A stretch of DNA of 32,982 nucleotides, taken from contig CACXCI010000045.1 of NCBI GenBank assembly GCA_902766105.1, positions 1-32,982 on the forward strand, read 5' to 3'. The DNA is from an uncultured bacterium (GTDB lineage: Bacteria > Cyanobacteriota > Vampirovibrionia > Gastranaerophilales > Gastranaerophilaceae). Of this stretch, positions 1 to 32,982 are shown piece after piece; positions within the stretch are counted from its first letter, which is position 1, and each line of letters starts with the position of its first letter. The notes under the pieces are model-generated. The model made no database searches. It was not told the DNA's origin and saw nothing but the letters and a program-made list of their open reading frames with translations. Position numbers and translations under genes: made by a program.

Positions 1-139
1 GTTAGATATCGCACCGCCATAAGCAGAGGAGGAGGAGGAGGAGGAGGAGACACTGTTACCAACAAAATTTCCTGCAATAGACCCGATACTCACTGTTCCT
101 TCGCCGTTGGCATAGTTAGATATCGCACCGCCATAAGCA
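1..139 (-). repeat. 38-codon tandem unit and serine microsatellite in the adhesin passenger
   Basis: The 25 bases at 1-25 recur at 115-139, an offset of 114 bases or exactly 38 codons, each encoding AYGGAISN. Between them, at about 26-50, is a GGA trinucleotide run that encodes eight serines on the minus strand (seven TCC, one TCT). Slippage here would change length in whole codons and keep the frame. Confidence 0.85.
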
Positions 140-1389
140 TAGCCTGAGGGAAGGGCACTATTGCCCACAAAATCTGAGATGATATTTATTGTTGACAAAT
201 TCTTAGTATTATGTATAGCACCCCCATTTGAACTACTTGATATACCTGCGAACACTTTATTTTGAACATTTGACCCGTCTGTGGCAATTGTGTCGTTTAT
301 TCTTGTTTGAGTAATATCATATTCTGTCGGTTTGGTGTAAGTGTATGTGAAATATTTGTTCCACTCGTTCGCAGCGGGTACAGTGCCGTTATGAGGGGTT
401 TTAAGACGAATTGCTCCTGTGATATTATCTCCGCTGACTGTTACCTTTGACCCTGCGATATTGTCTGTCCAAGTGTAACCTGACACACCTTCTTCATTTG
501 TTTCTGTCCAAACCGTTTTACCTTTGTTGTGGTCTGCCTTATTCGGGTCAATTGTGATGTTGTAATAGTTTGTTGTAGTGCCGTCGTTTACTTTAACATC
601 ATAATTACTACTGCTTGCACCATCGCTTTGCAAATTAACCAATCTGCCCGCCTGATTCCACGCATAACCGCTCTTTGGTAGTTTGCTTGTATCAAAGGTA
701 TAATAGGTTGTCTCGTCATTGATAACCGTTTTAAATACCGCATTAGCTGCAGTCGCACCGGTCGAAGTCAACGCAACAGAAGTTGAACCCGAAAGATAGT
801 TCAACATATCGGCTTTTTCACTGCTTAGAGTAGTTGGAGTGGTATAATAGTATCTCTTACCATTAAACGCAACTACTGTCTTGCCCGTCAAATCCATTGA
901 AGGGTCTGTGATTTCTGTCAACGCATATGTTGTACCAAAATATGTGCTCGCTGTCGGAAGAAGAGTTACAGCATCAGACTGCATATCATCCAAGGTAGGT
1001 TTTAATTCACCAGCATACCCTGTTGGGATGCCCTTACGGGAAAGCACCCCACCTAACCTCCCCTCACTAGGGGAGGAAATATTATTTACCCCTGCCGCAG
1101 CACCGGTCAGAGAACCCCCTCTCCCTCCTAGGGCGAGGGAATTATTATTTATTGCTATTTCTAACGTATGCGAGGAATCCAGCTTATCTGCGTTCAATAC
1201 CAATTGGCGTGCTCCGGCACTTTCGCTACGGACAGCCATTGAATTAATTCGCTCATTTACATCAGCAAGCTCACTTGCACCTGCCGCACCAGACAAAAAC
1301 AGGGGTGCAAAAAGCGCTAATGCCAAGCTTTTAAACTTCGCCGTTCCAATACACTTGTCATCACTTGTTTCCAAGTACTTTTTTATCAT
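1..1389 (-). CDS. Pmp-like repeat adhesin/autotransporter, N-terminal part (runs off left edge)
   Basis: An uninterrupted 463-codon frame starts at ATG 1389 and leaves the window at base 1, so the C-terminus is unseen. GAGG lies about 7 bases before the ATG. The N-terminus has a charged stretch and then a hydrophobic run (SLALALFAPLFLSGAAGA), an extended secretion signal probably cut near residue 39. The last ~80 residues carry GGAI and FVGN motifs (GGAIHN, DFVGNS, GGAISN, NFVGNS, GGAISN) in ~38-residue units. These match the GGA(I/L/V)/FxxN repeats of chlamydial polymorphic membrane proteins, which form beta-helical surface passengers. Eight serines in a row end the visible part. Residues ~46-123 are encoded by the interspersed repeat family found between genes elsewhere in the window. 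A surface adhesin is inferred; a C-terminal beta-barrel would confirm an autotransporter. Confidence 0.8.
   Translation of the reverse strand, partial: MIKKYLETSDDKCIGTAKFKSLALALFAPLFLSGAAGASELADVNERINSMAVRSESAGARQLVLNADKLDSSHTLEIAINNNSLALGGRGGSLTGAAAGVNNISSPSEGRLGGVLSRKGIPTGYAGELKPTLDDMQSDAVTLLPTASTYFGTTYALTEITDPSMDLTGKTVVAFNGKRYYYTTPTTLSSEKADMLNYLSGSTSVALTSTGATAANAVFKTVINDETTYYTFDTSKLPKSGYAWNQAGRLVNLQSDGASSSNYDVKVNDGTTTNYYNITIDPNKADHNKGKTVWTETNEEGVSGYTWTDNIAGSKVTVSGDNITGAIRLKTPHNGTVPAANEWNKYFTYTYTKPTEYDITQTRINDTIATDGSNVQNKVFAGISSSSNGGAIHNTKNLSTINIISDFVGNSALPSGYAYGGAISNYANGEGTVSIGSIAGNFVGNSVSSSSSSSSAYGGAISN
1021..1252 (-). repeat. Interspersed repeat modules read in frame within the adhesin gene
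   Basis: This stretch aligns with intergenic repeats in the same window. Bases 1150-1252 match the inverted-repeat element at 2366-2455 (shared CCAGCTTAT... and CTTTCGCTACGGA blocks). Bases 1021-1150 match 2170-2235 and the ends of the two 233-bp units (GTTGGGATGCCCTTACGG, TTTACCCCTGCCGCAG, CACCGGTCAGAGAACCCCC). In the adhesin frame it reads KLDSSHTLEIA, then NNNSLALGGRGGSLTG, then SRKGIPTG, with no stop codon. The repeat identity is seen directly; insertion as a coding element is inferred. Confidence 0.8.
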
Positions 1390-1505
1390 ACTATATCCTC
1401 GCTATTCATCCCATCATTACTCTAATAATACTAATTCACCGTTTTTTATGACTCAATCATAAGATTGATTTTTCCATCCGCAGAATTTTTCGCATATATT
1501 ACACT

Positions 1506-1534
1506 ATTATAATAAATTTTTTATTAAATTTCAA
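1506..1534 (-). promoter_or_regulatory. Sigma70-type promoter for the adhesin
   Basis: On the minus strand TTGAAA (1534-1529) is followed after 17 bases by TATAAT (1511-1506), a near-consensus promoter. Transcription would start near 1499, giving a leader of about 110 bases before ATG 1389. The leader contains a short hairpin, TCAATC-TTAT-GATTGA (about 1454-1469). No other gene lies between. Confidence 0.75.
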
Positions 1535-1627
1535 CCCTTAAATTTTAAAATTTATATAAATTTTGTACAAAAAATATATTGCACTAAAGATGCACTGTCT
1601 TATGATTTATAGAACATTCCCCACATG

Positions 1628-1860
1628 CCCTCGCCCCTCCGAGGGAGAGGGCAGAATTTGTTAATGAGCTTTGCGAATTTACAAATTCGGGAGAGGGGGC
1701 ATGCCCTTGTGCAATTGTTATTACCCCCTCTCCGAAATCAGAGATTTCGACTCTCCCTCCGGGGGAGAGTATTTCTTGTTCATCACCGGTCAGAGAACCC
1801 CCTCTCCCTAACCCTCTCCCTCCAAGGGCGAGGGAATTATTATTTACCCCTGCCGCAGAA
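1628..1860. repeat. 233-bp direct repeat, copy 1
   Basis: Bases 1628-1860 match 1935-2167 at a constant offset of 307 bases with no net gap and only about a dozen substitutions. Internally each unit is a chain of small GC-rich palindromes separated by fixed linkers (CCCTCGCCCCTCCGAG..., ACAAATTCGGGAG..., CCGAAATCAGAGATTTCG...). The unit ends with TTTACCCCTGCCGCAGAA, a block also present inside the adhesin gene. On the minus strand it is open in the frame NNNSLALGGRGLGRGGSLTG. Confidence 0.9.
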
Positions 1861-1934
1861 CCGGTCAGAGTTCCACCTCTCCGTAGGGGAGAGTATTTCT
1901 TGCGCAGCACCTGTTGGGATGCCTCGCCCAAAAA

Positions 1935-2167
1935 CCCTCGCCCCTCCGAGAGAGAGGGCAGAATTTGTTAATGAGCTTTGCAAATTTACAAATTCGGGAG
2001 CGGGGGCATGCCCTTGTGCAATTGATATTGCCCCCTCTCCGAAATCAGAGATTTCGACTCTCCCTCCGGGAGAGAGTATTTCTTGTTCAGCGCCGGTCAG
2101 AGAACCCCCTCTCCCTAACCCTCTCCCTCCAGGGGCGAGGGAATTATTATTTACCCCTGCCGCAGAA
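1935..2167. repeat. 233-bp direct repeat, copy 2
   Basis: This is the second copy of the 1628-1860 unit. It is followed directly by the module GTTGGGATGCCCTTACGG...TCACTAGGAGAGG (2170-2235), which in the adhesin gene lies next to the same end of the unit. This shows that modules travel in fixed combinations. The few substitutions are scattered and do not break the minus-strand frame. Confidence 0.9.
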
Positions 2168-2239
2168 TCGGTTGGGATGCCCTTACGGAAAAGCACCCCA
2201 CCTAACCTCCCCTCACTAGGAGAGGAAATATTATTTTAT

Positions 2240-2455
2240 TCAAATCATACCTCACCCTACCCTCTCCTACTCTTTAGGAGAGGGAAAAATAAGGGTGTCG
2301 GCGTTGCCACGCCGACATCCTACAATCTATTCCCACTCTAACCCTCCCTAACGAGGGAGGGAACATGTCATTCCGAACGGAGTGAAGAAATCCAGCTTAT
2401 TTGTGTTTAACCCAAAAAGCTGGGTTCCTTCGCTTTCGCTACGGAACGACATGGT
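2240..2455. repeat. Composite interspersed repeat with an imperfect inverted repeat
   Basis: Modules in order: TCATACCTCACCCTACCC with a TCTCCTA/TAGGAGA hairpin (2248-2285); the palindrome GTCGGCGTTGCCACGCCGAC (2297-2316); a TAACCCTCCC...GGGAGGGA hairpin (2338-2363); and an element from TGTCATTCCGAACG (2366) to GGAACGACATG (2452) whose ends are inverted copies of each other. The last element is the family that recurs at 6759, 7910, 8010 and 32040 and inside the adhesin gene. Confidence 0.85.
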
Positions 2456-2556
2456 GTCATCCCGCTAAAGTTATCATTATACCCCCTCTTGAATTTTTAA
2501 GCTTACAACATTCGCTTACAAATATTTCATAATTAAGTATACAAAATAGTTACAAT

Positions 2557-2585
2557 TTCACATTGTAAAAAAAGTATGCTACAAT
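2557..2585 (+). promoter_or_regulatory. Promoter of the receiver-domain gene
   Basis: TTCACA (2557-2562), a 17-base spacer and TACAAT (2580-2585) make a good sigma70-type promoter. Predicted start is near 2592. An AGGGG ribosome site (2600-2604) precedes ATG 2610. Confidence 0.6.
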
Positions 2586-2609
2586 ATAACTAACAGATTA
2601 GGGGATAAT

Positions 2610-2981
2610 ATGAAAAAAATACTTATAGTAGATGATGAGCAGGATATTGTTGAAAGTTTAAAGTTTGTACTGGAAAACTGTGATTATACCTGCTATTGCG
2701 CATACAACGGAGAAGACGGCTTAAAGCTTGCAAGAGAAATCGTTCCGGATTTGATGATACTTGATGTTATGATGCCGAGAATTAATGGGTTTAAAATAAG
2801 CAGATTACTAAAGTTTGATGCTAAATATAAAAACATCCCAATTCTTATGGTAACCGCCCGCTCTCAAGAAGAAGACAAGCTAATTGGCGAAGAAACAGGC
2901 GCTGATGAATATATTACAAAGCCATTCGATCTTGATGAGGTCGTTAAAACAGTTCAGAAATATTTAGAACCGAAAGATTGA
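2610..2981 (+). CDS. Single-domain response regulator (CheY/PhoB-type receiver)
   Basis: The 123-residue protein is a complete receiver domain with nothing attached. It has the acidic pocket D8-D9, phospho-acceptor D52 in LILDVMMP, switch residue T82 and conserved K104 in ITKPF. It should take phosphate from a histidine kinase and act by protein contact, since it has no DNA-binding domain. It stops one base before the next ATG, so it is almost certainly co-transcribed and translationally coupled with the GspE/PilB-like gene. That partner suggests control of a surface appendage or export machine. No kinase is encoded in the window. Confidence 0.93.
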   Translation: MKKILIVDDEQDIVESLKFVLENCDYTCYCAYNGEDGLKLAREIVPDLMILDVMMPRINGFKISRLLKFDAKYKNIPILMVTARSQEEDKLIGEETGADEYITKPFDLDEVVKTVQKYLEPKD

Positions 2982-2982
2982 T

Positions 2983-4365
2983 ATGAACATTATTACAAAT
3001 AAAACTTTAGAAACATTGAAATATGATTTGGTAAGAGAAGGACTTGTTCAATACGAAGTTGTTGAACAGGCAGAAGAAATTGCTAATGCCCAAAATATAA
3101 ATATAGGTCAGGCCCTTATTAATTCAGGTTTTATTACAGAAGAAAAACTTATTAAATTTCTTGAATCAAAATTACATACACCATTTGTAAATCTTGAAGA
3201 TTATGATTTGGATGTAAAATGCCTGAAATATATTAAATACTCTGATGCAAGAAGATACAAAATTATTCCGTTATTTAAGATAGAAAATACCTTAACTGTT
3301 GCTATGGCAGACCCCAGAGATTTGTTTGCAATTGATAAAATTATGGAAACCGCAGAATGTGAAATTGATCCGGTACTATCTTCAGAAGAAAGTATTTTGA
3401 AAAAAATTGATGAATATTATAAAATTGACGGCTCTGTCGGGAATATTTCAACAGGCACGATTGAAGATTATGACTGGAAAGATGAGTTACACAAAGAAGA
3501 TTTGAGCGATAATCATATTCAAAAAATTATCCGTGCAATATTGAAACAAGCTATTCTTGAGGGTATTCATGAGGTTATCTTCCAAGGAGAAGAGGATGGT
3601 TTTGGGGTAAACTTTAAAAATCATTCTCAACTTGAAAACAAAGGGGCAATTCCAACAGCTCTTGTATCATTATTCACGGCAAAATTAAAAACACTATCAG
3701 AGCTTGATCCGTCTGTTTCTGAAGTTCCACAGCTTGGCAAATTATGCTTCAAAGTTGATAATATCATTGTGATTGCAAGCGTTTCGACCTTCCCAACAAT
3801 TATGGGCGAGAGAATTTTCTTAAAAATATACAAACCGCCAAAAGCTCTTGATGAAATCATTACATCAAAACCTGAGCTTACAGAAATCAAAAATGCCTTG
3901 AATAAGCCGGGAATAATTCTTGTGTGCGGTTCATCTTTAAGCGGAAAAACTCATGTTATTTATTCGCTGCTTTTAGAGGCTGCAAAATCTAACTGCAAAA
4001 ATATTATGACACTTGAAAGTATTTCAAAATACGAACTTAAAGGTATAAATCAATGCGAATTTAATGAAAATGTCGGATTTAATATGGATAAAGCCGCAAG
4101 ATTTATTGAATTTCAAAGTCCTGATATAATCTACTTAGAAGGTATCCGTTCCAAAGAATCTTTTGATTATTTTTCAAGTCTTGTATATAACGACAAAACA
4201 ATTATTATGGAATTTTTGGCAAATAATTTGGAAGATTTACGCAGCAAAATGGCATTTTCTGATTTTGATACATTAAAAACTTTAATTTCAGATATGGTAT
4301 TTATACATTCGGCAAACAGTGTTGAGGTCTTTAATAAAGAAACTCTGCAAAAATATCTGGGTTAA
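2983..4365 (+). CDS. Degenerate GspE/PilB-family ATPase-like protein with MshEN domain
   Basis: Residues ~15-145 form a MshEN/GspE N-terminal domain (IGQALINSGFITEEKLIKFL, then KIIPLFKIENTLTVAMADP). Residues ~170-440 follow the secretion-ATPase fold, including VSTFPTIMGERIFLKIY, which matches the family's VSTLPT.xGE block. Walker A is intact (GSSLSGKT, 316-323). The Walker B/Asp-box region reads DIIYLEGIRSKES where active members have D..xVGEIRDxET, so the catalytic glutamate position (387) is glycine. The His box is lost (TIIMEFLANN), as is the four-cysteine zinc motif, and the protein is ~100 residues shorter than typical PilB. It may bind but not efficiently hydrolyse ATP. A regulatory paralogue paired with the upstream receiver is the likely role. 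Confidence 0.8.
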   Translation: MNIITNKTLETLKYDLVREGLVQYEVVEQAEEIANAQNINIGQALINSGFITEEKLIKFLESKLHTPFVNLEDYDLDVKCLKYIKYSDARRYKIIPLFKIENTLTVAMADPRDLFAIDKIMETAECEIDPVLSSEESILKKIDEYYKIDGSVGNISTGTIEDYDWKDELHKEDLSDNHIQKIIRAILKQAILEGIHEVIFQGEEDGFGVNFKNHSQLENKGAIPTALVSLFTAKLKTLSELDPSVSEVPQLGKLCFKVDNIIVIASVSTFPTIMGERIFLKIYKPPKALDEIITSKPELTEIKNALNKPGIILVCGSSLSGKTHVIYSLLLEAAKSNCKNIMTLESISKYELKGINQCEFNENVGFNMDKAARFIEFQSPDIIYLEGIRSKESFDYFSSLVYNDKTIIMEFLANNLEDLRSKMAFSDFDTLKTLISDMVFIHSANSVEVFNKETLQKYLG

Positions 4366-4438
4366 CAACAAAACAAACTAATTACCTGATATTTACAATT
4401 GCTGACAGCAAGACAACGAAGCAATTCGGAAAAGAAAA

Positions 4439-5659
4439 ATGAACAAAATCTTTAAATTAATTATATTAATAACACTCGTTTTAATTACAACGACTTTTTT
4501 ATTTTTTAAAAAGCCGGCAGAAAACAACGAGGTCGTTTTTTGGACGCTTCAAATGAGTGATTTTGCGCCTTATATAAACGGGGTTATAAGCGAATTTGAA
4601 AAAGAAAATCCGCAAATAAAGATAAAATGGGTAGATGTTCCGTTTTCTGAAGGTGAAAAAAGGACTCTTGCTTCGGTTCTGAGTGATACCCCGCCGGATT
4701 TGGTGAACTTAAATCCTGATTTTTCAGCAACACTGGCTCATAAAGGCACTTTATACGAAATTCCAAAAGAGAATTTATCCCAATTTAACAAGGAAATATT
4801 AAAATCTCTCGAAATAAATAATAAAATTTATTCAATTCCATGGTATGCAACCAGCGCAATTACAATCTTTAACAAAGAAGTAATAAAAAAATCACAAATT
4901 CCGGTACCAAAAACATATTCTCAAATTGCTCAATATGCACCAACAGTAAAAGTAAAAACAGGTGCTTACATAATATTTCCAAACATCACAGAAAATGACA
5001 CTATGCTCAAAATATTGAATAAATACGGAGTTCAAACAAATCAGATTAATTCCGAAAAGAGTCAGGAAGTTTTTGATTTATTCAGCTACTTATATGCAAA
5101 CAACTTAATTCCGAAAGAAACAGTAACAATAACATTACAAGAAGCTCTGGAAAAATATATGTCAGGAAATATTGCACTTATTGGAGCAGGAGCCAATTTT
5201 TTGAATATGATAAAAGAAAACGCACCTTCAATATATTCCAAAACGGATATTGCTCCGCAAATTTCGGGTACACTTGGTCAAAACGATTTTTCATTGATGA
5301 ATTTCGTTATTCCGCTAAAAGCAAAACATAAAAATGAAGCTCTGAAATTTGCTCTGTTTTTAACAAATGACAAAAATCAATTAGAACTTGCAAAATTGAC
5401 TAATGTTCTTGCCGTAAACCAACAAACCCTAAACAATGATTTTTACAAAAAATATAATGACAAAGATTTGATGGCAAAAGCAAGAGTAATCAGCGCTTCT
5501 CAACTAAATAAAATTGAACCTGCGTATAAAACACAAAAATCTCAAAAAGACATAAATAATATAGTAAATAGCTCTGTTCAAGAAATTCTTTTAGGAAAAA
5601 ACGACACAAAACAAATTCTTGAAAAAGCACAAAAGGAGATAAACAAACTTGAAAAATAA
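4439..5659 (+). CDS. Family 1 extracellular solute-binding protein (sugar ABC type)
   Basis: The 406-residue protein begins with a hydrophobic segment (LIILITLVLITTTFLFF) directly after a lysine-rich start. No lipobox cysteine follows, so it is either cleaved or anchored by this segment. The body has the MalE/UgpB pattern: VVFWTLQMSDFAPYINGVISEFEKENPQIKIKWVDVPF near the start, SDTPPDLVNLNPDFSATLAHKGTLYEI, then IYSIPWYATSAITIFNKEVIKK, and GNIALIGAGANFLNMI. It should capture a sugar or similar solute for an ABC importer, but no permease or ATPase gene is adjacent. GGAAAAGAAAA precedes the ATG. Which substrate it binds cannot be read from the sequence. Confidence 0.85.
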   Translation: MNKIFKLIILITLVLITTTFLFFKKPAENNEVVFWTLQMSDFAPYINGVISEFEKENPQIKIKWVDVPFSEGEKRTLASVLSDTPPDLVNLNPDFSATLAHKGTLYEIPKENLSQFNKEILKSLEINNKIYSIPWYATSAITIFNKEVIKKSQIPVPKTYSQIAQYAPTVKVKTGAYIIFPNITENDTMLKILNKYGVQTNQINSEKSQEVFDLFSYLYANNLIPKETVTITLQEALEKYMSGNIALIGAGANFLNMIKENAPSIYSKTDIAPQISGTLGQNDFSLMNFVIPLKAKHKNEALKFALFLTNDKNQLELAKLTNVLAVNQQTLNNDFYKKYNDKDLMAKARVISASQLNKIEPAYKTQKSQKDINNIVNSSVQEILLGKNDTKQILEKAQKEINKLEK

Positions 5660-5687
5660 TGTAGTGCAAAGCAAACAAATTGGAACA

Positions 5688-5713
5688 TGTAGGTCGGCTT
5701 TACTAATCCGACA
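5688..5713. repeat. Short TCGG/CCGA palindrome
   Basis: The block GTAGGTCGGCTTTACTAATC followed by CGACA is a degenerate copy of the palindrome found at 2297-2316 and 32115-32135. It sits between the solute-binding gene and the dehydrogenase gene. Confidence 0.5.
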
Positions 5714-5732
5714 TAAATAAAAGGAGAAAATA

Positions 5733-6704
5733 ATGAAAGCTGTAGTATTTGACAAAGATAATCAATTAAAACTTGTTGATAATTACGAAAAACCAATTCC
5801 GCAAAAAGGAGAAGCACTTGTTCGTGTTACTTTAGCAGGAATTTGCAATACAGATTATGAAATAACCAAAGGTTATATGGGTTATGTCGGAATTTTAGGA
5901 CACGAAGCAGTAGGAATTGTAGAAGATGTGAACGGCGAAGATAAATCTTTGATAGGCAAAAGAGTTGTTCCGGAAATCAGTTACGGCTGCAAAGAACCTA
6001 ACTGTCCGTGGTGTGCTGAGAAATTATACCGTCATTGTCCAAACCGACACACATTAGGCATTTGGAGAAAAGACGGAGTTTTTGCTCAATATTTTACAAT
6101 GCCGACAGAAGTATTATTTGAAGTTCCAAATAACGTTCCTGACAAGCAAGCAGTATTTGTTGAACCTTTAGCAGCTGCACTTGAAATAACAGAGCAACAT
6201 CATATTAAACCCTATGAAAAAGTTATAGTACTTGGAGATGGCAAGTTAGGTTTAATTACGGCATTGGCACTTAATGCGCAAAATCTTGACGTTACATTAG
6301 TCGGAAAACATCAAAACAAACTTGATATTGCAAAAGCGCAAGGCGTAAAAACCTCACTATTATCAGATTTTCCAATAGAGAAAAAATACGATGTTGTAGT
6401 TGAAGCAACCGGCTCAGTGAACGGATTTGAAACCTCACTAGCTCTGACAAAACCAAGAGGTGTATTAGTTTTAAAAAGCACTGTCGCAACAGGAAAAGAA
6501 CTCAACCTTGCGCCTATTGTAATAGATGAAATAACCGTTTTAGGTTCACGCTGCGGACAATTTCCTCCGGCATTAAGACTTTTGCAGTCTGAAAAAGTTG
6601 ATTTTTCACCTCTTATTTCGGCAGAATATTCAATAGATAACGCTATTGAAGCCTTTGAAAAAAATAAAGAAAAAGATACCTTAAAAGTTTTGTTAAAAAT
6701 ATAA
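5733..6704 (+). CDS. Zinc-dependent medium-chain alcohol/polyol dehydrogenase
   Basis: The 323-residue protein has the MDR layout. Catalytic zinc ligands are C38 in GICNTD and the H-E of GHEAVG. A structural zinc lobe has four cysteines (CKEPNC, PWC, then C after seven residues). The first gap is four residues instead of the usual two. The Rossmann dinucleotide motif is VIVLGDGKLGLITALAL, and VEPLAAALE matches the family's active-site helix. It should oxidise or reduce an alcohol or polyol with NAD(P); the substrate is unknown. A strong AAAGGAG ribosome site precedes the ATG. It lies 73 bases after the solute-binding gene, so joint sugar/polyol use is possible but not shown. Confidence 0.9.
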   Translation: MKAVVFDKDNQLKLVDNYEKPIPQKGEALVRVTLAGICNTDYEITKGYMGYVGILGHEAVGIVEDVNGEDKSLIGKRVVPEISYGCKEPNCPWCAEKLYRHCPNRHTLGIWRKDGVFAQYFTMPTEVLFEVPNNVPDKQAVFVEPLAAALEITEQHHIKPYEKVIVLGDGKLGLITALALNAQNLDVTLVGKHQNKLDIAKAQGVKTSLLSDFPIEKKYDVVVEATGSVNGFETSLALTKPRGVLVLKSTVATGKELNLAPIVIDEITVLGSRCGQFPPALRLLQSEKVDFSPLISAEYSIDNAIEAFEKNKEKDTLKVLLKI

Positions 6705-6729
6705 AGACATGTTATTTTAGTTTGTCAAA

Positions 6730-6853
6730 ATTCACCCCTCCGCAGGGGAGAGGAAATTGTCATTCCGAACGTATGAGAGGAATCCAGCTTTTTATATCAA
6801 AATCATACCTCACCCTGCCCTCTCCTACTCTTTAGGAGAGGGAAAATGTCATT
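6730..6853. repeat. Interspersed repeat, left arm of inverted pair around the pilin gene
   Basis: It contains a CCCCTCCGCAGGGGAG hairpin and then the module GTCATTCCGAACGTATGAG...CCAGCTTTTTATATCAAAATCATACCTCACC plus a CTCTCCTA/TAGGAGAG hairpin. Bases 6759-6853 are the reverse complement of 7835-7930 with few differences. The plus-strand end, AATGTCATT, is followed by a linker and then the pilin promoter. Confidence 0.9.
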
Positions 6854-6878
6854 GTTGTACACGTTATTACTTATCCTC

Positions 6879-6907
6879 TTGAATTTGCCGACAAAATAAG
6901 CTATAAT
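6879..6907 (+). promoter_or_regulatory. Promoter of the pilin-like gene
   Basis: TTGAAT (6879-6884), 17 bases, then TATAAT (6902-6907). The predicted start is near 6914, only about 15 bases before ATG 6929 and 39 before ATG 6953. The -35 lies in CCTCTTGAATTT, a 12-base block also present next to the repeats at 2485-2496. Confidence 0.7.
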
Positions 6908-6928
6908 AAAATATATCAATGGAATTTT

Positions 6929-7795
6929 ATGAGGATTAATCAAGTAGTGTTTATGAATAAAAAATTCGGATTCACTTTAGCGGAAATACTTATCACTCTG
7001 GGTTTAATAGGTGCAATCAGTGCTATGACTATTCCGACTTTGGCATATAATTACAGAGCAAAAGTTTTGGAAGAACAATACAAATCAACATACAGTGATA
7101 TCAAACAAACAGGTGCTATGATATCAAGAGAAAACGGCGATTTGGGTATATATGCTCAAAGATTAGTTTCGTCCAAAGGAACAACCGGTTGGGCGCAAGA
7201 ATTTTTGAGCTATATAAATGGTGGCGGTCCATACGATAAAAATGCCATTTATAATTCTGAAACTAATATTCACACAAGATTACGCCAGATATACGCCTCT
7301 GCTAATGCTCCTCAAGGTCCGCTCGGATTTCGAAGCATGGCACAAACATCTGTTATATGTGATAATGGCGGCATCTGGACAGATTCTAAAGGCAGATTAT
7401 GGACATTTAATGCTGAAAGCGCTATTATTTGTGTAGATATAAACGGAACCGCAGCACCTAACAGATTAAATATTGATACTTTTGCATTTATTCCGGCTAC
7501 AGCAAAAGATGTAGCTACTTATGTATACAACGATCCGACACATGTCAGCGATTATTCCGGACAATTTTTGGCATGTGATATAGAAGCGATTAAAGAGAAA
7601 GGGATGTCCAATACTACATCTAAAACCGTTAATTATGAAAAAGGGACTCGCGATAACCCAAAATCAGCTTTAGATTTATGTCCTTTTAATGCACCTATAG
7701 AAAATGTTGCACCGTCCTGGGAAACAAAAGATGCAATGGGGAAAGATCTAAAAGCTAACGCAAACTATTGGAAAGACTATATTCATTATAAATAA
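6929..7795 (+). CDS. Type IV pilin/pseudopilin-like protein (N-methylation motif)
   Basis: The start reads MNKKFG then FTLAEILITLGLIGAISAMTIPTL, a prepilin peptidase site (cleavage after G, F+1, E+5) followed by the hydrophobic spine of class III signal proteins. The internal ATG at 6953 gives a typical six-residue leader. The ATG at 6929 gives a 14-residue leader and has a GGA ribosome site, so I keep it as the outer limit. The mature globular part (~270 residues) has two widely spaced cysteines (CDNGG and ICVD) and a late pair (LACD, LDLC). It lacks paralogues, assembly ATPase or peptidase genes here, so it may be a single pilin used by a machine encoded elsewhere. It is flanked by inverted repeats. 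Confidence 0.85.
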   Translation: MRINQVVFMNKKFGFTLAEILITLGLIGAISAMTIPTLAYNYRAKVLEEQYKSTYSDIKQTGAMISRENGDLGIYAQRLVSSKGTTGWAQEFLSYINGGGPYDKNAIYNSETNIHTRLRQIYASANAPQGPLGFRSMAQTSVICDNGGIWTDSKGRLWTFNAESAIICVDINGTAAPNRLNIDTFAFIPATAKDVATYVYNDPTHVSDYSGQFLACDIEAIKEKGMSNTTSKTVNYEKGTRDNPKSALDLCPFNAPIENVAPSWETKDAMGKDLKANANYWKDYIHYK

Positions 7796-8112
7796 ATTTT
7801 CCTTGCAATTGCGACAGTCGTTACACTCCCTCGCAATGACATGCTCCCTCTCCTAAAGAGTAGGAGAGGGCAGGGTGAGGTATGATTTTGATATAAATAA
7901 GCTGGATTCCTCACATACGTTCGGAATGACATGTACCCTCCCTGATTAGGGAGGGTTAGGGTGGGTATTGACAGTCAATGGTATGTTTTTGATATAAAAA
8001 GCTGGATTCCTCACATACGTTCGGAATGACATGTTCCCTCAATACTAAACTGCTTTGCAATCATGGGGTAAGTACAAAACCTTGCTGTACTACTATGCTT
8101 CAATGATACGAC
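7796..8112. other. Repeat-filled space between convergent pilin and fliR genes
   Basis: No gene is present. The space holds the right arm of the inverted pair (7835-7930), a CCCTCCCT...AGGGAGGG hairpin (7936-7955), and a second, direct copy of the TATGTTTTTGATATAAAAAG / CTGGATTCCTCACATACG module (7980-8032). About 75 bases before the fliR stop (8035-8110) show no clear structure. Confidence 0.8.
7835..8032. repeat. Composite interspersed repeat, right arm of inverted pair plus extra copy
   Basis: Bases 7835-7930 are the inverted counterpart of 6759-6853. Bases 7846-7976 match 31984-32114 over 131 positions without net gap, so the whole composite unit is mobile or copied as a block. The CTGGATTCCTCACATACG module is then repeated directly at 8000. 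Confidence 0.9.
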
Positions 8113-8895
8113 TTATATTATATTTGCAAAACTTAGGAAATAATCTTCAATAATATTCATTAACATTGGCAAAATCCAAACCATTATTGCAGCACCCAAT
8201 ACAGGCTTGAACAGGAAGCTTAATTGGAACACATTTACCTGCGGAGCAGTCCTTGAAATAACACCTAATATAATATCTTGAGCTAATGTTGCCAATAATA
8301 CGGGAGATGCGATTTGAAGTCCCATATACAATGTGTTTGAGGACATTTTTATAAGCAAATCCATTTTTACAAGCTGAGCAATAGGAATATGTGAAGAATA
8401 CATCGGAAAAATTTCAAAACTCCTTAATAGAGCCTTAAATAGCCAATATACCCCACCGACATGAATAAATATAAGTATTCCCATCAACGAAATCATTTTG
8501 GTTAAAATTGACACTTGTGCTGATGTTGTCGGATCAAGTGCCGTTGCAGAGGACAAACCCATTTGCATATTTATCATCTCTGCCCCACAATCAATAGCAA
8601 TTGTAATCAATTGAGCCATATAACCTATTACAGCACCGACAACTACATTTAAAAGAATTGACAGAACAAACGAATCACAATGCGTCAAAACTTTCTCCGG
8701 AGATAAAAACGGAACAATAAAGACCGTTACAATAAGTGCCAAAGGAATTTTTACAAGAGCAGGAATATCTTTTCTGTTAAATATCGGACAAAACCTGAAA
8801 AAACCTAACATCCTTGCAAAGACTAAAGCACCTGCCATCAGATAGGTGTTGATTGTCGGGAACATTTGCATTAGTGAAGTATAGATTTGATCCAT
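8113..8895 (-). CDS. fliR: Flagellar biosynthesis protein FliR
   Basis: 260 residues, the usual FliR length, with about six membrane segments (for example LAGALVFARMLGFFRFCPIF-type start, IPLALIVTVFIVPFL, ILLNVVVGAVIGYM, VLLATLAQDIILGVISRTAPQVNVF). The family's conserved motif G.ISRTAPQ.NVF..SF..K appears near residues 210-230. FliR is part of the export gate with FliP and FliQ, through which flagellar rod, hook and filament subunits pass. GGAAGATAA of the upstream fliQ end serves as ribosome site, with a 3-base gap. Last gene of the operon. Confidence 0.95.
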   Translation of the reverse strand: MDQIYTSLMQMFPTINTYLMAGALVFARMLGFFRFCPIFNRKDIPALVKIPLALIVTVFIVPFLSPEKVLTHCDSFVLSILLNVVVGAVIGYMAQLITIAIDCGAEMINMQMGLSSATALDPTTSAQVSILTKMISLMGILIFIHVGGVYWLFKALLRSFEIFPMYSSHIPIAQLVKMDLLIKMSSNTLYMGLQIASPVLLATLAQDIILGVISRTAPQVNVFQLSFLFKPVLGAAIMVWILPMLMNIIEDYFLSFANII

Positions 8896-8898
8896 TTT

Positions 8899-9387
8899 TT
8901 ATCTTCCAAGAATTTTTTTAGTTTCTACCAAATCAGGTTTTGGCATAGCATTTTTTGAAGCAGGTGTATATTTAGCTCTCTCATCATTATATAAATAAGG
9001 AACTTTGCCCGGATTTTTCATTATTTGCTCAATATTATCAACATTTTTAAATCTGTCTTTCATCTCTTTTTCAAAAGGAGTTGTATATTTGTGATAATTT
9101 GAATCCAAAACAAATTGCTCGCTTTGTGGAATAGTATTAAAGGCCAATACAATTCCTTCCTGAAATAAATTTGTTAATAGTCTTATAAAACCTACACCGC
9201 CTATAATTATAACCAAAAATACTCCCAAAATTTTAGGAGCAGCAGCAATTGTTTGCTCCTGAACCTGTGTTACGGCTTGTAAAATACCTACAACCAAACC
9301 TATACCTGCCGCTGTTAATACGCATGGCATGGAAATTGCAAGCATTATCATAAAACCTTTTGCTAAGTATTCCAGTAAAATCTCCAT
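8899..9387 (-). CDS. fliQ: Flagellar export gate protein FliQ with unusual C-terminal extension
   Basis: Residues 1-88 are a standard FliQ: two membrane helices (MIMLAISMPCVLTAAGIGLVVGILQAVTQVQEQT and ILGVFLVIIIGGVGFIRLLTNLF) with the conserved QAVTQVQEQT loop. FliQ is normally 85-90 residues. Here the frame continues to 162, adding ~70 hydrophilic, charged residues (KYTTPFEKEMKDRFKNVDNIEQIMKNPGKVPYL...). No frameshift or gene fusion is apparent, and the next gene starts right after its stop. The tail should face the cytoplasm or periplasm next to the export gate. AGGAAA precedes the ATG. Confidence 0.93.
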   Translation of the reverse strand: MEILLEYLAKGFMIMLAISMPCVLTAAGIGLVVGILQAVTQVQEQTIAAAPKILGVFLVIIIGGVGFIRLLTNLFQEGIVLAFNTIPQSEQFVLDSNYHKYTTPFEKEMKDRFKNVDNIEQIMKNPGKVPYLYNDERAKYTPASKNAMPKPDLVETKKILGR

Positions 9388-9399
9388 CGGTTTCCTTTC

Positions 9400-10038
9400 C
9401 TAGTTATAGCTAGATACAAGCCCTTGTACTATCAGTGTCCACCCGTCAACCGCAATAAATATCAACAACTTAAACGGCATTGAAATAATAGTCGGCGACA
9501 ACATAAACATACCTAATGCCAGCAAAATATTTGCAACAACAAGGTCTAAAATTATAAATGGGACAAATATTACAAAGCTTATTTCAAAAGATGTTTTCAA
9601 TTCACTTACAATGTAAGCCGGTGCAACCTCCCATATAGAAAGCTCATCCGGAGATTTTGGTCTTGTTTTATGGGATAGTTCGACAAAAAATGTTAAATCA
9701 CTCTCTCTTGTCTGCTTTAACATAAATTCTTTTAACGGTTTTGAACCCTCTTGAATGGCTGCAATCATATCGTGATTTTTCTGATAAGGTACTGAACCCA
9801 TATCATACATCTTTTGGAATGTTGAACCCATAGTAAAAAATGTTAAAATAATTGATAAACCTATAATGACTATTGCCGGTGGGACCTGCTGAGTACCCAT
9901 CGCTGTTTTTAGCATTGCAAAAACGATAACAAATCTCAAAAAACTTGTCATACAACAAAATATAAAAGGTAACAGCGAAAACATAGCCATTACTATAAGC
10001 ATTTGCAATACGGGATTTAGATTTTGAAGTGCATCCAT
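9400..10038 (-). CDS. fliP: Flagellar export gate protein FliP
   Basis: 212 residues with the FliP signature blocks: FLRFVIVFAMLKTAMGTQQVPP, VAPAYIVSELKTSFEISFVIFVPFIILDLVVANILLALGMFMLSPT and SMPFKLLIFIAVDGW. It lacks the cleavable signal peptide of enterobacterial FliP (about 245 residues) and begins close to the first membrane helix. FliP forms a pentameric core with FliR and FliQ in the inner membrane. AAAGGA lies before the ATG. It sits 71 bases after fliO and 12 before fliQ in the operon. Confidence 0.95.
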   Translation of the reverse strand: MDALQNLNPVLQMLIVMAMFSLLPFIFCCMTSFLRFVIVFAMLKTAMGTQQVPPAIVIIGLSIILTFFTMGSTFQKMYDMGSVPYQKNHDMIAAIQEGSKPLKEFMLKQTRESDLTFFVELSHKTRPKSPDELSIWEVAPAYIVSELKTSFEISFVIFVPFIILDLVVANILLALGMFMLSPTIISMPFKLLIFIAVDGWTLIVQGLVSSYN

Positions 10039-10109
10039 ATTATTTGTCCTTTATCTGGAATTAAATAAAATTTAAGATTCTGAATCAAGTTCAAAATGTC
10101 AAATTTTAT

Positions 10110-10640
10110 TTAAAGTTCATTTATTCTTTTTGCCATCTCTTTCATCGGAGAAATGTTTTTTGTTCTATTTATTACCGCATTTTCTTCATACAAGGTATCA
10201 AGATTTCTGACAGCACCTGTTTTTCTGCGTCGCTGCGGATTCACATCATCCAAATGTATAACCTGTTTTGAAACAGTTTTTGAAGGCTTTGGCGGTATAT
10301 CATACGAAACCTTTTGAGCCTCTTGAAAATCTTGAACAACAGGCGGTATATTTCTAAATCTTTCAAGATTTTTGATATCCGGAGTTTTATTCCATTCAAG
10401 TTTTGAAATAAGAGTAGTCCTATCTACATCAGCTGCAATAAGGAACTTTTCATTACCTGCTCTAACAACATGCAATGTTTTTCTCGGATTTAGACTCATT
10501 GTTTCTTCAATATTGAGGAATTTTGTATTGTTAGAGCGCATCGCACCATCGGTTATTTTTTTGTATACGAATACGGCAAAACATATCAAACCTATCATTG
10601 CCATCGTATAAACCGTAAAATTAACTATGTATCCTCCCAT
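10110..10640 (-). CDS. fliO: Flagellar protein FliO
   Basis: 176 residues with one membrane helix (~8-25: FTVYTMAMIGLICFAVFVY) and the compact FliO domain at ~40-85 (LNIEETMSLNPRKTLHVVRAGNEKFLIAADVDRTTLISKL). A basic, low-complexity cytoplasmic tail follows (NPQRRRKTGAVRN, ...MKEMAKRINEL). FliO helps FliP assemble and is absent from most virulence-type injectisomes, so its presence marks the locus as flagellar. AGGAGAGG gives a good ribosome site, 30 bases after the dual-SpoA gene. Confidence 0.85.
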   Translation of the reverse strand: MGGYIVNFTVYTMAMIGLICFAVFVYKKITDGAMRSNNTKFLNIEETMSLNPRKTLHVVRAGNEKFLIAADVDRTTLISKLEWNKTPDIKNLERFRNIPPVVQDFQEAQKVSYDIPPKPSKTVSKQVIHLDDVNPQRRRKTGAVRNLDTLYEENAVINRTKNISPMKEMAKRINEL

Positions 10641-10670
10641 AAGCCTCTCCTGTTATTTTATTTGCATGTT

Positions 10671-11879
10671 TTAGATATTTTCATCTTCCAGTTCAAAGTC
10701 GCTGTAGTCAAATTCCTCTTCTTCGTTTTCTCCTTGTTCTTCCATATTATCTTCGTATTCAGGCTCTGTATTTTCTTCATATTCATCTTGAACAACTTCG
10801 CCTTCTTCTACTGTATTTTGAGAATCCTCAGCAGCAGGGATTTGTGCTGTTCTTGGAGTTCGACCGTCATCTGCTATAACATTAGTGATTTTTACTCCGT
10901 ATCTGTCGTTTATGATTACAAGCGAACCGCTTGCAATTGCTTTATCTTCAACTTTTAAAGTTACATTGTTATCATACAAAGATGTCAAATCGACGACCTG
11001 ACCTTCTTCTATATCTTTAAGCTCTCTGAGTGTTATTTTTACAGAATCAAATTCCGCACTCATATCAACTTCAATGCTATCCCAAATATTTTTATCAGGG
11101 GTGCTCATGTCATCTCCTCCATTATCTTCATCAGTTATTAATATATCCATATTAGGATTTAATCTTATCGGCAACTCGTTTCCGTACACAGATAACATCA
11201 TATTTTCAATATTACTGTTATCAAAGACAACAACATCATCTATTGCCAAATTTTTCAAATCATACAAAGAAAACTTTGTCTTACCGACCAAAATTTTCAC
11301 AACTTCTTTACTTGTCGGGAAACTTTCATCCGTAAATTTTTCACCATGAGTTTCAACCATCTCCGGAGATAAAAGAACTAATGGCAAAGAAATAATAACT
11401 TTTCCTGCTTTTTTGTTATATTCTTCGACCTCTCTTATGATAAATGTCAAATGCACGGTATCAAAATTACCCCTTTTTAGCTCAGTTTGAGGGGGTTGTT
11501 GCATAAGTTGTTTTAAATTCTTATACATATAGTCATTAAACGAGGTAATTACTTTTGCTTCCAATTCGGATATTTTATTTATATTAAATTTATTTTTTGA
11601 CGGTCCCAGTACTTTATTCAAAATAATATCTATAGCAACATCTGTTAGCCTGAAAAATATATCATACTCCTGATTAATTTTGATTTTTGTAACAAAACAT
11701 GAATCTTTATCTATCAGACAATTTATATTTTTACTCAAGCCAATTAATTCAATTTTAAAATTAGGATCAAAAAATTCGTCAAAAGATTGTTGAACAACTT
11801 TTGGAAAAGTGTTTTCATACCAAGAGTATTCCTTGCATAATTGCTCTGTGGATATTGAATTTTGTATTGTGTTTTCCAT
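10671..11879 (-). CDS. Flagellar switch protein with two SpoA domains (FliM/FliN- or SctQ-like)
   Basis: 402 residues. An N-terminal ~185-residue region ends in TVHLTFIIREVEEYNKKAGKVIISLPLVLL. Two SpoA-type segments follow: ~192-248 (VVKILVGKTKFSLYDLKNLAIDDVVVFDN...) and ~268-335 (VDMSAEFDSVKITLRELKDIEEGQVVDL...GSLVIINDRYGVKITNV). The second has the FliN pattern of the C-ring. Two SpoA domains in one chain is the layout of injectisome SctQ; flagellar FliM and FliN carry one each. The last ~50 residues are strongly acidic (EEGEVVQDEYEENTEPEYEDN, EEEEFDYSDFELEDE). With fliO-fliP-fliQ-fliR behind it, the role is the cytoplasmic switch/sorting ring. AAGGGATAG precedes the ATG. Confidence 0.8.
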   Translation of the reverse strand: MENTIQNSISTEQLCKEYSWYENTFPKVVQQSFDEFFDPNFKIELIGLSKNINCLIDKDSCFVTKIKINQEYDIFFRLTDVAIDIILNKVLGPSKNKFNINKISELEAKVITSFNDYMYKNLKQLMQQPPQTELKRGNFDTVHLTFIIREVEEYNKKAGKVIISLPLVLLSPEMVETHGEKFTDESFPTSKEVVKILVGKTKFSLYDLKNLAIDDVVVFDNSNIENMMLSVYGNELPIRLNPNMDILITDEDNGGDDMSTPDKNIWDSIEVDMSAEFDSVKITLRELKDIEEGQVVDLTSLYDNNVTLKVEDKAIASGSLVIINDRYGVKITNVIADDGRTPRTAQIPAAEDSQNTVEEGEVVQDEYEENTEPEYEDNMEEQGENEEEEFDYSDFELEDENI

Positions 11880-12005
11880 AAACTATCCCTTGACTTATCC
11901 CTGAGGGTACTGTCCCCCATACCTACAATATTACATAATTGCAAACTTCACATCAATCTTTTAATTGATTTTTTGCAAAAGTCAAGGGGCAGATAAAAAA
12001 TACCT

Positions 12006-14402
12006 CTATATATCAAGACCGGTAAACATCTCTAAAGCTGTTACATTTTGCAAGGCAGGAAAATCGTCAACATTATAATTTTTGACAAAATCAATTGCTT
12101 CATTTCTCGCAAGTTCAAGAATTTTTGCATCACGAACGATATCGGAAATTATCAAATCAGGTAAACCACTTTGACGAGTTCCCAAAAATTCACCGGGACC
12201 CCTTAGCTGCAAATCTTTTTCAGCAATAATAAATCCGTCATTTGTTTGTGTCATAATGCCAAGTCGTTCTCTTGTTTCCTGAGAGCGTGAAGAGGTTATA
12301 AGAACACAATAAGATTGAAGAGAATTACGCCCGACACGCCCTCTTAACTGATGCAATTGCGATAAGCCAAATCTTTCGGCATTTTCAATAACCATAACAG
12401 TAGCATTCGGAACATCTACACCCACTTCAACAACGGTTGTGGATACCAAAATATCATATTCACCGTCTTTAAATTTTTTCATAACATCATCTTTTTCATC
12501 ATTTTTCAGTTTCCCGTGCAAAAGACCGATTCTGTATTGAGGAAAAACCTCATTTTGTAATCTTTCTGCCTCAATTGTTGCGGCTTTAGCCGATAGAGTT
12601 TCACTTTCTTCAATCAGGGGATAAACTACATAAGCCTGTCTGCCTGCATCAATTTCTTGTCTAATTAAATCATAAACAGCTTTATGTGAACCCGTAAGCG
12701 TTGTTTTAATAGGTTTTCTTCCTTTGGGAAGCTCATTAATTACGGTTAAATCTAAATCTCCGTGAACCGTAAGAGCTAAAGTTCTTGGAATGGGAGTGGC
12801 TGTCATTGTCAACATTTGCGGATTTTGAGATTTTTTCTTTAATACGTTTCTTTGCTTAACGCCAAATCTGTGCTGTTCATCAACAACTATCGCTCCCAAA
12901 TTATTAAATTCAACATTTTCCTGAATTAAGGCGTGAGTTCCAACGGCAATATGAGTTTGTCCGTTTTTCAAATCAGTTTCAAATTTCTGTCTGACTTTTT
13001 TACCATGGCTTCCCAAAAACAAGCCTACGCTAAGTCCCATCGGGGTAAGCCACTGAACTAAATTATTATAATGCTGTTGAGCAAGAATTTCAGTAGGTGC
13101 CATAAATGCCCCTTGATACCCGTTTTCAATCGCTGCAAGCAACATTATTGTTGCAACTACAGTCTTTCCGCTACCGACATCACCTTGCAAAAGTCTTTGC
13201 ATAGGCTTTCCCGAATCCATATCATTTAGAATTTCATTTACTGCCTGCTTTTGCCCTGATGTTAACTCAAATGGCAAACTGTTTATAAACTGCTGAACAA
13301 GTCCGTCTTTATGAACTTTTAAAGCATAAGATGACACATTTTTAGATGTATTTTCTCTTAACCTTATAAGTTTCAATTGAACCAAAAACAACTCCTCAAA
13401 AATCAGGGAAAATCTTGCATGCTCAAGTTTTTCCATAGATTCAGGAAAGTGAATTTGCTCAACCGCTACTTTTTTATCTAAAATTCCAAGTTTTTCCCTC
13501 ATAAAATCAGGAATTATGTTTACTATCTCATTTTTGTATAATTCTATAGCGTTATATATCGCTTTTCTTAGTGTTTTTATATTCAAACCTTCGCAAACTG
13601 TATAGATAGGAACAATTCTTGCGATATTCAGATTTTTATGAGTATCATCCTCCATAAATTCGCCACTCATAATTGAATATGTCGGCTTGTCAAAAGTTAA
13701 ACCAAAGGTATAATTATCTCGTTTTACAACACCCGATATCATAATAGCTGCATTTTGCGGGAACTGAGCCTTCATTCGCTCTAAAACGTATCTGTTTCCC
13801 TTAGCATTAAAAAATGATAACTCCATCTTCCCGCTCTCATCTGCTATAACAACCTTAGTTATAGAAAGTTTATTTCTTGTATTAAATGTCGAAACAGAAC
13901 GAATATATCCAAAAACAGTTGTGGTCTGACCTTCTTGCAAATTTTTTATAAGAGTTCTTGAGGAATAATCCACATGTTTTTTAGGGAAATACATCATCAA
14001 ATCCTGAGCTGTAAAAATACCTAACTTGTTTAATTTATATGCAACCTTTGGACCTACCCCTTTTATATACATTACATCAACTTGTGACGGGTGTTTTTGC
14101 CGCTGAATTTGACAATTTTCTTCTTCTTGCGCTTCATGTTTTTCCTGCTCAATATCAGCTTTTATTGTTCTGATGAGCTGCTCTATTGATTTTCTGCGCT
14201 CAGAAATTGATGCATAAGGATAAACATCAAAAGCTTCAACCAATACTGCCCAACGAGGATTTTTTTTAGATTTTTTATAATTTTTTTGAGCCTCTTGTTT
14301 TATGAAAGATGAAAAATACTGCCTCTTACCATGAATATCAATATAACGATACTTTACCTCAATTTCTATTGCAGCTTTAATTTTATCAAGATTTTCAATC
14401 AT
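12006..14402 (-). CDS. recG: ATP-dependent DNA helicase RecG
   Basis: About 798 residues. The core has the wedge/OB domain (VFGYIRSVSTFNTRNKLSITKVVIADESGKMELSFFN), Walker A GDVGSGKT, Walker B as DEQHRFGVKQR, motif III TMTATPIPRTLAL and the C-terminal helicase blocks STTVVEVGVDVPNATVMVIENAERFGLSQLHQLRGRVGR. RecG remodels stalled forks and Holliday junctions. A ~100-residue N-terminal extension before the helix-hairpin-helix-like YIKGVGPKVAYKLNKLGI makes it longer than E. coli RecG (693) and similar in length to cyanobacterial RecG. A TTG 18 bases upstream is in frame, but ATG 14402 has GGGGAAG nine bases before it, so I prefer it. It starts 22 bases from the divergent transpeptidase gene. Confidence 0.96.
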   Translation of the reverse strand: MIENLDKIKAAIEIEVKYRYIDIHGKRQYFSSFIKQEAQKNYKKSKKNPRWAVLVEAFDVYPYASISERRKSIEQLIRTIKADIEQEKHEAQEEENCQIQRQKHPSQVDVMYIKGVGPKVAYKLNKLGIFTAQDLMMYFPKKHVDYSSRTLIKNLQEGQTTTVFGYIRSVSTFNTRNKLSITKVVIADESGKMELSFFNAKGNRYVLERMKAQFPQNAAIMISGVVKRDNYTFGLTFDKPTYSIMSGEFMEDDTHKNLNIARIVPIYTVCEGLNIKTLRKAIYNAIELYKNEIVNIIPDFMREKLGILDKKVAVEQIHFPESMEKLEHARFSLIFEELFLVQLKLIRLRENTSKNVSSYALKVHKDGLVQQFINSLPFELTSGQKQAVNEILNDMDSGKPMQRLLQGDVGSGKTVVATIMLLAAIENGYQGAFMAPTEILAQQHYNNLVQWLTPMGLSVGLFLGSHGKKVRQKFETDLKNGQTHIAVGTHALIQENVEFNNLGAIVVDEQHRFGVKQRNVLKKKSQNPQMLTMTATPIPRTLALTVHGDLDLTVINELPKGRKPIKTTLTGSHKAVYDLIRQEIDAGRQAYVVYPLIEESETLSAKAATIEAERLQNEVFPQYRIGLLHGKLKNDEKDDVMKKFKDGEYDILVSTTVVEVGVDVPNATVMVIENAERFGLSQLHQLRGRVGRNSLQSYCVLITSSRSQETRERLGIMTQTNDGFIIAEKDLQLRGPGEFLGTRQSGLPDLIISDIVRDAKILELARNEAIDFVKNYNVDDFPALQNVTALEMFTGLDI

Positions 14403-14424
14403 TATATAAAACTTCCCCAATCAA

Positions 14425-15129
14425 ATGTATCATAAATTTAATAAATTAGGCAAATACAGGCAATACCAATTCAAAAAATACGTTTACTTATATATGAGAA
14501 TATTAGGGATCAACGCATTTGTTGCGGGTTACATGGGGAATATACAAAATAGAACTGCTGCAAACATATCAACACCATTATTTAACAGTTCAACTTCATC
14601 TCGAGTTGATTCATACACAAGTGTCAACAACAATTCAAAAGTATTACCCAAAGAAGGATCAACCGACCCTGAAATTTTAGCACAAGCACCATCTTGTGAT
14701 ATAACCGTGCAAGGTCAAAAGAAAAAAGCAACTATCGTTGTTGATTTGGCAAGCTGCAGATTATATAAATATGATGAACAAGGCAACCCTGAAATTGCTT
14801 ATTCAATAGCAAAAGGGGCTCCTTCAAGTCCTACGCATACAGGGATAAGACAAGTTTCTCACGTTGAAGTTTCACCATTTAAAACAGCACCTTCCACAAC
14901 TAAACGAAGGAGAAATCCAAAACCATACGGTAAAAGAGTTATAGTTTTGGATCAAGTTGATCCTAAAACAGGGGAAACCGATAGAATCGGAGAATTTATC
15001 CACGGCAACGGCGATAATGATACCAGTATGGGGAAAGCTGTATCAGGCGGCTGTATGAGATTGCCAAATGTTGCCGTTATAGAATTAGCTAAACACGTTA
15101 AACGTGGAGATTACGTTCTGATTCAATAA
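14425..15129 (+). CDS. L,D-transpeptidase (YkuD family)
   Basis: The C-terminal ~135 residues are a YkuD catalytic domain: ATIVVDLASCRLYKYDEQG, KGAPSSPTHTG, then FIHGNG...SGGCMRLPN with catalytic C210 and H193. Such enzymes cross-link peptidoglycan by 3-3 bonds or attach proteins to it. The usual SHGC(I/V)R motif reads SGGCMR, so the histidine before the catalytic cysteine is glycine. The N-terminus is poorly defined: neither ATG 14425 nor ATG 14494 (MRILGINAF) has a ribosome site, and no clear signal peptide is seen. Its stop is 5 bases from the convergent ruvB stop. Confidence 0.87.
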   Translation: MYHKFNKLGKYRQYQFKKYVYLYMRILGINAFVAGYMGNIQNRTAANISTPLFNSSTSSRVDSYTSVNNNSKVLPKEGSTDPEILAQAPSCDITVQGQKKKATIVVDLASCRLYKYDEQGNPEIAYSIAKGAPSSPTHTGIRQVSHVEVSPFKTAPSTTKRRRNPKPYGKRVIVLDQVDPKTGETDRIGEFIHGNGDNDTSMGKAVSGGCMRLPNVAVIELAKHVKRGDYVLIQ

Positions 15130-15134
15130 ACTTT

Positions 15135-16208
15135 TTAAAATAAACTTTGCTGAGACATTTCCGCTTGAATGTTCAAACCCAAATGTCTGTATCCGGCAGG
15201 AGAAACTTTTCTGCCACGGGGAGTTCTTTGAAGTAATCCTGCTTGGAGTAAAAATGGTTCGCAAACATCTTCCAGCGTTCTGACATCTTCACCTAGTGCT
15301 GCTGCGATAGTTTCTATACCGACAGGCCCGCCGTCATATTTTTCAATAATCAATTTTAATAAATTTCTATCAGTAGTATCTAACCCGAAATTATCTATTT
15401 GCAATGTATCTAAAGATTCATTAGCAATTTTCGAATTGATTTTACCGTTATATTTGACAAGAGCATAATCGCTAACCCTTTTTATAAGTCTGTTTGCTAT
15501 ACGTGGAGTACCACGAGAACGCTTTGCAATAGCATAAGCTCCATCACTATCAATTTCAATATTTAAAATTTCTGCCGTTCTTTTAATGACTTGTGATAGC
15601 TCATCATGTGTATAAAATTCTAACCTGTGAATAATCCCGAATCTGTCACGCAAAGGTCCGGAAAGCTCTCCTGCTTTTGTTGTTGCACCAATTAAAGTAA
15701 ATTTTGGCAGTGGTACACGCAAAGTTTTTACTGTTTGACTTTTACCTGTTGTCATATCCAGATAAAAATCTTCCATCGCAGGGTACAAAATTTCTTCCGC
15801 TACTTTATTTAAACGGTGAATTTCATCAATAAAAAGAATTTCGCCACCTTGTAATGACATCAAAATTCCTATAATATCACGAGGTCTTTCTAGTGCGGGA
15901 GCAGAGGTTATTTTGATATCTACACCCATTTCCTGCGCTATAACACCTGCAAGTGTTGTTTTTCCTAACCCCGGAGGACCGTAAAATAACAGATGATCCA
16001 GAGGTAATTCTCTTTTCTTCGCAGCTTCAATTGTTATTTTAAGGGTATCTTTTAATGCTGATTGACCGATATATGTATCAAAAGTTTTTGGTCTTATAGT
16101 ATTTTCAAAGTTTTTATCAGGTTCTAAAATCTCAGGCTTTGTAACAGGATTTTTTTTCTCCCTGATCGTTGTATTTTTAAAATCATTATCATCCGCAATA
16201 ATACTCAT
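15135..16208 (-). CDS. ruvB: Holliday junction branch-migration ATPase RuvB
   Basis: 357 residues. [11 protein letters not shown] at the start, Walker [25 protein letters not shown], Walker [12 protein letters not shown], sensor 1 LIGATTKAG and arginine finger GPLRDRFG are all present. A C-terminal winged helix follows ([30 protein letters not shown], then RTPRGR). It is the motor of the RuvABC resolvasome; ruvA and ruvC are not in the window. No ribosome site precedes the ATG, but an extended -10 lies ~38 bases upstream. A ~30-residue N-terminal addition rich in K, D and E is longer than in E. coli. Confidence 0.97.
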
Positions 16209-16244
16209 AATTACATATTAACACAGATTTCGGTTTTTGAAAAT

Positions 16245-16253
16245 ATTATAACA
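16245..16253 (-). promoter_or_regulatory. Extended -10 promoter of ruvB
   Basis: On the minus strand TGT-TATAAT (16253-16245) is an extended -10 element. Transcription would start near 16238, about 30 bases before ATG 16208. No good -35 is seen. It lies between the lysozyme stop and ruvB, so ruvB can be expressed on its own. Confidence 0.5.
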
Positions 16254-16265
16254 TTTGAACTTGCT

Positions 16266-17705
16266 CTATATAAATGCTTTAGCCATTCTTAGAGTAAAAA
16301 AGCCATGTGTTTTTCCATTCAGAGCATTTCTCCATGCACGTTGCAAAAATCTTTTATCAGCTCCGTCATATAATTTTATTGTTTCTTCGTATATTGGTTT
16401 CATTTTTACAAGCGCAGATTTTTTGTCCTCAGCAGACAAATCACTCATTGACATTATAGCTCTGTAAATATTACGCTTTTTTAATCCCTTACAACCAGTT
16501 CCCAAAATTGTATCAACAGCAGCAGATACATAATCTTTTCTTTCCAAATCGGATTTTAACAAACTTGTAAGAGAGAAATTTCTGTCAAAGGGTTCAACTC
16601 CTTTATTAAACACTATATCAATTATCCCTGTTTGAACAGATTTTGGAGCATTTTCAAAGTTTTCTTTGCCCATATAAACAATTGCATCTATTTTTGCATC
16701 TAATATGTCCTGAGCTAATAGTTCATAAGCTTGAGATTTGGTAATTTTGGTATTTTCTGATAATACTTTGCCATTAATTTTGCTTGTATGCCCAAAACCT
16801 ATAGTCAAGTAACCTTTTGGATGTTTTTCATCCGCCACGCCGTCAAAATATGCCCTCAAGTCGGGTTTGCTGTGCCTCCCTTCTATTCCTATAAGAATAT
16901 CCTTAATATAATGCTTATCCAAACCTGTAACTTTCACAACATCTTCAAAACTGTTTACAGCTCCGGATTTCACGAAATATTTACCGGGGATTTTAACTTT
17001 AGAGCCTACAGGTAAATTCTCTGAAAAATCTATAGTTGGATTGGTTTGTTTTAAGCGAAAATAAGACACTGCGCATTTATTAGCAATTGAAATTCCGTTT
17101 TGAGAATTTTCCGAAACAGTAAATTGCCTTGGCATCCTGTAAAGAATATCTTTGTGAGAAACCCAGTATACGCCACCATCTGTTGTTTTACGGATTTTAC
17201 CTAACTGCTCCGGTTTTATGACTGTCTTATTTGCGATTTGAGACATTTCAACAGCGCTTGTTTTTGAACCAAATCCAAACAACATATTGGATTCACTGCC
17301 ATGACCATTTGTAACGTGTGTAGAAATTGTATTGTATTTTGAATATAACTTGGCTTTATCTGCCTTATAACCCGGTTGTAAAAACTCTGACACAGCTTTT
17401 ATAAAACCGCCTTTTTTATAATTTTTTATAGCTTTTTTTAAATCAGCTTTACTTAATACAATATTATCACCTTCTTCACTCACTCCGTTTGCAACAGCTT
17501 TAAAGGTACGAAGTTGATAATTTGTCATTCTTATTTTATCGGCTGTTCTCCACTCTCCTTTAATTTTTTCATAAATTTTCAACTTCCCGCTTTCATCGGC
17601 ACGATATATTGAACCATTGTTTTCAAAAGAACAACCTTGCTCAATTTTGGCATCGTATACTTTGCCTCTTGCTAATAAATTAACACTTATATAGTTACTA
17701 GTCAT
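16266..17705 (-). CDS. GH24 (T4-type) lysozyme-like muramidase with long N-terminal region
   Basis: Residues ~260-400 contain the T4/P21-type lysozyme pattern: IEGRH, AYFDG, GYLTIGFGHT, giving the expected catalytic E275, D288 and T301. Then FENAPKSVQTGIIDIVFNKG...FDRNFSLTSLL matches the late helices. The gap between Asp and Thr is longer than in T4. This domain cuts glycan strands of peptidoglycan. The first ~255 residues are unrecognised; K and S rich; residues 232-262 (LPVGSKVKIPGKYFVKSGAVNSFEDVVKVTG) resemble a LysM-like linker. No signal peptide is visible, and no holin or phage gene is near. A host cell-wall enzyme, perhaps for appendage assembly, is more likely than a prophage remnant. 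Confidence 0.8.
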   Translation of the reverse strand: MTSNYISVNLLARGKVYDAKIEQGCSFENNGSIYRADESGKLKIYEKIKGEWRTADKIRMTNYQLRTFKAVANGVSEEGDNIVLSKADLKKAIKNYKKGGFIKAVSEFLQPGYKADKAKLYSKYNTISTHVTNGHGSESNMLFGFGSKTSAVEMSQIANKTVIKPEQLGKIRKTTDGGVYWVSHKDILYRMPRQFTVSENSQNGISIANKCAVSYFRLKQTNPTIDFSENLPVGSKVKIPGKYFVKSGAVNSFEDVVKVTGLDKHYIKDILIGIEGRHSKPDLRAYFDGVADEKHPKGYLTIGFGHTSKINGKVLSENTKITKSQAYELLAQDILDAKIDAIVYMGKENFENAPKSVQTGIIDIVFNKGVEPFDRNFSLTSLLKSDLERKDYVSAAVDTILGTGCKGLKKRNIYRAIMSMSDLSAEDKKSALVKMKPIYEETIKLYDGADKRFLQRAWRNALNGKTHGFFTLRMAKAFI

Positions 17706-17848
17706 AATTAATTACAGAAATTTCTACACTTTACTGTTGTAACGCATATAAAAATATTAATTTGCCGGCTTTAAAAAAAATATTAAGTTTTATTTATAAA
17801 AAGGAACTATAAATCCTCTTTTTGAATTAGAGAAAATAGACAATAGTA

Positions 17849-17857
17849 TGGTATAAT
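17849..17857 (+). promoter_or_regulatory. Extended -10 promoter close to a start codon
   Basis: TG-G-TATAAT (17849-17857) is an extended -10 element. The predicted start, near 17864, falls about three bases before ATG 17867, and there is no ribosome site between. This suggests a leaderless mRNA for the 1202-residue protein. Confidence 0.55.
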
Positions 17858-17866
17858 TATGCTGTT

Positions 17867-20800
17867 ATGGAATGTCCAAAATGCGGAGCAGAAATTAATA
17901 AAAACGCAATGGTTTGCCCTAATTGCAAAAAGGTGCTTAAAATCGTTTGCCCAATTTGCCGAACAGTTAATACACAAAATGTTTGTAAAACTTGCGGCGA
18001 AATTTTGGTTACAAAGTGTGCCAAATGCGGGAAAATTAACCTTTTAAAAAACAAGAAATGTGTAAAATGCGGATATAGTAATGAAATTAGTGCAGTTTTG
18101 GGCGAATCTAACACAGACAGTTTTGCAATTGTAAGAATAGATTTTCCCAATAGCGACGTCGTTAAAGCAAAACTTGGTTCAACCAAACTATTTCAAAAGT
18201 TTAGGAAAAAATTTGATGAGTTGATTGCAAATTACACAAATTCAATCAATGTAAGACGACAAGTTGTCAACAATGATATCTACATAATCCGTTTTAATAA
18301 AGATTATACCCTCTCTGCATCGGCAAATTCCGCTATAAAAGCAACTATCAGTCTTTTAAACATTATAACCAAATTAAATGTTAAACTTCTCAAGAAAAAA
18401 GGGGTTGCCCTAAAATGTAATTTTACCATCATGAAAAGAGATGCTGATAAAAACCCTTATGATATAGATTCAAAATATCAGGCAAATATGGTTTATCAAA
18501 GTTCACCAAAAGAAATGAAAGCTCTTGATTCTTTTCAGGTAATCACAGATGAAAGTTTCTATGACGTTTATCAAGGTCAATATAAAATGGAAGCATTGGG
18601 TTCTACTTTGGTCGATGGGGTTATGAAAAGATTTTATGAAATGGATATGAAAGAGTTTGTCAATATTGGCGAAATTTTAAGAAATGAAGCCCTTAAAGAG
18701 CAGGATGATGAAATAGAGATTCCTAATTTTGTCCAAACTGCATTAAACAATCAGGAACAAATTACTCAAAATACATTGAAAGAAGAAAACGAATTAACAG
18801 ATGACCAAATTTATGATATTGAGATGATTAAATTTGAAGAAATCAATTGTGAATTTATAAAAACCGAGAATATAAATGTTTTAGATTGTATTGCGCATAC
18901 CCTGCAGCAAGTACCAAAAGGTATAATGGCAATAAAAGCATCTAATATTTATCAACCTTATACCCTAAAAGTTTTATCCGCAGTAGATCAACTTGGGATA
19001 TATGATAATGTCATACCGATAACCTGTCATAATGACATGAAATATTCCCCATATTCATTTTTCAGAGATTTAATATCGTCAATTTTTGGCTATACAATCT
19101 CGCAAAAAATGTTTGACAGCAATGATTTTTCAATGTTTTCCAGCGTTGATAATTCCGGATTGGTAAAAGATTTAATTACTCTCACTCAAAGACCAATGCA
19201 AAATATGGAAGAAACCAGATTAAAATATTGCGAAGTATTTTTATCATTACTACAGGCAATTCCTAACACATTGATTTATATAGAAAATTTTGAAAAAATT
19301 GACTCCAGTTCATTATTTGTTCTGGAACAACTTTTTGACCATTTGGATGAATTGAATATAAGCTATTTAATTTCGTATGACAAAGATTTTTCATTACATA
19401 AAAAAATGCACTTCTTATTGTCAAGACCATATTATACAGAAGTTTCTCTAACATCTACTCCTTTTGAAACAATTATAGGGTTAGATGTGGATTTCTATAG
19501 AAATGTATTAAATGATTTTTATTTTCAAAGAATTGCAAAATATGCTTGCGGCAGCACCTTGTTTTTAGATTTTGCAATCCAGTATCTTGTTGAATCCGGA
19601 GTTTATGAATATACGGAAAACTCCATTATGATGGTAAATCCAAAAACCATCATAATGCCGTCAGGATTGGATAAATTAATTAAACGCAGATTGAATTTGC
19701 TAAAAGATAACAAGACAGCTATGAAATTTTTAACAATGCTTGTACTTTTAGGTACAAGAATTGATGAAAAAACAATTGTATCACTTGGAATAAAAGATTG
19801 GGAAAAAATAGGCGAAGAGCTTGCCGGAATGGGATATATTTATTCTTATAATAATTGTATTTATTTCTCGAACTACAACATTATACGACAATGCCTGCTT
19901 GAAGTCGTTAAGCCAAATGAAATAAAGGCAATCGCAGAGGAATTATTCGAGAAAATATACATTGAAAATATGCCCGACCCTGTGAAAGCATATCTATATG
20001 ATGTTGCTCAGAATAGTGAAAAAGTTATTTTTGAATGGGAAAAATTAGCAAATATCAATCTTTCAATGGGAGATTTTACATCATATCTGAATTGTTCATC
20101 TGAAATCCTTAAATCGCTTGATAAATATGCAACAAACTGGTCAGATAATGATTTACAGAAATACAAAATATCTTTGTACGAAAATGTTGCAAATAATATG
20201 TATGAATACAATCCTGATGAAACCAGAGAACTGGCGGAAGAAACTCTTGTAAAATTGCAAAATAAAGGAGATTCACAGCGCTACATAAACTTGTGTACAA
20301 AAATGATTCAAGGGGCAATGGCACATGGGGACTATTTATATGCTATGAATTTAACCCATAGTGTTATGTCCTCATTGGAAAATTCCTCAATAGATCCGAC
20401 ATCTCCTGCTTTCAATTTATATTATTTATTGATGTCGGTTATATATGTAAAAATATTATTCAATATCGGAGCGTACAGTGATTGCTTAGATATTGGCTAT
20501 AATGTATTAAATGTACTGGATGCAGAAAAAATAAATTCTATCAATTATTCTGATTCCGTTGTAACAAGAGATGATTTTATATTCCTAATAACAGAATGTA
20601 TCGGATATATTGCATTAGTTGATATCATAACCCTTAAAGAAGATGTTACGGAATTTTTGGATATAACAAAGAAACTGTTACCGTTTATTCCTGATTCATA
20701 TTCAATTTTTATACAACTTCAAAATCTGATAAAAGGTCAAAGTTCGTCAGTCAATGCCAAAATGATAGGTAATGACATGTTTTCCGGAATTCTATATCAT

Positions 20801-21475
20801 ATAATCAATGCCTTTACTAAATATAAAGGAAAACCAAACGAATTTGCTCAGGAAATTTATAAAGCAAAACTTATTGCCCACGAAAGTATGATGTTTCAGT
20901 TTGAACTGTTCGCCGATTTAATGATTGGTTATGCCTACGTTGAATTAAACTCGTTTGTTAAATCCTCTGCAATACTTTCTAAAATAGTTAAATACGCAAA
21001 TCTCAAAGGTATGCACGCTATTTCACATATTGCATGGTATATAATGAGTATTTTATATATCAAAGAAGGGAAATTTGATATTGCATACGGAGTTTTGAAC
21101 AATTCTGACATCCAAATGGAGAAAAACGGTATTACCAGCAACTATATGACAATGCTGAATAAAGTCAATATGTATAAAGTTCTGATGTGTACAAATTCAA
21201 CAGAACAAGCTCAAATATGTATGAATCAAGCATCTGTAATTGTTCAAAAATATAATCTTAATTTTAATCTGAATATTGACATTAAAAAAATTCTGAAGGA
21301 AAATGCAAATAGGATAGTTGAGCCATTACAACATAAAGAACAAAATAAAACTTTTGAACAAACAGGCTCAAATATTCTTCAATACCAAGAAGAGAGTGTA
21401 TCAGATCAAGGAAACGAAAATTCCGTAACTGAAAATGATATTGATATCGTTAATCCAAATGAATTTTTTTCATAA
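17867..21475 (+). CDS. Zinc-ribbon, cyclase-like, STAND-ATPase-like, helical-repeat regulatory protein
   Basis: 1202 residues. Residues 1-72 carry six CxxC pairs (CPKC, CPNC, CPIC, CKTC, CAKC, CVKC), enough for three zinc ribbons. Residues ~80-270 follow the class III nucleotide cyclase fold (FAIVRIDF..., NDIYIIRF where active enzymes have GDxxxxxF, QVITDESFYDVY). Most catalytic residues are missing. Residues ~310-600 match the AAA/STAND domain of large cyclase regulators: Walker B-like TLIYIENFEKIDSSSLFVLEQL is kept. The Walker A place reads IMAIKASNIYQPYTLK, with no GKS/T. From ~640 to ~1130 are helical, TPR-like repeats. The chain looks like a scaffold or sensor derived from an adenylate cyclase/ATPase regulator. 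No signal peptide or membrane segment. It ends 52 bases before glgA. Confidence 0.7.
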   Translation: MECPKCGAEINKNAMVCPNCKKVLKIVCPICRTVNTQNVCKTCGEILVTKCAKCGKINLLKNKKCVKCGYSNEISAVLGESNTDSFAIVRIDFPNSDVVKAKLGSTKLFQKFRKKFDELIANYTNSINVRRQVVNNDIYIIRFNKDYTLSASANSAIKATISLLNIITKLNVKLLKKKGVALKCNFTIMKRDADKNPYDIDSKYQANMVYQSSPKEMKALDSFQVITDESFYDVYQGQYKMEALGSTLVDGVMKRFYEMDMKEFVNIGEILRNEALKEQDDEIEIPNFVQTALNNQEQITQNTLKEENELTDDQIYDIEMIKFEEINCEFIKTENINVLDCIAHTLQQVPKGIMAIKASNIYQPYTLKVLSAVDQLGIYDNVIPITCHNDMKYSPYSFFRDLISSIFGYTISQKMFDSNDFSMFSSVDNSGLVKDLITLTQRPMQNMEETRLKYCEVFLSLLQAIPNTLIYIENFEKIDSSSLFVLEQLFDHLDELNISYLISYDKDFSLHKKMHFLLSRPYYTEVSLTSTPFETIIGLDVDFYRNVLNDFYFQRIAKYACGSTLFLDFAIQYLVESGVYEYTENSIMMVNPKTIIMPSGLDKLIKRRLNLLKDNKTAMKFLTMLVLLGTRIDEKTIVSLGIKDWEKIGEELAGMGYIYSYNNCIYFSNYNIIRQCLLEVVKPNEIKAIAEELFEKIYIENMPDPVKAYLYDVAQNSEKVIFEWEKLANINLSMGDFTSYLNCSSEILKSLDKYATNWSDNDLQKYKISLYENVANNMYEYNPDETRELAEETLVKLQNKGDSQRYINLCTKMIQGAMAHGDYLYAMNLTHSVMSSLENSSIDPTSPAFNLYYLLMSVIYVKILFNIGAYSDCLDIGYNVLNVLDAEKINSINYSDSVVTRDDFIFLITECIGYIALVDIITLKEDVTEFLDITKKLLPFIPDSYSIFIQLQNLIKGQSSSVNAKMIGNDMFSGILYHIINAFTKYKGKPNEFAQEIYKAKLIAHESMMFQFELFADLMIGYAYVELNSFVKSSAILSKIVKYANLKGMHAISHIAWYIMSILYIKEGKFDIAYGVLNNSDIQMEKNGITSNYMTMLNKVNMYKVLMCTNSTEQAQICMNQASVIVQKYNLNFNLNIDIKKILKENANRIVEPLQHKEQNKTFEQTGSNILQYQEESVSDQGNENSVTENDIDIVNPNEFFS

Positions 21476-21527
21476 AAATACAAAATATCAGTTATAAGAA
21501 TTTATTACGTAACGAAAGAGAGGCAAT

Positions 21528-22973
21528 ATGAAGATTTTATTTGCAGCCGCAGAGGTAGCACCCTTTTCAAAAGCAGGCGGTCTTGCTGATGTTGTAGGCA
21601 GTTTACCAAAAGAACTTGAAAAAGATGCTGAAATTGCAATTTTTACACCACTACACGGTTGTATAGATAAAGAAAAATTCGGAATAAAAGAACTTGAAAA
21701 CTCCGAAAAATGGCTGACTTTTGGGAATTATCCCCAAAAATTTAATCTTTATATAACAAAACTCCCCGGAACAAATATTAACGTATTTTTTGTTAAAAAT
21801 GACTGGTATTTTTCTTGTTTTAATGAGGTTTACCCAAAATACTTAGACCCAAGATATGAACATGAAAGATATATTTCATTTTCTCTTGCTGTTATGGAAT
21901 ATGCTAAAGATCTGAATTTTAGACCTGATGTTATTCATGCAAATGACTGGCACACAGCAATGATTCCAATGTATCTTCACTCAAATTATAAATTTGATGA
22001 ATTTTTCTCAAAAACAAAGTGTGTATTTGAAATCCACAACCTTGCATACCAAGGTATTTGGTTTGAAGATGTTTTAGATTTCGCAAATATGAGAAAAGAT
22101 ATTGTATACAACCAATGGGGTTGCGAACATTATAACAGGGTAAATTGGATGAAGGGTGCAATTTTGTATTCAGATAGGGTAGTAGCAGTTTCTCCAACAT
22201 ATGCAAAAGAAATTTTAGGTTCTGAATACGGTGAAAACATGGACTACACCCTTAGAGGAATAACTTATAAATTAAAAGGAATACTTAACGGAATTGATTA
22301 TACCGTATTTAACCCCAAAACAGACAAAGCTCTTATTTCAAATTATGATGTAAGTAATTTCGAAGAAAGAAAAGAAATAAATAAAAAGGCTGTATGCAAA
22401 TATTTCGGGCTTAAATATAATCCTCAAAGACCTCTTATAGCTTTGATTTCCAGACTAGTTGAACAAAAGGGTATTGATTTAATAAGAGATATGCAAAATG
22501 AATTACAAAATCTGGAAGCAGATTTCATATTTATCGGTAGCGGAAACAAGGATTATGAAAATTTATTTATATGGTTATCAAATAACACACCAAACATAAG
22601 AACTTTTGTCGGTTACGACGGGAACTTAGCAAATCTGTTATACGCAGGAAGTGATTTCTTCCTTATGCCGTCAAAATTTGAGCCTTGCGGCTTGAGTCAG
22701 CTTATTGCAATGAGATACGGTTCATTACCTATAGTAAGAGCAACAGGAGGGTTAGAAGACACCGTAACAGGTTATCCTCTCGATAATTCCAACGGTTTTA
22801 AATTCTGGGCTTATAACGGATGGGATATGCTAAATGCTATCAAATGCGCTTTGTATGTTTATACGGATAAATACGTATTTAATGCAATGAGAAAATCCGC
22901 CATGGAAGCAGATTTTTCTTGGAAACGCAGTGCTGCAGAATATTTAAGAATGTATAAAGAAATTAGCCAATAG
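21528..22973 (+). CDS. glgA: Glycogen synthase (ADP-glucose type, GT5)
   Basis: 481 residues, the normal length. It starts MKILFAAAEVAPFSKAGGLADVVGSLPKEL, where KAGGLADV binds ADP-glucose. HANDWHTAMIP, AYQGIWFE, LNGIDYTVFNP, LISRLVEQKGIDLI, PSKFEPCGLSQLIAMRYGSLPIVRATGGLEDTV follow in GT5 order, with the catalytic E in FEPCGL. It extends alpha-1,4-glucan for carbon storage. AGAGAGG precedes the ATG. No other glycogen gene is in the window; the large upstream protein may be in the same transcript. Confidence 0.97.
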   Translation: MKILFAAAEVAPFSKAGGLADVVGSLPKELEKDAEIAIFTPLHGCIDKEKFGIKELENSEKWLTFGNYPQKFNLYITKLPGTNINVFFVKNDWYFSCFNEVYPKYLDPRYEHERYISFSLAVMEYAKDLNFRPDVIHANDWHTAMIPMYLHSNYKFDEFFSKTKCVFEIHNLAYQGIWFEDVLDFANMRKDIVYNQWGCEHYNRVNWMKGAILYSDRVVAVSPTYAKEILGSEYGENMDYTLRGITYKLKGILNGIDYTVFNPKTDKALISNYDVSNFEERKEINKKAVCKYFGLKYNPQRPLIALISRLVEQKGIDLIRDMQNELQNLEADFIFIGSGNKDYENLFIWLSNNTPNIRTFVGYDGNLANLLYAGSDFFLMPSKFEPCGLSQLIAMRYGSLPIVRATGGLEDTVTGYPLDNSNGFKFWAYNGWDMLNAIKCALYVYTDKYVFNAMRKSAMEADFSWKRSAAEYLRMYKEISQ

Positions 22974-23202
22974 GCTTTTGAGTATATTTCCTTCTTCCAG
23001 AGAGAAGAAGGTGCCATATGCAGATGAGGTATGATGTTGTAGAGCATCATGTTCATACCTCACCATACCCTCTTCTGCTGAGGAGATGAAGTTATCTTTG
23101 TCATTCTAAACCTGTTTAAGAATCTTTTTATTGCTTGCCGGAGATTTTCACAACAGATTTTCAACAACCGTCATACGCTGAATGACTTTATAATTTACCC
23201 CC
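22974..23202. repeat. Hairpins and interspersed repeat remnants after glgA
   Basis: A hairpin CCTTCTTC-CAGAGA-GAAGAAGG (22990-23011) lies 17 bases past the glgA stop; it lacks a T-run but could end or protect the transcript. Next is a palindrome with arms GAGGTATGA/TCATACCTC (23026-23061), then CACCATACCCTCTTCTGCTG/AGG and TTTGTCATTCTAAACCTG, diverged copies of the repeat modules seen elsewhere. Bases 23110-23202 show nothing clear. No gene. Confidence 0.7.
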
Positions 23203-23231
23203 TTGCAGAAAAATTATTTGTGTTATATTAT
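23203..23231 (+). promoter_or_regulatory. Promoter of rpoZ
   Basis: TTGCAG (23203-23208), 17 bases, TATTAT (23226-23231). Predicted start near 23238; GAGG (23251-23254) serves ATG 23264 with a 9-base gap. Confidence 0.65.
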
Positions 23232-23263
23232 TGAGATATAGACAAAAAGTGAGGTTTTAATAA

Positions 23264-23503
23264 ATGGATCAAATAATTAAAGTAGCGTGGGATTTAAACG
23301 AAAATTCAGATAACAGATACAAATTGGTATATGAAATAGCTGAACTTGCAAAGAAAATTGTTGACGAAAATCAAGCAAGAAAAGCTCGTGAAGATTTTGG
23401 TTTTGATGATACTCACGAAACCACATATTCAAGAGAAAATCCTGTAGAACACGCTTTGATGGTTAAAGCATCAGAAGCTGATGACAACAGATTAGTAGGT
23501 TAA
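23264..23503 (+). CDS. rpoZ: RNA polymerase omega subunit
   Basis: 79 residues. NSDNRYKLVYEIAELAKKIVDENQ matches the omega core (xNRYxLVxxIAxxARxI), and the tail NPVEHALMVKASEADDNRLVG matches the KPVxxAL.EI..G.I end of cyanobacterial-type omega. Omega helps fold and stabilise the beta' subunit. A long charged stretch between (RKAREDFGFDDTHETTYSREN) is atypical. It has its own promoter and a downstream hairpin terminator. Short length makes the assignment less certain than for the larger genes. Confidence 0.75.
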   Translation: MDQIIKVAWDLNENSDNRYKLVYEIAELAKKIVDENQARKAREDFGFDDTHETTYSRENPVEHALMVKASEADDNRLVG

Positions 23504-23511
23504 TAAAATTT

Positions 23512-23549
23512 AAAAATACACAAAAGCTATTGAGTTTTTGTGTATTTTT
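23512..23549 (+). terminator. AT-rich hairpin terminator after rpoZ
   Basis: AAAAATACACAAAA (23512-23525) pairs with TTTTGTGTATTTTT (ending 23549) across a 9-10-base loop. The T-run on the 3' arm makes a plausible intrinsic terminator. The next gene's ribosome site begins only 9 bases later, so it may instead act as an attenuator. Confidence 0.75.
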
Positions 23550-23572
23550 GTAAGTTTAGGAGTTATTTAGTT

Positions 23573-24382
23573 ATGATGAAAGATACTTTAGATTATATTG
23601 AAACATACACTGATAGTTTTAAGCCTGAAATAGGAATAGTTTTAGGTTCAGGTTTGGGAGTTTTAGCTGATGAGTTTTGTGAATATGCAATACCTTATGA
23701 AAAAATACCCGGATTTGCCAAATCAACAATAGAAGGTCATAAAGGTCAGCTGGTATTTGCAACTATCGGAAATCAAAAAGTTGTTATGATGCAAGGAAGA
23801 AACCATTTTTATGAAGGTCATTCTATGCAGGAAATAACATACCCGATAAAAGTTATGAAAAAACTCGGAGTAAAAGTTATAATAATCACAAACGCAGCAG
23901 GCGCAGTAAACAAAAGCTTCCGCCCCGGAGATTTAATGGTAATAACAGACCATATTAACAACATGGGAACAAATCCTCTAATCGGCGTTAATGATGATGA
24001 TTTAGGAACACGCTTCCCTGATATGTCCGAAATTTATAACAAAAATATGATTAAACTTGTAGATGCTATCGCAAGAGATTTAAAAATGGACATAAAACAC
24101 GGTATTTATATGGCATCAACAGGTCCAAGCTATGAAACTCCCGCAGAAATAAGAGCTGCAAGATTTATGGGTGCAGATGCAACAGGAATGTCAACCGTTC
24201 CTGAAGCAATTGTAGCAAATTACTGCGGAATGAAGGTAATTGGTATAAGCTGTATATCAAACTTTGCAAGCGGAGTTTCAACAAAAAAACTTTCTCACAA
24301 TGAGGTTATCCAAACAACAAACAAAGTCAGAGAAAAATTCAAAAACTTGGTAATAAATTTAGTTGAAAAAATGTATTTTTAA
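23573..24382 (+). CDS. punA: Purine nucleoside phosphorylase (trimeric type)
   Basis: About 269 residues from ATG 23573, which has AGGAG 10 bases before it; a GTG 33 bases upstream is in frame but lies inside the terminator hairpin. Motifs: phosphate loop GIVLGSGLG, FAKSTIEGHKGQLVFA, GRNHFYEGHSMQEITYP, TNAAGAVN, YETPAEIRAARFMGADATGMSTVPEAIVA and CISNFASG with the purine-binding asparagine. It cleaves inosine and guanosine with phosphate for purine salvage. Confidence 0.95.
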   Translation: MMKDTLDYIETYTDSFKPEIGIVLGSGLGVLADEFCEYAIPYEKIPGFAKSTIEGHKGQLVFATIGNQKVVMMQGRNHFYEGHSMQEITYPIKVMKKLGVKVIIITNAAGAVNKSFRPGDLMVITDHINNMGTNPLIGVNDDDLGTRFPDMSEIYNKNMIKLVDAIARDLKMDIKHGIYMASTGPSYETPAEIRAARFMGADATGMSTVPEAIVANYCGMKVIGISCISNFASGVSTKKLSHNEVIQTTNKVREKFKNLVINLVEKMYF

Positions 24383-24398
24383 AGAAATTTTTACATTT

Positions 24399-24857
24399 TT
24401 ATTTGTTTTTGCGCATATTATCAATTTCCGCATTTAGCGATTTTATTTCAATTTCCAATTGAGTTCGTTCATCTACTACTGTACTGAACGCTTTTTCAAG
24501 TGTTTGAATTTTTGCTTCCAAAACCTCAACTCTTGAAGCATTATTTGCCCCTGAGATTGATGTTTTTTCAAGTTCTCTTTGATATGCTTTCACTTTATCA
24601 TTCTGAAGCGATAAAAACATATAAACTGTCCCCGCACCGGCAAAAACACCACCAATAAGCACCAAAATTGTGTATAAAGAAACACTCATTGTCTGTATTA
24701 AATATGATCCTTGTTCAGTCATTTCTGCTTTTGTTTGGGCATCTAGCAACGGACTGTACAAAAGCTGTAAATCTATACTATTGTTAAAATTTACAATTAT
24801 AAGATATATAAAACATAATAAAATTAATACACTCAAAATCAGATATACTCTTCTCAT
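24399..24857 (-). CDS. Two-helix membrane protein with coiled coil (LapA/DUF1049-like)
   Basis: 152 residues: membrane segment ~4-24, a short stretch VNFNNSIDLQLLYSPLL, a second segment ~58-82 (LYTILVLIGGVFAGAGTVYMFL) and a coiled-coil tail with leucine heptads (VEVLEAKIQTLEKAF, LEIEIKSLNAEIDNM). This is the LapA layout (F.xxN...v.l.fl...p, then a helix and cytoplasmic coil); LapA is linked to outer-membrane assembly in E. coli. Similarity is of shape more than sequence. Last gene of a tight operon, 3 bases after rluD, with GGAGAG before its ATG. Confidence 0.6.
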   Translation of the reverse strand: MRRVYLILSVLILLCFIYLIIVNFNNSIDLQLLYSPLLDAQTKAEMTEQGSYLIQTMSVSLYTILVLIGGVFAGAGTVYMFLSLQNDKVKAYQRELEKTSISGANNASRVEVLEAKIQTLEKAFSTVVDERTQLEIEIKSLNAEIDNMRKNK

Positions 24858-24859
24858 TT

Positions 24860-25774
24860 TTAAGCTCTCCTATTTCTAAAATACGTTAAAACCTTAGATA
24901 ATTTTTCATCAGGTTCTATCTTTATTTCAATTATCTCATCTGAATTTGGTTTTGCAAATCTAAGATAAAAAGATTGCAAAACCTGCTCATCAGTTTTGAC
25001 CTTTCCTTGTCCTGCCCCATACAAAGAATCATTATATACCGGGTATTTTTTATAACTTGTATGAACTCTTATTTGATGAGTTCTGCCTGTAATAAGCGTT
25101 AATTCGACATAAGTTGCCTCATTAAACCTTTCTAGAACTTTTAATATAGTCTTGCTTGGTTTTCCATCAGGATATACAGCCATTTTGTGAGGCTGAGTTC
25201 TATGTCTTGCAATAGGTTCTTCTATTACATCATCGTCTTTTGGATAAACTCCCTTTAACACAGCATGGTACTTTTTTGTTAATTCATGATTTTTTATAAG
25301 ATTAGCCAAATATTCATGGGTTTGATTATTTTTGGCAATCATTAAAAGTCCCGAGGTATTTCTGTCTAATCGGTGTACAATTCCTCGTCTGAATTCACCA
25401 TTCAAATCAGATAAATTTTCACCATATTTATATAATAGTGCATTAACCAAAGTTCCGGACATTTCAATCGGAGTCGGATGAGTTAACATGCCCGACGGCT
25501 TATTAACTACCGCCATATTTTCATCTTCCCAAACAATCTCTAACGGAATATTTTCAGGTTCAATTTTTACAATTTCATCTGTTATAAGTTTTTCAAACTC
25601 AATTTTGTCATTTTCTTTTAAAATGTAAGAGGATTTTTTCTCCTGACCATTCACCAAAACTTTTCCCGATTTAATTGCACTTTGAATTTTTGAACGGGAA
25701 ACCCCTTCATATAATTCTGATAAATATAAATCAAGCCTTACACCATCATTATTTTCATCAACAACAAGCAACAT
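24860..25774 (-). CDS. rluD: 23S rRNA pseudouridine synthase, RluD family
   Basis: 304 residues. An N-terminal S4 RNA-binding domain (RLDLYLSELYEGVSRSKIQSAIKSGKVLVNGQ) precedes the catalytic RluA-type domain with GIVHRLDRNTSGLLMIAKN, whose aspartate is catalytic. LTKKYHAVLKGV, ARHRTQPHKMAVYPDGKPSKT and LITGRTHQIRVH follow in family order. It converts uridines in 23S rRNA helix 69 if a true RluD; other members modify different sites. It starts 4 bases after the lspA stop in the same operon; lspA-rluD neighbours are common in bacteria. Confidence 0.93.
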   Translation of the reverse strand: MLLVVDENNDGVRLDLYLSELYEGVSRSKIQSAIKSGKVLVNGQEKKSSYILKENDKIEFEKLITDEIVKIEPENIPLEIVWEDENMAVVNKPSGMLTHPTPIEMSGTLVNALLYKYGENLSDLNGEFRRGIVHRLDRNTSGLLMIAKNNQTHEYLANLIKNHELTKKYHAVLKGVYPKDDDVIEEPIARHRTQPHKMAVYPDGKPSKTILKVLERFNEATYVELTLITGRTHQIRVHTSYKKYPVYNDSLYGAGQGKVKTDEQVLQSFYLRFAKPNSDEIIEIKIEPDEKLSKVLTYFRNRRA

Positions 25775-25777
25775 AAG

Positions 25778-26242
25778 TTATTTTCCTTTATATGCAAGTA
25801 AAATAACCACCAATGCGATTACACCGATTGTAATAAAAATATCTGCAACATTAAATATAGGGAAATTTATAAATTTTAATTGAATATAATCTCTAACAAA
25901 ACCCAAAACAATTCGTTCATGGCAATTGCTCATAATACCGGCACTCAACAGAGCAATAAAAGAAATAGAAATATAATGTATGCTTCTGATATTGTGATGT
26001 ACAAACATGAACAATAATGTTGTTGCGATAATAGAAACTATTATCAAAAATTCTCTTGCATTTTGAAGCAAACTGAAAGCCGCCCCCGAATTTTTCAGAT
26101 AGTGAAGATTAAAGACTAAATTGGAATAATGATGTCCTGAGGTTAAATTATCAACTATCAATTTTGATGAAAATAAAGCCAAAAATAACCAAAATATAAA
26201 AGAACATATTAAAAATAAATATTTACCAACCTGTGAATTCAT
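25778..26242 (-). CDS. lspA: Lipoprotein signal peptidase (signal peptidase II)
   Basis: 154 residues, four membrane helices. LKNSGAAFSLL is the family's N.GAAF motif. Catalytic aspartates are kept in VRDYIQLKFINFPIFNVADIFITIG. The GNxxDR motif reads SNCHERIVLG: N and R remain but Asp is Glu, a mild deviation at a non-catalytic conserved site. It removes lipoprotein signal peptides after diacylglycerol attachment. I chose ATG 26242, one base past the previous stop, because GAGGAA lies just before it; ATG 26254 in frame has no such site. Confidence 0.92.
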   Translation of the reverse strand: MNSQVGKYLFLICSFIFWLFLALFSSKLIVDNLTSGHHYSNLVFNLHYLKNSGAAFSLLQNAREFLIIVSIIATTLLFMFVHHNIRSIHYISISFIALLSAGIMSNCHERIVLGFVRDYIQLKFINFPIFNVADIFITIGVIALVVILLAYKGK

Positions 26243-26243
26243 A

Positions 26244-27146
26244 TTATTCCTCATTTTCCAGTTTTATAAAATTATTTTTCGGTATAACATTTACACGTTT
26301 CATAACACATGCAAGACCTGTCATATAAACTCTCAAATGCTCAGAATTAAACTTTTTCATTTTTGATATAGCAATAGATGCCATGGCATATTCATTGATA
26401 TTATCTGTATTTGCCTTGATATATCTTTCAAGCATTTGAGATGTATTTAAGGCTCTCAATTCATTTTTAGGAGTATTTGTAGGATATGTAACCGGATCAT
26501 GATCAATTGAACCTATGATATAAGTATCTTTATCAGCATCAACCTTTAACAATACCGAATATGTTTCACCGGCCGAAACCTGCCCCGGAGCCAACAATTC
26601 TATATTCATAAATCTCGCATCACCATATAACAAAGATGATTCATCAGTTAGCGCAGTTTCACCTTTTATATACCATTTGTCATTAATCTTTACAAGATGA
26701 TAAAAACCCTGAGATTTTGAATGAATTTCTCCCGCTATCGGAGGCTGGTCAAAAATTTGATCAATAATTGTTCCGGATGCCGTTTCTTCAACCTCTACAT
26801 CTGCATAATCTCCATTTATTGTTATGTTTTTAATTTTTGTAGTGTACGTTATATCCTTGCAAGATTCCCACGTTGTTTCAACACTTTTAAAATAAACTTC
26901 TTTGTTAAACCCGTCATTATTAACGAAATTATCGGCATACAAAATTTCTAAATTTTTCAAATCATGCTCGTTTGCAAACCTGTCATGAACTTTAAACAAA
27001 TCCTTAATTTGTCTGAGATTTTGTTTGTTTTCCTGACGCTGCTCTGCTCTGTATTTTCTGTCTGATACCAATGACGCACCAGCCGTATTCATTGACATTG
27101 GTATCAAAAATGAAATCATCAGTAAAGTAATTATAATTTTTCTCAT
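26244..27146 (-). CDS. Exported NTF2-like protein of unknown function
   Basis: 300 residues with a clear signal peptide (MRKIIITLLMISFLIPMSMNTAGA, cleavage near 24). Residues ~45-165 resemble an NTF2-like/SnoaL-type fold (IKDLFKVHDRFANEHDLKNLEILYADNFVNNDGFNKEVYFKSVETTW..., ADVEVEETASGTI, GFYHLVKINDKWYIKGE). The C-terminal ~130 residues are unrecognised. Periplasmic location is expected. First gene of the operon with lspA, rluD and the LapA-like gene, whose products act at the envelope or ribosome. There is no ribosome site; a -10 box lies six bases before the ATG. Confidence 0.7.
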   Translation of the reverse strand: MRKIIITLLMISFLIPMSMNTAGASLVSDRKYRAEQRQENKQNLRQIKDLFKVHDRFANEHDLKNLEILYADNFVNNDGFNKEVYFKSVETTWESCKDITYTTKIKNITINGDYADVEVEETASGTIIDQIFDQPPIAGEIHSKSQGFYHLVKINDKWYIKGETALTDESSLLYGDARFMNIELLAPGQVSAGETYSVLLKVDADKDTYIIGSIDHDPVTYPTNTPKNELRALNTSQMLERYIKANTDNINEYAMASIAISKMKKFNSEHLRVYMTGLACVMKRVNVIPKNNFIKLENEE

Positions 27147-27152
27147 AAAATA

Positions 27153-27158
27153 AGTATA
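27153..27158 (-). promoter_or_regulatory. -10 box directly before the NTF2-like operon (leaderless start)
   Basis: TATACT (27158-27153) is followed by six bases and ATG 27146. The expected transcription start coincides with the A of the ATG. No clear -35 at 17 bases. No other gene lies in 27147-27278, which is AT-rich with a diverged TTTACATTATTACAC stretch. Confidence 0.45.
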
Positions 27159-27278
27159 ATCTAAAATTTAAAAAAGTGTAATAATGTAAACAATGTATTT
27201 TGGGATAACAAAATACAAATCTCGTCGCCAAGTCAGTATATATGCGACAATTACTTATTTTGAGGTTTATTAAAGCAT

Positions 27279-27485
27279 TTATGAGTCTTTAACCTCAATC
27301 AAAATATCATGAATTTTGCAATTAAAAAATTTAGCAATAATTTCCAAAGTATCTAATTTATAATTATAATGCCTTCCGCTAAACAATTGACTAACAGTTT
27401 TCTTGCTCAGACCTGTTGCTTTTACTATTTCATCTTGTGTATATTTTTTGTTCCAACGAATATTATATAAATTAACTATATACAT
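27279..27485 (-). CDS. Small Xre/Cro-type transcriptional regulator
   Basis: 68 residues, nearly all a helix-turn-helix domain: KYTQDEIVKATGLSKKTVSQLFSGRHYNYKLDTLEIIAKFFNCKIHDIL. TQDEIVKATGLSKKTVSQLFSGR spans the first helices with the recognition helix at KTVSQLFSG. It should bind DNA as a dimer. Divergent from the small basic gene at 27605 across a 119-base space that contains a 29-base inverted repeat, probably its operator, so autoregulation is likely. No ribosome site; TATACT lies six bases before the ATG. Confidence 0.85.
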   Translation of the reverse strand: MYIVNLYNIRWNKKYTQDEIVKATGLSKKTVSQLFSGRHYNYKLDTLEIIAKFFNCKIHDILIEVKDS

Positions 27486-27491
27486 ATTGTA

Positions 27492-27497
27492 AGTATA
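27492..27497 (-). promoter_or_regulatory. -10 box directly before the Xre regulator (leaderless start)
   Basis: TATACT (27497-27492), six bases, then ATG 27485, the same geometry as at 27153. The operator palindrome (27529-27557) is about 32 bases upstream, near the -35 zone and further out. Confidence 0.45.
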
Positions 27498-27528
27498 ATT
27501 TTAATTATCTAAAGATGAAAATTACCTA

Positions 27529-27557
27529 CTTGCAATATAATATTATTATATTGTAAG
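27529..27557. promoter_or_regulatory. Palindromic operator between the Xre regulator and the small basic gene
   Basis: CTTGCAATATAA (27529-27540), spacer TATTA, TTATATTGTAAG (27546-27557): arms of 12 bases with one mismatch. Further TTGTAA half-sites follow at 27551, 27566 and 27576, and one lies at 27488. The position between divergent genes fits a site for the adjacent Xre protein. Confidence 0.7.
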
Positions 27558-27604
27558 ATAATATTTGTAATAATTTGTAATTCTTAAAATTATAACTAAC
27601 AATT

Positions 27605-27874
27605 ATGTACCTAAAAATTTATTATAAAAAAATGCTGATAACCTGGGTATTATCAGATTTTGAAGAAAATGAACTGGAAAATATCGCAAATTATATTTTG
27701 CAAATGACTAAAAATGTAACATATTACAAAATGAAACATGTCCTAAAATGTACTAGAAAAGATGATTTAAACAAGATTTACTCTATACTCAAGCAACGAT
27801 ATTTAAAACATGAAAAATACAAGAAAAATGATAAAGCAATAATAGATTATGCACATTATTGGGATATGTTATAA
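27605..27874 (+). CDS. Small lysine/tyrosine-rich protein, unknown
   Basis: 89 residues, basic and aromatic (MYLKIYYKKMLITWVLSDFEENELENIANYILQ..., CTRKDDLNKIYSILKQRYLKHEKYKKNDK). I recognise no family. It could start at ATG 27605 or 27632. It has no ribosome site, but TATAAC lies eight bases before the first ATG. Its placement opposite the Xre regulator, across their shared operator, suggests the two are regulated together; a toxin-antitoxin pair is one possibility, with nothing in the sequence to prove it. An AAGGAG after its stop is not followed by a usable start codon. Confidence 0.5.
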   Translation: MYLKIYYKKMLITWVLSDFEENELENIANYILQMTKNVTYYKMKHVLKCTRKDDLNKIYSILKQRYLKHEKYKKNDKAIIDYAHYWDML

Positions 27875-27889
27875 GGAGTTCATAATATA

Positions 27890-27919
27890 TTGTAAATCTT
27901 GGTTTATTCATGCTATTAT
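27890..27919 (+). promoter_or_regulatory. Promoter of the dehydratase activase gene
   Basis: TTGTAA (27890-27895), 18 bases, and TG-C-TATTAT (27911-27919), an extended -10. Start near 27926, then AAAGGAA before ATG 27947. Confidence 0.6.
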
Positions 27920-27946
27920 AAAACTGTTATAGTAAAGGAATAAAAC

Positions 27947-28951
27947 ATGAGTTTAACAGTATATTTAGGGATAGATGTAGGTTCAGTAACCACAAAATTA
28001 GCACTTGTAGATGAGACAGGAAAATATGTTGACAGCGTAATGCTAAAAACGGCCGGTAAACCGGTTATGGCTGTACAAACAGGTTTGAGCAGATTATACG
28101 AACAAAAATTAACGGATTATGATGTAAAAGGTGTCGGAACAACCGGTTCAGGACGAGCTTTGGCAGGCTCACTGGTTGGTGCTGATGTTGTAAAAAATGA
28201 AATAACGGCTCACGCAGTTGCCGCAAGCACCAACATCCCCGGAGTTCAAACAATATTGGAAATCGGCGGACAAGACAGTAAAATAATTATTTTAAGAGAT
28301 GGTATCGTAACGGATTTTGCTATGAACACGGTTTGTGCAGCCGGAACGGGAAGCTTTTTAGACCATCAGGCACAAAGATTGAATGTTCCGATAGAAGAAT
28401 TTGGTGCAACAGCTCTTAAATCTACAAATCCTGCAAGAATTGCAGGTCGCTGCGGAGTTTTTGCAGAAAGTGATTTAATTCACAAACAACAACTTGGTTA
28501 TCCTGTAGAAGATTTACTGTATGGACTCTGTCAGGCTCTTGTCAGAAATTATTTATCAAATTTGGCATTAGGAAAAGAACTTTTACCGACAGTATCATTC
28601 CAAGGCGGTGTTGCAACAAATTCAGGTATGGTTAAGGCTTTTGAAGAAGCCCTAAACACAAAAATTGTAGTACCTGATAACCACCAAACAATGGGGGCGA
28701 TAGGCGCAGCTCTTTTAGCTATGGAAAACCATCAATATACAGAAGATGCAACAAAATTTAAAGGCTGGAATGTCGCTGATATGCACTTTTCCTCCATTAC
28801 ATGTACATGTACCGGTTGTTCAAACAATTGTGAGGTTATTACAATCGTTGAAGGCGTTGATGAAGTTCAACATGTTGAAAAAATCAAAGACGTAAAAGGA
28901 AACATTATCGCACGCTGGGGAGGAACATGCGGACGCTGGGATATAAGCTAA
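27947..28951 (+). CDS. Acyl-CoA dehydratase activase (BcrA/BadF/HgdC-type ASKHA ATPase)
   Basis: 334 residues. ASKHA phosphate loops GIDVGSVTTKLALVD and ILEIGGQDSKIIIL are present. C130 (NTVCAAGTGSF) and C169 (AGRCGVFAESD) are 39 apart, as are the [4Fe-4S] ligands in HgdC, where one cluster bridges a dimer. Such proteins use ATP to push an electron into a radical dehydratase or benzoyl-CoA-reductase-type partner in anaerobes. A C-terminal tail adds a cysteine cluster (CTCTGCSNNCEV and GGTCGRWD), which in long homologues is internal. The partner subunits are not in the window. Good ribosome site. Ends 10 bases before the next gene. Confidence 0.9.
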   Translation: MSLTVYLGIDVGSVTTKLALVDETGKYVDSVMLKTAGKPVMAVQTGLSRLYEQKLTDYDVKGVGTTGSGRALAGSLVGADVVKNEITAHAVAASTNIPGVQTILEIGGQDSKIIILRDGIVTDFAMNTVCAAGTGSFLDHQAQRLNVPIEEFGATALKSTNPARIAGRCGVFAESDLIHKQQLGYPVEDLLYGLCQALVRNYLSNLALGKELLPTVSFQGGVATNSGMVKAFEEALNTKIVVPDNHQTMGAIGAALLAMENHQYTEDATKFKGWNVADMHFSSITCTCTGCSNNCEVITIVEGVDEVQHVEKIKDVKGNIIARWGGTCGRWDIS

Positions 28952-28961
28952 AGGTAACCTG

Positions 28962-29630
28962 ATGCAAAACTTTGAAAAAAATAATATCACATCATTATTA
29001 AAAGAATTGTCCGGAGCAAATGCCGAACTGGGAGAAGCTTTTGCGACTGAAATTGATAATATGGTTTACCAAACAGGCATAACAAACCCTAAAGCAAAGC
29101 CATACCAAGTTATGTCCAAATCCTGGAAGGAGCTTGTAAAAAAAGCTGACAAAACATCTGAAGATATTAAAGAAATTGACCAACGCATAAAACAAGAGAT
29201 TAATAACTTAGCAATTTCTTATTTGCTATATATAGCAAGAGAAACAAAAAACCTCACAGGGAAACTTGATTATCAACAATATGAGACTTACCTCATAAAA
29301 CACAGATTCAGCAGATATAGTCTTACCCACAATATAGACTACATGACAAAAATAAAAAAACAAATACGCAATGCTTTTAACAAAATAGCATCACACGGAG
29401 AAAAACAAGGGGACAATCTTATAGATAAACAAGATATGGCTGCGTACTTATATGCACTATGTACAAAAGCCACACATGATGATAACGGTAAATTTGTCGG
29501 TTTTGTGATTGACGGAGAATTTTCTGCAGAAGAATACGCCGTTAATGAAAATCAACTGTTTCAAGACGGAGATAACTTATTTTCAATAAAGTTACGCACA
29601 GCATATAAAGTTTTAAATAATAAGTTTTAG
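28962..29630 (+). CDS. Uncharacterised helical protein
   Basis: 222 residues with no signal peptide and no membrane segment; mostly helical and charged (LVKKADKTSEDIKEIDQRIKQEINNLAISYLLYIARETKN). Near the end IASHGEKQGDNLIDKQDMAAYLYALCTKATHDDNGKFVGFVIDGEFSAEEY faintly recalls paired EF-hand loops but lacks their regular calcium-binding aspartates. I cannot name a family. It is 10 bases after the activase and 10 before the exported protein, so the three are probably one operon. AAAGGTAACC serves as ribosome site. Confidence 0.75.
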   Translation: MQNFEKNNITSLLKELSGANAELGEAFATEIDNMVYQTGITNPKAKPYQVMSKSWKELVKKADKTSEDIKEIDQRIKQEINNLAISYLLYIARETKNLTGKLDYQQYETYLIKHRFSRYSLTHNIDYMTKIKKQIRNAFNKIASHGEKQGDNLIDKQDMAAYLYALCTKATHDDNGKFVGFVIDGEFSAEEYAVNENQLFQDGDNLFSIKLRTAYKVLNNKF

Positions 29631-29640
29631 GAGAAAAAGT

Positions 29641-30318
29641 ATGAAAAATTTTATTTTAACATTAACCGCACTACTAACCTTAGGATTGTTTCAAGGCGCA
29701 TATTCAATTGAAAATATTGTGAGCTTAGATGATATCGAACAACCAAATGCAGAACAAAATATTAATAATACAACAAAGACAATGCAAGCCGAAGTTAAAT
29801 TTGACTGGCTGGATATTACACAAGCTCAAAGGGATGAAGCAATAGCAAAATACAAAGATTTACTGTTTGAAAACAACACCTCTAATATATATTTTGATAA
29901 GGGTGAATTTAAAAAACAATATGCACAATACTACAAAGACAAAGAATACAAACATCATTACCTTCTTACCAATAACGGAGTAACAGAAGATGAAGATGCA
30001 AAATACTGTGCTTTCTATTTTAAAAAGAATACTCTTGTAATGTATGCTATTCAATATAAGGATAATCCAACAAATGCGTTTTATTACACAGCATTTGGTA
30101 AATTGTACTATACAGATGTTATGTCAAAAGAATACCCAAATTATCCTTATACCTCAATGCAGTATAACAGAAAAGGTCAGCTAAAAAGTGCTATATACTT
30201 TGTATCTAAGGATTTACAATACATGTACGGACCGGATAAAGAATTTCAAGGTATTTGGTACAAAGAAAAGATGTATGACAAAAACGGGAAACAAACTTTG
30301 ACCAGAACAAACTGGTAA
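29641..30318 (+). CDS. Exported protein of unknown function (possible YwqK/MORN-like C-terminus)
   Basis: 225 residues with a signal peptide (MKNFILTLTALLTLGLFQGAYS, cleavage near 22). The mature part is rich in K, Y and D. The last third has short strand-turn units (YNRKGQLKSAIYFVSKD, MYDKNGKQTLTRTNW) like those of YwqK or MORN-type repeats. Beyond that I do not recognise it. Probable periplasmic or surface location. TTAGGAGAAAA precedes the ATG. A hairpin terminator follows 20 bases after the stop, closing the three-gene unit. Confidence 0.75.
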   Translation: MKNFILTLTALLTLGLFQGAYSIENIVSLDDIEQPNAEQNINNTTKTMQAEVKFDWLDITQAQRDEAIAKYKDLLFENNTSNIYFDKGEFKKQYAQYYKDKEYKHHYLLTNNGVTEDEDAKYCAFYFKKNTLVMYAIQYKDNPTNAFYYTAFGKLYYTDVMSKEYPNYPYTSMQYNRKGQLKSAIYFVSKDLQYMYGPDKEFQGIWYKEKMYDKNGKQTLTRTNW

Positions 30319-30337
30319 AATATAAATATAAAGAAAC

Positions 30338-30368
30338 GGAAAGTTTATCAAAACTTTCCTTCTCTTTT
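30338..30368 (+). terminator. Rho-independent terminator
   Basis: GGAAAGTTT (30338-30346), loop ATCA, AAACTTTCC (30351-30359), then TTCTCTTTT. It ends the plus-strand operon and lies close to the convergent small gene's stop at 30393. Confidence 0.85.
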
Positions 30369-30392
30369 CCCCTGTAATTTATTTAATTTCAT

Positions 30393-30698
30393 TTAATATG
30401 TTAATTTTTCTAAAAAATCATCTCCGTCATCAGGCTCATCATAACCTGCTATATAATCGACAAAAGACATTTCTCTTAATTTATCTTGATGAGATTTAGG
30501 AAGATTGCGGAACTTTGTTTCATGATCTGCCAACTCGGCGTATTGATACAAATTCGGCGCATAATCATCTTCATGTTCAAATCTATCACACATATCATAA
30601 GACACATCCGACATATAATTGTCTAAACCTTTGAATGCGATTTTATTCGGGGTATAACATTTTCCATATAAACTTAGCGGTGTAAAATTAATTTTCAT
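30393..30698 (-). CDS. Small acidic protein of unknown function
   Basis: 101 residues from ATG 30698, which has a perfect GGAGG (30711-30707) eight bases before it; a TTG 15 bases upstream is in frame but unlikely. It begins MKINFTPLSLYGKCYTPNKIAFKGLDNY. The pair of blocks 'NFTP' and 'IAFKG' at the very N-terminus resembles a recurring N-terminal pattern of Gastranaerophilales hypothetical proteins (from memory, not checked). The rest is acidic with no known domain (CDRFEHEDDYAPNLYQYAELADHETKF, GYDEPDDGDDFLEKL). No signal peptide of standard form. Confidence 0.7.
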   Translation of the reverse strand: MKINFTPLSLYGKCYTPNKIAFKGLDNYMSDVSYDMCDRFEHEDDYAPNLYQYAELADHETKFRNLPKSHQDKLREMSFVDYIAGYDEPDDGDDFLEKLTY

Positions 30699-30798
30699 AA
30701 AAGAAACCTCCAATGATTACATTAAATCAAAAAATTTTATTTTTTGCTAGTCAATTTTTACAATTGATTTTAAAAATTTTTAATGCCAAAATTAGATT

Positions 30799-31968
30799 AT
30801 GATATACCAAAAAGAAGAACGAAAGCCACAAATATGGTTCTGTGGCGGGCATTTTATAAATGATATTTACACAGGATTTTTAAACCCAATTATGCCATTT
30901 ATAGCAGAGCAGGTACGAATTTCCATGCCTGTTGCTACAATAATTTTGAGCTGTTCGCATATTTTTTCATCATTATTACAGCCATTTTTCGGATTTTTTG
31001 CAGACAGTATGAGAAAACGTGCATTAATATTTTGGGGCTTGATTTGTACGGCAATATTTATTTCAATAGCACCTGCCGTTAATAATCTGGCTATAATGAT
31101 TCTCTGCATTATATTCGGAAGTCTTGGCTCAAGTCTATTTCATCCTCAATCATTAGGGTTGATTTCAAAATTTTCAACCTCAGACACAGTTAGAAATATG
31201 GGAATTTTCATAGCCTTCGGGACTTTAGGTTTTTCTTTAGGACCTTTATTATCCTCAACAATTGCTCAATACTTTGGTCTTGATAAAATGCCATTTTTAG
31301 CGATATTAGGCATTTTTTGGGCATTATTGATGTTTAAAATGGTGCCGAAATTTTCAGCAACAGCAGAGAAAAAACCGGAATTAAATTTTATCAAAGCAAT
31401 AAAAGATATATTATCAAACAGACAACTGAATATTTTAAATATTATTGCACTTTTAAAATCACTTGTTCAGACATCATGTTCAATACTTTTACCATTTTTA
31501 TGGAAATCGATGGGATATTCAAAATTTCAAATCGGACTTGCATTATTCTGTTTTATCTTTTTAGGTGGTATAAGTTCACTTATTAGTCCAAAACTTGAAA
31601 AGAAAATCGGTACAGCTAACGTATTTTATTTTTCAATGATAATGACATTTCCTATGATGATTTTATTTATGATAACATACAAATCTCATCCGACAATATC
31701 ATTTATAATATATGCTTTAACGGGTTTTGTAACAATGTTTGCAACACCAATTACAATGAGCATGGCACAAAAAGTTTTACCACAATATAAAAGTATTATT
31801 GGCGGATTTATAAACGGATTTTCGTGGGGAATAGTTGCAATCGCAATGTCTATGATTGGTTATATTGCACAAGCTACAAGTATTGTTCCCGTACTTGTTG
31901 TAATTTCTCTAATTCCTGCAATATGTTCTGTAATGGTTAAATATTTGAAAACCGATAATATACAATAA
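30799..31968 (+). CDS. MFS transporter, fosmidomycin-resistance (Fsr)-like
   Basis: 389 residues, about twelve membrane helices. GGHFINDIYTGFLNPIMPFI at the start, LLQPFFGFFADSMRKR in the loop after helix 2, GSLGSSLFHPQSLGLIS and GTLGFSLGPLLSS are typical of Fsr/YfnC-like MFS exporters, whose marker is G(S/G)xxFHP. It should export a small molecule; the substrate is unknown and drug resistance should not be assumed. No ribosome site precedes the ATG. It is followed by repeats, not by another gene. Confidence 0.85.
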   Translation: MIYQKEERKPQIWFCGGHFINDIYTGFLNPIMPFIAEQVRISMPVATIILSCSHIFSSLLQPFFGFFADSMRKRALIFWGLICTAIFISIAPAVNNLAIMILCIIFGSLGSSLFHPQSLGLISKFSTSDTVRNMGIFIAFGTLGFSLGPLLSSTIAQYFGLDKMPFLAILGIFWALLMFKMVPKFSATAEKKPELNFIKAIKDILSNRQLNILNIIALLKSLVQTSCSILLPFLWKSMGYSKFQIGLALFCFIFLGGISSLISPKLEKKIGTANVFYFSMIMTFPMMILFMITYKSHPTISFIIYALTGFVTMFATPITMSMAQKVLPQYKSIIGGFINGFSWGIVAIAMSMIGYIAQATSIVPVLVVISLIPAICSVMVKYLKTDNIQ

Positions 31969-31983
31969 TGAACGCAGGAAACA

Positions 31984-32135
31984 CCCTCTCCTAAAGAGTA
32001 GGAGAGGGGTAGGGTGAGGTATGATTTTAATATACAAAAGCTGGATTCCTCACATACGTTCAGAATGACATGTTCCCTCCCTTGTTAGGGAGGGTTAGGG
32101 TGGGTATTGATAGTAGGTCGGCGTTGCTACGCTGA
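31984..32135. repeat. Composite interspersed repeat, copy of 7846-7976
   Basis: Bases 31984-32114 match 7846-7976 across all modules without net gap, with few substitutions. It then continues into the GTCGGCGTTGCTACGCTGAC palindrome, which at 2297 lies next to the same modules in the other orientation. Confidence 0.9.
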
Positions 32136-32202
32136 CAAATTTAATCATATCAGCTCACCCTTCCCAACCTCCCCTTCATCGAGGGGAGGAGTTCTTTACA
32201 TA

Positions 32203-32265
32203 GGAAAAGCCAGAGAACGGTTAATTCTCTGGCAGCGAGGGTAAAAGTGCTTTCGCACATTTACC
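32203..32265 (-). terminator. Two stacked hairpins, last one followed by T-run (minus strand)
   Basis: On the minus strand GGTAAATGTGC-GAAA-GCACTTTTACC (32265-32240) has a GNRA loop and one mismatch. It is followed by GCCAGAGAA-TTAACCG-TTCTCTGGC (32233-32209) and TTTTCC. This fits the 3' end of the transcript of the Cys-rich gene, whose stop is ~110 bases before, or a separate small RNA. On the plus strand the first hairpin is instead followed by ATTTTTT at 32273. Confidence 0.6.
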
Positions 32266-32375
32266 GTATGAAATTTTTTATATTGTCATTGCGAGCGACC
32301 GGCAGGCGCGCAACAATCAAGAGAAATATCTACAAGTTTTGTCGGGTTAAAACCCGACCTATCAGCTATCCAGTA

Positions 32376-32982
32376 TTAGGGTTGTATGTACGTACTACCA
32401 TTACAAGAATTACCTACAAGCTTACCATTGTAATAAATTTTGCAAGTTATATCACCCATCCCACAGTATCTACCACCAAAGGAAATTGTGAAAGTCTTGA
32501 TTTGAGCTGGGTAATACGTGCTTTCTGCTTGATAATTTGCACTAGGCTGTGTACATCCTGTTGTACTTGTACCACCCATACTAGGATTTGAACCTAATGC
32601 GGTATGAGATATTGTTGCATAAAAACTCCCAGGTAGATTATGATAACCATACGCATAAAATTGCACAGTATACTGACTACCATAAGACGGAGGAAGAGCA
32701 ACCTCCCAAGTTACTTTTGTAGAAAGAGCTTGGTGACATGTATAATACCATTGAGACGAATTTTTAATAGCATCAAAAGTACAACACCATGATTTATTCG
32801 TATCAGTTACACCCTGTTTTTGGCAACATGCCAATCCTTTAGGTTCTGATGTACAAGGGTCTGATGGCGGGGGTGGTGTTACTGTACAGCCCGGTAGTGA
32901 CGGATAATTTGAACAGCATGTTGTTGATGGGGGTGATATAGTCTGACAACATTCCAAACTGTTTGGGTCTGTAGTACAAGGA
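32376..32982 (-). CDS. Cys/Pro-rich repeat protein, C-terminal part (start outside window)
   Basis: The frame is open to the right edge; the TTG at 32957 is only an internal codon. The visible 202 residues begin PCTTDPNSLECCQ and repeat as PCTSEPKGLACCQ about 34 residues later, joined by TVTPPPPSD. Then a ~140-residue end domain has Tyr-, Ser- and Thr-rich strands (WYYTCHQALSTKVTWEVALPP, TFTISFGGRYCGMGDITCKIYYNGKLVGNSC). Many paired cysteines suggest an exported, disulphide-bonded protein. I know no family; a minor pilin tip or surface adhesin is a guess. Ends TYIQP with a TAA. Confidence 0.75.
   Translation of the reverse strand, partial: PCTTDPNSLECCQTISPPSTTCCSNYPSLPGCTVTPPPPSDPCTSEPKGLACCQKQGVTDTNKSWCCTFDAIKNSSQWYYTCHQALSTKVTWEVALPPSYGSQYTVQFYAYGYHNLPGSFYATISHTALGSNPSMGGTSTTGCTQPSANYQAESTYYPAQIKTFTISFGGRYCGMGDITCKIYYNGKLVGNSCNGSTYIQP

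Follow-up and report, generated by a model that had tools for sequence, protein, structure and literature searches.

Short palindromic repeats, probably inserted in frame, in a surface adhesin and in enzymes of a Gastranaerophilales genus

In a genus of Gastranaerophilales, presumably a gut lineage of non-photosynthetic Cyanobacteriota, we found short, hairpin-forming repeats whose usual place is between genes but which also occur within genes, with the reading frame kept. By sequence comparison, these in-frame additions reach a surface adhesin and about ten ordinary enzymes across the genus. The explanation that we favor, at a probability of roughly 87%, is that REP-type repeats were inserted in the manner of Rickettsia palindromic elements and were retained by selection in tolerant loops or in a linker. 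The adhesin would be one such site, and it is the weakest example of the genus-wide phenomenon.

The adhesin is encoded in the window (32,982 nucleotides), which is an entire contig (C45) of a metagenome-assembled genome of 1.89 Mb in 110 contigs. We call this source genome G000. We compared it with other members of its genus, in a set of 46 genomes (labeled G, with loci labeled L). The genus is known solely from metagenome-assembled genomes, and the public records that are homologous to the adhesin are from rumen and gut assemblies. In the source genome, copies inside genes were found by gene prediction and by comparing intergenic regions with each other. The census of repeats in this genome covered 606 kb of the ~1.89 Mb (32%), which was partly picked for its repeat content. 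The species tree was built from five concatenated proteins, and some of its deep nodes are weakly supported.

Repeats in the linker of the adhesin

The adhesin and its parts are (all on the minus strand):
1-1389: N-terminal 463 amino acids of a repeat-passenger, autotransporter-like surface adhesin; the start M is at 1389 and the gene is truncated by the contig end
1276-1389: signal-peptide region, residues 1-38, MIKKYLETSDDKCIGTAKFKSLALALFAPLFLSGAAGA, from the translation, with a putative cleavage site
1153-1243: P1 palindromic repeat, decayed in-gene copy, residues ~50-79; its core (1152-1197) is dispersed
1116-1150: CCCTC..GAGGG repeat, in-gene copy, INNNSLALGGRG, at dispersed-copy depth
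1090-1115: GSLTGAAAG segment, like a motif of the adhesin family; shared with the adjoining intergenic units and not dispersed
1043-1090: CCTCCCC..GGGGAGG hairpin repeat, in-gene copy, VNNISSPSEGRLGGVLS, with ~9-15 dispersed copies in the sample
1013-1042: RKGIPTGYAG, the family motif that precedes PTLDDM; matched only by the local copy at 2162-2190, by contig C30, and by homologous adhesins

The related intergenic repeats of the window are (no strand assigned):
1620-1865: first 246-nt unit of a repeat cluster, 95% identical to 1927-2172; holds a P2 palindrome at 1654-1688
1927-2172: second 246-nt unit, with a P2 palindrome at 1961-1995, of the same family as inserts in ThiL, PdxA, and Nif3
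2171-2236: intergenic copy, 97% identical to 1022-1087 of the gene
2364-2455: near-perfect palindromic P1 copy
6756-6790: P1 core, dispersed copy
7897-8027: P1 core, two dispersed copies (7897-7927 and 7999-8027)
32038-32065: P1 core, dispersed copy

The reading frame of the adhesin is open for 467 amino acids with zero stops, and every repeat junction is in frame, as the first-pass annotation had stated. The repeat-bearing linker sits between the signal peptide (upstream) and a conserved passenger domain (downstream). The adhesin has no match above the cut-offs of Pfam or NCBIfam, and its AlphaFold model (mean pLDDT of 43.5) is too poor for placing the linker.

The same annotation had equated residues 46-123 with the modules that fill intergenic space. 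This is right for three dispersed modules (~1043-1090, 1116-1150, and 1152-1197, as judged from copy depth), whose intergenic copies number about 15, 8, and 25, respectively, in the 32% sample. The CCCTC..GAGGG module (1117-1151) is 94-97% identical to 1812-1846 and 2119-2153. The P1 copy in the gene (1153-1243) aligns to 2364-2455 with a local score of 76.5, versus a maximum of 38.5 from 500 shuffles, and a part of it (1157-1185) also matches ~25 further intergenic loci of the sample. This P1 copy is 66-69% identical to the intergenic copies. Its predicted fold is at -21 kcal/mol, with no near-perfect hairpin, versus -45 kcal/mol for the intergenic copy. By its sequence, then, the P1 copy in the gene is an old and decayed one.

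The rest of residues 46-123 is another matter. Matches to RKGIPTGYAG (1013-1040) and GSLTGAAAG (1090-1115) are confined to the adjoining cluster and to contig C30. The gene stretch 1013-1087 is 92% identical to 2162-2236 over 75 nt (97% over 2171-2236). Both segments resemble the conserved motif right before PTLDD in homologous adhesins (GGKLTGAAAPTLD, GITTGGAAPTPTLDD, and RTITGYAASITPTIDD). Because they are not dispersed and resemble this motif, they are probably the adhesin's own sequence, which would have been copied outward into the cluster (1620-2240).

An open frame of 238 amino acids on the plus strand (1625-2341) is made wholly of the repeat cluster. It is probably spurious and is a trap for annotation. 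On contig C30 (L057, ~1690-2065), three tandem units of ~70 bp that are related to the window's sit just upstream of an ORF of the autotransporter type, which has no signal peptide and may be a truncated adhesin.

Homologs of the adhesin are present in 10 of the 46 genomes. None of them carries the same 78 residues, and their linkers are poorly conserved: each has another sequence, other repeat families, or is short. In RUG11158 (L003), the linker is SHPELVSGSNNNVTLNSFQGLSDGKNSKILNRVQNDRIF (SHPELVSGS...ILNRVQND), which is three REP units in one frame. In G026 (L004 and L022), it is RHSEGEARGISKFYPLNDG (RHSEGEARGIS), a 57-nt hairpin. The linker of G016 (L355) has VILNLIQDL and PSPEFVNSQGSLTNSTLSH, and also PSPEFVNSQGSLTNS; that of G064 (L367) has SRHSEALAEKS; and that of G035 (L023) is short, with no repeats. 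As had been proposed, the insert lies between signal peptide and passenger, in a segment that varies among the homologs.

Repeats inside enzymes

Within the source genome, we found in-frame repeats in RibD, a Nif3-like protein (at two sites), CoaBC, ThiL (two tandem units), PdxA, AcsC, and AcsD. In its relatives, we found them in PgeF, RibD, Nif3, ThiL, and IspE. (IspE was named from its sequence; in G016, one of its sites holds a P2 unit and a second site holds two REP units.) Wherever we could judge, the frame stays open across the insert: this includes RibD, PgeF, ThiL, PdxA, CoaBC, Nif3, IspE, AcsC, and AcsD.

The enzymes that carry inserts appear to be complete. RibD, PdxA, ThiL, CoaBC, the Nif3-like protein, and AcsC from the source genome score above the whole-enzyme cut-off of NCBIfam with the insert present, and so does PgeF from G014. 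When aligned to proteins of known structure (PDB), three of them are interrupted exactly at the insert: in PdxA, the aligned parts to either side of it both adjoin chain residue 272; in ThiL, 61 residues of the query stand against 8; and CoaBC gains ~13 residues.

The DNA of these inserts matches the genomic repeats closely. Their cores of 27-35 nt have 0-3 mismatches to repeats elsewhere in the genome, and matches between in-gene and intergenic copies in the source genome have E-values of 1e-17 to 1e-20. A control with the reversed pattern gave 1 match, versus over 40 for the real pattern. In the 606-kb sample, 9 copies of the CGTC-type REP are intergenic and 5 are in genes; for the P2 palindrome, the counts are 3 and 4. 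P1 has 26 intergenic copies and a single in-gene copy, which is the one in the window's adhesin.

Empty orthologs and loops that are filled more than once

For five of the genes with inserts, we found orthologs that lack the repeat. The inserts in PdxA and in the source-genome loop of ThiL are each absent from 29 of 29 aligned relatives and are unique to the source genome. For RibD, 27 of the 30 aligned orthologs are empty, and the REP is found only in G000, G008, and the distant G060. Most orthologs of PgeF are empty as well; the REP is present in G014, G011, G002, and G016, and both G011 and G014 have sister species without it. In ThiL, at least three other loops differ among close relatives in what fills them; the inserts there include CHSEKAKRPKNL, HPELVSGS, and VILSDDE...ALRMTEAKNL. 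The last of these is an 87-nt hairpin in frame, which G012 has and G017 lacks; it is the one such insert by which these two proteins (93% identical) differ. The pattern of presence and absence across species suggests that the repeats are mobile.

As judged from the sequences, several loops were each filled more than once, by separate events in different lineages and in some cases with repeats of unrelated families. Separate gains are seen for RibD (in G000 and G008 versus G060), for PgeF (in G011, in G014, and in G002 and G016), and for site 2 of Nif3, where G000 has P2 and G031 has a REP. At the latter site, G008 has the REP-like sequence KLEIFKQVQD. No gene split by a repeat was found beside 88 repeat-bearing intergenic regions, a search of low power.

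At site 1 of Nif3, a 27-nt REP (TGTCATTCTGAACTTGTTTCAGAATCT) is identical at 27 of 27 nt in seven species (L306, L307, L318, L323, L324, L327, and L329). These sequences are at odds with vertical inheritance and neutral synonymous drift, because all nine third codon positions of the REP are identical while the flanking third positions average 54% identity, and because the seven species fall into two clades of the tree, separated by relatives whose site is empty or whose copy is decayed. Repeated insertion, gene conversion, and selection at the DNA level are all candidate explanations.

A bolder reading, to which we give somewhat less than even odds, is that the genus has insertion hot spots. 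The enzyme loops and the adhesin linker would be refilled at the same positions by spreading repeats, the 27-nt element in Nif3 would be gained independently, or homogenized by gene conversion, in several lineages, and the traffic from repeats to proteins would be ongoing. If so, it could be traced between close species.

Coding capacity and mobility of the repeats

The REP unit in these genomes consists of TGTC, an 8-bp stem, a 5-nt loop, and a 3-nt tail (from the fold of TGTCATTCTGAACTTGTTTCAGAATCTA). TGTC is the main consensus of the tag, and some copies have CGTC or AGTC. It had been suggested that the repeats are specially competent to code for protein. This idea is not supported: the repeats have no more open frames than dinucleotide shuffles do.

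RAYT-like Y1 transposases are present in 21 of the 46 genomes, and the source genome has three. At two loci (L237 on contig C32 of G000 and L238 on contig C72 of G014), inverted repeats of the GTAG type stand on either side of the gene (GGTAGACT..AGTCTACCCTAC and GTTGGGCA..TGCCCAACCTAC, respectively), which is a typical REPtron layout. None of the inserting REP families lies beside the RAYT genes at the loci in G000, G014, and G008, which have GTAG-type or other repeats. The RAYT-linked GTAG repeat of G000 has 12 intergenic copies and no in-gene copies in the 606-kb sample. With GTAG-type repeats as the flanks, RAYT is not supported as the direct mobilizer of the inserts. Among the few junctions compared, we saw neither an autonomous partner nor a clean target-site duplication.

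Proposed mechanism and alternatives

We propose that several short and mostly palindromic families spread across the genus, presumably by transposition. These include the REP-type GTC-stem-loop-stem hairpins, the EFVNSQSSLTNS palindrome, and the CCCTC/GAGGG hairpins. Most copies would end up between genes, and a copy that disrupts a gene is presumably lost. Copies inside genes would be kept by selection only if they are a multiple of three bases, have an open frame, and fall in a tolerant segment, such as the adhesin's linker between signal peptide and passenger or an insertion-tolerant loop of an enzyme. The retained inserts would become new segments of protein, translated in the cell, and their residues may be neutral and decay slowly. 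The linker of the window's adhesin probably took up at least three repeats long ago, after which parts of it would have been duplicated into the adjoining intergenic cluster.

The repeats might instead have arisen in genes, so that the 78-residue segment is ancestral to the adhesin and the intergenic copies are duplicated fragments of it. In its favor, GSLTGAAAG and RKGIPTGYAG match the motif that precedes PTLDD and occur nowhere but next to adhesin-type genes (in the window's cluster and in the C30 cluster, upstream of the autotransporter fragment), and the match of 92-97% over 75 nt is a local one. But copies of the three dispersed modules are spread over many unrelated intergenic loci, and orthologs without inserts exist for unrelated enzymes. 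This alternative accounts solely for the local motif pieces and the cluster, and we consider it unlikely as a general account. It is far less probable still that the linkers and loops are hypervariable and drift freely, with any likeness to repeats being due to chance or to biased composition. The linker is indeed poorly conserved, and the decayed P1 copy is just 66-69% identical to its intergenic counterparts. However, P1 scores far above the shuffles, the reversed-pattern control points the same way, and the cores within enzymes are near-exact DNA matches with very low E-values; we rejected chance similarity on the shuffles and the exact DNA matches.

Another alternative is that in-gene copies are kept for the function of the hairpin in DNA or RNA (transcript stability, or a site for a protein or for gyrase), so that the peptide is incidental. 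The perfect conservation at site 1 of Nif3, against 54% at flanking third positions, speaks for this. But other species have decayed copies or none at that site, and other in-gene copies drift, including P1 in the window and the Nif3 copies of G061 and G026. We give this about the same low odds as an origin within genes.

Relationship to known repeat systems

Rickettsia palindromic elements (Ogata et al. 2000, 2002) occur between genes and also in frame inside genes, as described in PMC10969869 and PMC3733652. The likeness noted in the first-pass annotation is supported: here too, short palindromes are dispersed between genes and lie in frame in unrelated metabolic genes, with several families per genome, and the sites are empty in relatives. 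Unlike in Rickettsia, the host is of another phylum, the units are 27-110 nt instead of ~150 bp, non-REP hairpin families are included, and separate insertions recur at the same loops; the likeness is one of behavior, and we claim no family assignment.

Di Nocera et al. (2013, PMC3733652) reported intragenic GTAG/CGTC REPs that keep the frame of the ORFs that hold them in Opitutus terrae, R. conorii, Thauera, and Xanthomonas. CGTC repeats have a stem of 8-9 bp, a loop of 4-5 nt, and a 3-bp tail, and they were reported in five phyla, with Cyanobacteria not among them; many of the intragenic REP targets in that study are genes for DNA synthesis and repair (PMC3733652). The repeats here have this geometry (stem 8, loop 5, tail 3) and, as is the case for CGTC repeats, have no link to a transposase in the checked loci. 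But their tag is mostly TGTC, and their targets are biosynthetic enzymes and adhesins. In-frame intragenic REPs were thus known beyond Rickettsia. The earlier statement that none had been described for this kind of organism holds for Melainabacteria and Gastranaerophilales in the literature that we searched; this covered few subscription journals, so the absence is weak evidence of novelty.

As in RAYT/GTAG REP systems, the genus has RAYT-like Y1 genes that are flanked by GTAG-type repeats (at the G000 and G014 loci). Unlike in those systems, the inserting families are other sequences, and the GTAG repeat of G000 is in none of the sampled genes.

To our knowledge, the in-frame insertion of selfish repeats into proteins has mostly been seen as a trait peculiar to Rickettsia and its relatives, with scattered intragenic REPs elsewhere. 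Here, in gut bacteria of another phylum, several unrelated families are found in core biosynthetic enzymes and in a surface protein. Dozens of species, including a near-identical pair, vary in the loops that carry inserts and in the repeats that fill them. This makes it possible to test by comparison whether the insertions are neutral, adaptive, or ongoing. For annotators, sequences such as SHPELVSGS, KILNQVQND, PSPEFVNSQSSLTNS, and PHPNPLPKGEGE in such proteins are derived from repeats.

Other repeat-bearing genes

We set aside GlyQ from the source genome (with CHSELGSES), whose copy is a C-terminal extension. We also set aside the prepilin leaders with repeats in G008, G064, and G001, whose true start codon is uncertain. 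In these prepilin-like genes (L118, L121, and L122 in G008, L097 in G064, and L351 in G001; KKxAFTLAEVLITLG), REP peptides make up much of the open frame upstream of the cleavage motif, and it looks as if the repeats extend the leader. In the source genome (L217, 1010-2886 of contig C44), adjoining genes that resemble the delta and gamma subunits of acetyl-CoA decarbonylase/synthase each carry a KILxxVQND repeat; the gamma-like subunit is also weakly similar to HgcA. And on contig C4 of G026 (L350), an AroE-like protein (recognized by eye) has a long N-terminal extension with a P2 palindrome in the frame of the opposite strand (EFVNEQSEFTNSRE).

Follow-up and report, generated by a model that had tools for sequence, protein, structure and literature searches.

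A zinc-ribbon, pseudo-cyclase and P-loop-less STAND protein of the Gastranaerophilaceae, encoded upstream of glgA and probably tied to a ZorA/ZorB-like gene pair

Layout and promoter of the locus

The window analyzed here is a stretch of 32,982 nucleotides (contig CACXCI010000045.1, assembly GCA_902766105.1) from an uncultured bacterium of the Gastranaerophilaceae (Vampirovibrionia). Its features of interest are one gene, the promoter of that gene and the gene that follows. Residue numbers below refer to the product of the first gene, which we call the window protein.

17849..17857, + strand: extended -10 element TGGTATAAT, 9 nt before the start codon
17867..21475, + strand: gene for the zinc ribbon/pseudo-cyclase/pseudo-STAND/TPR-like protein (1202-aa ORF, full length in relatives)
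17867..18076, + strand: three zinc ribbons, residues 1-70 (Pfam DZR, 2.3e-9; 12 invariant Cys)
18104..18658, + strand: class III cyclase fold without catalytic residues, residues 80-264 (model, structural matches and alignment)
18857..19966, + strand: STAND nucleotide-binding/helical/winged-helix module, residues 331-700 (model, Foldseek and structural Z)
18938..18964, + strand: place of the former P-loop, ASNIYQPYT, residues 358-366 (alignment; Tyr362, Pro364 and Tyr365 kept)
19271..19303, + strand: Walker B outline LIYIENFEKID, residues 469-479 (Glu473 in 77/78, Asn474 in 63/78, Asp479 in 78/78)
20012..21286, + strand: helical repeats, MalT/TPR-like by relatives, residues 716-1140 (TPR matches of the relatives)
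21517..21523, + strand: Shine-Dalgarno-like AGAGAGG of glgA (sequence)
21528..22973, + strand: glgA, ADP-glucose-type glycogen synthase, 481 aa (conserved downstream partner)

The 1202-residue ORF that an earlier note on this DNA had delimited is present, and most close relatives hold a full-length copy of it. A scan of named genomes gave 80 loci with the gene, at 46-78% identity; these are titled Candidatus Gastranaerophilales, Melainabacteria, Cyanobacteria or uncultured bacteria, and animal guts are frequent among them, which places the window in a gut Gastranaerophilales genome. PADLOC returned no match for the window protein, for its P-loop-bearing paralog or for the homolog L024. The literature searched, mostly titles and the beginnings of abstracts, held no account of the protein, and it is absent from passages of PMC10427625, PMC11890865, PMC12505986, PMC7159879, PMC6023465 and PMC3787301, which treat STAND switching, ZorAB/MotAB motors, inactive STANDs, soluble adenylyl cyclase and Melainabacteria.

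The suggestion that the gene may be leaderless is supported by the upstream regions of its orthologs. By script, 69 of 79 loci have an extended -10 element (TGnTATAAT, at most one mismatch) ending exactly 6 nt upstream of the ATG and 5 have it 9 nt upstream; in the remaining 5 the script picked another hexamer, and in four of these a one-mismatch hexamer is visible by eye at 6 nt. The script found a Shine-Dalgarno-like word upstream of the gene in 1 of the 79 loci. From these sequences we infer that transcription begins at the start codon or no more than about three bases away from it. There are 37 such extended -10 sites genome-wide versus 11 for the reversed pattern, and among 30 fetched, 15 distinct sites with the 6-nt spacing were examined (after removal of one duplicate), 11 of which open an ORF of at least 60 aa. 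A literature search on leaderless genes in Melainabacteria found no account. The predicted, nearly leaderless promoter is a supported and apparently new feature.

Two degenerate sites in a conserved architecture

The three zinc ribbons claimed for the N terminus are borne out by the DZR match and by cysteines 3, 6, 17, 20, 28, 31, 40, 43, 51, 54, 65 and 68, all 12 of which are invariant in 69 sequences. For the region that follows, the predicted model of residues 1-300 (pLDDT 85, pTM 0.79) places the proposed cyclase-like domain with class III cyclases, both by Foldseek (E 1e-6) and by structural alignment with CyaB of P. aeruginosa (3r5g; Z 17.2, 170 residues, 2.8 A) and with many other class III cyclases (Z about 15-16). 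A sequence-only PDB search with this region did not find the cyclase fold, which structure alone revealed. The profile-profile alignment of distant pseudo-cyclases with true cyclases is full length and has an E of 4.9e-4 but a probability of 31.7%, and we use it as supporting evidence only. Pfam Guanylate_cyc does not match the window-protein gene; its match in this genome is a CHASE2 cyclase encoded at another place.

The catalytic residues of this domain are gone, in agreement with its reported inactive look. At the position of the first metal-binding Asp the window clade has Arg or Lys, according to the profile alignment and the columns of a 48-sequence alignment, and neither the second metal Asp nor the transition-state Asn/Arg motif shows conservation there. 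Single acidic residues occur near both sites, in a part where the alignment is weak (31.7% probability). The domain is degenerate across the whole family examined: in members from other orders nothing is left but an Arg close to the transition-state position, and the window clade is without even that.

STAND proteins are textbook ADP/ATP switches, and the middle of the window protein has their fold. The predicted model of residues 300-715 (pLDDT 88, pTM 0.86) matches Apaf-1 (3sfz; Z 17.1 over 318 residues), MalT (8bob; Z 15.7 over 330 residues) and the STAND-TPR protein 6mfv (Z 15.6), followed lower down by plant NRC1 (Z 13.8) and a second Apaf-1 entry (Z 13.3); the best match outside the STAND proteins has a Z of 11.8. 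The STAND matches span most of the modeled length and identify an NBD-HD-WHD fold, so that the STAND-ATPase-like domain first noticed in the sequence is confirmed. Here too a sequence-only PDB search missed the fold, and structure alone revealed it.

The nucleotide site of this module is altered as it had been described, with a Walker B outline (LIYIENFEKID) and no Walker A. The motif GxxGxGK[ST] is absent from the window protein in sequence, model and 48-sequence alignment, and ASNIYQPYT sits in the P-loop place, between a strand (353-357) and a helix (366-376) of the model. GxGK[ST] is found in 24 of the 48 family sequences, and the 24 without it are the window-protein clade. The earlier note had proposed a search for homologs with intact active sites: the 24 sequences with GxGK[ST] keep the P-loop of the STAND part, and the cyclase is degenerate throughout the family examined. 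Among 78 orthologs the replacement loop has Tyr362 in 76, Pro364 in all 78 and Tyr365 in 77; the YxPY motif is not universal, and other genera carry different loops. We think it improbable that the STAND switch is still alive through some unorthodox binding of nucleotide by the altered loop. The retention of Glu473 (77/78) and Asp479 (78/78) in the Walker B outline speaks for such a switch, but there is no Gly-Lys-Ser/Thr, a two-residue insertion and Pro364 replace the phosphate loop, and other genera do not conserve this loop. The winged-helix His of STANDs was also examined and set aside, since it varies among P-loop-bearing members too (relatives' alignment A4).

The C-terminal ~500 residues are probably TPR-like, as judged by alignment with relatives that match TPR models: the repeats of relative L027 match TPR_MalT (1.2e-12), and the relatives' profile (A4) matches solved TPR chains. 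The window protein itself has no Pfam match to TPR, nor to a helix-turn-helix or LuxR-type C-terminal DNA-binding domain up to E 1.

The dead sites, the two folds, the downstream glgA and the (almost) absent leader of the earlier interpretation all stand. Its claim that no described system has this layout does not: class-wide relatives combine zinc ribbons, a degenerate cyclase, a STAND with an intact P-loop and TPRs, a relative (L031) matches TIGR03903, and inactive STANDs (iSTAND) are described. Cyclase-STAND-TPR proteins, among them the soluble adenylyl cyclase type, are also known. The match of L031 to TIGR03903, a TOMM kinase/cyclase fusion, covers residues 337-750 (1.6e-16, 59.4 bits), whereas the window protein has no match to this model up to E 1 (curated cutoff 705.75). 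Unlike TIGR03903, the window protein has no kinase and has lost the cyclase site, and the window clade has lost the STAND site too. MalT, the STAND transcription activator of E. coli with its SUPR/TPR sensor, is similar in the fold of the NOD and in the TPR_MalT matches of the relatives' repeats; the window protein differs from it in having neither Walker A nor a DNA-binding domain and in carrying zinc ribbons and a pseudo-cyclase in front. According to passages of PMC7159879, inactive STANDs occur as the iSTAND of MoxR-vWA ternary systems, which likewise hold a catalytically inactive STAND module within a multi-domain protein, although with different N-terminal domains. A profile scan, which covered a minority of the neighbors, found no MoxR or vWA gene among the window genes scanned.

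A single loss of the P-loop, and purifying selection on the protein

For a family tree of 53 sequences, the STAND and repeat regions were used after removal of the P-loop. In this tree 22 P-loop-less sequences group as a single clade (SH-aLRT 100), to which L024 and L025, members of two further families in the order, also belong; the P-loop was lost once, at the base of the window-protein clade. The sister of this clade (98) consists of paralogs from ten genomes of the window's family, which have no cyclase domain and keep the P-loop in 9 of 10 cases; in the exception (L228p) the P-loop was altered separately. The window's own genome encodes such a paralog, with a P-loop, without a cyclase domain and behind a gene for an ECF-type sigma factor. 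This paralog, like the ZorAB-like genes discussed below, had gone unmentioned in the earlier note. In all 9 family loci that were fetched, an ECF-type sigma gene precedes the P-loop paralog; the same is true of the window's own genome and of L026, and the sigma gene products match TIGR02937 at 3.7e-20 and 8.2e-18. It seems that one ancestor split into a P-loop copy with a tie to sigma and a P-loop-less copy with a pseudo-cyclase, and the presence of both copies in one genome is a natural experiment in dividing the jobs of one protein.

The constant sigma neighbor of the paralog, together with the role of live STANDs such as MalT as transcription activators, could suggest that the window protein is a nucleotide-independent transcription regulator that binds a sigma factor or RNA polymerase as its sigma-linked paralog may do. 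We hold this to be quite unlikely, given that a relative of the sigma gene is found neither beside the window-type copies mapped nor near copies of the L024/L025 type.

In five comparisons Ka is 0.05-0.19 outside the tail and Ks is near saturation, which shows purifying selection on every domain except the tail and argues that the window protein has been remodeled and is not decaying. A decaying relic without function might be suspected from the two dead nucleotide sites and from evolution faster than that of GlgA (47-78% versus 82-91% identity for full-length matches in the genus). Such a relic is already contradicted by constraint and we give it hardly any credence: the protein is complete in most relatives, its ribbon cysteines are invariant, its promoter is conserved, and its gene is present in 110 of 145 family genomes. 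A deep duplication, after which the P-loop was lost once and a conserved loop in its place came under purifying selection, is a firm new finding. A clade in which the switch was lost once and the rest stayed under selection shows a scaffold's purpose without nucleotide.

Ties to glgA and to a ZorAB-like gene pair

As had been noted, the gene precedes glgA, which starts 52 nt downstream of it, and this pairing is conserved in relatives. Four of the 80 named loci stop at a contig edge; in 75 of the 76 others the next gene is a co-directional glgA (the exception is L144), and the coding sequences overlap by 1 or 4 nt in many named loci. The gene upstream varies. A survey of 145 family genomes (completeness 90% or more) found glgA in 142 of them, including 33 of the 35 that have no window-protein gene. 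In the 110 genomes that have it, the two genes are adjacent in 77, non-adjacent in 30 and of undetermined arrangement in 3, a split counted by eye with some genomes assigned by comparison with the full list. One genome (G188) has neither gene, and in another (G228) the window-protein gene is kept and glgA was not found. No glgA linkage occurs in the loci mapped outside the window's family. The conserved glgA pairing is a new result and firm as to linkage.

On this evidence the window protein might be a dedicated regulator of glycogen synthase that binds GlgA, with which it would share a transcript, and gates it when the MalT-like repeats sense a ligand such as maltodextrin. The near-constant next gene beside a variable upstream neighbor, the 77 adjacent pairs, the coding overlaps of 1-4 nt and the joint absence in G188 would all fit, as would the resemblance of the NOD to MalT, for which glycogen breakdown can supply the inducer, maltotriose (passages of PMC10427625). 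We nevertheless regard this explanation as unlikely, because glgA is nearly universal with or without the window-protein gene, the linkage stops at the family boundary and is broken in 30 of 110 genomes, G228 does without glgA, and the resemblance to MalT is one of fold only.

A second association was unexpected. In some lineages a divergent two-gene unit lies beside the window-protein gene, whose products match PADLOC ZorA1 (9e-22 to 4e-31, over the N-terminal part of the models only) and ZorB1 (2.7e-50 to 8.5e-56), the two core components of Zorya. The ZorA-like proteins have 292-317 aa, match roughly positions 20-300 of the best models (551-727 positions long), and are without the long cytoplasmic tail; all 11 ZorB-like proteins aligned keep the membrane-helix Asp and the OmpA motif. 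The pair thus shares the ZorA1 and ZorB1 matches with Zorya and differs from it in the missing ZorA tail, which matters for Zorya function according to passages of PMC11890865. None of ZorC, ZorD and ZorE was noticed beside the pair, whose neighbors were Pfam-scanned at one locus.

The divergent ZorA-like gene lies 60-139 nt from the window-protein gene in 15 genomes from six genera of the window's family, and 1274 nt away in a sixteenth. The pair adjoins the gene in the same way in L024 and L025, which belong to two other families, and L245 and L246 have the order zorB-zorA / window-protein gene - glgA, probably the ancestral cluster. In the window's own genome the pair is on another contig (C55). 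Across the 145 genomes, both the window-protein gene and the ZorA-like gene are present in 109 and neither in 32, an agreement of 141/145 (Fisher p 1.5e-27, with kinship ignored); the 4 discordant genomes are G188, G201 and G222, with ZorA-like only, and G238, with the reverse. This 109/1/3/32 table is a count by eye in which some genomes were placed by checking them against the full list. An rpoB tree of 48 of the 145 genomes, chosen to cover genera (the window's own genome, which had no rpoB match, is not among them), requires 4 changes for the window-protein gene and 5 for the ZorA-like gene. Its supported branches offer 3 independent pairs, in which the ZorA-like gene changes in the same direction 1.8 times on average and never in the opposite one; with 3 pairs a sign test cannot reach 0.05. 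The co-occurrence is therefore a strong pattern with few independent events behind it; the association of the window-protein gene with these tail-less ZorA/ZorB-like (MotA/MotB-type) genes is new. The glgA linkage is the tighter of the two in the window's lineage, whereas the zorAB linkage reaches other families and follows the presence and absence of the window-protein gene, which glgA does not.

With the fold and history of the window protein firm, we infer its function and tentatively favor, at somewhat less than even confidence, a nucleotide-blind STAND scaffold or adaptor whose main partner is the ZorAB-like motor, with a possible link to glycogen synthesis. The window protein is a pseudoenzyme that derives from a Vampirovibrionia family with the order zinc ribbons, degenerate cyclase, STAND and TPR. 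It would be unable to run the STAND ADP/ATP cycle and so would serve as a scaffold or adaptor in one fixed state, probably binding its partners through the TPR superhelix and the zinc ribbons. Linkage and co-occurrence suggest as main partner a short ZorA/ZorB-like (MotA/MotB-type) ion-driven membrane complex without the long ZorA tail. A probable common transcript with glgA would imply co-expression with glycogen synthase and could tie the activity or place of the motor to glycogen synthesis.

A more specific form of this scaffold, which we consider possible though on balance doubtful, is a dedicated soluble third part of a tail-less ZorAB-like motor. The three proteins together would serve housekeeping and not defense in gut Gastranaerophilaceae, and the position of the gene on the glgA transcript would couple the activity of this envelope motor to glycogen storage. 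If the tie to ZorAB is true, motors of the MotAB/ZorAB type gain in the window protein a soluble partner not described before, the motor concerned belongs to the core of a common gut lineage, and the role of non-flagellar motors becomes directly testable. The GH13 glgB model TIGR01515 was without a match and glgC was found. GlgA itself looks active by its sequence, which matches TIGR02095 with 500 bits and has KAGGL near the N terminus and EPCGL, motifs that we take to indicate activity.

The STAND paralogue and its sigma factor gene

A second copy in the source genome, GCA_902766105.1, belongs to the sister clade of the gene under study and retains the P-loop without a cyclase domain:

L023:9353-12985 (contig C10), P-loop-bearing STAND paralogue

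A gene for an ECF-type sigma factor lies immediately ahead of this paralogue, and the same pairing recurs in nine further genomes of the family. At one relative's locus, L228, the paralogue reads GMGKD at the P-loop as against GxGK[ST]; this change is a second, separate alteration, within the paralogue clade.

Surroundings of the gene and of glgA

Upstream of the gene under study the window carries a divergent neighbour:

16266-17705, gene with a phage-lysozyme match and a weak LysM match

On the glycogen side, glgC was detected in the source genome, and a search of that genome with the GH13 branching-enzyme model TIGR01515 gave no match. A convergent class III cyclase gene directly follows glgA in five genomes (L074, L075, L077, L078 and L079), and its relative in the source genome is found on contig C3 with a CHASE2 domain. 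In family genome G228 (locus L234) the gene under study is present and glgA was not found; both are absent from G188.

The ZorA/ZorB-like pair

The candidate partner, a MotA/MotB-type gene pair, is encoded in the source genome without a long tail:

L296:7044-8658 (contig C55), ZorA/ZorB-like gene pair

ZorA-like genes are present in 112 of the 145 family genomes (completeness at least 90%). Several genomes carry a further gene behind the pair, which at L298 matches DUF711.

Probable leaderless genes

The motif TGnTATAAT placed exactly 6 nt before an ATG is enriched across the source genome (sites L163-L192), and long ORFs often start at such sites, including two that we take from their sequences to be UvrC-like and DnaX-like. 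Leaderless genes appear to be a class spread over the whole genome.
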